A stretch of 64,000 nucleotides of DNA, taken from NCBI RefSeq assembly GCF_012935715.1, contig NZ_CP052860.1:1488001-1552000 (forward strand). Reading direction: 5' to 3'. Of the stretch, positions 1 to 64,000 are shown piece by piece. A program made the translations under genes and the position numbers. A model generated the notes under the pieces. That model worked only from the letters and a program-made list of their open reading frames with translations, had not been told where the DNA came from and did no database searches. Source of the stretch: Pseudomonas sp. ADAK13 (GTDB lineage Bacteria; Pseudomonadota; Gammaproteobacteria; Pseudomonadales; Pseudomonadaceae). Numbering within the stretch: position 1 is the stretch's first letter; every line of letters begins with the position of its first letter.

Positions 1-94
1 GAATCACCTGGCCAGTCGACGGGTTGTACACGTCAGCCGTGCGACCGTTCTCGGTCACCAGTTGGCCGTTGATCAAATGCTGGATGAGGCTCAT
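1..94 (-). CDS. CoA-acylating methylmalonate/malonate-semialdehyde dehydrogenase, N-terminal fragment (runs off window)
   Basis: Only the first 31 codons are inside the window; they read MSLIQHLINGQLV... and resemble the N-terminus of MmsA-type aldehyde dehydrogenases, in which the strand-rich start precedes the NAD-binding domain. A clear AGGAG ribosome binding site lies just before the ATG. It is 39 nt downstream of bauA on the same strand, the position of bauC in the P. aeruginosa bauABCD operon. By that analogy it would oxidise malonate semialdehyde, the product of beta-alanine transamination, to acetyl-CoA. It could equally be the valine-pathway mmsA, since the fragment is too short to decide. 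Confidence 0.75.
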   Translation of the reverse strand, partial: MSLIQHLINGQLVTENGRTADVYNPSTGQVI

Positions 95-133
95 GCAGGG
101 CTCCTGAAAAGTTGTTCTATATAGAAGGAGAAA

Positions 134-1483
134 TCAGTCGATCTTGTTCAGCACTTCGCCGACCGCATCGAACAAGCGATCCAGGTCCTGCGGCTTGCTA
201 TTGAAGGTTGGCCCGAATTGCAGGGTGTCGCCGCCAAAGCGCACATAGAAGCCGGCTTTCCACAGTGCCATGCCCGCTTCGAACGGACGCACGATCGCAT
301 CACCATCACGCGGCGCAATCTGGATCGCACCGGCCAGGCCATAGTTACGAATATCGATCACGTTCTTGCTGCCCTTCAGGCCGTGCAACGCATTCTCGAA
401 ATGCGGTGCGACTTCGGCCACGCTCTGCACGAGGTTTTCCTTCTGCAGCAGGTCGAGTGCCGCCAGGCCAGCCGCGCAAGCCACCGGGTGAGCCGAGTAG
501 GTGTAACCGTGTGGGAATTCCACCGCGTACTCTGGCGTCGCCTGGTTCATGAATGTCTGATAAATCTCGGTGCTGGCAATCACCGCGCCCATCGGGATCG
601 CGCCGTTGGTGACTTGCTTGGCGATGCACATCAGGTCCGGAGTCACGCCAAAGCTGTCGGCGCCAAACATCGAACCGGTACGACCGAAGCCGGTGATCAC
701 TTCGTCGAACACCAACAGGATGTTGTGTTGATCGCAGATCTCACGCAGACGCTTCAGGTAACCCTGCGGCGGCACCAACACGCCAGCGGAACCCGCCATC
801 GGCTCAACAAACACCGCAGCGATGTTCGACGCATCGTGCAACTCAATCAGCTTGAGCAACTCATCCGCCAGGGCAATACCGCCCAGCTCCGGCATGCCAC
901 GGGAAAACGCATTGCTCGCCAGCAAGGTGTGAGGCAGATGGTCAACATCCATCAGGCCCTGGCCAAAGATCTTACGGTTACCGTTAACGCCGCCCAGACT
1001 GGTACCGGCGATGTTCACACCGTGATAACCACGGGCACGGCCAATCATCTTGGTCTTGGTCGCCTGGCCCTTCAGGCGCCAGTACGCACGCACCATCTTC
1101 ACCGCAGTGTCGGCGCACTCGGAGCCGGAGTCGGTGAAGAACACATGGTTCAGGTTGCCCGGGGTCAGGTCGGTAATCTTTTCTGCCAGCTGGAACGACA
1201 AAGGATGACCGTATTGGAAGCCCGGCGAGTAGTCCAATGTGCCCAGTTGCTTGGCGACCGCTTCCTGGATTTCCTTGCGGGTATGCCCGGCGCCGCAGGT
1301 CCACAGCCCCGACAGCGAGTCGTACACCTTGCGCCCCTTGTCATCGGTCAACCAGCTGCCTTCGGCCGCCACGATCAGGCGCGGGTCACGATGGAAGTTA
1401 CGGTTGGCGGTGTACGGCATCCAGTGGGCGTCCAGCTTCAATTGGCTGGCCAGGGTGGACGGAGCGTTTTCGGGCATGTTCAT
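134..1483 (-). CDS. bauA: Beta-alanine:pyruvate aminotransferase (omega-amino acid aminotransferase)
   Basis: A class III PLP-dependent aminotransferase of 449 residues, the usual length. It transfers the amino group of beta-alanine (and probably other omega-amino acids) to pyruvate, giving malonate semialdehyde and alanine in the cytoplasm. The sequence is close to the well-studied P. putida omega-amino acid:pyruvate aminotransferase. The PLP lysine is K289 in CIAKQVTNG, and D260 in VFDEVITGFGR contacts the pyridine nitrogen. The start at MNMPEN is chosen over a start 7 codons upstream because it matches the family N-terminus. It precedes the semialdehyde dehydrogenase fragment on the same strand and is divergent from a LysR gene, as in the bauR-bauABCD locus of P. 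aeruginosa, where the pathway drains beta-alanine from uracil and polyamine breakdown. Confidence 0.93.
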   Translation of the reverse strand: MNMPENAPSTLASQLKLDAHWMPYTANRNFHRDPRLIVAAEGSWLTDDKGRKVYDSLSGLWTCGAGHTRKEIQEAVAKQLGTLDYSPGFQYGHPLSFQLAEKITDLTPGNLNHVFFTDSGSECADTAVKMVRAYWRLKGQATKTKMIGRARGYHGVNIAGTSLGGVNGNRKIFGQGLMDVDHLPHTLLASNAFSRGMPELGGIALADELLKLIELHDASNIAAVFVEPMAGSAGVLVPPQGYLKRLREICDQHNILLVFDEVITGFGRTGSMFGADSFGVTPDLMCIAKQVTNGAIPMGAVIASTEIYQTFMNQATPEYAVEFPHGYTYSAHPVACAAGLAALDLLQKENLVQSVAEVAPHFENALHGLKGSKNVIDIRNYGLAGAIQIAPRDGDAIVRPFEAGMALWKAGFYVRFGGDTLQFGPTFNSKPQDLDRLFDAVGEVLNKID

Positions 1484-1609
1484 GAGCAAAACCTCGCAAG
1501 GCAAAAGGCAGCGTAGGGATTTGAAAAGCGTTGTTGCAGCTAAATTGCCACGGGGATAAAGTCGGTGAAATTCAACTCTTCTAACCTTCAGTCAGGCCTT
1601 CACTAAACT

Positions 1610-2530
1610 ATGAGCAGCCGTCGACCCGACCCACTGGCCCAAGTCAGCGACTTCGATATCCGCTTGTTGCGCATCTTTCGCAGCGTGGTGGAGTGCGGTG
1701 GCTTCTCGGCGGCGGAAACCGTACTGGGGATTGGACGCTCGGCCATCAGCCAGCAGATGAGTGACTTGGAGCAGCGCCTTGGCCTACGCCTGTGCCAGCG
1801 TGGGCGTGCGGGTTTTTCCCTGACCGAGGAAGGACGCGAGGTGTATCAGTCAGCGCTTCAGTTACTCAGCGCACTGGAAAGTTTTCGCACTGAGGTCAAC
1901 GGATTGCACCAGCATTTGCGCGGCGAACTGATCATCGGCCTGACCGACAACCTGGTCACCCTGCCCCACATGCGCATTACCCACGCCTTGGCGCAGTTGA
2001 AGGAGCGGGGGCCAGACGTGCAAATCCAGATCCGCATGATCGCCCCCAATGAAGTGGAACAAGGCGTGCTCGATGGCCGCCTGCATGTCGGCGTAGTCCC
2101 CCAGGCAAGCGCCTTGTCGGGCCTCGAATACCAGCCGCTGTACAGCGAACGCTCGCTGCTTTACTGCGCGGTCGGCCACCCGCTGTTTTATGCCGACGAC
2201 AAGCAACTGGACGATGAGCGCATCAACAGCCAGGACGCCATCGCCCCGACCTTCCGCTTGCCGGCCGATATCCAGGCTCACTACCAGGCACTCAATTGCA
2301 CCGCCAGCGCCTCGGACCGCGAGGGCATGGCCTTCCTGATCCTGACAGGCCGCTACATCGGCTACCTGCCCGATCACTACGCCAGCCTTTGGGTACAACA
2401 AGGCCGACTGCGCGCGCTGAAACCGGCCACGCGTTTTTACGATTTGAGCCTCGCTTCGGTCACGCGCAAGGGCCGTCGCCCTCATTTGGTGCTGGAAAGC
2501 TTCCTCGAAAGCTTGGCCGCAACGCGCTAG
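1610..2530 (+). CDS. bauR: LysR-type regulator, probable BauR
   Basis: A 306-residue LysR-family regulator with an N-terminal winged helix-turn-helix (about residues 14-72; FSAAETVLGIGRSAISQQ is the recognition segment) and a C-terminal substrate-binding-type effector domain. It is transcribed divergently from bauA across a 126-nt spacer, the same arrangement as P. aeruginosa bauR/bauA, so it most likely activates the beta-alanine operon with beta-alanine or a derivative as co-inducer. The ribosome binding site before the ATG is weak. The assignment as BauR rests on position and family, not on any residue that identifies the ligand. Confidence 0.8.
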   Translation: MSSRRPDPLAQVSDFDIRLLRIFRSVVECGGFSAAETVLGIGRSAISQQMSDLEQRLGLRLCQRGRAGFSLTEEGREVYQSALQLLSALESFRTEVNGLHQHLRGELIIGLTDNLVTLPHMRITHALAQLKERGPDVQIQIRMIAPNEVEQGVLDGRLHVGVVPQASALSGLEYQPLYSERSLLYCAVGHPLFYADDKQLDDERINSQDAIAPTFRLPADIQAHYQALNCTASASDREGMAFLILTGRYIGYLPDHYASLWVQQGRLRALKPATRFYDLSLASVTRKGRRPHLVLESFLESLAATR

Positions 2531-2602
2531 CACGGGCCTCACATAAAAACCTGAGCAACTGGACAGCTTTTTGCAAGGCATGGTGACCTAGAACCGTCAG
2601 CC

Positions 2603-4012
2603 ATGAGTTACCACGCCATGCCGCCAGAATCCTCCAGCCCCAGCGACCTGATCTACGGCCTCAACGACCGCCCCAAACCACTGCCCGCCTTGCTTGCTGC
2701 ATTGCAGCATGTGTTGGCTGCCTTTGTCGGCATCATCACCCCGCCGCTGATCATCGGCTCCACCCTGGGCCTGACCGCCCACCTGCCCTACCTGATCAGC
2801 ATGGCATTGATGGTTTCCGGTGTAGGCACCTTCATCCAGGCGCGTAGGCCGTTCGGGATTGGCGCCGGGATGATCTGCCTGCAAGGCACCAGCTTCGCGT
2901 TTCTCGGCGCGGTGTTGTCGGCGGGGTTTCTGGTCAAGCAACGGGGCGGCAGCCCGGAAGACATCCTGGCGATGATTTTCGGCATTTGCTTCTTCGGCGC
3001 TGCAGTGCAGGTGATATTGAGCCGCTTTATCGGCCAACTCAGAAGAGTGATCACGCCACTGGTCACGGGGATTGTCATCACCCTGATCGGCATCAGCCTG
3101 ATCAAAGTCGGCATCACTGACTTGGGCGGCGGCTTCAACGCGCCGGACTTCGGCGCCCCGACCAATCTGGCGCTCGGCCTGTTCGTGGTGTTGACGATCA
3201 TCCTGCTCAACCGCTCGAACACGCCGTGGGTTCGCCTCAGCGCGATCATCATCGGCCTGGCGCTAGGCAGCCTCGCCGCCTGGCTCAGCGGCAAACTCGT
3301 CCCACAAGCCCTGCCTGACTTGCCATTGATCAGCCTGCCTACACCGTTCCACTTTGGTTTCAACTTCGACTGGAGCGCTTTCCTGCCGGTGGCGCTGATT
3401 TATCTGATCAGCACCATCGAAACCGTCGGCGACCTCACCGCCAACTGCATGATCGCCCGCCAGCCCATCAGCGGTCCTTCCTATATAAGCCGGCTCAAGG
3501 GTGGCGTGCTGGGGGATGGCATCAGTTGCATGATCGCCGCCACCTTCAGTGCCTTTCCCAACACGACGTTCGCCCAGAACAACGGTGTGATACAACTGAC
3601 CGGAGTCGCCAGCCGTTACGTCGGCCTGTACATCGGCGTGGTGCTGTTTTGTCTCGGAATGTTTCCACTGATTGGCGCGGTGCTGCAACAAATTCCCAAG
3701 CCAGTGCTGGGCGGCGCGACCCTGGTGATGTTCGGCAGCGTGGCCGCCGCCGGCGTGCGCATCCTCGCGCAGGCACCGCTGGATCGACGCAGCATGCTGA
3801 TCATCGCCACATCGTTCGGCGTCGGCCTGGGGATCGCCGCCCAGCCAAACCTGCTGCACCTGATGCCCACCCTGGTGCAGAACCTGTTCGACTCAGCCAT
3901 CACCAGCGGCGGCCTGACCGCCATTGTGTTGTGCCTGTTGCTGCCTGAACCCAAGGCCACTGCGGATGCCGCAAACCGGGCATTGGAAAGCGACACTCTG
4001 GAACCGCTTTGA
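2603..4012 (+). CDS. NCS2-family nucleobase (purine/xanthine/urate type) permease
   Basis: A 469-residue inner-membrane protein with about 14 hydrophobic segments. It carries the nucleobase:cation symporter-2 signature near residue 325 (QNNGVIQLTGVASRYVG), in which the QNxG-type core contributes to substrate binding. It would import a purine base, xanthine, uric acid or uracil with protons. It lies 72 nt after bauR and 87 nt before a RutR-like regulator. With the 8-oxoguanine and adenine deaminases further along, this suggests a loose purine/pyrimidine salvage cluster. The substrate cannot be fixed from sequence alone. An alternative ATG lies four codons downstream. Confidence 0.85.
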   Translation: MSYHAMPPESSSPSDLIYGLNDRPKPLPALLAALQHVLAAFVGIITPPLIIGSTLGLTAHLPYLISMALMVSGVGTFIQARRPFGIGAGMICLQGTSFAFLGAVLSAGFLVKQRGGSPEDILAMIFGICFFGAAVQVILSRFIGQLRRVITPLVTGIVITLIGISLIKVGITDLGGGFNAPDFGAPTNLALGLFVVLTIILLNRSNTPWVRLSAIIIGLALGSLAAWLSGKLVPQALPDLPLISLPTPFHFGFNFDWSAFLPVALIYLISTIETVGDLTANCMIARQPISGPSYISRLKGGVLGDGISCMIAATFSAFPNTTFAQNNGVIQLTGVASRYVGLYIGVVLFCLGMFPLIGAVLQQIPKPVLGGATLVMFGSVAAAGVRILAQAPLDRRSMLIIATSFGVGLGIAAQPNLLHLMPTLVQNLFDSAITSGGLTAIVLCLLLPEPKATADAANRALESDTLEPL

Positions 4013-4099
4013 CGGTTTTATCGTATCGGGACTTGTCTGGGGCTTGAGGGTGGGTTATCTGTGCACACGTCGTCTTCATCGATCTGCACGGAAACCTCC

Positions 4100-4759
4100 A
4101 TGAGCCTCGAAGTTCCTGCCCACAGCAACCACGCCGGAAAACCTGCAAGCCGCATTCGCCAAAAGAACGAACAAGCGATTTTGCAGGCCGCCGAAGACGA
4201 GTTCGCCCGTCATGGCTACAAAGGCACCAGCATGAACACCATCGCGGCGAGTGCCGGGTTGCCGAAAGCCAACTTGCACTACTACTTCACCAACAAGCTG
4301 GGGCTGTACATTGCCGTGCTCAGCAACATCCTCGAATTGTGGGACAGCACGTTCAACACGCTGACCGCCGAGGATGACCCGGCCGCCGCCCTGACCCGCT
4401 ACATCCGCACCAAGATGGAATTCTCGCGGCGCCAGCCACAGGCCTCGCGAATCTTCGCGATGGAGATCATCAGCGGCGGTGAATGCCTGACCGAATATTT
4501 CAGCCAGGACTACCGCGCCTGGTTCAGCGGCCGGGCGGCGGTGTTCCAGGCCTGGATCGACGCCGGCAAGATGGACCCCGTCGACCCGGTACACCTGATC
4601 TTCCTGCTGTGGGGCAGCACCCAGCATTACGCCGACTTTGCCACGCAAATCTGCCGCGTGACCGGGCGCACCAAGCTGACCAAGCAAGACATGGAAGACG
4701 CAGGCACCAACCTTATCCACATCATTCTCAAAGGCTGTGGCATCAAGCCCGCCCTCTAA
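4100..4759 (+). CDS. TetR-family regulator, RutR-like
   Basis: A 219-residue TetR-type repressor. The N-terminal DNA-binding domain (about residues 17-65) has the typical pattern ILQAAEDEFARHGYKGTSMNTIAASAG followed by the NLHYYFTNK recognition helix and the start of the ligand domain. The C-terminal half resembles the RutR family (IISGGECLTEYF, WGSTQHYADF), whose E. coli member senses uracil or thymine and controls pyrimidine degradation. Its place directly after a nucleobase permease and close to the beta-alanine genes fits that role. A GTG start 13 codons upstream is possible, but the ATG at MSLEV gives the normal family length. Confidence 0.82.
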   Translation: MSLEVPAHSNHAGKPASRIRQKNEQAILQAAEDEFARHGYKGTSMNTIAASAGLPKANLHYYFTNKLGLYIAVLSNILELWDSTFNTLTAEDDPAAALTRYIRTKMEFSRRQPQASRIFAMEIISGGECLTEYFSQDYRAWFSGRAAVFQAWIDAGKMDPVDPVHLIFLLWGSTQHYADFATQICRVTGRTKLTKQDMEDAGTNLIHIILKGCGIKPAL

Positions 4760-4771
4760 ACGAAGTTACCC

Positions 4772-5353
4772 ATGCCTTTCACGCTTACCGGCTTTTGCGA
4801 ATTTCGCGAAGAAATTCGCAAAAGCCGCTTCATTACCCTCGCCGCCCCCATCGCCAGCCCACAGGACGCCCAGGCCTTCATCGACCAGCACAGCGACCTG
4901 AACGCCACGCACAACTGCTGGGCCTGGAAACTCGGCGATCAATACCGCAGCAACGATGATGGCGAACCCGGCGGCACGGCCGGGCGACCGATCCTGGCCG
5001 CGATCGAAGCGCAGGATTGCGACCAGGTCGTGGTGTTGGTGATCCGCTGGTACGGTGGCATTCAACTGGGTACCGGCGGCCTAGCCCGCGCCTATGGCGG
5101 CGGCGCCAACAAATGCCTGCAAGCAGCCGAGCGCGTCGAACTGATCAAACGCGTGCCGCTGAGTTGTTCCTGTGGTTTTGCCGAGCTGCCGCTGGTGAAG
5201 TTACGGGTGGCCGAGTTGGGCGGGCTGGTGACAGAAGAAATCTTCACCGCCAATGGCGTCGACCTGCAATTGGCCCTCGGCGAAGCACACATCGACACGT
5301 TGCAAACCCAACTCGCCGGCCTGAGCCGCGGACGCATTCTGCTGCAGCGCTGA
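4772..5353 (+). CDS. yigZ: YigZ / IMPACT family protein
   Basis: A 193-residue member of the UPF0029/IMPACT family. The conserved N-terminal domain is visible as residues 44-60 (ATHNCWAWKLGD), DDGEPGGTAGRP and VIRWYGGIQLGTGGLARAYG, followed by the short ferredoxin-like C-terminal domain. The bacterial protein has a known fold, but its biochemical role is not settled; eukaryotic IMPACT regulates the kinase GCN2. It starts 12 nt after the TetR gene and may be co-transcribed with it. The length is normal for YigZ. Confidence 0.9.
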   Translation: MPFTLTGFCEFREEIRKSRFITLAAPIASPQDAQAFIDQHSDLNATHNCWAWKLGDQYRSNDDGEPGGTAGRPILAAIEAQDCDQVVVLVIRWYGGIQLGTGGLARAYGGGANKCLQAAERVELIKRVPLSCSCGFAELPLVKLRVAELGGLVTEEIFTANGVDLQLALGEAHIDTLQTQLAGLSRGRILLQR

Positions 5354-5655
5354 AACTGCCCACATCTACTGTGCACCTGCCTGTGGATAACCTGGGCACA
5401 CCCCCCTGTAACCCTTCTGTCACAAGGGTTTCAGGCGGTTGTTCAGTTTTTGCTCAGCCCACCACACTAAAGTATTAATCCGGCTCAAAAACAGTCAGTT
5501 AGCCGGGTTATGTCCTTTAGAACAAAGGGCCGCAGCGCTTATACCCACCGATCACGCTTGCGCACAATTCCTGTGGAGCAACCTGTGGATAACCCGTGCA
5601 AGAGTGACCCGGCGGCAGAGCCCACAACGCCCCGGCACAACTGATCATTTTTCAA
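5354..5655. other. Intergenic region between convergent genes, with two perfect DnaA boxes
   Basis: 302 nt without a supported gene between the ends of yigZ (plus strand) and a minus-strand membrane protein. It carries TGTGGATAA, the complement of the consensus DnaA box TTATCCACA, at 5382-5390 and 5584-5592 in the same orientation. A run of C (5401-5406) and the motif AGTATTAATCC lie between them. No intrinsic terminator with a T-run was seen. The only open frames are short and lack convincing start sites. Confidence 0.6.
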
Positions 5656-6048
5656 TCAATTCACAGCCCGACGCACCGGTATTAATTGCGCTATCGCCCA
5701 CAGCACTTCAAACACCACGACGACCACCAACACCGTACTGGCACCGTGGGCGAGCGCGTAAATCTGCCAGGTCGCAAACAGCACGCGGCCAGCTGCGTCA
5801 TAGCGACCAAAAATCGCCTGGGGATCGCGGATTCGCAGCACCGACCACACGCAGACAATCGAGCCCATCAGGTTGGCCATCAACCTATGCACAGGCGCGA
5901 ACGGCGGCAGCTCGCCGGGCAGGTTCAGCGCCACCAGGGCGTTATGCAGCAGGTCAAACGTCCAGGGTGTGACCAGCGCGGCGGTGACGATCAGGTCATA
6001 CCAGCCGCTGGCCCGGACCAGTCGGCGGTATTGATGTGCAGTCCACAT
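5656..6048 (-). CDS. Small integral membrane protein of unknown function
   Basis: A 130-residue hydrophobic protein with about four predicted membrane helices (for example GWYDLIVTAALVTPWTF and ASTVLVVVVVFEVLWAIAQLI). The start at MWTAHQYRR has an AAGGAA ribosome binding site; a longer version starting 19 codons upstream lacks one. The family was not recognised. It is divergent from a MerR regulator 83 nt away, so the two may share a regulatory region. The end is convergent with yigZ. Confidence 0.7.
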   Translation of the reverse strand: MWTAHQYRRLVRASGWYDLIVTAALVTPWTFDLLHNALVALNLPGELPPFAPVHRLMANLMGSIVCVWSVLRIRDPQAIFGRYDAAGRVLFATWQIYALAHGASTVLVVVVVFEVLWAIAQLIPVRRAVN

Positions 6049-6131
6049 AGCAGCAAGTTCCTTCAATTCAAGAAGCCAGCAGGCTAAAGCCTGGAGTATG
6101 CTCAAGGGTCAAGCCCTCCAGAGCTCTCTAC

Positions 6132-6482
6132 ATGCGTATCGGCGAATTAGCCCAGGCCAGCCAGGTCAGCCGCGACACCCTGCGCTTCTACGAGCAGCGC
6201 GGGTTGATTGCCGCGCAACGCAGCGCCAACGGTTACCGCGACTACCCCGCCGACATGCTGCAGTTGGTGCTGTACATCAAGACCGCCCAGCGCCTGGGCT
6301 TCAGCCTCAGTGAAATTGGCAACAGTGTCGGCGCCTTGTGGCAAGCTCCAGACCCCGACAGCGCCGTCACCCAACTGCTGCAAGACAAGCTCAACCTGAT
6401 CGAAACCCGCATCACTGAACTCGAACAACTGCGCCAGGAGTTGCAACAACGACTCGGGCAACGTTGCCCACTGACCCCGTGA
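6132..6482 (+). CDS. MerR-family transcriptional regulator
   Basis: A 116-residue MerR-type regulator. The N-terminal winged helix reads MRIGELAQASQVSRDTLRFYEQRGLI, followed by the dimerisation helix of about 40 residues (LIETRITELEQLRQELQQRL). The C-terminus is short and has a single cysteine (RCPLTP), so the two-cysteine metal site of CueR- or ZntR-like proteins is missing. An organic or redox signal is more likely than a metal. It lies 26 nt before an SDR gene on the same strand, which is its probable target or partner. Confidence 0.87.
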   Translation: MRIGELAQASQVSRDTLRFYEQRGLIAAQRSANGYRDYPADMLQLVLYIKTAQRLGFSLSEIGNSVGALWQAPDPDSAVTQLLQDKLNLIETRITELEQLRQELQQRLGQRCPLTP

Positions 6483-6508
6483 ACCTCCACCGTCAAAGGA
6501 AGCCATTC

Positions 6509-7195
6509 ATGTCTACGTCAAAAACCGCACTGATTATCGGCGCCTCCCGGGGCCTCGGCCTTGGCCTGGTCAAGCAACTGCTGGCGGACGGCTGGGAGGT
6601 GACCGCTACCGTGCGCGACCCGCAAAAGGCCGATGCGTTGAAGGCCCTGGGCCCGGTGCAGATCGAAAAGCTCGACATGGATGATCAACAGGCCGTGATC
6701 GCCCTGAGCCAGCGTCTCAAGGAGACAACCTTCGACCTGCTGTTCGTCAACGCCGGGGTCAAAGGTCCCGCCAATCAGGAGCCGGGCCATGCCACCCTGG
6801 CTGAAGTCGGCCAACTGTTTTTCACCAACGCCGTGGCGCCGATCAACCTGGCCCAGCGTTTTGTCGGGCAGATCCGCCCGGACACCGGCGTGCTGGCCTT
6901 CATGAGTTCGATCCTGGGCAGCGTCACCATCCCCGACGGCTCGGACCTGGCCCTGTACAAAGCCAGCAAGGCCGCCCTCAACTCCATGACCAACAGTTTT
7001 GTCACCCAGTTGGGCGATCAAAAACTGACCGTGCTGTCGTTGCACCCGGGCTGGGTGAAAACCGACATGGGCGGCGAAAACGCGCACATCGACGTGCCTA
7101 CCAGCGTCCGCGGCCTGGTCGACCAGGTGAATGCCTACACCGGCAAGGGCGGCCATCACTTTGTGGACTACAAGGGCGACACCATCGCCTGGTAA
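6509..7195 (+). CDS. Short-chain dehydrogenase/reductase
   Basis: A 228-residue classical SDR with the Rossmann motif GASRGLGLG at residues 11-19 and the catalytic Ser with a YKASK motif (LYKASKAALNSM, about residues 150-160). NAD(P)H-dependent oxidation or reduction of an unidentified carbonyl or alcohol is expected in the cytoplasm. The start at MSTSK is preceded by AAAGGA; the open frame extends upstream into the MerR gene but without a ribosome site. It probably forms a two-gene unit with the MerR regulator. Confidence 0.87.
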   Translation: MSTSKTALIIGASRGLGLGLVKQLLADGWEVTATVRDPQKADALKALGPVQIEKLDMDDQQAVIALSQRLKETTFDLLFVNAGVKGPANQEPGHATLAEVGQLFFTNAVAPINLAQRFVGQIRPDTGVLAFMSSILGSVTIPDGSDLALYKASKAALNSMTNSFVTQLGDQKLTVLSLHPGWVKTDMGGENAHIDVPTSVRGLVDQVNAYTGKGGHHFVDYKGDTIAW

Positions 7196-7203
7196 AAACA
7201 CCA

Positions 7204-7239
7204 GGATCGTTATCGGCGGATTGCCGTCGATAACGATCC
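7204..7239. terminator. Perfect 12-bp dyad after the SDR gene (terminator-like)
   Basis: GGATCGTTATCG at 7204-7215 is exactly complementary to CGATAACGATCC at 7228-7239, with a 12-nt loop. It lies 8 nt after the SDR stop codon. There is no T-run on the plus side, so it may be a factor-assisted terminator or mRNA 3' end rather than a classical intrinsic terminator. Confidence 0.6.
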
Positions 7240-7341
7240 ACACGTAAACTGCGCACCTCGCCCTCCCCGGCGACCCTGGATCAGCAGACAGGGCAACACT
7301 GAGCTGGCAAACCTGAACCCATCATTCAGAGGAGCCGGCCA

Positions 7342-8700
7342 ATGCCTGCGACCCGTATCTGGTTAAAAAACCCCCTCGCGATTTTCACTGCCAATGGCCT
7401 CGATGCCCGTGGCGGCCTGGTGCTGCAAGACGGTGTGATCACCGAAGTGCTGGGCTGGGGCCGAGAACCCGCCGTGCCCTGTGGACAAGTGTTCGATGCC
7501 CGTGAGCATGTGGTGCTTCCGGGGCTGATCAACACCCACCATCACTTCTACCAAACCCTGACCCGCGCCTGGGCTCCGGTGGTTAACCAGCCGCTGTTTC
7601 CCTGGTTGAAAACCCTGTACCCGGTGTGGGCCCGCCTCACCCCGGAAAAACTCGCGCTCGCCTCCAAAGTCGCCCTCGCTGAATTACTGCTCTCGGGCTG
7701 CACCACCGCGGCAGACCACCACTACCTGTTCCCTGACGGCCTTGAACAGGCGATCGACGTGCAAGTCGACAGCGTGCGGGAACTGGGCATGCGCGCCATG
7801 CTCACCCGCGGCTCCATGAGCCTGGGCGAGGCCGATGGCGGGCTGCCACCGCAGCAAACCGTGCAACAAGGCGAAGTGATTCTGGAAGACAGCCGCCGCC
7901 TGATCCGCCAGTACCACGAGCGCGGCGACGGCGCGCAAATCCAGATTGCCCTGGCGCCCTGCTCCCCGTTTTCCGTCACCCCGGAAATCATGGAAGCCAG
8001 CGCCGAACTGGCGAATAACCTCGACGTGCGCCTGCACACGCACCTGGCGGAAACCCTCGACGAAGAAGACTTCTGCCTGCAGCGTTTCGGCCTGCGCACC
8101 GTGGATTACCTCGACAGCGTCGGCTGGCTCGGCCCACGCACGTGGCTGGCCCATGGCATTCACTTCAACCCCGAAGAAATCGCACGCCTTGGTGCCGCTG
8201 GAACCGGGATATGCCATTGCCCGAGCTCCAACATGCGCCTGGCTTCCGGCATATGCCCGACCCTCGACCTGCTCGCCGCCGGCGCACCGATTGGCCTGGG
8301 CGTGGACGGTTCGGCGTCCAACGATGCGTCGAACATGATCCTGGAAACGCGCCAGGCGTTGTACATCCAGCGCCTGCGTTACGGGGCCGAGAAGATCACC
8401 CCGGAGTTGGTGTTGGGTTGGGCTACAAAGGGTTCGGCGCAGTTACTTGGCCGCAGCGACATCGGCGAACTGGCCGTCGGCAAACAAGCCGACCTGGCGC
8501 TGTTCAAACTCGATGAGCTGCGCTTCTCCGGCAGCCACGACCCGATCTCGGCACTGCTGCTGTGCGGCGCCGACCGGGCGGACCGGGTGATGGTCGGCGG
8601 CAAATGGCGGGTGATCGACGGACAGGTCGAGGGCCTGGATCTGAAGGGCTTGATTGCCGATCACAGCCAGGCAGCGCGGGAATTGATCAACCGGATCTAA
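7342..8700 (+). CDS. 8-oxoguanine deaminase (amidohydrolase superfamily)
   Basis: A 452-residue metal-dependent amidohydrolase. The metal ligands sit in INTHHHFYQ (residues 64-70), LHTHLAET, AHGIHF and GVDGSASND. The fragments LTRAWAP and LFPWLKTLYPVWARL are typical of the 8-oxoguanine/hydroxyatrazine deaminase group, and the protein matches in length and character the P. aeruginosa enzyme (PA0142) shown to deaminate 8-oxoguanine to urate. It would detoxify or salvage oxidised guanine. It stands alone after the SDR gene with a ribosome site GAGGAG. Older annotation calls such proteins hydroxydechloroatrazine hydrolases. Confidence 0.85.
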   Translation: MPATRIWLKNPLAIFTANGLDARGGLVLQDGVITEVLGWGREPAVPCGQVFDAREHVVLPGLINTHHHFYQTLTRAWAPVVNQPLFPWLKTLYPVWARLTPEKLALASKVALAELLLSGCTTAADHHYLFPDGLEQAIDVQVDSVRELGMRAMLTRGSMSLGEADGGLPPQQTVQQGEVILEDSRRLIRQYHERGDGAQIQIALAPCSPFSVTPEIMEASAELANNLDVRLHTHLAETLDEEDFCLQRFGLRTVDYLDSVGWLGPRTWLAHGIHFNPEEIARLGAAGTGICHCPSSNMRLASGICPTLDLLAAGAPIGLGVDGSASNDASNMILETRQALYIQRLRYGAEKITPELVLGWATKGSAQLLGRSDIGELAVGKQADLALFKLDELRFSGSHDPISALLLCGADRADRVMVGGKWRVIDGQVEGLDLKGLIADHSQAARELINRI

Positions 8701-8710
8701 GCCAGGCACA

Positions 8711-8812
8711 GATCAAATGTGGGAGCCGGGCTTGCCCGCGATGCAGGCACCTCGGTCTTTCAGTTGCACCGAGGTGATGCTATCGCAGGCAAGCCAGCTC
8801 GCACATTTGATC
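8711..8812. repeat. REP pair (REPIN-like inverted repeat)
   Basis: Two Pseudomonas REP sequences in inverted orientation: TGTGGGAGCCGGGCTTGCC from 8718 and its imperfect complement ending GCTCGCACA at 8805. They are separated by a short spacer that itself pairs (CACCTCGG/CCGAGGTG). Outer arms GATCAAA/TTTGATC extend the dyad to 8711-8812. It lies between convergent genes, where such elements are usually found. Confidence 0.85.
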
Positions 8813-8832
8813 AGCGGTGTACTCAGGAACGG

Positions 8833-9921
8833 TTACAACCCCAACAGCGACAACATGATAAACGTCGCAAACAACACAAAGTGGGTCATCCCCTCGATGG
8901 CGTTGGTTTCGCCATCGTTGAGGTTGATCGCGCTGACGATCAGCGTGATAAACACCATCACGGTCTGCACCGGTGTCATCGCCATTTGAAACGGCTGGCC
9001 GGTGTACAAGGCCATGGCTTCCATCACCGGCACGGTCAAAATCACCGTCGACAGCGACGCCCCCAGCGCGATGTTCACCACCGACTGCATGCGGTTGGCC
9101 AACGCTGCGCGCAACGCGGTCAAAATCTCCGGGGCGGCGGAAATCGCGGCCACGATGATCGCCGTAATCACCGGTGGAGCGCCCGTGCCCTCCAGGCCCA
9201 GGTCGAGGGTCTTGGACATCACCTCGGCCAACGCGCCAATCACAATCACGCCAAACACCAGGGTCCCGATGGAGAACGCCAGGTTGATCGGCGGCGACTC
9301 GTCTTCCGGCTGTTTCTTGCGGCGTTTTTCCGGGTAGCTGTAGCTGAAGAAATAACTGTGGGGCCCCACCTGCATCCGCAGGAACAGGGTGTAGAGCACC
9401 ACCATCGCACCGATGGTGAAGGCCGAGTAAATTTTCCAGTCCGCCTCGGGGATAAACTCCGGCACCACCATCGACACGCCCATGGCGGTAAGGATCATCA
9501 CGCTGTAGGTCCGTGCCGAATCGTCGTTGTAGGACTGTTCGCCATGCTTGATCCCACCCATCAGCGCCGCCAGGCCAAGGATGCCATTGATGTCGAGCAT
9601 CACCGCCGAATAGATGGTGTCCCGCACCAGGGTCGGCGACGGCTCGTTGCTCATCATGATCGCCAGAATCACCACTTCCACCAGCACGGCGGCGAGGGTC
9701 AGGATCATGGTGCCGTAGGGATCACCGACTTTTTCCGCCAGTTGCTCGGCGTGGTGAGCCACGCGCATCGAGGCCACGACGATAAAGCCGATCAGCGCCA
9801 CGCCGCCCAGCAGCGCCACCATCTGCCCGCTGTGCAGCATCCAGTGCTCCAGCGGGTAGGCGGCGATGGCGGCAATCAGCGCCAGCAGCATGAATTTTTC
9901 TTGCTTGAGGGATGTGAGCAT
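8833..9921 (-). CDS. chaA: ChaA-like calcium/sodium:proton antiporter
   Basis: A 362-residue inner-membrane protein with about 10-11 hydrophobic helices. It belongs to the CaCA cation exchanger superfamily and aligns with E. coli ChaA, including the first alpha repeat GDPYGTMILTLAAVLVEV and the second alpha repeat around ISAAPEILTALRAALANR, where the acidic residue sits in the transport path. It would expel Ca2+ or Na+/K+ in exchange for protons. A hydrophilic loop (EKRRKKQPEDESPP) divides the two halves. It is convergent with the 8-oxoguanine deaminase and divergent from adenine deaminase. Confidence 0.85.
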   Translation of the reverse strand: MLTSLKQEKFMLLALIAAIAAYPLEHWMLHSGQMVALLGGVALIGFIVVASMRVAHHAEQLAEKVGDPYGTMILTLAAVLVEVVILAIMMSNEPSPTLVRDTIYSAVMLDINGILGLAALMGGIKHGEQSYNDDSARTYSVMILTAMGVSMVVPEFIPEADWKIYSAFTIGAMVVLYTLFLRMQVGPHSYFFSYSYPEKRRKKQPEDESPPINLAFSIGTLVFGVIVIGALAEVMSKTLDLGLEGTGAPPVITAIIVAAISAAPEILTALRAALANRMQSVVNIALGASLSTVILTVPVMEAMALYTGQPFQMAMTPVQTVMVFITLIVSAINLNDGETNAIEGMTHFVLFATFIMLSLLGL

Positions 9922-10115
9922 TCCGGGCCTTTTAGTGCAGCAAATCAGTCATTGATGGGGGTACAGACTGCACCGCGCCGCTAACGTTTCGTTACACCTT
10001 AGTTCACGCACCGCTTGCACGACGCCCGCGGATGCTCACCGCTTGGTCAGGTTTTACCGATTATTTCGGCGTGCGCCTGTAGAATGCCGCCATTGCACCT
10101 GATGAGAATTTATAA

Positions 10116-11758
<1,643 letters not shown>

Positions 11759-11896
11759 GTGCTCATTCACTCCCTGTTAAAGCATTCGTCTGCTGCGGTT
11801 CGCGCAAAAGTATAAGCGTGAAAACGCCGGGTTCCGTGCCGTCTTACAGCACAACCAACGACAGAGGCTGAAGGAAACTTCCCGATATTCCCGGGG

Positions 11897-12826
11897 TTAT
11901 GGTGTAGAAGCCGACCGCTCCGGCAACTGCGCAGTCAATGTCGCACAACGGGCAACGAGCATTTCCCGCAGAAGATTGATCGGCTTGCTCAGTTGCGCGC
12001 GATGGGCGCACAACAGGTTGAGGGGCGTACGCTCGCCCCGCAATTCCGGCAGGATCAGGCGCAGGCGCCCGGCCAGCACATCGCTGCTCACATCCAGCCA
12101 GGACTTATAAGCAATACCGACCCCGGCCACCGCCCAGCGCCGCACCACATCGGCGTCATCACTGAAGCGGTCGCCGGTTACGGTCAGGCTGACGTCGCGT
12201 TTGCCATCGTTGAAACCCCAATGGTCGTGCACCCGACTGCCGAGCATATACAGCAGGCAATTGTGCTGGGTCAGTTGCTCCAGATGACGAGGCTCACCGT
12301 GTCGCGCCAGGTAGCTGGGCGCGGCGCAGAGCACGCGGTAGTTGTCCGGGGCGATGGGCAGCGCGATCAAGCTGGAGTCTTCCGGCTCGCCATAGCGCAG
12401 GGCGATATCCACCGGCTGACGGAACAGGTCGGCAATCCGGTCGCCCAACAGCAGGCGCACGCTCAGCTCGGGGTACTCGCGCTGAAATTCATCCAGCCAG
12501 GGCAGCAGCTGGTTACGCCCGAAGTCCGACGGCGCCGACAGTTGCAGCACCCCGCTGACCTGATCCTGGCCGCTGGCCAATAACCGCCGGCCTTCATCCA
12601 GGCTACTCAAGGCCGCCCGGGCGTACTCCAGAAAGCCCTCGCCCTCAGCCGTCAGGCGCAGGCTGCGGGTAGAACGCGCCAGCAACCGCGCGCCCAGTTG
12701 CTGCTCGATGCGCTTCAACGCCGCGCTGGCCACCGCCGCCGACATGTCCATGACCCGCGCTGCAGCCGAGAGGCTGCCCAGGTCTGCGGCGCGCACAAAC
12801 AACTGCAAATCGTCGAAACGCAGCAT
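11897..12826 (-). CDS. LysR-family transcriptional regulator
   Basis: A 309-residue LysR regulator with the usual N-terminal helix-turn-helix (DLQLFVRAADLGSLSAAARVMDMS then AVASAALKRIEQQLGARLL). The effector domain is of the CrgA/DmlR-like type (SAPSDFGRNQLLPWLDEF). It is divergent from a quinol monooxygenase and a dehydrogenase gene across 115 nt, which makes that pair the likely target. Regulators of this subgroup often respond to electrophiles or quinones, but the ligand here is not visible. Confidence 0.87.
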   Translation of the reverse strand: MLRFDDLQLFVRAADLGSLSAAARVMDMSAAVASAALKRIEQQLGARLLARSTRSLRLTAEGEGFLEYARAALSSLDEGRRLLASGQDQVSGVLQLSAPSDFGRNQLLPWLDEFQREYPELSVRLLLGDRIADLFRQPVDIALRYGEPEDSSLIALPIAPDNYRVLCAAPSYLARHGEPRHLEQLTQHNCLLYMLGSRVHDHWGFNDGKRDVSLTVTGDRFSDDADVVRRWAVAGVGIAYKSWLDVSSDVLAGRLRLILPELRGERTPLNLLCAHRAQLSKPINLLREMLVARCATLTAQLPERSASTP

Positions 12827-12941
12827 CCCGGCCCCATTATCAAAAAAACATTGAAAGAGACTGCTCTTTTAGCGGGTTTTATCTTCGAGAGAAATAGCCA
12901 ATCATCTGTCTATCCCGTTCATCACGTGTCTGGAGTCGAAT

Positions 12942-13235
12942 ATGTCCGCTGCCTTTAACGTCATCGCCACGCTGATCGCCAAACCCGGCCAACAGGCCAC
13001 CCTGGAAACCCTGCTGCGCGAGCTGCTGGAACCGACGCGCGTCGAAGCCGGCTGCCAGCAATACGACCTGCACCAGGATCTGCAACACCCCGAGACCTTC
13101 TACATGCTCGAACGCTGGAGCGACGACGCCGCGCTGGCCGACCACGACCAGAGCGCCCATATCCAGAATTTCCGCGCCAAGGCCGCCGACGTACTCGAGC
13201 ATTTCGAACTCAAGCGCCTGAAGTTTCTTGCCTGA
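12942..13235 (+). CDS. Antibiotic biosynthesis monooxygenase (ABM/YgiN-like) domain protein
   Basis: A 97-residue single-domain protein of the dimeric ferredoxin-like ABM family; visible hallmarks are AFNVIATLIAKPGQQ, RVEAGCQQYDLHQD and FYMLERWSDDAALADHDQ. YgiN-type members oxidise quinols without a cofactor. It begins the unit divergent from the LysR regulator and is followed 27 nt later by a quinone/alcohol dehydrogenase, a common pairing suggesting response to quinone-like or reactive electrophilic compounds. Confidence 0.87.
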   Translation: MSAAFNVIATLIAKPGQQATLETLLRELLEPTRVEAGCQQYDLHQDLQHPETFYMLERWSDDAALADHDQSAHIQNFRAKAADVLEHFELKRLKFLA

Positions 13236-13262
13236 TCAACCGACCCCTTTTTGGAAGCCCTC

Positions 13263-14276
13263 ATGAAAGCCATCGCCTACTACGCCGCATTGCCCATCAA
13301 CGATCCAAAATCCCTGCAAGACATCGAACTGCCAGAACCGGTCGCCGGCCCGCGTGACCTGCTGGTGGAAGTCAAAGCCATCTCGGTCAACCCCGTGGAC
13401 ACCAAGGTGCGCCAGAACGTCGCCCCGGAAAATGGCGCCGCCAAAGTCCTGGGCTGGGACGTGGCCGGTGTGGTCAAGGCTGTGGGCAGCGAAGTGAGCC
13501 TGTTCAAGGTCGGTGACAAGGTGTTCTACGCCGGCTCCCTGGTGCGCCCCGGCGGCAACAGCGAACTGCACACCGTAGACGAGCGCATCGTCGGCCATAT
13601 GCCAAAAACCCTGGGTTTCGCCGATGCTGCAGCCCTGCCGCTGACCGCCATCACTGCCTGGGAATTACTCTTCGAACGCCTGCAAGTGCGCGAAGGCAAG
13701 GCCGATGAAGGCCAGAGCCTGCTGATCGTCGGTGCGTCCGGTGGTGTGGGATCGATCCTGACTCAACTGGCGAAACAACTTACTGGCCTGAAAGTTATCG
13801 GCACCGCCTCCCGCCCGGAAACCCAAGCGTGGGCCAAGGACCTGGGCGCCGACCTGGTGATCGACCACAGCAAACCCTTGAGCGAAGAGCTGAAAAACGC
13901 CGGCCATCCGCAGGTGAACTACGTCGCCAGCCTGACCCAGACCGACCAGCACCTGGACCAACTGGTGGAAGCGCTGATTCCCCAGGGCAAACTGGCGCTG
14001 ATTGATGACCCCAAGGCGCTGGACGTGAGCAAACTCAAGCGCAAGAGCCTGTCGCTGCATTGGGAGTTCATGTACACCCGATCGATGTTCGAGACCGCCG
14101 ACATGATCGAGCAACACAACCTGCTCAACCGCGTGGCCGAACTGATCGACGCCGGTACCCTGAAAACCACGGTGGGCGAGCACTTTGGCGTGATCAACGC
14201 GGCCAACCTGCGCCGTGCCCACGAACTGCTGGAAAGCGGCAAGGCCAAGGGCAAAATCGTGCTGGAAGGGTTCTAA
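13263..14276 (+). CDS. Zinc-type alcohol dehydrogenase-like (quinone oxidoreductase) protein
   Basis: A 337-residue medium-chain dehydrogenase/reductase. The GroES-like N-terminal part ends before the nucleotide-binding motif LLIVGASGGVGSILTQLAKQ (about residues 152-172). The cysteine and histidine ligands of true zinc enzymes are not obvious, so an NADPH-dependent quinone or enone reductase is likelier. The ATG follows a GGAAG site; the open frame extends four codons upstream. It is co-oriented with the ABM gene and probably co-transcribed. Confidence 0.86.
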   Translation: MKAIAYYAALPINDPKSLQDIELPEPVAGPRDLLVEVKAISVNPVDTKVRQNVAPENGAAKVLGWDVAGVVKAVGSEVSLFKVGDKVFYAGSLVRPGGNSELHTVDERIVGHMPKTLGFADAAALPLTAITAWELLFERLQVREGKADEGQSLLIVGASGGVGSILTQLAKQLTGLKVIGTASRPETQAWAKDLGADLVIDHSKPLSEELKNAGHPQVNYVASLTQTDQHLDQLVEALIPQGKLALIDDPKALDVSKLKRKSLSLHWEFMYTRSMFETADMIEQHNLLNRVAELIDAGTLKTTVGEHFGVINAANLRRAHELLESGKAKGKIVLEGF

Positions 14277-14291
14277 CCAAACGTTCTGTCA

Positions 14292-14327
14292 GTGTCGTCT
14301 GTTATTCACCTGAGTAATGGACGACAC
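14292..14327. terminator. Hairpin after the dehydrogenase gene
   Basis: GTGTCGTC (14292-14299) pairs with GACGACAC (14320-14327), and the interior TTATTC/GAGTAA pairs with one G-U, giving a near-continuous stem with an ACCT loop. There is no T-run. It lies 16 nt after the stop codon and probably marks the transcript end. Confidence 0.55.
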
Positions 14328-14423
14328 CGCTAGTCAGAGACTTGATCCTTGTCACATTTGTGGACGCATTCAGGTTTATATTGGCCGCCTTTGCCACGAT
14401 TCTTTTACGCGAGGAAGTCAGCA

Positions 14424-14603
14424 ATGAAGATCCTGATAAAAGCGTTAGCAAAATCCCACGGCAACAAATGGCAGGTTCGTCTCGACCAGAACGCCTTCAC
14501 CTTCCGCAGTGAGGCCGAAGCCCGCGCGTTTGCCGACACCCTGCAAACCCGTATCCAGGCACCTCACCGATTCCCCGAAAGCCAGCAGCGTTCTGCTGGC
14601 TGA
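14424..14603 (+). CDS. Small basic protein of unknown function
   Basis: A 59-residue protein, MKILIKALAKSHG at the start, rich in Lys/Arg/Gln and without a membrane segment or recognised domain. The ATG has a good GAGGAA ribosome site 8 nt upstream, and the preceding hairpin separates it from the dehydrogenase gene. The composition suggests a small cytoplasmic or nucleic-acid-associated protein, but no function is claimed. It ends 5 nt before the convergent efflux gene. Confidence 0.65.
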   Translation: MKILIKALAKSHGNKWQVRLDQNAFTFRSEAEARAFADTLQTRIQAPHRFPESQQRSAG

Positions 14604-14608
14604 CCTGC

Positions 14609-15802
14609 TCATTCCGCTGCTTGCAGTGCCCGTTGGCGCTGCAGGCGTCGGGTCAGCATCGCGAACGTCACGGCCAATACGCCACACAAGCTTATGACCA
14701 TTGCCATCGGCATCGCCGTGCCGTCGTGCAACACCCCGACCAACGATGCCGCGCCGGCGGCCACACCAAACTGAATGCAACCGAGCAACGCCGATGCGCT
14801 GCCCGCCCGTGCGCCCTGCCCGCTCATGGCGCAAGCCGAGGTGTTGGGCAAAATGCAGCCCAGGCTGGCGATGCAGATGAACAGCGGCACCAGCAGTGGC
14901 CACAACGCCTCAGTGCGCAAAGCTGTAATGGCCAGCAACGACAGACCCGCCGCCAGGTACACCCACACCGTGCGCGACAACAGGAACGCCGGGCCGCGCG
15001 AGGCCAGCAGGCGCGCATTCACCTGTGCAACCAGGATAAAGCCGGCCGCGTTGGAGCCAAAGACCCAGCCATAATGCTCGGCAGGCACGCCATAGAGTTT
15101 GATAAAGACGAAAGGCGAACCCGCGATGTAGGCAAACATGCCGGCAATCGAGATGCCACCGGTCAAGGCGTAGCCCAGGTACACCCGGTCCGACAGCAAC
15201 CGGCCATACTGGCGCAGGGCACCCGACAGAGGCTGACGCGGTTGATGGGCGGGAAAACTTTCCGGCAATCCGACTGCCACCGCGAGGGCCGCCATCACAC
15301 TGAACGCCGTCAGCGCGATGAAGATCGACTGCCAGCCCCACACACCGACCATCACCCCACCCGCCAGCGGCGCAAGGATCGGCGCCAGCCCGGTGACCAG
15401 CATCAGCTGGGAAAACACCTTGGCCGAGCCCACCGCGTCGCATTTGTCACTCACCACTGCGCGGGAGATCACCATGCCCGCACAACCGCCCAGGGCCTGG
15501 ACGAAGCGCGCGCCGATCAGCCATTCCAGCGTAGGCGCGTATGCACAGGCGAACGACGCCATGGTAAACAGGGTGACGCCGCTGAGCAGCGGCCCACGCC
15601 GGCCAAAACGGTCCGCCAGCGGCCCATAGATCAACTGGCCGATCGCCAGGCCCGTGAAGTACACGGCCAAGGTCAGCTGAATATGTTTTTCGTCGGTGCC
15701 GAATGCCACGGCCATGGCCGGGAAACCCGGCAGGTAGAAGTCGATGGCCAACGGCGCGAACGCGCTCAAGGCCCCCAAAATCAGGATTATACGAAGGTTC
15801 AT
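14609..15802 (-). CDS. Bcr/CflA-family multidrug efflux MFS transporter
   Basis: A 397-residue 12-helix major facilitator. The DHA1 motif A-like loop between helices 2 and 3 reads GPLADRFGRRGPLLSG, and the N-terminus ILGALSAFAPLAIDFYLPGFP with a membrane Asp is characteristic of the Bcr/CflA subgroup (bicyclomycin, chloramphenicol, sulfonamide export). It would expel small drugs using the proton gradient. It is divergently placed relative to no obvious regulator and convergent with the small basic protein. Confidence 0.88.
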   Translation of the reverse strand: MNLRIILILGALSAFAPLAIDFYLPGFPAMAVAFGTDEKHIQLTLAVYFTGLAIGQLIYGPLADRFGRRGPLLSGVTLFTMASFACAYAPTLEWLIGARFVQALGGCAGMVISRAVVSDKCDAVGSAKVFSQLMLVTGLAPILAPLAGGVMVGVWGWQSIFIALTAFSVMAALAVAVGLPESFPAHQPRQPLSGALRQYGRLLSDRVYLGYALTGGISIAGMFAYIAGSPFVFIKLYGVPAEHYGWVFGSNAAGFILVAQVNARLLASRGPAFLLSRTVWVYLAAGLSLLAITALRTEALWPLLVPLFICIASLGCILPNTSACAMSGQGARAGSASALLGCIQFGVAAGAASLVGVLHDGTAMPMAMVISLCGVLAVTFAMLTRRLQRQRALQAAE

Positions 15803-15888
15803 CAGGCACCCAGGTGAGTCGGCAGCCCAACAGTCTAGCCGGGCTCGGGTGCCTTGAACATTAAGTTAGCTCGCTAACTATCAGAAAG

Positions 15889-16089
15889 TCAGGCGAGTTT
15901 GACGCTGTAGCCTTCTTCGCTGATCAGGTTGATCACTTCCGCCGGGGATAGCAGGCTGCTTTCCACGCCAACTTCCTTTGCCGCGAGGTCGACGCGCACG
16001 CTGGCCGACGGATCCTTATCCTGCACCGCCTGGGTGACCGAGCGAACGCAGTGGCCGCAGGTCATTCCTTCAACGCTGAATACTTGCAT
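15889..16089 (-). CDS. copZ: Copper chaperone CopZ (heavy-metal-associated domain)
   Basis: A 66-residue single HMA domain with the copper site GMTCGHC (C11 and C14). It would carry Cu(I) in the cytoplasm to the CopA pump or to CueR. The start is fixed by the AAAGGAG site; the open frame extending far upstream on this strand runs through the CueR operator and is not real. A CueR-type promoter lies immediately upstream, divergent from the next gene. Confidence 0.92.
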   Translation of the reverse strand: MQVFSVEGMTCGHCVRSVTQAVQDKDPSASVRVDLAAKEVGVESSLLSPAEVINLISEEGYSVKLA

Positions 16090-16122
16090 GACATGACTCC
16101 TTTGATGAGGTTGCCCGCAGTG

Positions 16123-16149
16123 TTGACCTTGCCACGATGGCAAGGTCAA
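16123..16149 (-). promoter_or_regulatory. CueR-type promoter/operator for copZ
   Basis: Read on the minus strand, TTGACC (-35) is followed by a 19-bp spacer containing the dyad TTGCCATCGTGGCAA and then AACACT (-10). The overlong 19-bp spacer with a central dyad is the hallmark of MerR/CueR-activated promoters. It faces copZ and sits about 35 nt before its start. Confidence 0.8.
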
Positions 16150-16236
16150 GTTCTGAAAACATCGGCCGGGCTGGCATTCATTCGCGCCCTCGGCCAAGCT
16201 GCACCTATCCACGATGTGAACCTCGGAGAATTCGCC

Positions 16237-16617
16237 ATGCGCTGGTCGTTTTTTGGCCTTGTCAGCCTGATGGGCTTGTTTGCCGCTGTGCCACCGGCCA
16301 GCGCGGATGAAGATTATGCAGTGCTGATCATTTCCCGGGAGCGCCTGGAAGTGCCGACCAACTGCGAGATTGGTTTGTATATTCAGGACCAGTTGGCCGG
16401 GCGGCTGTTCCAGGAGCAGGCCACGTCCTTCAACTTGCCGGCCGGGAATGTGTCGCTGCGCCTGAAGTTGCTGCCGGGGCAATCCCAGGGCTGCTTGCCG
16501 GGCATGCTCGCGCCGCCGGCGCAAAACATCACCTTGAAGGCCGGCGACGTGCGCAAGTTGCGTATCGCGCAAGGGCCGGACGGCATGTATCTGAAGCCGG
16601 CGGCATTGGAATATTGA
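16237..16617 (+). CDS. Small exported protein of unknown function in the copper locus
   Basis: A 126-residue protein with a Sec signal peptide (MRWSFFGLVSLMGLFAAVPPASA, cleavage about residue 23) and a compact, probably beta-rich mature part with two cysteines (TNCEIG, QGCLPG) that could form a disulfide. A CGGAGAA site precedes the ATG. It lies between copZ and copA and shares the copZ control region, so a periplasmic role in copper handling is possible, but no known copper-binding motif (CxxC, Met-rich or His-rich) is visible. Confidence 0.75.
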   Translation: MRWSFFGLVSLMGLFAAVPPASADEDYAVLIISRERLEVPTNCEIGLYIQDQLAGRLFQEQATSFNLPAGNVSLRLKLLPGQSQGCLPGMLAPPAQNITLKAGDVRKLRIAQGPDGMYLKPAALEY

Positions 16618-16634
16618 AACATTGATCTGAAGCC

Positions 16635-16665
16635 TTGACCTTCCCCACAGGTCAAGGTTGATCCT
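16635..16665 (+). promoter_or_regulatory. CueR-type promoter for copA
   Basis: TTGACC at 16635-16640 is followed by 19 bp and GATCCT at 16660-16665. The spacer carries the broken dyad ACCTT...AAGGT. This is almost the E. coli copA promoter layout (TTGACCTTCCCC start, 19-bp spacer). It lies 28 nt before the copA start codon. Confidence 0.82.
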
Positions 16666-16693
16666 AGGGGCAATCTCTCCTGGAGTACTGCCC

Positions 16694-18895
16694 ATGAACG
16701 GATCCACCACCTTCGACCTGCCCATCAGTGGCATGACCTGCGCCAGCTGCGCCGGGCGGGTTGAACGGGCACTGGGCAAAGTGCCCGGGGTGCAAAGCGT
16801 CAGCGTCAACCTGGCCAACGAACGCGCCCATATTGAAGTGCTCGGCCAAATGGACCCCGGCGTCCTGATCGCCGCTGTCGACAAGGCCGGCTACACCGCC
16901 ACCCTGCCCCAAAGCGAAGCCGCCACCCAAGCCAGCCAGGAACAACGGTTGAGCCATGAACGTTGGTCGCTGCTGCTGGCAATTCTGCTCGCCGCGCCGT
17001 TGGTGTTGCCGATGCTGGTGCAACCGTTCGGCCTGCACTGGATGCTGCCGGCCTGGGTCCAGTTCGCCCTGGCCACCCCGGTGCAATTCATCTTCGGTGC
17101 GCGCTTCTATATTGCTGCCTGGAAAGCCGTGCGCGCCGGTGCCGGCAACATGGACCTGCTGGTGGCCATCGGTACCAGCGCCGGTTACGGCCTGAGTATC
17201 TATGAGTGGCTCACGGCAACCGCGGGCACAATGCCGCATCTTTACTTCGAAGCCTCAGCGGTGGTGATCGCCCTGGTGCTGCTGGGCAAATACCTGGAAA
17301 GCCGCGCCAAACGCCAGACCGCCAGCGCCATCCGCGCCCTGGAAGCCTTGCGCCCGGAGCGGGCGATTCAAGTGATCGATGGCCGCGAGCACGACGTCGC
17401 CATCACCGCCCTCAAGCTCAATGACCTGGTGCTGGTCAAACCCGGCGAACGCTTCCCGGTGGATGGCGAAGTGGTCGAAGGCCAAAGCCACGCCGACGAA
17501 GCACTGATCAGCGGTGAAAGCCTGCCGGTGCCAAAACAGCCCGGAGACGCCGTGACAGGCGGCGCGATCAACGGCGAAGGCCGACTGCTGGTGCGCACCC
17601 TGGCCCTTGGCGCAGAAAGCGTGCTGGCGCGGATCATCCGCCTGGTGGAAGACGCCCAAGCGGCCAAGGCACCCATCCAGAAACTGGTGGATAAAGTCAG
17701 CCAGGTGTTCGTGCCGGTGGTGCTGGTGCTGGCCCTGGCCACGCTGATCGGCTGGTGGTTGTATGGCGCTCCGCTGGAGGTCGCGCTGATCAATGCCGTC
17801 ACCGTGTTGGTGATCGCCTGCCCTTGCGCCCTCGGCCTGGCCACCCCCACCGCCATCATGGCCGGTACCGGCGTCGCCGCCCGCCACGGGATTCTGATCA
17901 AGGACGCCGAAGCCCTGGAGCGTGCCCACGAAGTCAGCGCCGTGGTGTTCGACAAGACCGGCACCCTGACCTCCGGCGCACCAAAAATTGCGCACCTGGT
18001 TGCTGTCGATGGCAATGAAGCGGCACTGTTGCAACAGGCCGGCGCACTGCAACGCGGCAGTGAACACCCGTTGGCCAAGGCGGTGCTGGATGCTTGCGCC
18101 GAACGTGGCTTGAACGTGGCCGATGTCAGCGCCAGCCAGTCCCTGACCGGGCGTGGCATTGCCGGCACCCTCGACGGTCGGCAGTTGGCGTTGGGCAACC
18201 ATCGCCTGCTGGACGAAACCGGCTTGAGCACCGGCGACCTCGCCGACTCGGCCAGCGGGTGGGAGGCCGAGGGCCGTACCCTGTCCTGGCTGATCGAGCA
18301 AGGCCCGCAGCCGCGCGTGCTGGGCCTGTTTGCCTTTGGCGACACCCTCAAACCGGGCGCCCTGCAAGCGATACAACAACTCAAGGCCCGGCATATCAGC
18401 AGCCACCTGCTGACCGGCGACAACCGAGGCAGCGCCCGCGTGGTCGCCGAAGCCCTGGGCATCGACGACGTGCACGCCGAAGTGCTGCCCGCCGACAAGG
18501 CCGCCACCGTCGCCGAGCTGAAAAAGACCGGCGTGGTGGCGATGGTCGGCGACGGCATCAACGACGCGCCCGCCCTGGCCGCAGCCGATATCGGCATCGC
18601 CATGGGCGGTGGCACCGACGTGGCCATGCACGCGGCGGGCATTACCCTGATGCGCGGCGACCCACGGCTGGTGCCTGCCGCGCTGGAAATCAGCCGCAAG
18701 ACCTACGCTAAAATTCGACAGAACCTGTTCTGGGCCTTTGTGTATAACTTGATCGGCATTCCGCTGGCCGCATTCGGCCTGCTTAACCCCGTCATGGCCG
18801 GCGCGGCCATGGCCCTGTCCAGCGTCAGCGTGGTGAGTAACGCGCTGCTGCTGAAAACCTGGAAACCCAAGGACCTGGAGGACGAGCGTCCATGA
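16694..18895 (+). CDS. copA: Copper-exporting P1B-type ATPase
   Basis: A 733-residue P-type ATPase that pumps Cu(I) out of the cytoplasm. It has one N-terminal HMA domain (GMTCASC, C17 and C20), the transmembrane copper site CPC at residues 376-378, the phosphorylation motif DKTGTLT at D420, TGDN and [10 protein letters not shown], and the C-terminal helix residues ([19 protein letters not shown]) diagnostic of Cu(I) rather than Zn/Cd pumps. Many relatives have two HMA domains; here there is one. The ATG follows a GGAG site. It overlaps cueR by 4 nt (ATGA), so both are co-transcribed under CueR control. Confidence 0.96.
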
Positions 18896-19293
18896 ACATC
18901 GGTCAAGCAGCACGCCAAAGCGGCCTGAGCGCGAAGATGATTCGTTACTACGAGTCTATCGGTTTGTTGAAAGCGGCCCATCGCACCGACAGCGGCTACC
19001 GTATTTATGGCGCCGATGACCTGCACACCCTGGCGTTTATCAAGCGTTCGCGCGACCTGGGGTTTTCCCTGGAGGAAGTCGGCAAGCTGCTGACGCTGTG
19101 GCAGGACCGCGGGCGCGCGAGTGCCGACGTCAAGGCGCTGGCCCGCCAGCACATCGATGAGCTGAACCAGAAGATCCGCGAGTTGGGGCAATTGCGCGAT
19201 ACGTTGCAGGACCTGGTGGAACACTGCCAGGGTGACCACCGGCCGGATTGTCCGATCCTCAAGGAACTGGCCTCGGGCAGCTGTTGCGCCTGA
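18892..19293 (+). CDS. cueR: Copper-responsive MerR-family regulator
   Basis: A 133-residue MerR protein. The DNA-binding head is [26 protein letters not shown], and the Cu(I) site is the C112-X7-C120 pair (CQGDHRPDC), which matches CueR exactly. The C-terminal CC near residue 131 is also typical. It activates copZ and copA through the 19-bp-spacer promoters seen upstream of both. Its start overlaps the copA stop, giving autoregulation through the copA promoter. Confidence 0.95.
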
Positions 19294-19308
19294 CGGCCGC
19301 CCGCCCAC

Positions 19309-19338
19309 AAAAAATCCGGCCTGGGCCGGATTTTTTGT
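19309..19338 (+). terminator. Bidirectional intrinsic terminator after cueR
   Basis: AAAAAATCCGGCC and GGCCGGATTTTTT flank a short TG loop. The stem is GC-rich with A and T runs on both sides, so it can end both the copA-cueR transcript and the convergent RIO kinase transcript. Confidence 0.93.
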
Positions 19339-19345
19339 TAATGGA

Positions 19346-20245
19346 TCACTGCATCCAGGGCGGCGGTGGAGGCTCCTCCGAGGCTTTGCTCGGTGGCGCA
19401 TCGTCTGCCGCGCGAATCGCCTGGCGACGCTCTTCATCGAGCCGCGCCGCTTCGATCTCGCGAATAACCCCGCCCACGTCAGCCAGCTCTTCCGGCTCGT
19501 CGAACTCGCCAGTCAACACGCTGGCCGGGTGCAGGGTGCCGGCTTCGTACAGCGCCCACATCTCCTTGGCGTACTTGGTCTTCTTCAATTCCGGGGCAAA
19601 ACGCCCGAAGTAGGAAGCCATGTTGCCCACATCCCGCTCCAGCATGCTGAACGCGTGGTTGTTGCCTGCTGCATCCACCGCCTGAGGCAGGTCGATGATC
19701 ACAGGGCCGGTCGGCGTCAGCAGCACGTTGAACTCGGAAAGGTCACCGTGCACCAGGCCAGTACACAACATCAGCACGATCTGGGTAATCAGGAAGGCGT
19801 GGTATTCGCGGGCCTGGTCCGGGTCCAGCGTCACGTCATTCAAACGTGGCGCAGCATCACCGTATTCATCGGCCACCAGCTCCATCAGCAGCACGCCTTC
19901 GAGGAAGTCGTACGGCTTGGGCACGCGAACGCCCGCACCGGCCAGACGAAACAGCGCCGCTACCTCGGCGTTCTGCCAGGCGTCTTCGGTTTCTTTCTTG
20001 CCGAACTTGGAGCCCTTGGCCATCGCCCGGGCCTGCCGGCTGTTACGGACCTTGCGGCCTTCCTGGTATTCGGACGCCTGACGAAAACTTCGTTTGTTCG
20101 CCTCCTTGTAGACCTTGGCGCAACGTAACTCGTTGCCGCAGCGCACCACGTAAACAGCTGCTTCTTTACCACTCATGAGTGGGCGCAGCACCTCGTCGAC
20201 CAGACCGTCCTCGATCAGGGGTTCAATGCGTTTAGGAGTCTTCAT
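19346..20245 (-). CDS. RIO1-family serine protein kinase
   Basis: A 299-residue bacterial RIO kinase. The nucleotide-binding region (SGKEAAVYVVRCG, with the lysine in CAKVYKE), the catalytic loop LVHGDLSEFNVLL (D and N) and the metal-binding VIIDLPQAVD (DFG equivalent) are intact, so it should be active. Eukaryotic and archaeal RIO1 acts in ribosome maturation; the bacterial role is poorly known. The C-terminus is Pro/Glu-rich and probably disordered. It is convergent with cueR. Confidence 0.9.
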   Translation of the reverse strand: MKTPKRIEPLIEDGLVDEVLRPLMSGKEAAVYVVRCGNELRCAKVYKEANKRSFRQASEYQEGRKVRNSRQARAMAKGSKFGKKETEDAWQNAEVAALFRLAGAGVRVPKPYDFLEGVLLMELVADEYGDAAPRLNDVTLDPDQAREYHAFLITQIVLMLCTGLVHGDLSEFNVLLTPTGPVIIDLPQAVDAAGNNHAFSMLERDVGNMASYFGRFAPELKKTKYAKEMWALYEAGTLHPASVLTGEFDEPEELADVGGVIREIEAARLDEERRQAIRAADDAPPSKASEEPPPPPWMQ

Positions 20246-20396
20246 CAGCTTTTATTGTGGGTCCTTTATTACCAAACACGCGTATGGCACTCGTTATACG
20301 GCAATCCTCTCGCCGCGGGGAGAGGGTACCGACCTTTGACCGCTTAAGAATGCATCCAATATGCCAGATTAACCGGCGGCCCGATCATAGCCGAGA

Positions 20397-21674
20397 TCAG
20401 CGCTCAATAATCGCCGTGACGCCCTGGCCCCCGGCAGCGCAGATCGAGATCAGGCCCCGGCCCTTGCCGGCGGCGTCCAGCAGCTTGGCCAGGTTGGCGA
20501 CGATGCGCCCGCCGGTGGCTGCAAACGGATGGCCGGCGGCCAATGAACTGCCCTTGACGTTCAGCCGGCTGCGGTCGATGGAACCCAGCGGCGCGTCCAG
20601 CCCCAGGCGGGTCTTGCAGTATTCCGGGTCTTCCCAGGCCTTCAGCGTGCACAACACTTGGGCAGCGAACGCTTCGTGGATCTCGTAGTAATCGAAGTCC
20701 TGCAGCGTCAGACCATTCCTCGCCAGCAAACGTGGCACGGCATACACCGGCGCCATCAGCAGGCCTTCGGCGCCGTTGACGAAATCCACTGCCGCCGCTT
20801 CGCCATCACGCAGGTAAGCGAGGATCGGCAAACCCCGCTTCTGGGCCCAGGCTTCACTGCCCAGCAGCACCAACGAAGCACCGTCGGTCAGTGGCGTCGA
20901 ATTGCCGGCGGTGAGGGTGCCCTTATCGCTGCGCTCAAAAGCGGGTTTGAGGCTGGCGAGTTTTTCCAGGGTCAGGTCGGGGCGCAGGTTGTTGTCGCGG
21001 GTCAGGCCAAGAAAGGGCGTGAGCAAATCGTTTTGCCAGCCTTCGGCATAGGACGCGGCCATTTTCTGGTGGCTTTCCAGCGCCAACTGATCCTGCTCGG
21101 CGCGGGGAATCTGCCAGGTCTGCGCCATCAACTCGCAATGCTGCCCCATGGACAAACCGGTGCGCGGTTCGCCATTGCGCGGCAGCTCCGGCTTGAGGTG
21201 ATGGGGACGAAGTTGTAACAGGACTTTTAATTTATCCGCCGTGGATTTGCTGCGATTGGCTTGCAGCAGGATCTTGCGCAGCCCCTCGTTCACCCCGATC
21301 GGTGCGTCGGACGTGGTGTCGACGCCACCGGCAATCCCGCTTTCGATCTGCCCCAGCGCAATCTTGTTCGCCACCAGCAATGCCGCTTCGAGGCCGGTGC
21401 CGCAGGCCTGCTGAATATCGTAGGCCGGGGTTTGCGGCGACAGGCGTGAGCCCAGCACGCATTCGCGGGTCAGGTTAAAGTCCCGGGAATGCTTGAGCAC
21501 CGCCCCGGCGGCCACCTCGCCAATGCGCAGGCCGTGCAGGTTGTAGCGTTCGATCAGGCCTTCCAGGGCGGCGGTCAGCATCGCCTGGTTACTCGCCGTG
21601 GCATAAGGGCCGTTGGAGCGGGCGAAGGGGATGCGGTTACCGCCAATGATCGCTACCCGGCGCAATTGAGTCAT
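20397..21674 (-). CDS. Acetyl-CoA C-acyltransferase (thiolase)
   Basis: A 425-residue thiolase with the acyl-accepting cysteine C91 in QQACGTGLEAA, the catalytic histidine in YYEIHEAFAAQVL and the C-terminal ICAAGGQG cysteine. The length is that of the FadI-like group. The start at MTQLRR follows a GGGAG site; a 53-codon upstream extension has no support. It is divergent from a ketoreductase gene across about 115 nt, with a MaoC-type hydratase after that, an arrangement also seen as PA4785-PA4786 in P. aeruginosa, so the three probably act on the same 3-keto/3-hydroxyacyl-CoA substrate. Confidence 0.9.
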   Translation of the reverse strand: MTQLRRVAIIGGNRIPFARSNGPYATASNQAMLTAALEGLIERYNLHGLRIGEVAAGAVLKHSRDFNLTRECVLGSRLSPQTPAYDIQQACGTGLEAALLVANKIALGQIESGIAGGVDTTSDAPIGVNEGLRKILLQANRSKSTADKLKVLLQLRPHHLKPELPRNGEPRTGLSMGQHCELMAQTWQIPRAEQDQLALESHQKMAASYAEGWQNDLLTPFLGLTRDNNLRPDLTLEKLASLKPAFERSDKGTLTAGNSTPLTDGASLVLLGSEAWAQKRGLPILAYLRDGEAAAVDFVNGAEGLLMAPVYAVPRLLARNGLTLQDFDYYEIHEAFAAQVLCTLKAWEDPEYCKTRLGLDAPLGSIDRSRLNVKGSSLAAGHPFAATGGRIVANLAKLLDAAGKGRGLISICAAGGQGVTAIIER

Positions 21675-21788
21675 GGAAAGCTCCCTGAAGGTTGTGGGGT
21701 GAGTCTTTGAGACTAGCCTAGGCTCAATCGAACGACTTTCACCTATTGATGGTCCACCGTTTGAACCCCAGCACTCGGAGAGCGTTCC

Positions 21789-23141
21789 ATGTCTGACCGT
21801 TATATCGACTTCGCCAACTCCAGCCTCGGCCATCGCCTGGTCGCCGCCATTGGCCTGCCGTCACCGGTACGCCTGGAACGCTGGCAGGCCGGGCGCCTGC
21901 GTCCGGTGGAGGGTGCGCTGCTGATCGGCGGCGGCCCGCTGGCGACAAAAATACTGCCGTTCGCCAACAAGCTGACCGACGCCATCTATAGCTACGGCAG
22001 CGAACCGTCGACGGCCACCCCCTGGATTCCCGGCCACGGGCCCAAGCTCAAGGCTGTGGTGTTCGATGCCAGCCAACTGCAGCACACCGACCAACTCAAA
22101 CAGCTGCGGGAATTCTTTCAGCCGCTGCTGAAAAATCTCGATCACAGCGCGCATCTGGTGATCCTGGGCCGCGCGCCGGAAAGCCTCAGCGACCCGTTTG
22201 CCGCCAGTGCCCAGCGCGCCCTGGAAGGTTTCAGCCGGTCGCTGGCCAAAGAGCTGCGCAGCGGGGGCGTCCTGCAATTGCTGTACGTGGGCGACGGGGC
22301 CGAAGACCAGTTGGAAGGGGCGTTGCGGTTTTTCCTCTCGCCCAAAAGTGCCTACATCTCCGGCCAGGTGATTCGCCTGAACGCCTGCGCGACCCAGGTC
22401 GAGGATTGGACCCGCCCTCTCGCCGGGCGCAAAGCGTTGGTAACCGGCGCAGCCCGCGGCATCGGCGCCTCGATCGCCGAAACCCTGGCCCGTGACGGTG
22501 CCGAAGTGGTCCTGCTGGACGTGCCACAAGCCAAGGCTGACCTTGACGCCCTGGCCGCGCGCCTGGGTGCCCGCAGCATCACCCTGGATATCTGCGCCGA
22601 AGACGCCGCCACGCAGTTGATCGAACACCTGCCGGACGGCATCGACATCGTGGTGCACAACGCCGGCATCACCCGCGATAAAACCCTGGCCAACATGACG
22701 CCGGAATACTGGGACGCGGTATTGGCGGTCAACCTCAACGCGCCGCAAGTGCTGACCAAGGCGCTGCTGGACAGCGGCACCTTGCACGACAACGGCCGCG
22801 TGGTGCTGCTGGCGTCCATCAGCGGCATTGCCGGCAATCGCGGGCAAACCAATTACGCCGCGAGCAAGGCCGGGCTGATCGGCCTGGCCCAGGCCTGGGC
22901 GCCGCTGCTGGGCGAGCGCGGGATCAGCATCAACGCGGTGGCCCCGGGTTTTATCGAAACCCAGATGACCGCGCATATTCCCTTCGCCTTGCGTGAGGCC
23001 GGGCGCCGTATGAGTTCGCTGGGCCAGGGCGGCTTGCCCCAGGACGTCGCCGAAGCCGTGGCCTGGCTCGGCCAGCCGGGCTCCGGCGCGGTCAGCGGGC
23101 AGGCAGTGCGGGTGTGTGGGCAAAGTCTATTGGGAGCGTAA
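21789..23141 (+). CDS. 3-oxoacyl-ACP/CoA reductase (FabG-like, long form)
   Basis: A 450-residue protein of the high-molecular-weight FabG type. The C-terminal 230 residues form a complete SDR domain (TGAARGIGASIAETLARDG, NNAGITRDKT-like HNAGITRD, and YAASKAGLIGLAQ with the catalytic Tyr and Lys). The N-terminal about 200 residues form a second, degenerate Rossmann-like domain. It would reduce 3-ketoacyl-thioesters with NAD(P)H. The GGAGAG site precedes the ATG. It is followed by a MaoC-like gene 2 nt after its stop codon. Confidence 0.88.
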   Translation: MSDRYIDFANSSLGHRLVAAIGLPSPVRLERWQAGRLRPVEGALLIGGGPLATKILPFANKLTDAIYSYGSEPSTATPWIPGHGPKLKAVVFDASQLQHTDQLKQLREFFQPLLKNLDHSAHLVILGRAPESLSDPFAASAQRALEGFSRSLAKELRSGGVLQLLYVGDGAEDQLEGALRFFLSPKSAYISGQVIRLNACATQVEDWTRPLAGRKALVTGAARGIGASIAETLARDGAEVVLLDVPQAKADLDALAARLGARSITLDICAEDAATQLIEHLPDGIDIVVHNAGITRDKTLANMTPEYWDAVLAVNLNAPQVLTKALLDSGTLHDNGRVVLLASISGIAGNRGQTNYAASKAGLIGLAQAWAPLLGERGISINAVAPGFIETQMTAHIPFALREAGRRMSSLGQGGLPQDVAEAVAWLGQPGSGAVSGQAVRVCGQSLLGA

Positions 23142-23143
23142 GC

Positions 23144-23992
23144 ATGGAGTGGCACACCTTAGGCAGCACCCCGTTCCTGCCGCCGCTGTATTGGCGCGCG
23201 GCCCTCAAGCGCAAGATCACCGGCACCACGTTGCCCGAACAAGGGTTGCGCTGCCGGGTCAGCGTGAACGCCAGCGATGTGGCGGCTTATCGCAAGGTCT
23301 GCGGGTTTGCCGACAGCCCGGTGTTGCCGGCGACCTATCCGCACATCCTTGCCTTCGGCCTGCAGATGCAATTGCTCACCGGCAAGGCATTTCCGTTCCC
23401 GCTGCTGGGGTTGATCCACCTGAGCAACCGTATCCGCATCCTGCGCCCATTGGGCGGTGTGAGTGACCTTACGGTGGGCGTCTACGCGCAGAATTTGCAG
23501 CCCCACGCCAAGGGGGCAACGTTCGATATCGTCACCACGGTCGAGGATTCACTGGGGCTGCTGTGGGAAGCCGAAAGCCGGATGCTCTGTCGCGGCGTGA
23601 AGCTTGACGGCGTTGCAACGGATCACAGCCTGCAAGCTCCCGCCAGCGTCGGTGAGTTGACCCGCTGGAAAGCCCCCGTCGATATCGGCCGCCGCTACGC
23701 TCGGGTGTCCGGCGACTACAACCCGATTCACTTGAGTGCCCTCACCGCCAGGTTGTTCGGCTTCCCCCAGGCGATCGCCCACGGGCTGTGGAACAAGGCA
23801 CGCACACTGGCCGCCCTGAGTGAGCATTTGCCGGCGGCCAATATCGAGATAGACGTCGAGTTTAAAAAACCGGTGCGCTTGCCCAGTGAAGTCATCTTGT
23901 TGGCAAGTGCCGCCGGCTCCAGCGGTGAGTTGCAACTAAAAGGCGCCGGGGACATTGAGCATATGGTGGGGCGCTGGCGGCCGATTGCGTGA
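23144..23992 (+). CDS. MaoC-family (R)-specific enoyl hydratase/dehydratase
   Basis: A 282-residue double-hotdog MaoC protein. The C-terminal hotdog carries the hydratase-2 motif around YARVSGDYNPIHLSALTARLFGFPQAIAHGLW, where the Asp and His are catalytic. It would hydrate trans-2-enoyl-CoA or dehydrate 3-hydroxyacyl-CoA. The start is 2 nt after the ketoreductase stop (site GGGAGCG), so translation is coupled. With the reductase and divergent thiolase it makes a short fatty-acyl chain modification unit. Confidence 0.87.
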   Translation: MEWHTLGSTPFLPPLYWRAALKRKITGTTLPEQGLRCRVSVNASDVAAYRKVCGFADSPVLPATYPHILAFGLQMQLLTGKAFPFPLLGLIHLSNRIRILRPLGGVSDLTVGVYAQNLQPHAKGATFDIVTTVEDSLGLLWEAESRMLCRGVKLDGVATDHSLQAPASVGELTRWKAPVDIGRRYARVSGDYNPIHLSALTARLFGFPQAIAHGLWNKARTLAALSEHLPAANIEIDVEFKKPVRLPSEVILLASAAGSSGELQLKGAGDIEHMVGRWRPIA

Positions 23993-24019
23993 TTAATTGT
24001 GTATATACACCCTAAGTTA

Positions 24020-24043
24020 TAGCGGGCTATCGATAGCCCGCTA
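24020..24043. terminator. Perfect 24-bp palindrome after the MaoC gene
   Basis: A perfect palindrome with no spacer (half-site TAGCGGGCTATC) lies 28 nt after the MaoC stop. It is followed by AAGTTTATT rather than a clean T-run. It is the likely transcript end, or a symmetric protein-binding site. Confidence 0.55.
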
Positions 24044-24284
24044 AGTTTATTAATACCTTGATTTTAAAGGCCTACCCACTTTTAACCCTTACCCCTATAT
24101 ACCCTTGGTATTAGTCGCTAAGCGGCCCAATCCTGCGTGTATATAAATCGTTAATACCAAGTTGAGCGTTGCGAGAAAAAGTACCCGGGACTGTTATAGC
24201 CATAACGGACGAATGTATCGCTGTCCCTAGAAACAGCGAACTTCGATAACAACAAAGGCTGTACCAGGTGCACGGATCTCAATC
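24044..24284 (+). promoter_or_regulatory. AT-rich regulatory region before the repeat lipoprotein gene
   Basis: This region is noticeably AT-richer than its neighbours. It holds the inverted repeat CTTGGTATTA (24104-24113) / TAATACCAAG (24152-24161), and a third TTAATACC at 24050-24057 followed by TTG. GTATATACA/TATATA tracts are also present. The arrangement suggests a regulator-binding region, but no named regulator can be assigned. Confidence 0.5.
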
Positions 24285-25946
24285 ATGAAAACTCAAGTCG
24301 TGTTGTGGAAAGCAAGTACCGCGCTGGCCCTGATTCTGGCAGTAAGCCTCGGAGGCTGCAGCAGCGGTGGTGGCGGTCATCACAGTAGCGTCGCAGCTTC
24401 GTCTCCGGATGCTGGCGGCGGAACAGGTGGTGGAACTGGCGGTGGTACCGGCGGCGGCACAGATGGTGGTGGTACCGGTGGTGGCACTGGCGGCGGCACA
24501 GGTGGCGGTACCGGTGGTGGCACTGGCGGCGGCACAGGTGGCGGTACCGGTGGTGGCACTGGCGGCGGTACCGGTGGTGGCACTGGCGGCGGCACCGGTG
24601 GTGGCACTGGCGGCGGTACAGGTGGTGGCACAGGCGGCGGTACCGGTTCGACCACGCCTCTGGTCACTGGCCAGGTAGTGGGCGCCGTCGGCGGTGTCGT
24701 CGGTAATGTCGGCACCGCAGTAGGTGACCTGGGTACAACCCTGACCACCATCCCGATTGTAGGCACGACCGCTGGCGGGCTGGTCACCGCGACGGGCACC
24801 GCCGTCAACAGCATCGGCAGCGGCGTGACCAATGGGCTGGGAACACTGGGCACCAATAGCAATGCCTTGGGCACCACCGTTGCCGGTGTGGCCGATGGCG
24901 TTGCCGACCTGGGCACCGGCGTGTCCAACACCGGCAAAACCCTGGGCACCACACTGGGCGGCATTCCTGTCGTCGGCGGTTTAACCGGCGGTGTGGGCGG
25001 TGCGGCAGGTGGCCTGGTCGATAAGGTCGGCCAAACCGTGACCATGCTCGGCGACACCTTGAGCACGGCCAGCACCACCGGACCACTGGGCAACGTGACC
25101 AATACCGTCGGCAAAAGCGTGCTGGTCCCTGTCGTCTCGCTGGTCGAAAACACCACCGGCAACCTCGGGAATAAAACCGGCCTGGGCAACCCGGTCGGTG
25201 GAGTACTGGATAAAGTCGGCTCCACTGTCACCGGCCTTGGCGGCCAAGTGGCCAGCGCCGGCGGCGCAGGCAACCCAGTCGGGACGCTCGTCGGTGGCGT
25301 GTTGACTGGCGTGGGCACCACCCTTGATAAGTCGAGCGGCTACGTTAATCCAGCCACCACAACCCCGCAATCGGGCTTGCCTGAACTCGTCGGTGGTCTG
25401 GTCGCCAACGTCGGCAACGGCCTGAATGCCGGTAACACCAACGGCACTGTCAGTGCAGCAGGCATCACCGGCGGCGCAGTGGGCAACACCGTCGCATCCC
25501 TCGGTACGCTGATTGGCGGCAATGGTGTGGCCAACACGGGCGCCACGGCGCCGGTCGCAGGCCTGGCAACGAATGTCGGCGCAGCTCTGAACCCAGTAAC
25601 GTCGGCCGTTGCCGGCCTGACTCAAAACATCGGCACCAGCACCGGTATCGGCGCCCCTGTCAACGGTCTGGTCACCCAGGTCGGCGGCGCAGTCAGCGGC
25701 CTGGGCACCAACCTGACGGCGGCCAATGCCAATCCGGTCACCAATGCTGTGGGCGGAGCCCTGAATGCCGTCGGCAATACGGTCGGCTCGGTGGGCGGCT
25801 TGGTCACCGGCGGCACCAGCGGTAGCGGTGGCGGCTTGCTCGGTGGTTTGAATGTGGGTGCCGGCGCCTCGGCCGGCGGCACTGCAAACGCAAACACAGG
25901 CGGTGGTCTGGGAGGCTTGCTCGGCGGGCTGACCGGCAAAAAATAG
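24285..25946 (+). CDS. Repeat-rich surface lipoprotein (GGGT tandem repeats)
   Basis: A 553-residue lipoprotein. The signal peptide ends in a lipobox (LGGC, C25), and the following Ser predicts outer-membrane sorting. Residues about 44-123 are almost pure GGGT tetrapeptide repeats. The rest is a low-complexity Gly/Val/Thr/Asn-rich region with many copies of patterns such as GLGTxLT, VGGLV and VGxxV, with only the lipobox Cys. It resembles proteins annotated as collagen-like or triple-helix repeat proteins, but Gly-X-Y periodicity is not present. It may form an extended stalk on the surface. It precedes a TpsB transporter and an intrinsic terminator separates them. It has no TPS secretion domain. 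Confidence 0.8.
   Translation: MKTQVVLWKASTALALILAVSLGGCSSGGGGHHSSVAASSPDAGGGTGGGTGGGTGGGTDGGGTGGGTGGGTGGGTGGGTGGGTGGGTGGGTGGGTGGGTGGGTGGGTGGGTGGGTGGGTGSTTPLVTGQVVGAVGGVVGNVGTAVGDLGTTLTTIPIVGTTAGGLVTATGTAVNSIGSGVTNGLGTLGTNSNALGTTVAGVADGVADLGTGVSNTGKTLGTTLGGIPVVGGLTGGVGGAAGGLVDKVGQTVTMLGDTLSTASTTGPLGNVTNTVGKSVLVPVVSLVENTTGNLGNKTGLGNPVGGVLDKVGSTVTGLGGQVASAGGAGNPVGTLVGGVLTGVGTTLDKSSGYVNPATTTPQSGLPELVGGLVANVGNGLNAGNTNGTVSAAGITGGAVGNTVASLGTLIGGNGVANTGATAPVAGLATNVGAALNPVTSAVAGLTQNIGTSTGIGAPVNGLVTQVGGAVSGLGTNLTAANANPVTNAVGGALNAVGNTVGSVGGLVTGGTSGSGGGLLGGLNVGAGASAGGTANANTGGGLGGLLGGLTGKK
24415..24647 (+). repeat. GGGT-coding tandem repeat DNA
   Basis: About 230 nt of tandem 12-nt units (GGTGGYGGYACH), grouped into imperfect 36-nt units by alternating GGCACT, GGCACA and GGTACC endings. 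Such a tract can expand or contract by slippage in steps of 12 or 36 nt without breaking the frame. Confidence 0.9.
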
Positions 25947-25997
25947 AATTGCACCTGGCCATTAGACGGCCTCCCCTCCAGCGCCTACGCTTGGTTG

Positions 25998-26032
25998 AGA
26001 CGAGAGATTCCAATGAGTCTCTCGTCTTTTTT
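25998..26032 (+). terminator. Intrinsic terminator between lipoprotein and TpsB genes
   Basis: AGACGAGAGA (25998-26007) pairs exactly with TCTCTCGTCT (26018-26027) and is followed by a T-run. It should stop most transcription from the lipoprotein gene before the TpsB gene. Confidence 0.92.
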
Positions 26033-26121
26033 ATTGGCCAGTGAAAGGCCCTCCCGAACCGTGCCCCAGAACCCGGCGGGAATCCGCGAAACGCTGCTGC
26101 AGTTTGACCATGGAGTGTCCT

Positions 26122-27807
26122 ATGCGCGCCTCGACACCGTTGTTTCTGCTCACCCTCATTGCCGCCAGTGTCCACGCCGAGACCCTGCCCAGTTTCCTCA
26201 ACAGCAACGACACCATTCGCAACCTGCCGGTGCCCAACCTCCCCGCCGACGCCTATCGCCCGGTCACGCCCCAGACCCAGTTGCCCGAGCCGGCGGCGAC
26301 CCAGGGCCAACCGTTGTTGATGGACACCAAAGTGACCATCCGCAAGCTGCAAATCGACGGGGGAACGATCTACCCGCTCCAGGACGTGGCCAAGGTTTTC
26401 GAGCCGCTGATTGGCCATGAAACCACCCTTGCACAATTGATCGAAGCCACCCGTGGCATCACCCGCCGCTACCAGCAGGACGGCTACCTGTTGTCCTACG
26501 CCTACTTGCCCGACCAGCGCTTCGAAAACGGCCTGGTGCACGTGATCCTGGTGGAGGGCTACATCAAGGACTACAACGTTCAGGGCGATATCGGCTCAGT
26601 CTCGGCCTACGTCGACAAGCTGGCAGCCAAGCTGCTGGCCGAACGCCCGCTGACCCGCAAGACCTTCGAACGCTACACCACGTTGATGGGCCGTATTCCG
26701 GGGGTAACGCTGCAGGCGCAAGTACCGCCGCCGGGCACCACCGATGGCGGCACGCGCATGCAGATCCAGGCCTCGCGCAAACCCTTCACCAGCAGCATGA
26801 GCATGACGGACGACAGCCGTGGCGGCCTGCAAGCCCTGATCACCGGCACCAGCAATTCCCAGACCTCCATGGGCGAGCAGTTGAGCGTCAGCGGCCTGTT
26901 CCCGCCCGGCGAGGACAAGGAGCACTACTACCGCCTGGGCTACAGCCAGTTCGTGAATGCCGAGGGTACCCAACTGGTGGTCAACGCCGAGCGCTACCGC
27001 GCCGACCCGCGCAGCAATGTGCAACTGGACGGCGGTTTTGAACTCAAGCCCCACCAGGAGATTGACCGTTACTCCGTCGGCCTCAGTCATCCGCTGATCG
27101 CCTCCCCCACCGAGTCGTTGACCCTGGGCACGCGGCTGTATGCCGTGGACCAGACCACCCGCTATCAACTGGTGGGTTTCCCCCAACGTTTCGACCTGGA
27201 AACCAACCTGCGCGCCCTGGCGTTTGAAGGTGACTGGCGCAAGTCCGACACGCGCCAGCTGCGCATCCTCAGCGCCGGCCTGTACCAGGGCATTGACGGC
27301 CTGGGCGCCAAGACCCGCAGTGACTTCGAGGGCATAAAGCCCGACATCGACTTCTTCCGCCTGCGCGTCTCGGGCGTACAAAGCGACAAGTTCTTCGACA
27401 ACTGGCAAGGCGTGGCATCGGCGGCCTTTTACTGGAGCGACGACACCTTGCCCGACAGCGAACGCGCGACGTTCGGCGGGCAGAATTTCGGGCGCGGTTA
27501 CCCGGATGACCAGGGGTCGGGCGACAAGGGTTGGGGCGTGGCGTATGAGGTCAACTACAGCTTCAACCGCAGCGGCGAGTGGGTAAAAATCCTGCAGCCC
27601 TACGTGGTACTGGACAAGGCCAAGACCTGGTTCAACGAATTGCCGGTCAAGGGCAACAACATGTCATCGGCGGCCGTGGGCCTGCGCTTCGGCGATAACA
27701 AGTACTACAACATCGCATTGGAAGCGGCCAAGCCAATGTCAGACATTGCCCTGGATAGCTTCAATCGGCGGCCACGGTATACGCTGAGTTTCAGCTACCA
27801 ACTCTGA
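26122..27807 (+). CDS. TpsB/FhaC-family two-partner secretion outer-membrane transporter
   Basis: A 561-residue ShlB/FhaC/HecB protein. It has a Sec signal peptide (MRASTPLFLLTLIAASVHA), a Pro-rich linker, two POTRA-like domains (about residues 65-215) and a C-terminal beta-barrel. The conserved barrel motif FGGQNFGRGY, with the loop-6 arginine, and the aromatic-type terminal strand (YTLSFSYQL) indicate an intact transporter. It would export a TpsA-type protein across the outer membrane. No TpsA gene is adjacent; the repeat lipoprotein upstream is the only candidate cargo. The ATG at 26122 has a GGAG site; an ATG four codons upstream is possible. Confidence 0.88.
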   Translation: MRASTPLFLLTLIAASVHAETLPSFLNSNDTIRNLPVPNLPADAYRPVTPQTQLPEPAATQGQPLLMDTKVTIRKLQIDGGTIYPLQDVAKVFEPLIGHETTLAQLIEATRGITRRYQQDGYLLSYAYLPDQRFENGLVHVILVEGYIKDYNVQGDIGSVSAYVDKLAAKLLAERPLTRKTFERYTTLMGRIPGVTLQAQVPPPGTTDGGTRMQIQASRKPFTSSMSMTDDSRGGLQALITGTSNSQTSMGEQLSVSGLFPPGEDKEHYYRLGYSQFVNAEGTQLVVNAERYRADPRSNVQLDGGFELKPHQEIDRYSVGLSHPLIASPTESLTLGTRLYAVDQTTRYQLVGFPQRFDLETNLRALAFEGDWRKSDTRQLRILSAGLYQGIDGLGAKTRSDFEGIKPDIDFFRLRVSGVQSDKFFDNWQGVASAAFYWSDDTLPDSERATFGGQNFGRGYPDDQGSGDKGWGVAYEVNYSFNRSGEWVKILQPYVVLDKAKTWFNELPVKGNNMSSAAVGLRFGDNKYYNIALEAAKPMSDIALDSFNRRPRYTLSFSYQL

Positions 27808-27837
27808 ACCCTGCTGCAGGAGCGAGCGTGCTCGTGC

Positions 27838-28245
27838 CTACATCAGTCTGATTTTGGGGATCGGGAAAAGGTTGTTGAGGGTGTCGATCAACCGCACCAG
27901 GTAGATCGGCTTGCGAAACAGGTCCAGCACCTGCAAGCGCAGCATGTCACTGACATCGTCCATCTCGGCATGGCCAGACATGACGATCACCGGCAGGTGC
28001 TGGCGTGAAGTGTGTTCGCGCAGGCGCTTGATCAAGGAGATACCGCTTTCCTCGGGCATGCGCAGGTCGGTGATCACCAGGGCGATATCGGGATGCAGGG
28101 TCAACTCCTGCAACGCGAAGGTCACCGAGGTGGCGGTAAAACAGACAAAGCCCTCATTCTCCAGCGACTCGGCCAGTTCAATGAGGGCGTCCTCTTCGTC
28201 ATCCACCAAAAGGATTTGTTGCCGCGGAGACAAAGAGGAATTCAT
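27838..28245 (-). CDS. Stand-alone response-regulator receiver protein
   Basis: A 135-residue single receiver domain with acidic pocket D15/D16 (LLVDDEED), phospho-acceptor D60 (VITDLRMPEESG), the conserved Ser in VIVMSGH and K in LFRKPI. There is no output domain. It sits at the flp end of the Tad pilus locus, on the same strand as flp and downstream of it, so it may receive phosphate from PprA or another kinase and modulate pilus control. The start has only a weak ribosome site; a GTG 15 codons upstream is an alternative. Confidence 0.85.
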   Translation of the reverse strand: MNSSLSPRQQILLVDDEEDALIELAESLENEGFVCFTATSVTFALQELTLHPDIALVITDLRMPEESGISLIKRLREHTSRQHLPVIVMSGHAEMDDVSDMLRLQVLDLFRKPIYLVRLIDTLNNLFPIPKIRLM

Positions 28246-28311
28246 GGAGAAATGCCTGATGCGCAATAGATCATTCAGCGGAACCTGCACGTGTTTGCGC
28301 GAGTACCCGCG

Positions 28312-28503
28312 TCAAGTATGAATGGCGCCTTGAATCTGCGTAAAGACGCCTGTCACCGCATTCCGGATGGGGGTGACAAAGGCAGCCAAGCCGATAGCAA
28401 CCATCGCGGCCACCAGCGCGTACTCGATACCCGACGCTCCTTCTTTCGAGTAGAAAAAAATCTGGACTTTGATGAAACCCATGCGAATAAGATCAAGGAA
28501 CAT
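28312..28503 (-). CDS. flp: Flp-type IVb pilin
   Basis: A 63-residue type IVb pilin precursor. The prepilin motif GASGIEY gives cleavage after G22 with E at +5, followed by the hydrophobic helix EYALVAAMVAIGLAAFV. The mature pilin is only 41 residues, normal for Flp. It would be processed by FppA and polymerised through the RcpA secretin. An AAAGGAG site precedes the ATG. It is divergent from rcpC across 314 nt, which holds the promoters for both directions. Confidence 0.95.
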   Translation of the reverse strand: MFLDLIRMGFIKVQIFFYSKEGASGIEYALVAAMVAIGLAAFVTPIRNAVTGVFTQIQGAIHT

Positions 28504-28817
28504 AATGACTTCTCCTTTGCGCCCATGGCGCTGGTACCGCGGCATCACAAAATGATTCCGGTGTGCCACTAGAGCATTGTCAACAAACCCTATACCAACA
28601 ACTGTAAGAACTGATTAATCACAAAGTATTAGTCGGCTCGCTGGCGCCAAAAATCCAACTTTCCCAGAGGATCCGGAGATATTTTTCGCCCGGTAATGGC
28701 ATTTTGTCCTAGCTGAACTACCTTCAAATAGCGAAATAGTTAGATGTAGGAAGCGATCCGAATACGCAGGTATTAGTAGGAAAGAGCAGTGGATGCAGCA
28801 GGAAAAGGAGAGCCTTC
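28504..28817. promoter_or_regulatory. Divergent flp-rcpC control region
   Basis: 314 nt without a gene. It contains TAGTAGGAAAG at 28774-28784, repeated exactly on the other strand before pprB, and a related TGTAGGAAG at 28745-28753. GTATTAGT occurs at 28627 and 28770-28777. The region is AT-richer than average, as expected for promoters of the pilin and the assembly operon. No terminator is seen. Confidence 0.6.
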
Positions 28818-29756
28818 ATGAACAGTCGCATTAGCTTGATCCTCGCCGGACTGCTATTGGTGGGTGCGCTGATTGCAGGCTACTGGGGCCTGGTACTCAG
28901 CCGTCCTACCCCTGTCGCACCGCCCGTGACCCCATCACCTGAAGTGGTGCAACCCGTCGCCGAAGACCAGACACGCCAACCCGTAGTGGTACTGGCCCAC
29001 GATGTTGCACCCTTCGTTGCACTCACTGCCGCCGACCTGACCCTGGAAAGACTGCGCACGGTCCCCGCCGGCAGCCTGACCAGCCTCGACCAGGCCGTGG
29101 GCAAGGTGCCTTGGCGGCCGCTGTCGGCCGGTACCTGGCTGACCGAGGAGAGCTTCAACGCCGGTGGCACCCTGGCGCGGATGATCCGCCCCAACGAGCG
29201 CGCCTTGGCCGTCGCCGTGGATGAAGTGATCGGTGCCAGCGGGCAACTGGCCCCGGGGGACTACGTGGACGTCCTGCTCTTCCTGCGCCAGGAAGCCAGC
29301 AACCCGCAGCAGTCGGCACAAGTGGTGGTGCCCGCCTTGCGCCTGCTGGGCGTCGGCGATCAATTGGGGCTGACCAACGATGGCAAGCCCGGCTCTGTAC
29401 CACCGACCACCCCGGACGAAAAACTCAAGGCACAGCAGAGTCGCGCCAGCGCACGTACGGTACTGCTCGCCGTGCCGGAGGAGCTGCTGAGCCGGCTGAT
29501 GCTCGCGGCCCAATCCGGCGTGCTGCGCCTGGCCGTACGCAGTGCCGACGAACAACTGCTGAGCCAATACTGGGCCGGTGAAACGGAGTCCGCGATCAAC
29601 CTGGAAAACACCAAGCGCGATCTCTACCAGTTCAACCAACTGTCCTTCAGCCAGGCTCCCGCCAACAGCTTCGGCCCGGCCACAGCCAATGGTGCTTCAA
29701 AACGCTCGGGGGTCGAGGTGATACGCGGCAACCAGGTGACTCAACAAACGCCCTGA
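28818..29756 (+). CDS. rcpC: Flp pilus assembly protein RcpC/CpaB
   Basis: A 312-residue CpaB/RcpC family protein. An N-terminal membrane anchor (ISLILAGLLLVGALIAGYWGLVL) precedes a SAF-type domain (about residues 57-125, containing VVVLAHDVAPFVALTAADL) and the periplasmic RcpC domain (VDEVIGASGQLAPGDYVDVLL). RcpC works with the secretin RcpA in the outer part of the Flp pilus machine. It starts the assembly operon, with the GGAGAG site 7 nt before the ATG, and is followed 20 nt later by rcpA. Confidence 0.92.
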   Translation: MNSRISLILAGLLLVGALIAGYWGLVLSRPTPVAPPVTPSPEVVQPVAEDQTRQPVVVLAHDVAPFVALTAADLTLERLRTVPAGSLTSLDQAVGKVPWRPLSAGTWLTEESFNAGGTLARMIRPNERALAVAVDEVIGASGQLAPGDYVDVLLFLRQEASNPQQSAQVVVPALRLLGVGDQLGLTNDGKPGSVPPTTPDEKLKAQQSRASARTVLLAVPEELLSRLMLAAQSGVLRLAVRSADEQLLSQYWAGETESAINLENTKRDLYQFNQLSFSQAPANSFGPATANGASKRSGVEVIRGNQVTQQTP

Positions 29757-29776
29757 AAGCGCTAAGGATGCCTTGA

Positions 29777-31000
29777 ATGAGCAGTCGTTCCGTTTGGTTT
29801 TTTTCACGAGTATTCGGGGCTCTTTTCACCCTGAGCCTGCCCGTCGGGGCGGCACTGGCAGCGTCAGGTAATTGCGCAGGCCTGGGCCAGCTGCCGGCGG
29901 TGCTGGAGGTGGGCGAAGGCAATCAACAGGCCATTCAATCGCCGGTGCCGATTACGCGACTGGCCATCGGCGATCCGAAAGTGGCCGATGTGCAAGTCAA
30001 TGGCAACCAGGCGTTCCTGCTCACCGGCATCGCCTCGGGCACCACCAGTCTGATGGTCTGGACGGCCTGTTCCAGCAGCCCGCGCCAAAGCATGGTGTTT
30101 GTTCAAGGCAAAGCCACCTCGGCCCTGACCAGCCTGGCCCTGTCGCCGTCCGATGACCCGACACTGCCCAGCCAGGTGCAAACCGACATCCGCTTTGTGG
30201 AAGTGAGCCGCACCAAGCTCAAGGAGGCCAGTACCTCGATCTTTGGCCGGGGCGGCAACTTTCTGTTTGGTGCCCCCAACAACGTCGCCAACGCGGCGGC
30301 CACGGGATTTCGCGGGCTCCCGGTGAACAACGACACCTTCAACATCGGCTTTGGCGGCGGGCGTGTCTCGGCCATGATCAACGCCCTGGAAAGCAGCGGT
30401 TTTGCCTACACCCTCGCCCGCCCGAGCCTGGTGGCGCTCAGCGGGCAAAGTGCGACCTTCCTCGCCGGTGGTGAAGTACCGATCCCGGTGCCCAGCAGCG
30501 GCAGCAACACCATCTCCATCGAGTACAAGGAGTTCGGTATCCGCCTGACCCTGACCCCGACGGTCATCGACCATGGGCGAATTTCCCTGAAGGTCGCGCC
30601 TGAGGTCAGTGAGCTGGACTACAGCAACGCGGTCACCATCCAGGGTATCTCGGTGCCCGCGCTGACGATCCGTCGCACCGACACCAGCATCTCCCTGGCC
30701 GACGGTGAAAGCTTCGTGATCAGCGGCCTGATCAGCACCAACAACACCTCCAACGTCAGCAAGTTTCCCGGCCTTGGCGACGTCCCGATCCTCGGTGCGT
30801 TCTTTCGCGATTCCAGCGTCAGTCGCCAGGAAAAAGAGTTGTTGATGATTGTTACCCCGCACCTCGTTCAGCCGCTGGCCGCCAACGCTCAACTGCCCTC
30901 GTTGCCTGGGGAAAAACTGCGCAATTACGACCCTAACTGGTACCGCCTGTATTTCCTCGAAAACGGCAATTTCGACCGCCGCAGTGGACTGTCCGAATGA
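29777..31000 (+). CDS. rcpA: Flp pilus secretin RcpA/CpaC
   Basis: A 407-residue outer-membrane secretin with a Sec signal peptide, a pilus-secretin N-terminal domain (VPITRLAIGDPKVADVQV) and the conserved secretin C-terminal domain (about residues 220-365; VPIPVPSSG, FGIRLTLTPTVID, FPGLGDVPILGAFFRDSSVSRQEKELLMIVTP). It forms the outer-membrane pore for the pilus. It overlaps tadZ by 4 nt (ATGA), showing translational coupling. Confidence 0.95.
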   Translation: MSSRSVWFFSRVFGALFTLSLPVGAALAASGNCAGLGQLPAVLEVGEGNQQAIQSPVPITRLAIGDPKVADVQVNGNQAFLLTGIASGTTSLMVWTACSSSPRQSMVFVQGKATSALTSLALSPSDDPTLPSQVQTDIRFVEVSRTKLKEASTSIFGRGGNFLFGAPNNVANAAATGFRGLPVNNDTFNIGFGGGRVSAMINALESSGFAYTLARPSLVALSGQSATFLAGGEVPIPVPSSGSNTISIEYKEFGIRLTLTPTVIDHGRISLKVAPEVSELDYSNAVTIQGISVPALTIRRTDTSISLADGESFVISGLISTNNTSNVSKFPGLGDVPILGAFFRDSSVSRQEKELLMIVTPHLVQPLAANAQLPSLPGEKLRNYDPNWYRLYFLENGNFDRRSGLSE

Positions 31001-32187
31001 GCGAGAGCCTGAGCCAGACGTTTTTGGCAATTACCCGCAACACCACGGATCTGGAATGGCTCCAGGGTGCACTCGCGCCTCTGGGCCAAGTGGTCAGCGC
31101 CGGCGCCGGCAGCCTCGACGAACTGCTGGCGCTGGTGGACGTGACGTTCGCCAACCTGGTGTTTATCGGCCTGGACCGTGAACACGTGACCACCCAGTGC
31201 GCCCTGATCGAAGGCGCGCTGGAAGCCAAGCCGATGCTCGCCATCGTGGCCCTGGGTGACGGCATGGACAACCAGCTTGTACTGAACGCGATGCGTGCCG
31301 GTGCGCGGGATTTCGTGGCCTACGGCTCACGCTCCAGTGAAGTCGCCGGCCTGGTCCGCCGCCTGAGTAAACGCTTGCCGGCGGTTACCCCCAACGCCCA
31401 TCTGGGCGGGCTGACCGTGCTCTACGGCACCCAGGGCAATGCCGACGGCGCGCTGATCGCCAGCCACCTGGCGCTGGTGGTGCAAAAAAGCGGGCAGCAA
31501 ACGTTGTTGCTCGACCTCGGCCTGCCGCTCGCGGACAGCCTGGCGCTGCTGGGGCTGGAAAGCTCTTTTCATTTCGGCGATGCCCTGCGCCACTTGCGAC
31601 GCCTGGACTCAACACTGATCAACAGCGCGTTCACCTCGGCCGAAGCCGGCCTGCGCATCCTCGCCTACCACAACAATGACGAGCCCCTGGAGCGTACCAG
31701 TGCGGCCGAGCTGTACATGTTGCTCAGCGCCCTGCGCCAGCACTTCCAGCACATTGTGGTGAACCTGACCGGGCAACCCGACAGTGAAGCCCTGCGCACC
31801 TTTGTCAGCCATTGCGACAAGCTGCTGTGGTGCACCGACCAAAGCGTGCCGGACTGCCGCCGTAACCTGGCGGTGCTCAACCTGTGGCGCGAAAAAGGCA
31901 TGAAACTGGAGCATGCCCGCCTGTTGGTAGACCGCTATCTGAAAGGCGCCGCCCCGGACTCGGAAGCGCTGGGCAAAAGCTTCGGGCTGGAAGTGATCGC
32001 CGTATTACCCTGGAGCCCGGAGGTGCGCCTGAGTGCGAAAAACCAGGCCCAGACCCTGTTCTCCCTGGCGCCTCGGGAAGCCCTGACGCAAGCGTTGCGC
32101 GCCTTGGGCGAGCGCCTGGCAAAACGCTCCGAAGGCCTGGAAAAACCTTCCACCAACTGGCTTAACCGCCTGCTGAGGACCAAATGA
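30997..32187 (+). CDS. tadZ: Pilus assembly localisation protein TadZ/CpaE
   Basis: A 396-residue protein with an atypical receiver-like N-terminal half (about residues 1-125) and a ParA/MinD-type ATPase-like C-terminal half (LTVLYGTQGNADGALIASHLA, where the Walker A is degenerate). TadZ marks the pole or assembly site for the Tad machine. It overlaps rcpA and, by 4 nt, tadA. The lack of a clear GKxGxGK motif suggests weak or no ATPase activity, as in other TadZ proteins. Confidence 0.9.
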   Translation: MSESLSQTFLAITRNTTDLEWLQGALAPLGQVVSAGAGSLDELLALVDVTFANLVFIGLDREHVTTQCALIEGALEAKPMLAIVALGDGMDNQLVLNAMRAGARDFVAYGSRSSEVAGLVRRLSKRLPAVTPNAHLGGLTVLYGTQGNADGALIASHLALVVQKSGQQTLLLDLGLPLADSLALLGLESSFHFGDALRHLRRLDSTLINSAFTSAEAGLRILAYHNNDEPLERTSAAELYMLLSALRQHFQHIVVNLTGQPDSEALRTFVSHCDKLLWCTDQSVPDCRRNLAVLNLWREKGMKLEHARLLVDRYLKGAAPDSEALGKSFGLEVIAVLPWSPEVRLSAKNQAQTLFSLAPREALTQALRALGERLAKRSEGLEKPSTNWLNRLLRTK

Positions 32188-33455
32188 GCGGCGAGAAGCT
32201 GTTTGGTGTTGCCCCGCGCGGCAGCGTCGGCAACACCGATCACGACGGCCTGAAACTGGTGCTGCATCGCTACATCATCGATGCCATCGAGGATTCGGGG
32301 AAAAACCTGCTGGAAGGCACCCGCCAATCCCTTGCCCAATTTGTGATCGACAAGGTCGCCGAATACATCACGCGCATGCACCTGGCGATTTCCCGCTATG
32401 AGATGGAACGCCTGGCCGAAGAGATCGTCGACGAGCTGACCGGTTTTGGCCCGCTGGAAGTGCTGCTGCGCGACCCGACCGTCACCGAGATTCTGGTCAA
32501 CGGCCCGCATCGGGTGTTCGTCGAGCGCGACGGCCTGCTGCAGCAGAGTGATTTGCGCTTCATTGACGACCACCATGTGGAGCGGGTCATGCAGCGCATC
32601 CTCGCGCCCCTCGGGCGGCGGCTGGATGAGTCCTCGCCAATGGTCGATGCGCGTCTGCCCGATGGCAGCCGGGTCAATGCGATCATCCCGCCGATTGCCC
32701 TCGACGGGCCCTGCCTGTCGATTCGGAAGTTTCGCAAGGACATGCTCAAAAGCAGCGACCTGGTGGCGATGCAAACCATCGACCAGGCGATTTTCGAGTT
32801 CTTCCAGGACGCCGTCGGCAAACGCTGCAACATCCTGATCAGCGGCGGTACCGGCACCGGTAAAACCACGCTACTGAACATTCTCAGCCAACTGATCAAC
32901 CCTCGCGAACGCCTGGTTACCATTGAAGACGTGGCCGAGTTGCAACTGGGCCATCCTCACGTCGTGCGCCTGGAAACCCGACCGCCCAACGCCGAGGGGC
33001 ATGGCGAGGTGAAAGCCAGTGACTTGATCCGCAACGCCCTGCGGATGCGGCCCGACCGGATCATCCTCGGCGAGATTCGGGGCGTGGAAGTCATCGATGT
33101 GTTGACCGCCATGAACACCGGCCACGACGGTTCGATGAGTACCGTGCACGCCAACAACGCCCAGGACGCCCTGCTGCGCCTGGAAACCCTGGTGGGCCTG
33201 ACCGGCCGGGTCGTGGCGGAAAAAACCCTGCGGCAAATGATCTGTGCGGCGCTGGATGTAGTGATCCAGCTGACGCGCCTGCCCGATGGCCGACGCTGCG
33301 TCAGCGAGGTGGTGGAAGTGGTGGGCATACGCGAGGACGTGTACGTCACCAACACCCTGTTCCGCCACGACAAGCGCACCGGCTTCGGCTTCCTGCGGGA
33401 AGCCGTCAATCCTGCGGGCGACAAGTTGCGCCACGAAGGCCACCTGCCGGTGTAG
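32184..33455 (+). CDS. tadA: Flp pilus assembly ATPase TadA/CpaF
   Basis: A 423-residue secretion ATPase of the VirB11/CpaF family. Walker A (GGTGTGKTTLL) is near residue 222, with the Asp box and Walker B (PDRIILGEIRG) and the His box (MSTVHANNA) following. It powers both extension and possibly retraction of the pilus from the cytoplasmic face. It is followed 11 nt later by tadB, and the unit from rcpC to tadD is tightly packed. Confidence 0.95.
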   Translation: MSGEKLFGVAPRGSVGNTDHDGLKLVLHRYIIDAIEDSGKNLLEGTRQSLAQFVIDKVAEYITRMHLAISRYEMERLAEEIVDELTGFGPLEVLLRDPTVTEILVNGPHRVFVERDGLLQQSDLRFIDDHHVERVMQRILAPLGRRLDESSPMVDARLPDGSRVNAIIPPIALDGPCLSIRKFRKDMLKSSDLVAMQTIDQAIFEFFQDAVGKRCNILISGGTGTGKTTLLNILSQLINPRERLVTIEDVAELQLGHPHVVRLETRPPNAEGHGEVKASDLIRNALRMRPDRIILGEIRGVEVIDVLTAMNTGHDGSMSTVHANNAQDALLRLETLVGLTGRVVAEKTLRQMICAALDVVIQLTRLPDGRRCVSEVVEVVGIREDVYVTNTLFRHDKRTGFGFLREAVNPAGDKLRHEGHLPV

Positions 33456-33466
33456 GAGGCAACCCG

Positions 33467-34351
33467 ATGATCGGTCCAATGCTGCTCGCCCTGCTTGCCC
33501 TGGCCCTTCTGGTGCTCGGCGTGAGCCTGATGCGCAACGGTTTGCGCAAGGCCCAGACCGACCGGGTGTTGAAACGCCTGGCCGAAGGGCAGCCCCAGTC
33601 CATGAAAGACAACGCGGTAGCCACCAGCCTGGAACGCACCTTTATCCGTGCAGGCCTTGGCAGGCCGACTGAACGCCTGGGCCTGTGGCTGACCCTGTGG
33701 GCCGTTGGCGCCCTGCTGGGAGGGCTACTGGGCCAGTGGATAGGCCTGTTCGTGATGGTGGTAGTACCGCCCTTGGCGTTGCGCCTGTACATCGCCGTAC
33801 GCTACCGGCGCCGGCTGCGCCGAATGATCGAGCAATTGCCGCAGTTGCTCGACCACGCCGTACGCAGCCTCAAATCCGGACGCACCCTGGCGGACGCGAT
33901 CCTGAGCGGCATCGATGCCAGCGACGACCCGCTGAAAAAATCCATGGGCCGTATCAAGCGCAATGTGCAACTGGGTGTCAGCCTGCCCGACGCGGCTCAA
34001 GACTATGCCGAGTTTTATGAACAGGATGAACTGCGCCTGTTTGCCCTGGGCCTCAAGGTCAACCACCGCTACGGAGGCAACGCCAGTGAGCTGCTGGAAA
34101 ACCTGATCAAGATGATTCGCGAGCGCGACCAGGGCGCCCGGCAATTACGCGCCATGACGGGTGAAACCCGGGTGACCGCGCTGGTACTCGCGGTGCTGCC
34201 GGTGAGTGTCGCGGGCTACTTCCTGATCGTTAATCCGACGTACCTGATGGCCATGTGGGATGACCAAAGTGGCCAGCGCCTGATGCTCGCTGCGTTCGCC
34301 TTGCAAATCACCGGCTGCGTGGTGCTATGGCGCATGTTGCGGAGCATATGA
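33467..34351 (+). CDS. tadB: Flp pilus inner-membrane platform protein TadB
   Basis: A 294-residue GspF-type T2SSF protein. It has one or two N-terminal helices, the cytoplasmic F domain (about residues 115-235; IEQLPQLLDHAVRSLKSGRTLADAIL and AGARQLRAMTGETRVTAL-like region) and C-terminal helices. It forms the inner-membrane platform with TadC and contacts TadA. It is preceded by GGAGGC and separated from tadC by 1 nt. Confidence 0.93.
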   Translation: MIGPMLLALLALALLVLGVSLMRNGLRKAQTDRVLKRLAEGQPQSMKDNAVATSLERTFIRAGLGRPTERLGLWLTLWAVGALLGGLLGQWIGLFVMVVVPPLALRLYIAVRYRRRLRRMIEQLPQLLDHAVRSLKSGRTLADAILSGIDASDDPLKKSMGRIKRNVQLGVSLPDAAQDYAEFYEQDELRLFALGLKVNHRYGGNASELLENLIKMIRERDQGARQLRAMTGETRVTALVLAVLPVSVAGYFLIVNPTYLMAMWDDQSGQRLMLAAFALQITGCVVLWRMLRSI

Positions 34352-34352
34352 G

Positions 34353-35237
34353 ATGGCGATAGTGATCAGTGCCGTATTGTTTCTTGCCGCGTTATCGCTG
34401 CTGCTGGCCAATATCCTGAGCAGTCGTCGGCAACAACGCCTGGTCACCCAACGGCTGCAAGGCGAGCCGGGCCGCAACGACAAGATGAGTGAGTGGTTGC
34501 ACCAGTTGGGCAGTACTCGGATCGGCCAACGCACCGTCAGCCTCGACAACGAAACCCAAACCCTGCTCAACCGCATGGGCTGGAGAAAGGCCAGCCAGCG
34601 TTCGATGTTTGCCGCTTGCCAGATCGGCGCGCCGATACTCCTGTTTGGCCTGACCGCGCTGGCACTGAATGTGTTTTTCCCCGACACCGAGCATGGTGCT
34701 GTGATCGCCCTGCTGGGCCTGATCATCGGTTACCTGCTGCCCAAGCGAGTCCTGGTTTCCCTCGCCAAAAAGCGCCAGGCACGAATCGGCCGGGAAGTGA
34801 CGACCTTCATTCCCCTGGTGCGCATCCTGTTTGAGTCCGGCATGGCCGTAGAGCAGGCGCTTCGGGTCATGGCCTACGACGCACAGAAACTGTTGCCGGT
34901 GCTGACCGCCGAACTGCGCCTGGTGCTGGCGCGCGTGGATTCCGGGCTGGAATTGGGTGAAGAATTGAACAAGGCCAGCCAGGTGCTGGCCGTCGACGAA
35001 CTCACCGACACCTGCCTGATCCTCCAGCAGCTACTGCATCAGGGCGGTGGTGCGATGAAGTCGCTGCAATCGCTCAAGCAACTGCTGGATGACCGGCGCC
35101 TGACCCGCTTGCAGGAATACATTTCCAAGATGTCCGCCAAGATGTCCGTGGTGATGATGCTGTTCCTGTTTCCCGCATTACTGATCGTATTGGCCGGCCC
35201 TGGCTTTATCGCCATCGCCAAAGCCTTCACGCCTTGA
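34353..35237 (+). CDS. tadC: Flp pilus inner-membrane platform protein TadC
   Basis: A 294-residue second GspF-type platform protein, paralogous to TadB. An N-terminal helix, two further helices near residues 85-130, the F domain (TTFIPLVRILFESGMAVEQALRVMAYD through KLLPVLTAELRLVLARVDSGLEL) and a C-terminal helix are visible. It pairs with TadB. It starts 1 nt after the tadB stop, consistent with coupled synthesis in equal amounts. Confidence 0.93.
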   Translation: MAIVISAVLFLAALSLLLANILSSRRQQRLVTQRLQGEPGRNDKMSEWLHQLGSTRIGQRTVSLDNETQTLLNRMGWRKASQRSMFAACQIGAPILLFGLTALALNVFFPDTEHGAVIALLGLIIGYLLPKRVLVSLAKKRQARIGREVTTFIPLVRILFESGMAVEQALRVMAYDAQKLLPVLTAELRLVLARVDSGLELGEELNKASQVLAVDELTDTCLILQQLLHQGGGAMKSLQSLKQLLDDRRLTRLQEYISKMSAKMSVVMMLFLFPALLIVLAGPGFIAIAKAFTP

Positions 35238-35248
35238 GAGGACATGCA

Positions 35249-35971
35249 ATGAAGACCGTGATGATCGCCTGCAGCCTGTTGTTACTCGGTGGTTGTGCCA
35301 GTAACGGACAGCTGCCATGGGCGGGTTTCAGCGCTCAGGGCAGTTGTGCCAAGCCCAATTCCAATCAGGAGTTGTCGTTGAACCTGGCCGACGACATGGC
35401 CAACGAGGGCAAGCTGCACGCCAGCCTGGCCAACCTGCAAAACCTGCCGGACACCCTGCCCCAGGTACGCCAGCGTCAGGCCAAGGTGTACCGCCTGCTG
35501 GGGCGCAGCGAAGCCGAACCGTTGTACCGCAGCCTGCTCGGCACCTGCCTGGCCGCCGAAGGCGAGCACGGCCTGGGCCAATTGGCCGCCGCCCGGGGTG
35601 ACAACGGCCAAGCCATGGCGCACTTGCAGCGCGCGGCCAGGATGTCGCCCACCGACGAGAAAATCCGCAACGACCTGGGCGTCGTGTACCTCAATCAACG
35701 GCGCGTGGAAGACGCGCGCTTTGAATTCCTCACCGCCATGGAGCTCAAGCAAAGTGATCAACTGGCGGCGGTCAATCTGGTCACGCTGATGATCTATCAG
35801 GACAACTGGGAGCAAGCCGCACAAGTGGCCAGCCGCATGGGCCTGAGCCCTGAACAAGTGACGCAGGCCCAAGCCCGGGCGCAGCAACTGAAAGCCCCCG
35901 TATCCATGGCGACCGCGCCAAAAGATCAGGTCGCCGCCGCCAGCGACGCGGCGCAGGCGCCGGTCAAATAG
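35249..35971 (+). CDS. tadD: Flp pilus assembly lipoprotein TadD (TPR protein)
   Basis: A 240-residue lipoprotein (lipobox LGGC, C16) with tetratricopeptide repeats across the middle (AAARGDNGQAMAHLQRAARMSPTDEKIRNDLGVVYLNQRRVEDARFEFLTAMELK region). TadD acts as a pilotin for the secretin. The ATG after GAGAGG is chosen over a TTG five codons upstream. The C-terminus is Ala/Gln-rich and probably flexible. Confidence 0.92.
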   Translation: MKTVMIACSLLLLGGCASNGQLPWAGFSAQGSCAKPNSNQELSLNLADDMANEGKLHASLANLQNLPDTLPQVRQRQAKVYRLLGRSEAEPLYRSLLGTCLAAEGEHGLGQLAAARGDNGQAMAHLQRAARMSPTDEKIRNDLGVVYLNQRRVEDARFEFLTAMELKQSDQLAAVNLVTLMIYQDNWEQAAQVASRMGLSPEQVTQAQARAQQLKAPVSMATAPKDQVAAASDAAQAPVK

Positions 35972-35993
35972 GTCCAAGAAGGGAGTACACACG

Positions 35994-36272
35994 ATGAAAC
36001 TCACACTGCTCGCCACGCTATTGCTAGCCGGCCTGCCAATGACGGCTCTGGCGATTGAACCCGGACCTTCTTCGCCACAACAAAAACAGACCGAGGGCTG
36101 GCTGCAGTTGCAAGTCAGCGGCGAGCGGGCATCCGCCAACCGACAGAAGGCCTCGCCCGCTGAACGCGACCAGGCCATGCAACGTTGGCTGGACAGTTAC
36201 AAACACCCTATTCCCGAGTACTACGACCAGAAACAGGGGGGTTCCACCCCCGGTGGCGGCAGCAGTAACTAG
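35994..36272 (+). CDS. DUF3613 small exported protein of the Tad locus
   Basis: A 92-residue protein with a Sec signal peptide (cleavage near LALA, residue 19) and a short charged mature part with WLQLQVSGERAS and QAMQRWLDSYKHPIPEYY, followed by a Gly/Ser tail. Similar small proteins occur beside tadD in Pseudomonas (PA4298 in P. aeruginosa). The function is unknown. It is the last gene of the rcpC operon and overlaps the end of the convergent pprB gene by 4 nt. Confidence 0.82.
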   Translation: MKLTLLATLLLAGLPMTALAIEPGPSSPQQKQTEGWLQLQVSGERASANRQKASPAERDQAMQRWLDSYKHPIPEYYDQKQGGSTPGGGSSN

Positions 36273-37057
36273 TGGGCCGTGACGCGCTGGCGGGCCGCCG
36301 AATTACTCGGTGACAACGCCAGCGCCAGCTGGGTGCGGTTGTGCATATGGGTCAGGCGCAGCACCTGGGACACGTAGAGTTTCACCGTGTTTTCGGTGAT
36401 ACCCAGCTCACAGGCGATTTGATAGTTGGTCTGGCCCTTGCCTACCAGCCTGGCGACATCCAGCTGGCGCGGAGACAGCTGATTGAAGATCGCCGGTATT
36501 TCAACGCGGTCAGCGTCGCTGACGTCGCCGTCGGCCTCTGTCGACAAGCTGGCTTGCGGGCTGCTGCGCACCTTGTCGAGGTCATGATAAAGATCGTCGA
36601 TGGACGCCGAGAGAAACTGCAGCTTCTGGTTCAGATGCCCCAGGTCGAGATTTTTCTGCCGGTCTTGCAACGCCACGACCTGGCGCTGCAACCCTTCGAG
36701 CAGTTCGCCGAGGTTGATCGGCTTCTGGTAGTAATCGGCAATCCCGGCACGCAGGGCCTTGATCACGTCCTGCTTGTCTGCACGCCCCGTCAACATGATG
36801 GCCTCAAACACCCGCTGCTTGCCGGCCAGGCGTTGCAGGGCCTGGACCAGCTCGATCCCGTCCATCTCTGGCATATGCAGATCGCACAGCACCAGACCGA
36901 TTTCGGCATCGTCGCGAAAGCGCTCGATGGCCTGCTGGCTGGAGTGGCAAGGGACGCAGCGGTAACCGCTGCTTTCAAGAAATTCGCAAAGCTCTTCCAC
37001 GATCAGGGGCTGATCATCGACAACGAGCACTTTCACTTCAGAGGTAAGCTTGTTCAC
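36269..37057 (-). CDS. pprB: LuxR-type response regulator of the Tad pilus
   Basis: A 262-residue regulator with an N-terminal receiver (VLVVDDQPLIV, D59 in LVLCDLHMPEMDG), a linker with a helical segment and a C-terminal LuxR/NarL helix-turn-helix (about residues 193-252; LSPRQLDVARLVGKGQTNYQIACELGITENTVKLYV). In P. aeruginosa PprB, phosphorylated by PprA, switches on the Flp pilus and adhesins and lowers virulence. Here it lies inside the same cluster. Its upstream region has two TAGGAAAG repeats, one shared with the rcpC promoter region. Confidence 0.92.
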   Translation of the reverse strand: MNKLTSEVKVLVVDDQPLIVEELCEFLESSGYRCVPCHSSQQAIERFRDDAEIGLVLCDLHMPEMDGIELVQALQRLAGKQRVFEAIMLTGRADKQDVIKALRAGIADYYQKPINLGELLEGLQRQVVALQDRQKNLDLGHLNQKLQFLSASIDDLYHDLDKVRSSPQASLSTEADGDVSDADRVEIPAIFNQLSPRQLDVARLVGKGQTNYQIACELGITENTVKLYVSQVLRLTHMHNRTQLALALSPSNSAARQRVTAH

Positions 37058-37108
37058 GCGCTACTCCATGCCTGGGCAAGCCAAAGACCGACCGATCCAT
37101 TCCGACCA

Positions 37109-37154
37109 CTTTCCTATACAACCTACCCATAAACGTAGACGTACTTTCCTACTA
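37109..37154 (-). promoter_or_regulatory. Repeated TAGGAAAG motif before pprB
   Basis: On the minus strand, TAGTAGGAAAG (37144-37154) and TATAGGAAAG (37109-37118) are direct repeats 36 nt apart, 50-100 nt before the pprB start. The first is an exact 11-nt match to 28774-28784 before rcpC. It is a candidate binding site for PprB itself or another shared regulator. Confidence 0.45.
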
Positions 37155-37170
37155 TGTACATAGCGATAGC

Positions 37171-37656
37171 CTACGTGGCGACTAATGGGATCCAAAGCCA
37201 GGCCAGGCAAAAACCCATCAGTAAAAACGGCACGAACGGCTGCTTGGTCGGGCGTGCCGGATCAAGGTATTGCAAAGTATTCCTAAGCCCTTGATTCATC
37301 AGCGGCCACAGCCTGGGCGCCAGCAGCAGCCACGCCGCGCTGGCAAGGCCGGCACCGATAAACGTGCCCAGTACGTAGAAGGAGTTGGTCGCCAGCCCCA
37401 ATGCCGCGATCAATTTCACGTCACCGGCGCCAAGACGGCCCAGTGCGTAACCGGGCACAGTGAACAGCAGGGCCAGGACAAACGCCAAGCCGCCCTCGGC
37501 AGCGGGTGCGCCGAGCCAGGTGGTGCCAGTCCACAGGAGGTAAACCAGCGCCAGCAGGCCCGCGCCGAGGGTCAAGCGGTTGGAGATCTCACGTCGACGG
37601 ATATCTTGCACAGCGCACAGCGCCAGCCAAACAAGTAGGACGAGGCTTTGAATCAC
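37171..37656 (-). CDS. fppA: Flp prepilin peptidase FppA
   Basis: A 161-residue A24 aspartyl prepilin peptidase of the short CpaA type. The two catalytic aspartates are D18 (VQDIRRREISN) and D79 in the GxGD motif (LGAGDVKL), within about six helices. It lacks the N-methylase part of PilD. It cleaves Flp and the TadE/F-like pseudopilins. The start has an unusual A-rich upstream region (AAAAAAAATCCC) and no clear Shine-Dalgarno; it lies upstream of pprB on the same strand. Confidence 0.92.
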   Translation of the reverse strand: MIQSLVLLVWLALCAVQDIRRREISNRLTLGAGLLALVYLLWTGTTWLGAPAAEGGLAFVLALLFTVPGYALGRLGAGDVKLIAALGLATNSFYVLGTFIGAGLASAAWLLLAPRLWPLMNQGLRNTLQYLDPARPTKQPFVPFLLMGFCLAWLWIPLVAT

Positions 37657-37727
37657 GTAAAAAAAATCCCTTTTTGCTGAATGATTCTATGCTGATATCA
37701 GGTAGTTGTAGTCAGGGTAGACGAGTC

Positions 37728-38168
37728 ATGAAAAAAGGCCTCCCTAGAAAGCAAAAAGGTGCCGCCGCGCTGGAGTTCGCGATGGTCTTCATGATTTTTT
37801 TTGCCGTATTTTATGGCTTGGTCAGCTATAGCCTGCCGTTGCTGCTGATGCAGTCCTTTACCCAGGCCGCCGCCGAAGGCGTAAGGCGTAGCGTCGCGCT
37901 GGACCCGGCCACGGCAAACTACCCAACGGCCCTGCCCAACCAGGCCATCGCGGCAGCCCAGGCGCAACTGTCGTGGCTCCCTCCCCAGTTCAAATTCCTT
38001 CCCACGTACGTCACGGCAACCTACACCCCGGCGGGCCTGTTGACGGTGAACATCAACTACCCGACGTCCAGCCTCCAAAGTGTGTTGCCGTTCCTGGTGC
38101 TGCCAGGCTTTGGTACCGTCCCCGCGCTGCCTCCCACGCTTTCCGCCCAATCGAGCATGCAGTTTTGA
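37728..38168 (+). CDS. tadF: TadE/TadF-like pseudopilin
   Basis: A 146-residue minor pseudopilin. A basic N-terminus (MKKGLPRKQKG) is followed by the processing motif GAAALEFAMVFMIFF (cleavage after G, Glu at +5) and a single hydrophobic helix, then a periplasmic tail rich in Pro, Ala and Thr. It is divergent from fppA across 71 nt and 14 nt before pprA. The equivalent position in P. aeruginosa is PA4294. Confidence 0.85.
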   Translation: MKKGLPRKQKGAAALEFAMVFMIFFAVFYGLVSYSLPLLLMQSFTQAAAEGVRRSVALDPATANYPTALPNQAIAAAQAQLSWLPPQFKFLPTYVTATYTPAGLLTVNINYPTSSLQSVLPFLVLPGFGTVPALPPTLSAQSSMQF

Positions 38169-38182
38169 CCTCAGGGGACAAA

Positions 38183-40912
38183 TTGTTCGGTCGCCTGCTC
38201 GGACGCAGCAATCACCTGGCCACCGACGCGCCGACAGCGATGCCAGGCACCGCCGCGTTGCTGTTCTACCTGGATGCTCAGGGCCGGGTGGTGGACGTCC
38301 GTGGCTCGCTGCGTCACCGGCTGGAACACCCCGCCGCACAACAGCCACAGCCAACACCGCTGCTCGACTACCTCACGCCGATGAGCAGCCTGGCGATCGA
38401 AGGCGCGCCCGGCGACTGGCAAGGACAAAGCCTGGACCTGGACTTCAAGGGGCTTGCCGGGCAAACCCTACATACCCGCGGCTGGGTTCAGCCCGACGGC
38501 AAAGGTTGGCTGCTGCAACTGCTGGACATTGGCGACCTGATTGCCCACCGCCAACTCACTCAGGTGCGCGAACACCAGCAGCGCGTGAGCGATCAGATCA
38601 GCGAGCAACTGCGGGTATGCAGCCTGACGCGCCTGCCCGAGGTACTGCACGACACACTCCAGAGCCTTTCCCAGCACTGGCGTATCCCCTGCGTCGCCAT
38701 CGCCTTGCTGGATGAGCAGGGCCAGGAATGGCGCATCCAGGGCTGCTACACCGCCCACGACGCTCCGGCGCTCTGGAGCAACGGCCAGGCCTTGGGCTCC
38801 AGTCTCGACAGCCTGGGCGGTACGGCGCCGATGAGCCTGGAGGTGCACCGTGGCCACAGCGACCACCCGCGCCTGCAAGGCCTGTTTGGCAATGCCGATG
38901 GTTTTCTGGTGCCTTACAGGGACGGCAACGGCGTAGGCGCATGGCTGCTGTGCGGTTTCTATAGCCGCCAGGAACACACCAGCGACCGCGACTGGTTGCA
39001 ACTGACCGCCGCCCTCGCCATGCCGTTGCTCAGCCGCCTGCGCGAACAGCGCCATCAGCAGCAGCTGGATCGCGTCGACGCGCTGCAGGGCCTGCTCGGT
39101 ACCGGCTGGTGGGAGCTGCCTCCCCACAGTGAGGACATTGAACTCGCCCCGCAGTTGCTGCACACCCTCAGCCAGGGTGAGACCACCACACGGCTGTCGT
39201 TGCCGATGTGGCTCAACCTGATTCACCCCGCGGACCGCGAAGAACTCGCCAGCCGCCTGCAAGACCTCAAGCACCTGGGCAAGCCACTCTCCACCAGCGT
39301 TCGCCTGCAACGCAGCGACCCGGCGCAAAACCCCATCTGGTACCGCGTGCAAGGGCAAGCGCTGGGGGCGGGCGAGCAGCGTCGGCTGGTGGGTTTCATG
39401 CTCGACATCAGCGACATCAAAAACCAGCAACAACAGGCCGCCGCCGCCCACGCCCGCCTGGATAACCTGATCGCCAGTTCCCCGGCCGTGATCTACGTGC
39501 AGCGCTACGTCGAGGGCACGCTGCAACCGGTGTTCTTCAGTGACAGCCTGCTGCCGCTGCTGGGCCGCACCCTGGCCGACTTCACCCCGGCGGCGCTGAA
39601 CGAATGGCTTCACCCCGAAGACCGCGACCTCTACTTCGACCGTACCCGCCAACTGCTGCGCGAAGGCCACGTGAGCTGCCGCTACCGGGTGCGCGATCAG
39701 CAGGGCGATTACCACTGGCTGCTGGATGAAGCCCGGCTGCTGCGCGACGACCTGGGGTTGCCCGTGGAGGCCGTGGGCCTGTGGCTGGATGTCACCGAGG
39801 CAACCCTGGCAGCGCAACGGGTCAAGGAGAGCGAGGAGCGCTACCGGATCCTGGTGGAAGACTCCCCCGCCATGATCTGCCGCTACCGCCCGGACCTGAC
39901 CCTGACCTTCGGCAATACCCCCCTGGCCAATTACATGGAGTGCCTGCCCGAGCAACTGCCGGGCATGAACCTCAGCCAGTGGCTGTCCGAAGAACAGCGC
40001 GAGGCCTTTGTGCAGCGCATCCGGCAGTTGACCCCGGAGTTCCCCGTGAGCACCGCCGAAATCAGCCTACAACTGCCGGGGCGTACACACGCCTGGTGGG
40101 TATGGTCGGACCGCGGCGTATTCGACGAAGAGGGCCAGTTGCAGGAAGTGCAGGCCGTGGGCCGGGACAACACCGAAGTGCGCCGCTCCCAACAGCAACT
40201 GACCCAGAGCGCGAAAATGGCCACCCTCGGCGAAATGGCCACCGGCCTGGCCCACGAGATCAACCAGCCGCTGAACGTGATGCGCATGGCCATCGTCAAC
40301 GTGCTCAAGCGCTTGAGCAACGGCGATGCGCAGATCGACTACCTGACGGAAAAACTCCAGCGCATCGACGCCCAGGTTCAGCGGGCGGCCCGGGTGGTGG
40401 ACCATATGCGCGTGTTCGGCCGCCGCTCGGAAGTCGAACAGCAACCCTTCAACCCGGCGCAGGCGGTGGAAGGCACACTGTCGTTGCTCAGTGAAGGCAT
40501 GCGCGGCAAAGGCGTGGACCTGCGCGTGACGCAGTCCGACGTTGCGGTGCAAGTCAAAGGCTATGTCGACCAGTTGGAGCAGGTGCTGATCAACCTGATG
40601 GTCAACGCCCGCGACGCCCTGCTGAGCAAGCGCGAGTCTGACCGCGACCTGCAACCGTGGATCTCGGTGCAGATCGAGCACGACAGCCGTCACGTGCGTG
40701 TCTGGGTAGAGGACAACGGCGGCGGAATTGACCCGCGCCTGCTGGAGCGGATTTTCGAACCGTTCTTCACCACCAAGCCAATTGGCGTGGGCACCGGCCT
40801 GGGGTTGTCGGTGAGCTATGGCATTGTCGAAAACATGGGCGGCCGGTTGAGCGTCGCCAACAGTGAGTATGGGGCGAAGTTTTGTGTGGAGTTGCCGGTG
40901 GTCGAGGCCTAG
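38183..40912 (+). CDS. pprA: Sensor histidine kinase PprA of the Tad locus
   Basis: A 909-residue soluble-looking multi-domain kinase. After a short N-terminal region come a GAF-like domain (about residues 150-280), three PAS/PAC-type domains (about 300-650), a HisKA region with phospho-acceptor H691 ([11 protein letters not shown]) and an HATPase domain ending near residue 905 ([45 protein letters not shown]). It would phosphorylate PprB. The start is a TTG with AGGGG 6 nt upstream (see finding); longer upstream frames overlap tadF and lack support. It overlaps tadG at the 3' end by 4 nt. Confidence 0.9.
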
Positions 40913-42933
40913 TTCACCAGGGCTGCTTGCCCGTGGGGCCGGCAACTGAGGTTGGCCCCCACTTCCACGGCATTCAGGTTCACCCCAAGATTCGACAGCA
41001 AGCTGTTCACCAATGGATCGAGGATCGGGCTGAGCACTCCGCCGATAATCGTGCCCAGGGAACTGTTGAGCCCGTTGAGCAGCGTGCCTGTCGTCTGTAG
41101 CAACCCTCCCAACAGGTTGAACCCCGTCGGCTTGTAGACCTGGAACTGAATCCCGCTTAACGCGTTGCTGATGGCGCTCAATAGGTTGGTCGTCGAGGAC
41201 GGGTAATACTGTGCCGGTATCACATTAATTTCAGGCGGCTGATTGTAGGTGTGAGGAGGCAGCGTTTGCACGGCGGCCCCCACCTGAGCACTGACACTGA
41301 GGCCGATGCCGCCACCGTAGAACGGCTTTCGGGTCGCCGGGTCACACGTCGTCGGGCCGAGCCCCAGCAACGGTTTGAAACAGGTAATCGCGCCGATATC
41401 CACCAACGGCAGCGGCGGGACCGGATCCAGGGGCGTGTTGCTGTTGAACGCGTTGATCAACTGCGGGCTCTGACCAATTTTCACGTTCACCAGTGAGGCG
41501 TTGGTTTGGGTAGTCAGGGTCTTGGTGGCATCACTGGCGCAGGTGAAGCCGGTGACATAGCTTTCAGCCGTGCCCAGTTCCAGAACCACGTCGATCCTGG
41601 CCGCCGGTGGGTTCGAGGAAGAGGACAACACTTGCAGGTCCGTACGCTGGCAATAGCCGCCCACCACACACAACAGCGAACTCACCGTTCCGCCCAGGTT
41701 CAAGCTCAACAGGTTGTTCAACACGTCTGAAAGTGGCCCGACCAGGCCGTTCAAGGCGGTGTTCACCACCGGCAAGTCCAGCACCGGCAAGCCCAGAGTC
41801 AGGCCGACGCTCATTTGAGCCGTTCTTACATATATTCGCGTCGCCGGGGTTTTATCTTTGGCATAGGTAGGGTCACCGATCGCTGACAACTGCGGTGGCT
41901 GAATCACCTTTACCTGCACGCCCGCATTCACCAGTCCCGGGATATTTACCGGGATAGTCGCCACCACCCCATTCTTGGTATTGGCCAATTGCACAAAAGC
42001 TTCGGCCAGCTGGAACACATTCAAACTGGTATTCAGCCCCGCCGACACCGCCCCCGTTTGCAGCTGCAACAGGCTGCCCAAGGTGACATCAAGATTGCCG
42101 ATTATCGCGTTGATACTGGTGAGGCCACTGACCGCCACGCTGGCCGTACTGCCTCCGGCATTGAGCACCGTAATCGCCGCATCGAGCAGTTGGCTGATCT
42201 TGAGGTTCTTGGTTAACAGTTGATCGTAGGCACCCGCCGTCACCCCCACGTTCAACGCCAACTGGTTGAGGTAGCTGAGCAGGTTGATATTGGTGTCTAC
42301 CAAGCCTTGCCAGCCGGCGACGCTCAGGTTCAATGAGCCGCCCAACAGTTGGCCGAACAACAGGTTCAACGCGGCTGACTTGGTCGAGTCCACGGTGACC
42401 AGTGTTGATTTGATCGTCAGTTGTGCTTGAGGCGGCAGGATCTTCGGCGCCGCCACGGCGACGGCAGACAGTTGGGTGTTCAAGTTGTAGCCGCCACCAT
42501 TGGCCATTGCCCAGAGGCCCCCGGCAACACTGGTCATTACCGGGCGCGAAGCTATCACCTGGATGGCATCGGTCTTGGTCGAGTCTGCGGAGAACACTCG
42601 CTGGTTGGTGGCCCCGGTTGTCAGCACGCCGCACTTCACTATCAGCGCGCTGCCCGGCGGAATGACATAACCATTGCGCACTGCGCTGGCACCGGCATAG
42701 GTGGGCGCGGTGTTGGTGGCGGGCAGGCAATCACCCTTGCGCTGCACCGCTTCCAGTGCCGCCATGTCGGCGATGGACTGCAACTTGCGCTTTTCCACGT
42801 ACAAACGACTGCTGTCGATCACCAGCAACAAGAATACCAAGGCCGTGCCCAAGGTCACGGCCGCTATCAAGCCAATCGCACCACGCTGCCTTGCGTACCC
42901 GGCCAGGCGGCCGGAACGAGATCGAAGAGACAT
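40909..42933 (-). CDS. tadG: TadG-like Flp pilus-associated protein
   Basis: A 674-residue protein with a pseudopilin-like N-terminus (RQRGAIGLIAAVTLGTALVFLLLVIDSSRLYVEKRKLQSIADMAALE, one membrane helix) followed by a large exported region with many Asn/Leu/Val-rich segments and several cysteines (CLPA, KCGVL, LLCVVGGYCQ, GFTCASD, ITCFKP, TTCDP). This matches TadG of P. aeruginosa (PA4297, similar size). It probably functions at the cell surface with the pilus. The ATG follows AAAGGAG. It is convergent with pprA. Confidence 0.88.
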   Translation of the reverse strand: MSLRSRSGRLAGYARQRGAIGLIAAVTLGTALVFLLLVIDSSRLYVEKRKLQSIADMAALEAVQRKGDCLPATNTAPTYAGASAVRNGYVIPPGSALIVKCGVLTTGATNQRVFSADSTKTDAIQVIASRPVMTSVAGGLWAMANGGGYNLNTQLSAVAVAAPKILPPQAQLTIKSTLVTVDSTKSAALNLLFGQLLGGSLNLSVAGWQGLVDTNINLLSYLNQLALNVGVTAGAYDQLLTKNLKISQLLDAAITVLNAGGSTASVAVSGLTSINAIIGNLDVTLGSLLQLQTGAVSAGLNTSLNVFQLAEAFVQLANTKNGVVATIPVNIPGLVNAGVQVKVIQPPQLSAIGDPTYAKDKTPATRIYVRTAQMSVGLTLGLPVLDLPVVNTALNGLVGPLSDVLNNLLSLNLGGTVSSLLCVVGGYCQRTDLQVLSSSSNPPAARIDVVLELGTAESYVTGFTCASDATKTLTTQTNASLVNVKIGQSPQLINAFNSNTPLDPVPPLPLVDIGAITCFKPLLGLGPTTCDPATRKPFYGGGIGLSVSAQVGAAVQTLPPHTYNQPPEINVIPAQYYPSSTTNLLSAISNALSGIQFQVYKPTGFNLLGGLLQTTGTLLNGLNSSLGTIIGGVLSPILDPLVNSLLSNLGVNLNAVEVGANLSCRPHGQAALVN

Positions 42934-43062
42934 CGAGCACTCCTTTGCCGGCACACTGCCGAGCGCTTACTCTCCTGTGTTGCTTGGGAGTGTAGACAAC
43001 CGCGGCGGGGGCTGCAGGCCAGTCGCCATACCTCGGCGACTGGCGGGGTGCTGATTACAGAA

Positions 43063-43620
43063 TCAGTGTGGCGGGTAGTTGGAAAGCACCTTGGTCACCG
43101 TCGCGCGAATAGCGGCGCTGCGGTCCTGTGGCTCGGGGGAACTGGCGAGCATTTGCTCATCGCTGCCACGCCACACCAGCTTGCCGTCCTTGCCGTCGAG
43201 CAAATCGATCTGGATGGTCGCGACCTTGTAGGTGATGTTGCGGGTTTCGTTGTACATCGGCGCGCCCCAGTAACCATTCCACGGCCCGCCCCAGGCGCCG
43301 CCGTAGTTGGTGGTGACTTGCTGCTGGCGGTCTTCAACGATCAGGTAAGTCTGCACATTCAGGTCAGCCTTGGTGCCCGGCGCCGCAGGGCGCAAGCCAC
43401 GCTGGTCGAGTTGTTCGCCCACGGCCTGGCGGATGCGCTGCTCGGTGAGGTCACTCTTGATCCGCGGGTCATCCGGACGGTATTGCAACGCAGGCTCTTT
43501 CCAGCTCCAGCTGCGGTACGCCCCAAAGTCCCGGCTGGCGTCAAAATCGTGGTTGACCTGGCTGCTCTGGCAGCCGCTCAGCAACACAACAACAGCAAGT
43601 GCAGCGATACGACGAAGCAT
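43063..43620 (-). CDS. DUF4136 lipoprotein
   Basis: A 185-residue lipoprotein (lipobox LSGC, C17) with a DUF4136 domain (VNHDFDASRDFGAYRSWSWKEPAL, DPRIKSDLTEQRIRQAVGEQLDQRGL, YKVATIQIDLLDGKDGKLVWRGS). DUF4136 proteins are probably periplasmic or outer-membrane lipoproteins of unknown function. It is the second of two paralogs on this strand, 45 nt after the other, and so likely shares a transcript. Confidence 0.88.
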   Translation of the reverse strand: MLRRIAALAVVVLLSGCQSSQVNHDFDASRDFGAYRSWSWKEPALQYRPDDPRIKSDLTEQRIRQAVGEQLDQRGLRPAAPGTKADLNVQTYLIVEDRQQQVTTNYGGAWGGPWNGYWGAPMYNETRNITYKVATIQIDLLDGKDGKLVWRGSDEQMLASSPEPQDRSAAIRATVTKVLSNYPPH

Positions 43621-43665
43621 GGTTTTTCTCCAAAAGACGAACTGAGCCTGAGATGAGAATAGCTG

Positions 43666-44271
43666 CTAACTGGGAGGATAAGCGGTCATTGCTTTCTGCA
43701 TCGCCTCACGCAACGCATCGGCGCGCTCGCCGAGGCTGCCCTGGCTTGCGGTTTCGGCGCTGGTGCTCCACACCGGCTGACGGGTGCGGGCATCGAACAG
43801 ACTGATGCGCGCCACGGCCACCGTCACCTCATAGGTGCGTACCACCGGCACCGTGTTGTACATGCCGTAACCGTTGCCGTAGCGGTTATAGCCGCCGTAA
43901 CCGTAGCCATAATCGTCCTGGACCTGGCGCAGGCGTTTTTCCAGGCGCACATCGGCGCTCACCAACAGGTCGGGGGCGCGGTTGTCATGCAAGGGGCGCA
44001 GGCCGCGCTGGTCGAGGGCGCCACTGACAGCCTCGGCAATCTGCGCCGAATCGGCCCAGGCCGAGCCCGCCGGCAGTTGATTGTTGAGCCAGGCCCAACT
44101 GCGGTAGGCGCCATAGTCGCGCACCGGCGCCGGGTAAGCACTGGCGTCAAAGGTGTTGGCCGCCTGGGCAGGCGCCGGCGGCATCGGGGCAGATGCCGCC
44201 ACATACGGGTTGGGGCTTTGGCAACCCGCCAGGCCCAGGCCCAGCAGAATCAGTCCAAGACAGCGCTTCAT
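43666..44271 (-). CDS. DUF4136 lipoprotein, paralog
   Basis: A 201-residue lipoprotein (LAGC lipobox, C17) with the same domain ([65 protein letters not shown]) plus a Gly/Tyr/Asn-rich insert ([16 protein letters not shown]). It is clearly a diverged tandem duplicate of the downstream gene. It starts after a GGAGG site and is 24 nt from cmoM. Confidence 0.87.
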
Positions 44272-44295
44272 TTCGACCTCCGCAGACTGGGCCGC

Positions 44296-45045
44296 TTAAA
44301 CCGGACGGCAGATCCAGTGCAAATAACGCCCAAGTCCGGCAAAGCTTGGGTGACGACGGTGTGCGAGCTCCATCTCCAACAAATCCAGCAACTCGGCGCG
44401 GGCCTGGAATTCCACCGGCATATAGTCGTGGAACACCCGCACGCCACTCTGGGTTTCGACCTGCCACAGGCCCTCTAGTTGCGTCGCCAACTCCCGTGGG
44501 TCGAGGGGTTGTTGCGGCGTGAGGCTCTGCTTTTCGCCGGCCATGTCGTTCTTGCGCATTTTGCGGAAGTGGCCTTTGAGCAGGTTGCGGTAAATCAACG
44601 CGTCCCGGTTGTAAAAGGCCAGAGACAGCCAGCCGCCGGGCGCGGTCAACTGGTGCAGCACCGGCAGGATTGCGTGGGGCTCGGCCAACCATTCCAGTAC
44701 GGCGTGGCACAGCACCAGGTCGTAGGGCTGGGTGAGTTGGCCGAGCAAGTCCTGCCAGGGCGCTTGGATGAAGGTCGCCGTCTGCCCGGCTTCGGCGAAA
44801 CGCTGGCGGGCACCTTCGAGCATCGGCTCGGCGGGTTCGGCCAGGGTCACGTCATGGCCGCGCTCGGCCAGCCACAGCGACATATGGCCAAGGCCAGCGC
44901 CGATATCCAGCACCCGCAGCGGGCGGTCCGGCAGCGCCTCAATCAGGTCGGCTTGCAGCACCGCCAGGCGAATCGCGCCCTTGGCACCGCCGTAGATCTT
45001 CTCGGCGAAACGGGTGGCCAACTGGTCGAAATGACGGTCGCTCAT
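44296..45045 (-). CDS. cmoM: tRNA uridine 5-oxyacetic acid methyltransferase CmoM
   Basis: A 249-residue SAM-dependent methyltransferase. The SAM motif VLDIGAGLGHMS is at residues 45-56. It aligns with E. coli CmoM along its length, including HAVLEW, LSLAFYNRDALIYRNLLKG, GVRVFHDYMP and LGRYLHWICRP. The enzyme methylates cmo5U34 in tRNA wobble positions. The start at MSDRHF is coupled to the upstream MazG-like gene by a 4-nt overlap (ATGA); the longer frame extends into that gene. Confidence 0.88.
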   Translation of the reverse strand: MSDRHFDQLATRFAEKIYGGAKGAIRLAVLQADLIEALPDRPLRVLDIGAGLGHMSLWLAERGHDVTLAEPAEPMLEGARQRFAEAGQTATFIQAPWQDLLGQLTQPYDLVLCHAVLEWLAEPHAILPVLHQLTAPGGWLSLAFYNRDALIYRNLLKGHFRKMRKNDMAGEKQSLTPQQPLDPRELATQLEGLWQVETQSGVRVFHDYMPVEFQARAELLDLLEMELAHRRHPSFAGLGRYLHWICRPV

Positions 45046-45347
45046 TTGGCAAACCGCCGTTCGCTGTCGGCCAGCTTGGCGCGAACCACTTGATCCATGT
45101 CCAACCCCAACTCGCTGCACAACAGCAGCAGATACAGCACGATGTCACCGACTTCCTGGCCTGCGTGGGCGAGTTTATCGGCGGGCAACTGCCGCGACTG
45201 GTCTTCGCTCAGCCACTGGAAAATCTCCACCAGCTCGGCCATTTCAACGCTGGCGGCCATCGCCAGGTTCTTGGGGCTGTGGAACTGCTTCCAGTCGTTG
45301 GTATCGCGGATGCGGTGCAGGCGTTCGGTGAGGTGTTCGAGGTTCAT
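45042..45347 (-). CDS. MazG-like nucleotide pyrophosphohydrolase
   Basis: A 101-residue single-domain all-alpha NTP pyrophosphatase of the MazG/RS21-C6 (dCTPase-like) group. The metal-binding acidic pattern is ASVEMAELVEIFQW (ExxE) and EVGDIVLYLLLL (ExxD). It would hydrolyse a non-canonical nucleotide triphosphate to the monophosphate. The CAGGAG site precedes the ATG; it overlaps cmoM by 4 nt. Confidence 0.87.
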   Translation of the reverse strand: MNLEHLTERLHRIRDTNDWKQFHSPKNLAMAASVEMAELVEIFQWLSEDQSRQLPADKLAHAGQEVGDIVLYLLLLCSELGLDMDQVVRAKLADSERRFAK

Positions 45348-45509
45348 GGGGGGCTCCTGAAGGTGTATAGCTTCGGGCGCAAGCCGCGCGAAGGCAAGTG
45401 AATCCCTGCGGCCCGTAAACCTCTATGCTAGAAGGGAACTAGCTTGGGCCAATAACGACCAAAGGCTCAGGTTCGGCAGCTACGCCCACCGTCTTATCAG
45501 GACACACAC

Positions 45510-45800
45510 ATGCAAACAGACTTTTTCGGATGGCTGGGCCTCAAAATCGGCCAGATCATCCACTTCATCGTCGAGTTGTTCAGCGGGCTGTTCAACACCC
45601 TGTCCCACGCGGGCGGCGACTTTGTCGACGGGCTGGCCAAATCCTTAGGGATGGACACCTCGATCATCAGCATCCTCATGCTGATTATCGGGTTGATGCT
45701 GCTGTACTCGGCGGTGCGCGCGTTTATGCGGGCCTCGATCATCATGGGGATTATCTGGTTGATGCTCGGGCTCTGGGTGCTCAGTTGGGTGGTGCATTAA
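45510..45800 (+). CDS. Small membrane protein of unknown function
   Basis: A 96-residue protein. An amphipathic N-terminal half (FFGWLGLKIGQIIHFIVELFSGLFNTLSHAGGDFVDGLAKSLG) is followed by two membrane helices (ISILMLIIGLMLLYSAVRAFM, IIMGIIWLMLGLWVLSWVV). The ATG has an AGGA site. No family was recognised. It stands alone between mazG/cmoM and the structured leader. Confidence 0.72.
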   Translation: MQTDFFGWLGLKIGQIIHFIVELFSGLFNTLSHAGGDFVDGLAKSLGMDTSIISILMLIIGLMLLYSAVRAFMRASIIMGIIWLMLGLWVLSWVVH

Positions 45801-45900
45801 TAAAGGGCCAGCAGGGTAAATCCCTTTAATTTGAGGGACGTTTCCGAGACAATCTTTCGGCCTTGTGCCTGCTGGGATGGGTGGCTAGTCTTCGGCCCTT

Positions 45901-46094
45901 CACTGCATATCAGTGATCGGGTTTAGTCGCCCGGAATTAGTGAGCGCAAGTTGTCGCCATGCTTCATGGCGGCTGTGCGCAGGGCACCTTCGGGTGCGCC
46001 GGGTTCCACTAGCCGGTCGACTAACCTGCGTACAGCCGCCACCCTCGTTTAGTCGCGCGGGTGTCAGCTCCTTACCTTCTAGTGGAGTTACACC
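45901..46094 (+). ncRNA. Structured 5' leader (candidate cis-regulatory RNA) before DUF6124 gene
   Basis: A long non-coding leader with a 15-bp stem (45968-45982 with 46026-46040, one G-U) enclosing a UUCG tetraloop hairpin (45984-45997) and a further hairpin (46002-46025, GGUU/AACC). A second hairpin, CGCCATG CTT CATGGCG (45955-45971), uses the first four bases of the long stem, so the two are mutually exclusive. The 10-mer GTTTAGTCGC is repeated at 45921-45930 and 46047-46056. CTCC at 46068-46071 can pair with the GGAG Shine-Dalgarno at 46084-46087. No named RNA family is claimed. Confidence 0.65.
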
Positions 46095-46397
46095 ATGCAT
46101 AAGCTTGTCCCAGATCCACCCAGCGACCTCCTCAAAGACCGCGCCGCCTTTAACCGCGCCCTCGAACACTACCTGCCATCGCAGGGCTTCCACACGATCA
46201 ACGAAGACCTGAGCTTCGAAGATTCCCTGCTCTACACCGCCAGCCTGCTGAGCAGCGCCTCGGCCACTGCGCTCGATTGCGGCGAGCTGCTGGAAAGCCC
46301 GCAGCGAGCGAAGATCCTGGCCGTGTGGCACTTGCTGGAAATTGCCAAGACTACGGTCGACCGCTCGATCGAATGCCTGCATCCGCGTAAGACTTAA
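46095..46397 (+). CDS. DUF6124 family protein
   Basis: A 100-residue cytoplasmic protein of the Pseudomonas-restricted DUF6124 family, with the characteristic middle EDSLLYTASLLSSASATALDCGELL and helical C-terminus (ILAVWHLLEIAKTTVDRSIECL). It appears fully alpha-helical. Function unknown. The GGAG site is 7 nt before the ATG. It is preceded by a structured leader, suggesting regulation after transcription initiation. Confidence 0.83.
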   Translation: MHKLVPDPPSDLLKDRAAFNRALEHYLPSQGFHTINEDLSFEDSLLYTASLLSSASATALDCGELLESPQRAKILAVWHLLEIAKTTVDRSIECLHPRKT

Positions 46398-46418
46398 GCC
46401 TTCATTGCCTGGCCGTCA

Positions 46419-46490
46419 GCTATCGCAGGCAAGCCAGCTCCCACAGGGGAATGCATTCCAAGTGTGGGAGCCGGGCTTGCCCGCGATAGC
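46419..46490. repeat. REP pair (inverted, reverse order)
   Basis: GCTATCGCAGGCAAGCCAGC (46419-46438) continues to CTCCCACA at 46445, then TGTGGGAGCCGGGCTTGCC starts at 46463 and runs to GCGATAGC at 46490. The pair is head-to-head in the opposite order to the one at 8711-8812. Confidence 0.85.
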
Positions 46491-46552
46491 GATCGCCCAG
46501 GCAACAGATATGCGTACAGCCAGTTACACTACCGCTCCCCAAAGGAGCCCGC

Positions 46553-47899
46553 ATGACTTCCCTGCTGACCGACTGGCGCGACCGCCCCACCCATCGCCGC
46601 GTGTGGGCCCTCGCCGCGCCGATGATCCTGTCGAACATCTCCGTGCCGCTGGTGGCGCTGGTGGACAGCATGGTCATCGGCCACCTGCCCCACGCCCATC
46701 AACTCGGCGCCGTGGCCGTGGGGGCCAGCCTGTACACCTTCCTGGCCTGGGCCATGGGTTTCCTGCGCATGGGTTCCACCGGCTTTGCCGCCCAGGCCGC
46801 CGGGCGCGGTGATGGTGCGGCGCTGAGGCAGATTCTGTTGCAGGGGCTGCTGCTGGCGCTGGGCCTGGCGATGTTGCTCGGCAGCATCGGCATTCCGTTA
46901 AGCGGCCTGGTGCTGGACTGGATGCAGCCCTCGCCCGAGCTGAACCAACTGACCCGGGAATTCTTCCACACCCGCCTCTTCGGCCTGCCCGCGGCCCTGG
47001 CCAGCTACGCCCTGGTCGGCTGGTTCCTCGGCACCCAGAACGCCCGCGCGCCGCTGGCGATTCTGCTCACCACCAACCTCGTCAATATCGCCCTTAACCT
47101 GTGGTTCGTCCTGGGTCTGGATTGGGGCGTGGTCGGCTCGGCCCGCGCCTCGGTGATCGCCGAATGGACCGGCGCGCTGCTCGGCCTGGCCCTCACCCAA
47201 AAAGCCCTGCGCGCCTACCCCGGCCATATCGCCTGGGCCGCCCTCAAGCTGTGGCAAAGCTGGCGCCCGCTGCTGGCGGTAAACCGCGATATCTTCATCC
47301 GCAGCCTGGCCCTGCAATCGGTGTTTTTCATGATCACCGTGCAAGGCGCCCGCCTGGGCGATGCAACGGTGGCGGCAAACGCGCTGCTGCTTAACGGGTT
47401 ACTGCTGACAGCTCACGCCCTGGACGGGCTGGCCCACGCCGTGGAAGCCTTGTGCGGCCACGCCATCGGCGCCCACGACCGCCAGGCTTTGCGCCGTTCG
47501 CTGGTGGTGGCCTGCGGTTGGTCGCTGCTGGCCAGCATCGGCTTCGCGATCCTGTTCGCAGTGTTCGGCCACCTGTTTATCGCCATGCAAACCGACATCC
47601 CGAGCGTGCGCGAAACCGCCGACATCTACCTGCCCTACCTCGCCGTGTTGCCGCTGATTGCAGTGTGGAGCTACCTGCTGGATGGCCTGTTCATCGGCGC
47701 CACCCGCGCCCGGGAAATGCGCAACGGCATGCTGCTCACCGTAGTGATTGTGCTGCCCTTCGCCTGGGCCTTGCAGGGCCTCGGTAACCACGGGCTGTGG
47801 ATAACCTTCCTGCTGTTCATGGCCCTGCGCAGCCTCACGCTGTGGGCAATTGCCTGGCGCCTGAACAAGCAAGACCGCTGGCTTACTGGCCCGGTGTGA
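46553..47899 (+). CDS. dinF: MATE-family efflux transporter (DinF-like)
   Basis: A 448-residue 12-helix MATE transporter. The N-terminal helix region VWALAAPMILSNISVPLVALVDSMVIGHL contains the conserved cation site Asp (VDS), and FLRMGSTGFAAQAAGRGD matches DinF-like members. It would export cationic drugs or metabolites with Na+ or H+. An AAAGGAG site precedes the ATG. Its 3' end overlaps the convergent esterase gene by 17 nt. Confidence 0.88.
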   Translation: MTSLLTDWRDRPTHRRVWALAAPMILSNISVPLVALVDSMVIGHLPHAHQLGAVAVGASLYTFLAWAMGFLRMGSTGFAAQAAGRGDGAALRQILLQGLLLALGLAMLLGSIGIPLSGLVLDWMQPSPELNQLTREFFHTRLFGLPAALASYALVGWFLGTQNARAPLAILLTTNLVNIALNLWFVLGLDWGVVGSARASVIAEWTGALLGLALTQKALRAYPGHIAWAALKLWQSWRPLLAVNRDIFIRSLALQSVFFMITVQGARLGDATVAANALLLNGLLLTAHALDGLAHAVEALCGHAIGAHDRQALRRSLVVACGWSLLASIGFAILFAVFGHLFIAMQTDIPSVRETADIYLPYLAVLPLIAVWSYLLDGLFIGATRAREMRNGMLLTVVIVLPFAWALQGLGNHGLWITFLLFMALRSLTLWAIAWRLNKQDRWLTGPV

Positions 47900-48746
47900 A
47901 CTTGATAAACGCGGTCACCCGGTCCAGCACCGGCGCCAGCCAGCGCAGCGGCCGGGCCATGGACGCCACCAGCGTCGCGTGGCTGGTCCTGGTGAAGTAG
48001 AACGCCTCCACCGGCACACCCGCCGCCCGCAGCTTGTTCGCCAGGCCGCCGGTGTTGCGCTTGGGGTTAACCAGATTGTCGTCCACCGACGCAATCAGCA
48101 GGCTTGGTGGTGCGCTTGCGCTGACGTGGTTGATGGGTTGGGAATCGGGCGGTGAATCCGGATAGAAGAACACCGGGCGCACATCGCGGTTTTCAATCGG
48201 CAGGAAATCATACGGCCCGGCGAGGCCGATCCAGCCCTTGAAGATTGACGGCGACAATCCAACCCCGGCCAACCATTGTGGGTCCAGCGCCAGCATCGCA
48301 GCGTTGTAGGCACCGGAGCTGTGGCCCATCACGTACAGCTTGCCGGGATCGGCGCCGTACTCGGCAATATGCTGGTGCGTCCAGGCAACCGCTTGGGCGC
48401 CGTCCTGCAAAAACAGTGGGTAACGCACTTGCGGATAAAGCCGGTAATCGGCGATCACCACCACGATGCCACGCGAGGCCAGGGCTTCGCCGACGAAACC
48501 GTAGTCATCCCTGGAGCCGCTGTTCCAGCTGCCGCCATAGAAAAACACCACCACCGGCGCATTGGGCAAGGCAGTGACGGGACGGTAGATATCGAGTTTC
48601 TGGCGGGGGTCATCGCCGTAGGCAATGGAGGAGGTTTTGGTGAAGGTGCTGGAGGGTGTGAGTGCGTTGAGGACCTTGATGGGGGAGCAGGCTGCGAGCA
48701 GCGCGGCTATTGCCAGGGTGAACACTTGCAGAAGTTTGCTCGACAT
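47883..48746 (-). CDS. Alpha/beta-hydrolase lipoprotein (esterase-like)
   Basis: A 287-residue lipoprotein (lipobox LAAC, C20) with an alpha/beta-hydrolase of the esterase/lipase type: oxyanion region FFYGGSWNSG, nucleophile elbow GHSSGA (catalytic Ser), an Asp in SVDDNLV and a His in RTSHATL. It would hydrolyse a carboxylic ester at the outer membrane or in the periplasm. The substrate is unknown. GAGGGG precedes the start. Confidence 0.85.
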   Translation of the reverse strand: MSSKLLQVFTLAIAALLAACSPIKVLNALTPSSTFTKTSSIAYGDDPRQKLDIYRPVTALPNAPVVVFFYGGSWNSGSRDDYGFVGEALASRGIVVVIADYRLYPQVRYPLFLQDGAQAVAWTHQHIAEYGADPGKLYVMGHSSGAYNAAMLALDPQWLAGVGLSPSIFKGWIGLAGPYDFLPIENRDVRPVFFYPDSPPDSQPINHVSASAPPSLLIASVDDNLVNPKRNTGGLANKLRAAGVPVEAFYFTRTSHATLVASMARPLRWLAPVLDRVTAFIKFTPGQ

Positions 48747-48777
48747 CGCCTAGCCCCTCTTTGCGTAAACCCTGGCC

Positions 48778-48826
48778 TTTGTGGTGAGCGGGCTTGCCCC
48801 GCGCGAGGCAAGCTCGCTCACCACAA
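48778..48826. repeat. Inverted repeat of a second REP type
   Basis: TTTGTGGTGAGCGGGCTTGCC pairs with GGCAAGCTCGCTCACCACAAA, giving a long stem with a short GC loop. It differs from the GTGGGAGC REPs in this window but matches another common Pseudomonas REP sequence. It lies between speA's end and the esterase start and could also act as a terminator. Confidence 0.8.
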
Positions 48827-48847
48827 AAAGCTGCGCCGTACCCCGTA

Positions 48848-50761
48848 TCAGGAGGACAGGTAAGACGAACGCGTCAGACCCAGACGCAACGCATCCAGGA
48901 ACTGGGTCCGCTCCGCCGCCGTGATCTTCGCGCTGGCGCACTTGTCACGGTAGTGAGTCATCAACTCCTCCGGCGACAAGTGCACGTAGCGCAGCATGTC
49001 TTCGATGGTGTCGTGGGTCTCGATCCCGGCGCTGTACACTGAACCGTCTTCACGCTGGTAGATGTTCACCGAGTCGGTGTCACCGAACAGGTTGTGCATG
49101 TCGCCGAGGATCTCCTGGTAGGCGCCCACCAGGAAAATCCCCAGCAGGTAATCCTCACCTTCGTTCACCGCATGCACCGGCAGGCTGGTCTCGATGCTTT
49201 GCTCGTCGACGTACTGCTTGATCTTGCCGTCGGAGTCGCAGGTCAAATCCTGCAGCACCGCGCGGCGCAGCGGTTCTTCGTCGAGGCGATGCAGCGGCAG
49301 AATCGGCAGCACCTGGCCGATGGCCCAGGTGTCCGGCAGGCTCTGGAACACCGAGAAGTTGCAGATGTATTTGTCGGCCAGCTTGTCGTTGAGTTCGTCC
49401 AGCACCTGGCGGTGCGAGCGCTGGCGGGCTTTCAGCGAGTTGTGCAGGCGGCGGCACACGGCGAAGTAGCATTGCTCGGCCAGAGCTTTTTCGGCGAGGG
49501 TCATTTTGCCGTCAGCGTACTGGGTGGCCACGTCGCTCATGTAGTGGGTGGCGCGCCAGTAGGTTTCGGTGACCATTTCAATGTCGGTCGGGCCCAGCAG
49601 GTCCACCAGCCACTGCACGGTTTCCGGCAGGCTTTCCTTGTTCTCGATCAGCGGCACATCGTCGTTGTGCTTCTCGACGTCGGTCACCTGCACCACCAGC
49701 ATCGCGTGGTGGGCGGTCAGGGAGCGGCCGCTCTCGGAAAAGATGTTCGGGTGCGGCAGGCTCTGCGCGTCGCAGAATTCCTTGAGCATGCCCACGACCA
49801 CACCGGCGTAGTCGTCCATGTCGTAGTTGATCGAGCTGGCGTTACGCGAGTGGGTACCGTCGTAGTCAACGCCCAGGCCGCCGCCCACGTCGATGTGGTC
49901 TACCGGCAGGCCGAGGTTGCGCAGTTCGCCGTAGTAACGAATGGCCTCCTTGAACCCGTGCTGGTAGTCGGCCAGGTTGGCGATCTGCGAGCCCATGTGG
50001 AAGTGCAGCAGGCGAATGCCCTGGTCCAGGCCCGCCGCGCGGAAACGCTCGACCACCGACAGCAGTTGCGCCGCCGACAGACCGAATTTGGATTTCTCGC
50101 CGCCGGTGTCTGCCCACTTGCTCGACGCCAAAGACGACAGGCGCACCCGCAGGCCCACCTGAGGCTTGACCTTGAGGTTGGCGGCTTCTTCGATTACCAG
50201 GCCGACTTCGGATTCTTTCTCGATCACGATGAAGACGTTGTGGCCCAGCTTCTGGCCCATCAGCGCGAGGCGGATGAACTCACGGTCTTTGTAACCGTTG
50301 CAGACGATGGTGCCGCCTTTCGGGGCCAGGGCCAGCACGGCCAGCAGCTCCGGCTTGGAGCCGGCTTCCAGGCCGATGGACACATCCTGGGTGGCGATGA
50401 TGTTCTCGATCACCGCTTCCTGCTGGTTCACCTTGATCGGGTACAGCGCGGTGTATTTGCTCTGGTATTCCAGGCGCTCGATATTCGCGTCGAAGGCGCC
50501 GGTCAACTGGCGTACGCGGTCTTGCAGGATGTCGGGGAAGCGCACCAGCAACGGCAAGGACAGGCCGCTTTTGCGCAACTCGTCTACTTGCTCGTACAGG
50601 TCGACGGGCGTGCTGTTCGGGCCGTTCGGACGGACTTCAACGCGACCGGCATCATTGATCGCGAAATACCCGGCCCCCCAATGGCGAATCCCGTAAACAC
50701 TGCGGCTGTCCGCAACTGTCCATTGGCTGCCATCGTCTTTGCGTGTGCGTCGTACGGACAT
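48848..50761 (-). CDS. speA: Biosynthetic arginine decarboxylase
   Basis: A 637-residue fold III PLP enzyme that converts arginine to agmatine, the first step of putrescine/spermidine synthesis by the agmatine route. The PLP lysine is K110 (YPIKVNQQ). Other active-site motifs are [16 protein letters not shown] and SESGRSL. The length matches E. coli/Pseudomonas SpeA. Start MSVRRTRK has an AGGGG site. It stands at the left edge of the conserved block that in P. aeruginosa continues as yciH, NUDIX, DUF2333 and gcbA. Confidence 0.96.
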
Positions 50762-50901
50762 CGAAGTCCCCTATAAATGAAGTCGAAGTGCACCGGCCTG
50801 ATCAGAGGCTGGCGCAGTCTAAAGAATGAAAATGACGATTTGCCTGTGAGAGGGGTAGACCCCACTTGCAGGACAGAGTTTAGACACCGGTCAGGAACAG
50901 G

Positions 50902-50969
50902 CTCTGTGAAAACCATGGAGACGACAGTTCGCGTTCAGCAAGCGGGCCATCGGGGTGGTTTTCACAGAG
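50902..50969. repeat. 14-bp perfect inverted repeat upstream of speA
   Basis: CTCTGTGAAAACCA (50902-50915) and TGGTTTTCACAGAG (50956-50969) are exact complements separated by 40 nt. They lie between the speA start and the end of the SUI1-like gene, with no gene between. The role is unknown. Confidence 0.75.
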
Positions 50970-50973
50970 GCTG

Positions 50974-51345
50974 CTAGCCGCCGGATTTCTTCGCCTTGTA
51001 ACCCAGCTTGATCAGCTCGGCCAACAGCAACTCGACGTGGTCGCCCTGGATCTCGATCACGCCGTCTTTCAGGGCGCCACCGGTGCCGCAACGCTTTTTC
51101 AGCGCAGTGGCCAGCTCCTTCAAAGCATCTTCGGCCAGGGGCACGCCGGTGATGGTGGTCACCGTCTTGCCGCCACGGCCCTTGCTCTCGCGACGTACGC
51201 GGGCAATACCGTCGCCTTCGGGAATCAGGGTTGTTTTGCAGGTGCATGAATCCACGGGCTGGCGACAGTCCGGGCAATGTCGACCTGCGTCGGTGGAAAA
51301 TACCAGGCCACCAAGGGCGGCGAAGGATGCGGCTTTTTTGGCCAC
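50974..51345 (-). CDS. yciH: SUI1/eIF1-like translation factor YciH
   Basis: A 123-residue protein with the SUI1 core (GKTVTTITGVPLAEDALKELATALKKRCGTGGALKDGVIEIQGDHVELLLAELIKLGYKAKKSGG) and an N-terminal cysteine cluster (CPDCRQPVDSCTC) that could bind zinc, absent from E. coli YciH. Bacterial YciH has been linked to initiation fidelity. The GTG at 51345 has an AGAGGA site 6 nt upstream; a TTG two codons earlier is an alternative. The position matches PA4840. Confidence 0.87.
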   Translation of the reverse strand: MAKKAASFAALGGLVFSTDAGRHCPDCRQPVDSCTCKTTLIPEGDGIARVRRESKGRGGKTVTTITGVPLAEDALKELATALKKRCGTGGALKDGVIEIQGDHVELLLAELIKLGYKAKKSGG

Positions 51346-51518
51346 CGGCAATCCTCTTGGGAGGACAAAGACTGATCGGTGGGGTCACCGACCGCGAAGC
51401 CCCACTCAGGCAGGGGCAGCGCTACTGAACCGCGAGAGCGGTTCAGCCTGAAAAGTCGCGCAGTGTAACGGCAAAAAGGCCCCTTGCTAAGAGCCAAATG
51501 GCGCCAATTTATGCAACT

Positions 51519-52058
51519 TTAGCGACGCAGGGCCAAATATCGACGCAACCCTTCCTGTGCATCCGGGCAATAGGGCTTTTCTTCGGCCTCCTGCAACACC
51601 GTCGCCAGCGGCAGAAAGCGCGCTTCCATGACTTCTTCCGGCTGGATCCGCAGCGGCCCGTCCCACACAGCCGAGAACGACGTGCACCAGAGCCGGCTGT
51701 CGCCGTCTTCGAAGTAGAAGTGATCGTGAGCGGTCAGTTCGACGCCGCTGACCCCCAGTTCCTCCTCCAGCTCCCGGGCCGCCGACTCGGCGTAGGACTC
51801 GTGGGCCGCCACCATCCCGCCCGCCGCCGTGTCCCAGAACCCCGGGTACATGGCTTTGCTCAGGGTGCGCCGGTGCACACACAGCTCACCGGCCGAGTTG
51901 AACAGGAAGATAAAGGTGCAGCGCCCGATCAGCCCGCGCTGGCGCAAATCGGAACGCACCCGGGAGCCGAGCAGGTTGTCCTGCTCGTCGACCCAGGCAA
52001 TCAGTTCGGCGTCGGAGGCGGCGCGGTGCGCTGCCTCCCGGGTGGAAGCGTCCATCAT
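51519..52058 (-). CDS. NUDIX hydrolase
   Basis: A 179-residue NUDIX enzyme with the canonical box GGMVAAHESYAESAARELEEELGV (about residues 80-103, GX5EX7REUXEEXGU). It would hydrolyse a nucleoside diphosphate linked to another group. Its ATG overlaps the stop of the upstream DUF2333 gene (TGATG), indicating coupling. A second ATG one codon later is possible. Confidence 0.9.
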   Translation of the reverse strand: MMDASTREAAHRAASDAELIAWVDEQDNLLGSRVRSDLRQRGLIGRCTFIFLFNSAGELCVHRRTLSKAMYPGFWDTAAGGMVAAHESYAESAARELEEELGVSGVELTAHDHFYFEDGDSRLWCTSFSAVWDGPLRIQPEEVMEARFLPLATVLQEAEEKPYCPDAQEGLRRYLALRR

Positions 52059-53125
52059 CAACCCTGGTTCAGGAGCTGACGCAAGTCGATCACTGCAGCG
52101 TTGGCCCGGGAAATATAGTTGGCCATGACCAGCGAATGGTTGGCCAGGATGCCAAAACCACTGCCGTTGAGAATCATCGGGCTCCACACCGGTTCCTGCG
52201 AGGCTTCCAGCTCACGAATGATCTGGCGCACGCTGACGGTGGCGTTCTTCTTGGCCAGCACGTCGGCGAAGTCGACTTCAATGGCGCGCAGCAGATGGGA
52301 CAAGGCCCAAGCCTGGCCGCGGGCTTCGTAGAACACGTTGTCGATCTGCATCCATGGGGTTTCCACCACTTCTTCGTCGACTTGCGGCACTTCACCCGGC
52401 GCCAGCGCTTCGGTTTTCAGCGCAGTGTTGAGCTTGACCCGGCCCACACTGGCCGACAGCCGTTGCGACAGCGAACCCAGACGGGTCGCTACATCACCCA
52501 GCCAGTTGTTCAGGTTGTCGGCACGCGCATAGAACAGCGCGCCACGCTGATTCGGGTCAGACAAACGGGCTTCGTAGCGGCTCAGGGAATTGATGCCTTC
52601 CTGGTATTCCGACTCACTGGACGGCAATACCCAGCTCTTGTTGTCGAAGTTGAAGCGCGGCTCGGCCTTGGCCAGGTCCGCGTCTTCCGCCGACTGCGAC
52701 TGCGAGCGGGCGAAGTCTTTGCGCAGGGCACGGGTCAGGTCACGCACCTGCACCAGCACGCCGTATTCCCAGCTGGGCATGTTGTCCATCCACAGGCCTG
52801 GCGGGAAGCGGTCGTTGGAAATGTAGCCACCCGGCTTGTTCAGCAAGGTGCCCACCACGGTCTTGAGGGTTTCGACGGTGGTGAAACCCACCACCATCTG
52901 CTTGCCTTCCTTCTCGGCGGCAATCTGCGCGTTCTGCTGCACTGGGAACAACGCAGGCTCTTCACTCCAGTACCAACCCAGGGCACCGGTGACCAACAGA
53001 TACAACGCGACCAGCGAGAGCAGCGCACGGCTCATCAGCAGGTTACGGAAATAGCTGCGGGGGGCCGACTTGGTCTCGGGGGCCGGGCCCTTTGCACTGC
53101 CTGCGCGGTTTTTCCAGTCCAGCAT
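52058..53125 (-). CDS. DUF2333 family membrane protein
   Basis: A 355-residue protein of the DUF2333 family. A basic N-terminal tail precedes one membrane helix (ALLSLVALYLLVTGALGWYW) and a large extra-cytoplasmic, mostly helical part with the conserved segments FTTVETLKTVVGTLLNKPGGYISND and ESEYQEGINSLSRYEARLSD. Function unknown. It is co-oriented with the NUDIX gene and its order before gcbA matches P. aeruginosa PA4841. Confidence 0.88.
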   Translation of the reverse strand: MLDWKNRAGSAKGPAPETKSAPRSYFRNLLMSRALLSLVALYLLVTGALGWYWSEEPALFPVQQNAQIAAEKEGKQMVVGFTTVETLKTVVGTLLNKPGGYISNDRFPPGLWMDNMPSWEYGVLVQVRDLTRALRKDFARSQSQSAEDADLAKAEPRFNFDNKSWVLPSSESEYQEGINSLSRYEARLSDPNQRGALFYARADNLNNWLGDVATRLGSLSQRLSASVGRVKLNTALKTEALAPGEVPQVDEEVVETPWMQIDNVFYEARGQAWALSHLLRAIEVDFADVLAKKNATVSVRQIIRELEASQEPVWSPMILNGSGFGILANHSLVMANYISRANAAVIDLRQLLNQG

Positions 53126-53400
53126 GGCGATATCCTTTCAATCACTTGAGTTCAATAGCTACGACCACAACCCTACCCCATCGTGCCGAGCATCGGGGCG
53201 CTTTTAGTCGGGGGTGGCGCGGATGCGCGGCTCGACTATAAAGGATGCACGCTTTTTACGCCCGCGCGACTGCAGGGTCGACAAATGAATATCCAGGACC
53301 TCGCAGTTAATTGACGTATGACACTCGTGCAGAGGAAAAGAGGTGCTAGCATAGAGCCATCAGTTCGACCTCAGCATGCAGCCTAACTAGTAGTCAGGAT

Positions 53401-55071
53401 ATGACCGAGCCAGAAGACCCCAGCCGTGAGCGCCTCAAGCACCATTTTGCCCAGCGGGTAATTCATCAGGCACGTCAAATTCTTGAGATCTGGCAGCGCC
53501 TGCAACGCAGCGAATGGTCGACCACTGACTTGTCCGAGCTCAGTGAGGCCAACCTGCGCCTGCTGCGTTTTGCCGAACGCTTCGAGCAGCCGGAGCACGG
53601 CCAGCTGGCGCACCTGATCAGCGATTCACTCAAGGCCGTGGACGACAACCGCGGTCGCCTCAGCAGCCACCTGATCACCGAACTCAACCGTTTGATGCAG
53701 CGCTTGTCCCGCACCGGCTTGCGCCAGGGCGACCAGCTGGAACAAACCTTACTGCCGCCGATGCGCAAGCCGATCTACGTGATGCTGGCCGATCACGACC
53801 GCGCCGAGCGCCTGGCCAAGCAACTGGAATTCTTCGGTTTGAGTGCCCAGTCCCTCGACAGCGTGGCGGCATTTCGCGCCTCGATGGCCGAGCGCTTGCC
53901 CGCCGCTATCGTTATGGATGTGGATTTCTGCGGCGCCGGCCTCGGCCTCAAGCTTGCCGCCGAAGCCCAGGAAGGCCTTGAGCAAAAACTGCCGCTGCTG
54001 TTTTTCAGCCTGCACGAAACCGACACGCCCACCCGCCTGGCCGCCGTGCGCGCCGGTGGCCAGGAGTTCCTCACCGGAACCCTGGAAGCTTCGAGCCTGC
54101 TGGAAAAAATTGAAGTGCTGACCTGCGTTGCCCAGTACGAGCCTTACAAGGTGCTGATCATCGACGACTCGCGGGCCCAGGCGATGCACACCGAGCGCCT
54201 GCTCAACAGCGCCGGCATCGTCACCCGTACCCTGATCGAACCGATCCAGGCCATGGCCGAGCTGGCGGACTTCCAGCCCGACCTGATCATCCTCGACATG
54301 TATATGCCAGCCTGTACCGGTACCGAACTGGCCAAGGTGATCCGCCACAATGACCGTTACGTCAGCGTGCCGATCATCTACCTCTCGGCCGAAGACGACC
54401 TGGACAAGCAACTGGACGCCATGAGCGAAGGCGGCGACGACTTCCTCACCAAGCCGATCAAGCCCCGGCACCTGATCACCACCGTGCGCAACCGCGCGGC
54501 GCGGGCGCGCAACCTCAAGGCGCGAATGGTGCGCGACAGCCTCACCGGGCTGTACAACCACACGCACATCCTGCAACTGCTGGAAGACTGCAGCTTCCGT
54601 GCACGCCGTGAAAACAAGCCGCTGAGCTTTGCGATGCTCGACATCGACCACTTCAAGCGGGTCAACGACAGTCACGGCCACCCCATGGGCGACCGGGTGA
54701 TCAAGAGCCTCGCGCTGTTTCTCAAGCAGCGCCTGCGCAAGACCGACTATATAGGCCGTTACGGCGGCGAAGAATTTGCCATCGTGATGCCCGACACCGA
54801 CCTCGACAGAGCCTGTCAGGTACTGGACGAGATTCGCGGGCGCTTCGCCGAGATTCACTATCCCGCCCAGCCCCAGGATTTGTGGTGCACGTTCAGTGCC
54901 GGCGTGGTGGAGCTCTGCGACGGCTCCGACAGCCTGATGATGGCCGCCCAGGCCGACGAGGCGCTGTATCGCGCCAAGGATGCAGGCCGTAACCGGGTGA
55001 TGTCGGCGCGCGCATCAAAGCAAAGTGCCACCTTTTCACCGGAATCCACCGAATCCGTCATAACTCTGTAA
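53401..55071 (+). CDS. gcbA: Diguanylate cyclase with two receiver domains, GcbA
   Basis: A 556-residue c-di-GMP synthase. The N-terminal helical region is followed by a first receiver-like domain (about residues 124-235, [21 protein letters not shown]), a second true receiver (about 250-370; [22 protein letters not shown]) and a GGDEF domain whose active-site loop is GGEEF at 455-459. The inhibitory site RxxD (RKTD, 446-449) is intact. It is therefore an active, product-inhibited enzyme. The position before ctpL matches PA4843, where GcbA promotes surface attachment. Confidence 0.92.
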
Positions 55072-55123
55072 TAGAAACGCAATAACTTCAGGCACTTACT
55101 TCTGCTGTCGGTTGAAACCACGC

Positions 55124-57085
55124 ATGCGCCTGAAGCTGCTGACGAATCTGAACACCCTCCTTCTGGTCGCCGTTTGCCTGGCCCTGGGCGCAACGCTCTG
55201 GTGGTCGCAACGCGCCCTGGAACGGCCTTATCTGCTGATGGAGCGCTACCTCGGCCTGTCGCAGACCTTTCAGAACCAGGCCGCACGCAATATCGACGAT
55301 TACCTCGCCAGCGGCGACGCCCTGCGCCTGAGCAGCGCCAGCCAGAGCCTGGAGAACCTGCTGCAACACTTGGATGAACTGCCGTCCGACCTGGCGCACA
55401 ACCTGCGCCCCAGCCTGGTCGACCTGGATACCTTCAGCAAAACCGACCTGCTGGCCGCCGGCAAACTGGCCGGCGACCCGCAAGCCCTGCTGCTGCAAGC
55501 CGAACGCGAACTGGGTGCGAACCTGGAGCAACTGAATCAGTACGCCAGCGGTGTGAATTCGCCGGAGTCTGCGCGTTATTTGCCGCCTTTATTGGCCGCA
55601 TCCCAGCACCTGGCCAAACTGTCCCTGGCCCGGGACAAACTGGTGAGCAGCGGACGCAGCGAACTGGCCGACGATGTAGAGCGTGAAGTCAGCAACATCC
55701 GCAGCCAGGCTGACGCGCTGGGGCAATTGCCCTTACTGGGCGTGACGGCCAGCAGCGAGTCCAATACCGACGATTTCTCGGCCATGATGGGCCTGGAAAA
55801 TACCGAAAAAACCGTGGCCCAGGACACCGGTGTCGACCTCAAGCGCGAGCTCAACAGCCTGCTGACACGCTACCCCGCCGAGCTGAAACGGACCCGCGAG
55901 CAAATCCAGCAACGCACCGAACTGGCCACCGCCACCCACCTGAAAATCAACGCCGTGCAGCAAGCCATCGCTGCGCTGGAGCCCGTGGTGCGGGCCCAGC
56001 ACGCGCAGATCCAGGGCGAAGTGCGGCTGATGCAAGGCGTGATGATCGGCCTGATTTTGCTGATCGCTCTGTTGATCGACACCTTGCAACGGCGGCTGGC
56101 GCGGGTGCTGACCAACCTGGCGCCGGCCTTGTCCACATGGGCCGAGGGCGACTTCAGCCAGCCCATTACCTTGGGCAAGACCAACCGTGAGCTGCACGAT
56201 ATCGAAGAGTCCCTGAACCGCTTGCGCGCCTACCTGGTAGACCTGGTGGGCACCATCAGAGGCAACGCCGAGCAAGTGGCCGGCAGCAGCAGCGCGCTGG
56301 CGGAACTGAGCAGCGGCATGCATGACGGTGCCGAGCGCCAGGCCGGTGATACGGCGCAGATTCGCGATTCCCTTGGCGAACTGGAAGCGACGATCCAGCA
56401 GGTAGCCGGCGATGCCAGCCAGGCCGCCGCCGCCAGCCGCAGTGCAGGCGAGGCCGTCGAACAGGGCCAGCGCGTGATCGGCTTGAGCCTGACCGGCTTG
56501 CACGCATTGGTCGGCGAAGTGCAGATCAATGCGCAGATGATCGAGAAACTTGCCGAAGAGTCCGCAACCATCGGCGGGGTACTCACGGTGATTCGCTCGA
56601 TTGCCGACCAGACCAACCTGCTGGCACTGAACGCTGCCATCGAAGCCGCCCGGGCCGGTGAGGCCGGTCGTGGGTTCGCGGTGGTCGCCGACGAGGTACG
56701 TTCCCTGGCCCAGCGCACCGCCGGTGCCACCGCCGAAATCCAGCACCTGATCGCCGGCCTGCAAACCGCCGCCCGGCAATCGGTGGAAGGCATGCGCGCC
56801 CAGGTCGAACACGCCGAAGCCACCGCCGAACAAGCCCAGGCGGCCGACGGCGCGCTGGATGAAATCGTCGGGGCGATCCAGACCATTTCCGACACCGCCG
56901 TGCGGATTGCCGATGTGACGGCCCAGCAAAGTGGCGCCGTGAGTGAAATCCGCGATAACAGTGAGCGAATTCACCAGTTGGGCGAGGACAACTTGCTGCG
57001 AATCGGCCAGGGGCGCAGCCAGGGCGAGCACTTGCTGGTGCTGGGCGGGCAACTCAATACTGCCGTGCAAGCATTCCGCGTCTAA
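55124..57085 (+). CDS. ctpL: Methyl-accepting chemotaxis protein, CtpL-like
   Basis: A 653-residue MCP. It has an N-terminal helix, a large helical extracytoplasmic region (about residues 30-305), a second helix ([20 protein letters not shown]), HAMP and the signalling domain with the highly conserved hairpin tip ([38 protein letters not shown]). The helical-bundle sensor and position after gcbA match CtpL of P. aeruginosa, a receptor for inorganic phosphate, but the ligand is not proven here. A TTG four codons upstream is possible; neither start has a strong ribosome site. Confidence 0.87.
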
Positions 57086-57094
57086 TGCACACCC

Positions 57095-57178
57095 TGTAGG
57101 AGCCGGCTTGCCGGCGATGAGGCCCGAACTCTCACCGCAGCACTCACAGACGCCATCGCCGGCAAGCCGGCTCCTACA
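57095..57178. repeat. REP pair (third subtype)
   Basis: TGTAGGAGCCGGCTTGCCGG (57095-57114) is matched by the inverted copy ending GGCTCCTACA at 57178. It carries TAGGAGCCGGCTTGCC where the other REPs have GGGAGCTGG. It lies between ctpL and aroQ. Confidence 0.85.
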
Positions 57179-57324
57179 AGTGACCGAATCTGACACCTCG
57201 GTCACATATTTTGCGCAATCCTCGCTAATCGTGCTGCCTACTGCATAGAACTGGACAGTCACAAAGCCTTTGCGGCATAGTCGCCGGGTTCTACCGTGCC
57301 CACATCAATAACAAGGAACAGCCG

Positions 57325-57780
57325 ATGGCGACCTTACTGGTTCTTCACGGACCCAACCTGAACCTGCTCGGCACCCGCGAACCGGGCGTCTACGGGGCAG
57401 TGACCCTCGAACAGATCAACCTCGATCTGGAACGACGGGCACGTGATGCCGGCCACCATCTGCTCTACCTGCAAAGCAATGCCGAGTACGAACTGATTGA
57501 TCGCATCCATGCCGCGCGCAGCGAAGGCGTGGACTTTATCCTGATCAATCCCGCCGCTTTTACGCACACAAGCGTTGCATTACGTGACGCGCTGCTGGCG
57601 GTGAGCATCCCATTCATCGAAGTGCATTTATCGAACGTGCACAAACGCGAACCTTTCCGCCATCACTCTTACTTCTCCGACGTTGCGGTAGGAGTGATCT
57701 GCGGCCTTGGCGCCAGCGGTTACCGACTGGCCCTGGAGGCCGCCCTGGAACAGCTTGAAGACACGGCCAAGCGCCCCTGA
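57325..57780 (+). CDS. aroQ: Type II 3-dehydroquinate dehydratase
   Basis: A 151-residue dodecameric type II enzyme of the shikimate pathway. The catalytic Tyr (Y23 in [11 protein letters not shown]) and the loop with the catalytic His ([19 protein letters not shown]) are present. It converts 3-dehydroquinate to 3-dehydroshikimate. The ribosome site AAGGAACAG precedes the ATG. It is followed by accB 25 nt later. Confidence 0.96.
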
Positions 57781-57805
57781 CCGACCCTTTGGGAGTTGAT
57801 GATTC

Positions 57806-58267
57806 ATGGATATCCGTAAAGTTAAGAAACTGATCGAACTGCTGGAAGAATCCGGTATCGACGAGCTGGAGATCAAGGAAGGCGAGGAATCCGTACGGAT
57901 CAGCCGTCACAGCAAGACCCCGGCCCAACAGTTCTACGCTCCACAGATGCAAGCGCCGGCTCCTGCCGCTGCGCCAGTGGCTGCTGCTCCGGTTGCGGCC
58001 GCTGCCGAAGCCCCTGCTGCACCTAAACTGAACGGTTTTGTGGTCAAGTCGCCAATGGTCGGTACCTTCTACCGCACCCCGGCGCCTACTTCGCCAGCCT
58101 TTGTTGAAGTCGGCGCCACCGTGAAAGTGGGCGACACCATCTGCATCGTTGAAGCGATGAAGATGATGAACCACATCACGGCTGAAAAAGCCGGCGTCAT
58201 CGAATCCATCCTGGTAGAAAACGGTCAGCCGGTTGAGTACGACCAGCCGCTGTTCACCATCGTTTGA
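57806..58267 (+). CDS. accB: Biotin carboxyl carrier protein of acetyl-CoA carboxylase
   Basis: A 153-residue BCCP. The N-terminal domain ([26 protein letters not shown]), a Pro/Ala-rich linker (about residues 45-74) and the biotinyl domain with the modified lysine K119 in EAMKMMNHI are all present. It carries CO2 from biotin carboxylase to the carboxyltransferase. It is co-transcribed with accC, 17 nt downstream. Confidence 0.97.
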
Positions 58268-58284
58268 ACCGCGGAGCGCCTTCG

Positions 58285-59646
58285 ATGTTGAAACCTGCGA
58301 AGAAACTGCAAAAAGTCCTGATCGCCAACCGCGGCGAGATCGCGCTGCGTATCCTGCGCGCCTGTAAGGAAGAGGGCATCAAGACCGTCGCTGTTTACTC
58401 GACGGCCGATACCGAATTGATGCACGTGAAACTGGCGGACGAAAGCATCTGCATCGGCCCGCCACTGGCCACGAACTCGTACCTGAAAGTCTCGAACATC
58501 ATCGCTGCCGCTGAAGTCACCGGCGCGGATGGTATTCACCCGGGCTACGGCTTCCTCGCGGAAAACGCCGATTTCGCCGAACAGGTTGAGAAATCCGGGT
58601 TTGCCTTCATCGGCCCGAAAGCCGAAACCATTCGCCTGATGGGTGACAAGGTCTCGGCCAAGGACGCCATGATCGCTGCCGGCGTACCTACCGTTCCAGG
58701 TTCCGACGGCCCGCTGCCTGAAGACGAGGCCACCGCCCTGCGCATTGGTCGCGAAGTCGGTTACCCGGTGATCATCAAGGCCGCCGGTGGCGGCGGTGGT
58801 CGCGGCATGCGCGTGGTACACAAGGAAGAAGACCTGATCGAAGCCGCCAAGCAGACTCGCTCCGAAGCGGGCGCCTGGTTCGGCAACCCGATGGTCTACC
58901 TGGAAAAGTACCTGACCAACCCACGTCACGTGGAAGTGCAGGTACTGTCCGACGGCCAGGGCCACGCCATCCACCTGGGCGACCGCGATTGCTCGTTGCA
59001 ACGTCGTCACCAGAAGGTACTGGAAGAAGCTCCGGCACCGGGCCTGGACGAGACCGCTCGCCAGGAAGTACTGGCTCGCTGCGTCAAGGCGTGCATCGAC
59101 ATCAACTACCGTGGCGCGGGCACCTTCGAGTTCCTGTACGAGAACGGTCGCTTCTACTTCATCGAGATGAACACTCGTGTGCAGGTAGAGCACCCGGTTT
59201 CGGAAATGGTCACCGGTATCGACATCGTCAAGGAAATGCTGAGCATCGCCGCTGGCAACAAGCTGTCGTTTACCCAGGATGATGTGAAGATCCACGGCCA
59301 CTCCCTGGAGTGCCGGATCAACGCCGAAGACCCGAAAACCTTTATCCCAAGCCCTGGCCTGGTCAAGCATTTCCACGCGCCCGGCGGCAACGGCGTACGT
59401 GTGGATTCGCACCTGTACAGCGGCTACAAGGTTCCGTCCAACTACGACTCGCTGATCGGCAAGCTGATCACCTGGGGCGCCACCCGCGACGAGGCCATGG
59501 CCCGTATGCGTAACGCCCTGGACGAAATCGTGGTAGACGGCATCAAGACCAACATCCCGTTGCATCGGGATCTGGTTCGCGATGAAGGCTTCTGCGAAGG
59601 TGGTGTGAACATTCACTACCTGGAACACAAGCTGGCTAATCAGTAA
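58285..59646 (+). CDS. accC: Biotin carboxylase of acetyl-CoA carboxylase
   Basis: A 453-residue ATP-grasp biotin carboxylase. The N-terminal biotin-carboxylase motif [15 protein letters not shown], the glycine-rich ATP loop [14 protein letters not shown], and the metal/biotin-binding segment [17 protein letters not shown] are intact. It carboxylates biotin on AccB. The ATG at MLKPAKK is preceded by CGGAG. The frame could extend 7 codons upstream, into accB's 3' end, without support. Confidence 0.97.
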
Positions 59647-59661
59647 GCGAAGTGATCCACC

Positions 59662-59691
59662 CAACAAAGCCGCCTTCGGGCGGCTTTGTTG
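59662..59691 (+). terminator. Intrinsic terminator after accBC
   Basis: CAACAAAGCCGCC and GGCGGCTTTGTTG pair around a TTCG loop with a short T-run. This ends the aroQ/accB-accC transcript. Confidence 0.92.
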
Positions 59692-59722
59692 TTTGTGGGA
59701 TACAAAAAACACCTTAAAACCC

Positions 59723-59811
59723 TGTGGGAGCTGGCTTGCCTGCGATAGCGGTGGATCAGTGAGGTAATACTCCGCTGACACTGCGCTATCGCAGGCAAGC
59801 CAGCTCCCACA
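59723..59811. repeat. REP pair downstream of accC
   Basis: TGTGGGAGCTGGCTTGCCTG begins the first element and CAGGCAAGCCAGCTCCCACA ends the second, near-perfect inverted copies around a short spacer. Same subtype as at 8711 and 46419. Confidence 0.87.
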
Positions 59812-59922
59812 TTTGGGCTGCGTGCAGTCAGTGGTGTCGTCTTCTGCCCGCCGCTCGCGTAAACTGGCGCGCTTTCGCAGCCCTACCCCCGCTGCACACT
59901 CATTTTTTCAAAGGTGCCCGCC

Positions 59923-60801
59923 ATGCCTTGGCTGCAAGTCCGTCTCGCCATCAGCCCAGAACAAGCCGAAACCTACGAAGACGCGTTCCTCGAAGTGGGC
60001 GCCGTGTCGGTGACCTTCATGGACGCCGAAGACCAGCCGATTTTCGAGCCCGAGCTCAACACCACCCCGCTGTGGTCCCACACCCATCTGCTGGCCCTGT
60101 TCGAAGACGGCACCGATGCCGCCAGCGTCCTGGCCCACATGGAACTGCTCACCGGTGGCCCGCTGCCGGAGCATCACAGCGAAATCATCGAAGACCAGGA
60201 CTGGGAACGCAGCTGGATGGACAACTTCCAGCCGATGCGCTTTGGCCAGCGCCTGTGGATCGTGCCGAGCTGGCACGCCGCCCCCGAGCCTGACGCGGTG
60301 AACCTGCTGCTGGACCCGGGCCTGGCGTTCGGCACCGGTACTCACCCGACGACCGCCCTGTGCCTGGAATGGCTCGACGGCCAGGACCTGCAAGACTGCA
60401 ACGTGCTGGACTTCGGCTGCGGCTCGGGGATCCTGGCAATCGCCGCCCTGCTCCTGGGCGCCAAGGAAGCCGTCGGTACCGACATCGACGTGCAAGCCCT
60501 GGAAGCCTCCCGCGATAACGCCGGGCGCAATAACATCGCCGAAGAAAAATTCCCGCTGTACCTGCCGGAGCAATTGCCCCAGGTGAAGGCTGACGTGCTG
60601 GTGGCCAATATCCTGGCCGGGCCGCTGGTTTCCCTGGCGCCGCAGCTGTCGAGCCTGGTCAAGCCGGGCGGGCGCCTGGCGCTGTCGGGCATCCTCGCCG
60701 AACAGGGCGAAGACGTTGCCGCCGCCTACGCCCAGGATTTCGAGCTGGACCCGATCGCCAACCGCGACGGCTGGGTACGCATCAGCGGTCGTCGGCGCTA
60801 G
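59923..60801 (+). CDS. prmA: Ribosomal protein L11 methyltransferase
   Basis: A 292-residue SAM-dependent enzyme, the usual PrmA length. The N-terminal substrate-recognition part ([16 protein letters not shown]) and the SAM-binding motif [15 protein letters not shown] with [14 protein letters not shown] are present. It trimethylates L11. The ATG at 59923 has AAAGGTG; a GTG three codons upstream is not preferred. In P. aeruginosa prmA also follows accC. Confidence 0.95.
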
Positions 60802-60831
60802 AATGAGCGCCTGCATGAATCGGATGGCCGC

Positions 60832-62073
60832 ATGACCGACAGTTTCGTCACCCAGTGCCCACATTGCCAAGCGCGCTTTCGCGTCAGCCATGCTCAATTG
60901 AGCGTGGCCCGTGGAGTGGTGCGCTGCGGCTCGTGCCTGCAAGTGTTCAATGCCGCGCGCCAACTGCTGGAGCAGCGCGCCAGTGCACCCGCGCCCCAGC
61001 CGCCGGCAGCAACCGAACCGCCACCCGAAGCACCGCGGGCCATCAGCCAGAAGCAATGGACCGCCGAAGAGCTGGACCTGGATAACCTGGACCTCGACGA
61101 AGAACTGGCCAAGCTGGAGCGTCGCGAGATTCAACACACCCAACCCGTGGGTGCAGACCGTCGCCAACACGGTTCCGACCGTCGGCAAAAGGAAGACTCC
61201 CTCAGCGCCAGCCGCGATACGGCCAAAGCCGAGGAAGAGCAATGGGCCGCCAGCCTGTTCAGCGAGCCGCGGGACGATCGGGCGCAAGCCCCGCAACCGG
61301 ACGATGAACCTCAACCGGCCAAGGCAACCCCCGGCAAACCCAAGCGCACCGAGCCTTCGATGTCGCTTGAAGCGGTCGAGCCGGACGACGAGCCGCCGCT
61401 GCACGCAGGCATCGCCGATGAAGCACTCGACCCGCCGGTAACCGCCGAACCCGTCGAACCGGAACCCGAACACCCCGAACGCCCGCAGCCCAAGCGCAAG
61501 CGCCCTCGCCCCGGGGCCAGCGCGCACGACGACATGCTGCAGGACCTGGAAGACGACCCACTGCACCTGTATTCCCAGAAGCGCTCCTCCGGCTGGGGCC
61601 GCCGCCTGTTCTGGGGCCTGATGGTGCTGTTGGCCGCCGCCGGCCTGGCAGGACAATACGTCGCCTACCAATTCGACGACCTGGCACGCCAGGACGCCTA
61701 TCGCCCGTGGTTCCAGGAACTGTGCCCGAAACTGGGCTGCACCGTGCCATCACGGGTCGATATCGCCCACATCAAGAGCAGCAACCTGGTGGTGCGCAGC
61801 CACCCGGAGTTCGCCGGCGCCCTGGTGGTAGACGCGATCATCTATAACCGCGCGACATTTTCCCAACCGTTCCCGTTGCTGGAGCTACGCTTTGCCGACA
61901 TGAACGGGAATATGATCGCCAGTCGTCGTTTCAAACCCGCCGAATACCTCAGCGGTGAGCTGGCAGGCCAGACCGAGATGCCCTCCCAGACGCCGATCCA
62001 CATTGCCCTGGACATCCTCGACCCGGGCAACAAAGCGGTGAATTACAGCCTGAGCTTCCACTCTCCCGAGTGA
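60832..62073 (+). CDS. Zinc-ribbon / DUF3426 domain protein
   Basis: A 413-residue protein with an N-terminal MJ0042-type zinc ribbon (CPHCQARFRV...CGSCLQVFNA, two CxxC pairs), a long acidic and Pro-rich linker (about residues 45-240), a membrane helix ([23 protein letters not shown]) and a C-terminal DUF3426 domain (about residues 300-405; HPEFAGALVVDAIIYNRATFSQPFPLLELRF). The function is unknown. It is 30 nt after prmA and conserved at this place in Pseudomonas. Confidence 0.9.
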   Translation: MTDSFVTQCPHCQARFRVSHAQLSVARGVVRCGSCLQVFNAARQLLEQRASAPAPQPPAATEPPPEAPRAISQKQWTAEELDLDNLDLDEELAKLERREIQHTQPVGADRRQHGSDRRQKEDSLSASRDTAKAEEEQWAASLFSEPRDDRAQAPQPDDEPQPAKATPGKPKRTEPSMSLEAVEPDDEPPLHAGIADEALDPPVTAEPVEPEPEHPERPQPKRKRPRPGASAHDDMLQDLEDDPLHLYSQKRSSGWGRRLFWGLMVLLAAAGLAGQYVAYQFDDLARQDAYRPWFQELCPKLGCTVPSRVDIAHIKSSNLVVRSHPEFAGALVVDAIIYNRATFSQPFPLLELRFADMNGNMIASRRFKPAEYLSGELAGQTEMPSQTPIHIALDILDPGNKAVNYSLSFHSPE

Positions 62074-62258
62074 TCCGGCTCATGGGCCGGGGTTTGACGG
62101 CAGATTATTGACTGCACCGCGTTTGACCAAACCGGTGGCGATAAGAAAATAACTGCTCAGATTTTATCCAATTCAGCCTTTATCCAGTCATCGAGAGCGG
62201 GTATCATGCCAACCCTTTTTCGAACTCTAATGATCCGGCCCCACAACAGGGAAGTCCT

Positions 62259-63272
62259 ATGTCGGCGGTACGCATCGGCCCATACACATTGCACAACGGC
62301 TTGATCCTCGCCCCGATGGCGGGAGTCACCGACCAGCCCTTTCGTCAGCTTTGCAAGCGTTTGGGCGCAGGGCTTGTAGTCTCGGAAATGGTCACCAGCG
62401 ACATGAGCTTGTGGAACACCCGCAAATCGCGGATGCGCATGATCCACGAAGGTGATCCCGAGCCCCGCTCGGTACAGATCGCCGGCGGTGATGCGCAAAT
62501 GCTGGCGGATGCGGCCCGGGCCAACGTGGAGTTGGGGGCGCAGATTATTGATATCAACATGGGTTGCCCGGCCAAGAAAGTCTGCAACAAGGCCGCAGGC
62601 TCTGCCCTGTTGAAGGATGAGCAGTTGGTGAGCGAGATCCTGCATGCCGTTGTCGCTGCAGTGGATGTGCCGGTCACCCTGAAGATCCGCACCGGTTGGG
62701 ACCGGGACAACAAGAATGGCCTGACGGTGGCGAAGATCGCCGAGCAGGCGGGCATTACAGCGCTGGCGGTGCATGGCCGCACCCGCGCCGACCTTTACAC
62801 CGGTGAAGCCGAGTACGACACCATTGCCGCGATCAAGCAGGCGGTGTCGATTCCCGTCTTTGCCAACGGCGACATCGATTCAGCCGAGAAAGCCCGGCGC
62901 GTGTTGCACGCGACCGGCGCCGATGGCCTGTTGATTGGCCGGGCTGCCCAGGGGCGGCCATGGATTTTTCGTGAGATCGAGCATTTTCTGCGTACCGGCG
63001 AAGTGTTGCCGGCACCGGAGTTGATCGAGGTGGAACGTATTCTGCTAGAGCATCTGGCCGCCCTGCACGCCTTCTATGGAGACGTGATGGGAGTACGCAT
63101 TGCTCGCAAGCATGTGGGCTGGTATCTCGCAACCTTGCCGGGCGCCAGGGAGTTTCGCGCCCACTTCAATCGTTTGGATGATACGGAAGCACAGTGCGCC
63201 AACGTTCGTGAGTTCTTCTGCGAGCGTTACAAGAGCCTGGTGACAGGGGACGGAGAAGGGGTGGCCGCATGA
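62259..63272 (+). CDS. dusB: tRNA-dihydrouridine synthase B
   Basis: A 337-residue flavoprotein that reduces specific uridines in tRNA. The catalytic cysteine is C103 in [12 protein letters not shown], with the FMN-binding TIM barrel from [13 protein letters not shown] on, including VHGRTR and NGDID. It overlaps fis by 4 nt (ATGA), the classical dusB-fis operon. AGGGAA lies before the ATG. Confidence 0.97.
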
Positions 63273-63589
63273 CGATGATGACCGAGACTTTAGTGAGTGG
63301 AACAACACCCGTGAGCGACAACGTCAATTTGAAACAGCACCTCAACACGCCGAGCGAAGAAGGCCAGACCCTTCGCGGGAGTGTCGAAAAGGCGCTGCAC
63401 AATTATTTCGCCCACCTTGAGGGCGCTGCCGTCACGGACGTGTACAACCTGGTGCTCTCCGAAGTCGAGGCGCCGTTGCTCGAAAGCGTAATGAACTACG
63501 TCAAGGGCAACCAGACCAAGGCCAGTGAGCTGCTCGGTCTGAACCGTGGCACGCTGCGCAAGAAACTCAAGCAGTACGATTTGCTGTAA
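63269..63589 (+). CDS. fis: DNA-binding protein Fis
   Basis: A 106-residue nucleoid protein. The C-terminal helix-turn-helix [23 protein letters not shown] (about residues 81-103) is conserved, with the N-terminal hairpin arm region [21 protein letters not shown]. It bends DNA and regulates growth-phase genes. The N-terminus is longer than in enteric Fis, as usual in Pseudomonas. It is coupled to dusB by the ATGA overlap. Confidence 0.96.
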
Positions 63590-63606
63590 GCATTCAATCA
63601 AACCAG

Positions 63607-63639
63607 AAAGGCGCCCGCGTAAAAACGGTCGCCTTTTTT
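63607..63639 (+). terminator. Intrinsic terminator after fis
   Basis: AAAGGCG pairs with CGCCTTT across a 16-nt loop, followed by TTT. It ends dusB-fis and lies 32 nt before purH. Confidence 0.85.
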
Positions 63640-63670
63640 GCTGACTCCTTTGCTTTTGATGGAAATTGAA

Positions 63671-64000
63671 ATGACCGACCAGACTACCCGCCTGCCGATC
63701 CGCCGTGCCTTGATCAGTGTCTCCGACAAGACCGGGATCCTCGAATTTGCCCGGGAGCTGGAAGCCCTGGGCGTGGAGATTCTCTCCACCGGCGGGACCT
63801 TCAAACTGCTGCAGGACAACGGCGTGGCCGCAGTGGAAGTGGCGGACTACACCGGTTTCGCAGAAATGATGGACGGTCGGGTCAAGACCCTGCACCCGAA
63901 AATCCACGGCGGGATCCTCGGTCGTCGCGGTATCGACGACGCCATCATGACCGAGCACGGCATCAAGCCGATCGACCTGGTGGCCGTTAACCTCTACCCG
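63671..64000 (+). CDS. purH: Phosphoribosylaminoimidazolecarboxamide formyltransferase/IMP cyclohydrolase, N-terminal part
   Basis: The first 110 residues of the bifunctional PurH are inside the window; it runs off the right edge. The IMP cyclohydrolase (MGS-like) domain starts with [34 protein letters not shown] and contains [18 protein letters not shown], the substrate-binding region. It performs the last two steps of IMP synthesis. The ATG at MTDQTTR is chosen over one four codons upstream. Confidence 0.94.

Follow-up and report, generated by a model that had tools for sequence, protein, structure and literature searches.

The DUF6124 gene described here very probably (about 0.86) belongs to a chromosomal C4-type antisense RNA module that silences itself with private specificity, by a mechanism like that of phages P1 and P7. 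In these phages the C4 RNA obstructs ribosome binding on the transcript that encodes it. An initial annotation of this DNA had proposed a cis-acting element ahead of the gene, and a cis-encoded RNA element very probably does control it.

Identification of a C4 antisense RNA

In an Rfam scan of the whole 64-kb stretch of DNA analysed (the window), C4 antisense RNA (RF01695) was the sole match above a curated cut-off, scoring 82.6 bits against a cut-off of 45 over the full length of the model (1–87). The element, in which no named family had at first been recognized, is thus a C4 antisense RNA. No cis-regulatory Rfam family or riboswitch exceeded its cut-off, the only one listed being Pseudomon-groES at 19.3 bits against 50. 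Under permissive settings a c4-a1b1 element (RF03163) was matched over its full model (E 2.7e-8), at a score below its cut-off (Table 1); in the 19 loci scanned, c4-a1b1 lies upstream of C4 in all 19 and above the cut-off in 9. The isrK family (RF01394) reached 21.3 bits in the window against a cut-off of 50, and matched at E 0.5 or better in 17 of the 19 loci, in one of them above the cut-off.

Table 1. Positions of sequence features in the window
Feature	Position	Strand	Basis
Whole module: promoter, a1b1, C4, a2b2/SD, DUF6124 gene	45801-46397	+	similarity among paralogues
-35-like TTGTGC	45863-45868	+	promoter pattern
-10-like TAGTCT, 17-nt spacer	45886-45891	+	promoter pattern
c4-a1b1 element (RF03163)	45885-45937	+	38.0 bits, below cut-off 46.7
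10-mer GTTTAGTCGC, two copies	45921-45930, 46047-46056		sequence check
a1 (TTAGTCG), loop of CGGG/CCCG hairpin	45923-45929	+	complementary to a'
b1 (TTAGTG), weak	45937-45942	+	6 bp with b', including one G-U
7-bp hairpin	45955-45961/45965-45971		sequence check
C4 antisense RNA (RF01695), helices P1-P3	45962-46046	+	Rfam 82.6 bits, E 1.1e-14
15-bp stem	45968-45982/46026-46040		fully complementary, one G-U
UUCG hairpin	45984-45997		sequence check
b' (GGTTCCACTAG), P3 loop	46002-46012	+	11-nt complementarity to b2, including G-U
a' (CGACTAA), junction strand	46018-46024	+	7/7 complementary to a1, a2
a2 (TTAGTCG)	46049-46055	+	complementary to a'
SD-masking CTCC	46068-46071	+	predicted pair probability 0.98 in free leader
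b2 (CTAGTGGAGTT), containing SD GGAG	46079-46089	+	complementary to b'
SD GGAG	46084-46087	+	inside b2
DUF6124 start ATG	46095	+	sequence check
DUF6124 protein, 100 aa	46095-46397	+	PF19619 37.2 bits (cut-off 27), E 2.8e-9
Inverted pair of sequences	46418-46495		directly after module

Covariation in the stems, which the initial annotation had called for, is evident among 55 C4 RNAs: 99.7% of cells are paired, 14 of the 27 pairs contain double changes, and there are 108 double-change cells compared with 24.5 in shuffles, with 0 of 500 shuffles reaching 108. Helices P1 to P3 are thus conserved by covariation. The flanks of P1 are near-invariant in the same 55 sequences (AUGG on the 5′ side, ACC on the 3′ side), which fits an RNase P substrate.

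The individual features read earlier from the leader are present. The 15-bp stem is fully complementary apart from one G-U, the cUUCGg loop closes a hairpin, the 10-mer occurs twice, and the 7-bp hairpin exists and cannot coexist with the 15-bp stem. The leader as a whole folds at -87.8 kcal/mol (shuffles, -67.8 ± 4.3; 0 of 200 equally stable). The competing helices are far from balanced, at -9.0 kcal/mol for the 7-bp hairpin versus -52.7 kcal/mol for the C4 stem, with predicted pair probabilities of 0.04 and 0.95–0.99. The proposal that CTCC masks the GGAG ribosome site is plausible, and such a stem is found in 38 of 69 loci compared with 21% of shuffles.

Loops and targets change together

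The locus has the order a1 b1 – C4 – a2 b2 – gene, with a' of C4 complementary to a2 and b' complementary to b2, which overlaps the SD of the DUF6124 gene (Table 1). The repeated 10-mer acquires a different meaning from this arrangement: its two copies are real, as had been noted, but they enclose the a1 and a2 targets of a' and do not form part of a switch.

We examined 101 loci, 21 from the window's genome and 80 from other genomes of the same genus, the latter being best-scoring matches and not a random draw. Loops and targets change together at all four sites, and the stems covary. In the 21 loci of the window's genome, own versus swapped values were 8.82 and 5.94 for a1, 8.69 and 5.60 for a2, 9.39 and 6.78 for b1, and 9.66 and 6.72 for b2, each with 0 of 20,000 permutations as high. 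The same comparison across loci of the genus used 92 of the 101, nine C4s not being parsed, and gave 0 of 5,000 permutations at each site. Watson-Crick runs of at least 7 were found in 88 (a1), 89 (a2), 46 (b1) and 66 (b2) of these 92 loci, against a background of 14, 15, 8 and 11%, respectively, in a subsample of all pairings. The a' core takes 28 distinct forms among the 92.

Private specificity and hypervariable b sites

C4 copies within one genome have private specificity. The window's genome holds 21 C4 loci over the cut-off, with 21 different (a', b') pairs. When the four sites are summed, the own target is best for 21 of 21 C4s and the own C4 is best for 21 of 21 targets. The sites taken in part discriminate less completely: a2 and b2 alone rank the own partner best in 17 of 21 in both directions, a1 and b1 alone do so in 18 and 16 of 21 in the two directions, and single sites place it first, ties included, in 18 (a1), 17 (a2), 10 (b1) and 14 (b2). 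The window copy has a weak b1, its own b1 ranking 10th of 21. Private codes of this kind would prevent mutual silencing among tens of units.

Hypervariability marks the b sites. The syntenic copy of the window's module in genome G059 (L029) has diverged by 4% in flanking sequence and by 2% over the 5′ part of the module, but by 54% in the stretch around b1, 58% within b' and 29% around b2; the corresponding values in G048 (L028) are 14, 7, 62, 68 and 41%. Partial pairing is retained, with 9 (b1) and 11 (b2) unbroken pairs in L028; in L029 there are 6 pairs at b1 and 9 at b2, the latter with a single mismatch. The b sites therefore change fast and together, not always perfectly. On a bolder and doubtful reading, their rapid change may also reflect escape from silencing by resident units.

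Proposed mechanism and alternatives

A promoter pattern (TTGNNN-N16..18-TANNNT) is found in 92 of the 101 C4 loci compared with 3.7% of shuffles. In the window the predicted promoter precedes the element in its entirety, and transcription would start near 45898, not downstream of 46040. This single sigma70-like promoter would drive one transcript, made up of a leader with a1b1, the C4 RNA and a2b2 and, after it, the DUF6124 gene. We propose that C4 is excised from the transcript, by analogy with P1 and P7 through RNase P (work cited in passages of PMC5320573). The excised RNA would pair in trans with DUF6124 mRNA through a'–a2 and, across the SD, b'–b2, and the latter pairing would block translation of its own mRNA and of any mRNA of the same specificity. 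With C4 covering the SD in trans, any C4 of matching specificity should keep the gene off. In the free leader the SD could also be masked by CTCC. We suppose that a1b1 acts as an attenuator in many relatives and, at the window locus, as a decoy or weak second site.

Attenuation of transcription is possible but unlikely as the main action. As with the CI RNA of phage P4, b'–b1 pairing would break an antiterminator, and an intrinsic terminator would form between a1b1 and C4. A terminator-like hairpin with a U-run does lie 14–24 nt before C4 in 48 of the 101 loci, compared with 176 of 2,020 shuffles, and in 8 of the 21 loci of the window's genome. In 42 of the 48 its 5′ arm has a predicted alternative partner upstream, which in 37 of these cases abuts or overlaps b1, b1 not being parsed in 3 of the 48. 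The c4-a1b1 and isrK matches upstream of C4 at 19/19 and 17/19 of the loci scanned are also consistent with attenuation. The window copy, however, has no such terminator of the P4 type and a weak b1, and in Gifsy-1 a constitutive C4-like RNA, STnc1160, left IsrK growth arrest unrelieved and more pronounced (passages of PMC4825925). The pattern suggests that terminator-bearing relatives have added a P4- or isrK-like layer of attenuation to silencing by C4.

Titration of C4 by a short or uncleaved a1b1 RNA, which would turn the gene on, as discussed for IsrK, is likewise possible but unlikely. Such a sponge would agree with the duplication of a2 and b2 in a1 and b1, which change in step with the loops, and with the activation in trans by short IsrK RNA of its own read-through mRNA (passages of PMC4825925), but the window has no terminator for making a short a1b1 RNA, and b1 is weak.

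It is very unlikely that the locus is a relic of a decaying prophage immunity region without present function. Its kin are phage systems and some DUF6124 genes without C4 keep an a1b1-like element (L023, L026), but complementarity is retained despite fast sequence change, the promoter pattern is widespread (92/101 loci), the 21 DUF6124 matches contain no stops, and searches of phages, plasmids and viral contigs, at the limits used, brought up no relative of the window's DUF6124.

The riboswitch-like two-state cis switch of the initial annotation is extremely unlikely and found no support: overlapping hairpins exist, but the 7-bp hairpin (4% pair probability) is not kept, by eye in the alignment, in the syntenic L028 and L029, and the supposed sensor loops vary more than any other part, in step with their targets. 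A third complementarity, of a leader segment that mimics the 5′ arm of P1 with the 3′ arm, is significant over the 101 loci (own 9.39, cross 8.26; 0/5,000), with runs of at least 8 in 28 of them, so that some cis strand exchange is conceivable in relatives, but it is weak in the window (GGGTG only). Such a segment lies between a2 and b2 in L004, L006, L015, L018 and L019; in L006, L018 and L019 it tracks, by eye, the changes in the arm's sequence.

The module, its site and its spread

The C4 RNA and its gene form a discrete inserted module. Close paralogues at unrelated sites (L003, L007, L030, L031 and L033, together with L100 and L128) share sequence with the window from 161–166 nt ahead of C4 as far as the DUF6124 stop codon or its vicinity. 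Distant paralogues (L001, L009, L013, L014) have only about 100 nt around C4 in common, and L011 somewhat more. In 12 of 29 loci of other genomes with the MatE orthologue, the 96-aa gene of the left flank adjoins MatE and the module is absent, with neither a C4 pattern nor a DUF6124 match; the gap between the two genes is 40–238 nt in the eight of the 12 that were read. In the other 17, of which L150 is one, no 96-aa gene was detected next to MatE. No transposase belongs to the module.

Two observations concern the same site. In L150 (3111-3455) a different DUF6124 gene, 28% identical to the window's, stands beside MatE, as if the site had been used twice. Directly after the module in the window is an inverted pair of sequences (Table 1), which we take to be REP-like; inverted sequences resembling it occur between the same two genes in some module-free genomes, for example L147 and L152.

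Relatives of the window protein were found in 78 named loci, all from Pseudomonas, with C4 in 70. The closest is Pseudomonas sp. IPO3778, with 3169 of 3300 positions equal. Ten of the 70 C4s were not parsed, leaving 60 for a' and b'. Among these 60, a' is uniform and b' takes 31 forms; in the unparsed ten a' reads, by eye, CTGCTAA nine times and CGACCAA once, so that a' varies within the clade as a whole. Own versus swapped values for b' were 10.22 and 6.40 at b2 and 9.33 and 6.03 at b1, the largest of 5,000 permuted means being 7.49 and 6.87, and Watson-Crick runs of at least 6 were present in 38 (b2) and 48 (b1). The 60 relatives fall into 31 upstream contexts, two not being testable, a number that may be inflated by true orthologues with diverged flanks. 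A single context can carry different b' forms, and one b' form recurs across contexts.

A broader reading, which as a whole we regard as doubtful, would make these modules mobile units of about 0.6 kb, transposase-less and endowed with RNA immunity. A resident would silence newcomers with the same b, b alleles would diversify and shuffle between sites, and the cargo, consisting of DUF6124 or DUF3077 and unrelated antirepressor or antiactivator proteins, would act on cells without a matching C4.

Distribution and relation to known systems

C4 was found in 110 of 119 sampled genomes of the genus (109 over the cut-off), with a median of 13 copies, at least 20 copies in 46 genomes and at least 33 in 16. 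Elsewhere in the class, under stricter filters and with counts taken up to 15 per genome, it was found in 17 of 273 genomes with 1 to 6 copies. DUF6124 is present in 95 of the 119 genomes of the genus and in 0 of the 273 others. Copy numbers of the two are correlated (Spearman 0.88 over the 119 genomes, with genomes lacking a listed match counted as 0 and C4 counted up to 33 per genome), and none of the 119 has DUF6124 without a C4 match at E 0.001. In the window's genome, 16 of the 21 C4s precede a DUF6124 gene, and 5 of 21 DUF6124 genes have no C4 match.

The module resembles C4 of P1 and P7 (c4-icd-ant; RF01695) in belonging to the same RNA family by covariance model, in having a' and b' antisense to ribosome-site targets of the next gene on the same transcript, and in varying its specificity between variants (heteroimmunity, PMC12197685; immI operon, PMC8198154; passages of each). 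It differs in being chromosomal and dispersed, in 21 copies, with DUF6124 as cargo in place of icd/ant. The RNA itself is not new, since C4 and c4-a1b1 motifs were already predicted in Proteobacteria and phages by Weinberg et al. (2010; PMC2864571, in part), nor is C4 new in this order, its carriers including Pseudomonadales (passages of PMC5320573). Neither DUF6124 nor the number of copies nor covariation of loops with targets is mentioned in the passages of Weinberg et al. consulted here.

Acinetobacter baumannii Group 1 C4-like sRNAs are likewise numerous and chromosomal with a varying a', and RNA-seq suggests RNase P-like processing; their targets are left open in those passages (PMC5320573), whereas here the target is directly downstream and covaries with the loop. 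The P4 CI RNA/seqA/seqC and Gifsy-1 isrK-STnc1160-orf45-anrP systems also have targets up- and downstream of the antisense RNA (PMC4825925, in part), and 48 of 101 relatives here share a terminator between targets; the window copy differs from them in having no terminator and an isrK match far below the cut-off (21.3 bits against 50). Burkholderia cenocepacia ncS23/ncS24 similarly places an isrK-like RNA directly before C4 in one transcriptional unit, but as one pair and with other neighbouring genes (passages of PMC4603805).

As far as we have searched, the insulated multi-copy chromosomal setting and the cargo (DUF6124, DUF3077, Bro-N, QslA-like) are new; DUF6124 found no mention in the literature searched, which covered few subscription journals. 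A classic single-copy phage immunity RNA thereby becomes a family of chromosomal genes with private codes, of which many genomes carry tens, and its natural variants make the specificity, limits and evolution of antisense RNA testable in one cell. DUF6124 and DUF3077, families of unknown function, gain a regulatory logic and a functional guess, and QslA-like and Bro-N antirepressor-like proteins would come under the same control.

Cargo genes

The DUF6124 protein is predicted to form helices at residues 12–26, 41–64 and 70–95 (pLDDT 82.5, pTM 0.56), and no stop codon interrupts the 21 matches of the window's genome. By analogy with the cargo proteins Ant, AnrP and Icd, our guess is that it may be a small helical regulator or a growth-affecting protein. 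ORFs after C4 were chosen by a simple start-codon and SD rule and compared with Pfam at E 0.001, leaving out three of the 101 (L060, L088, L127). The 98 scanned include 43 matches to DUF6124, 16 to DUF3077, 9 to Bro-N and 1 to QslA, and about 29 match no family; one protein may match two. Two Bro-N-like proteins have matches among the phage anti-repressors of PHROGs. DUF6124 and DUF3077 are homologous by profile comparison (96.9%), which gave no support for homology of DUF6124 with the MNRYM, LPEDLL or QslA-like sets, or of DUF3077 with the MNRYM or LPEDLL sets.

A phage or plasmid origin of the window's DUF6124 was considered and rejected, there being no match, within the limits used, in IMG/VR, in phages or in plasmids. 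The distant paralogue L098 matches one phage record, near that record's end, and no plasmid. The LPEDLL protein has no phage match, and Bro-N L065 has no match in IMG/VR. DUF3077 occurs on five IMG/VR contigs (L167–L171), all five with C4 and a1b1; these genes lie mostly near contig ends, so that they may represent host flank.

Two DUF6124 genes of the window's genome have an a1b1-like element without C4 (L026, 674-780; L023, 780-861). In L026 the SD leader follows the a1 region without a break, which would fit a loss of C4 between the a1 and a2 repeats. PrrF RNA (159.7 bits) lies close downstream of another C4-less DUF6124 gene (L025, 1123-1272).

A motif P[N/D]P[P/S] or NPS occurs near the start codon of DUF6124, of some DUF3077 and of 52-aa icd-like ORFs, in proteins whose remaining sequence looks unrelated. 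In some loci a short ORF separates C4 from the main gene, an arrangement similar to that of icd ahead of ant in P1. In L005 (1501-2256; G000:C1:3040226 region), C4 precedes a 28-aa ORF and a 178-aa QslA-domain protein (PF18226, E 2.3e-10; PDB 4ng2, E 2e-7), which is probably under C4 control.
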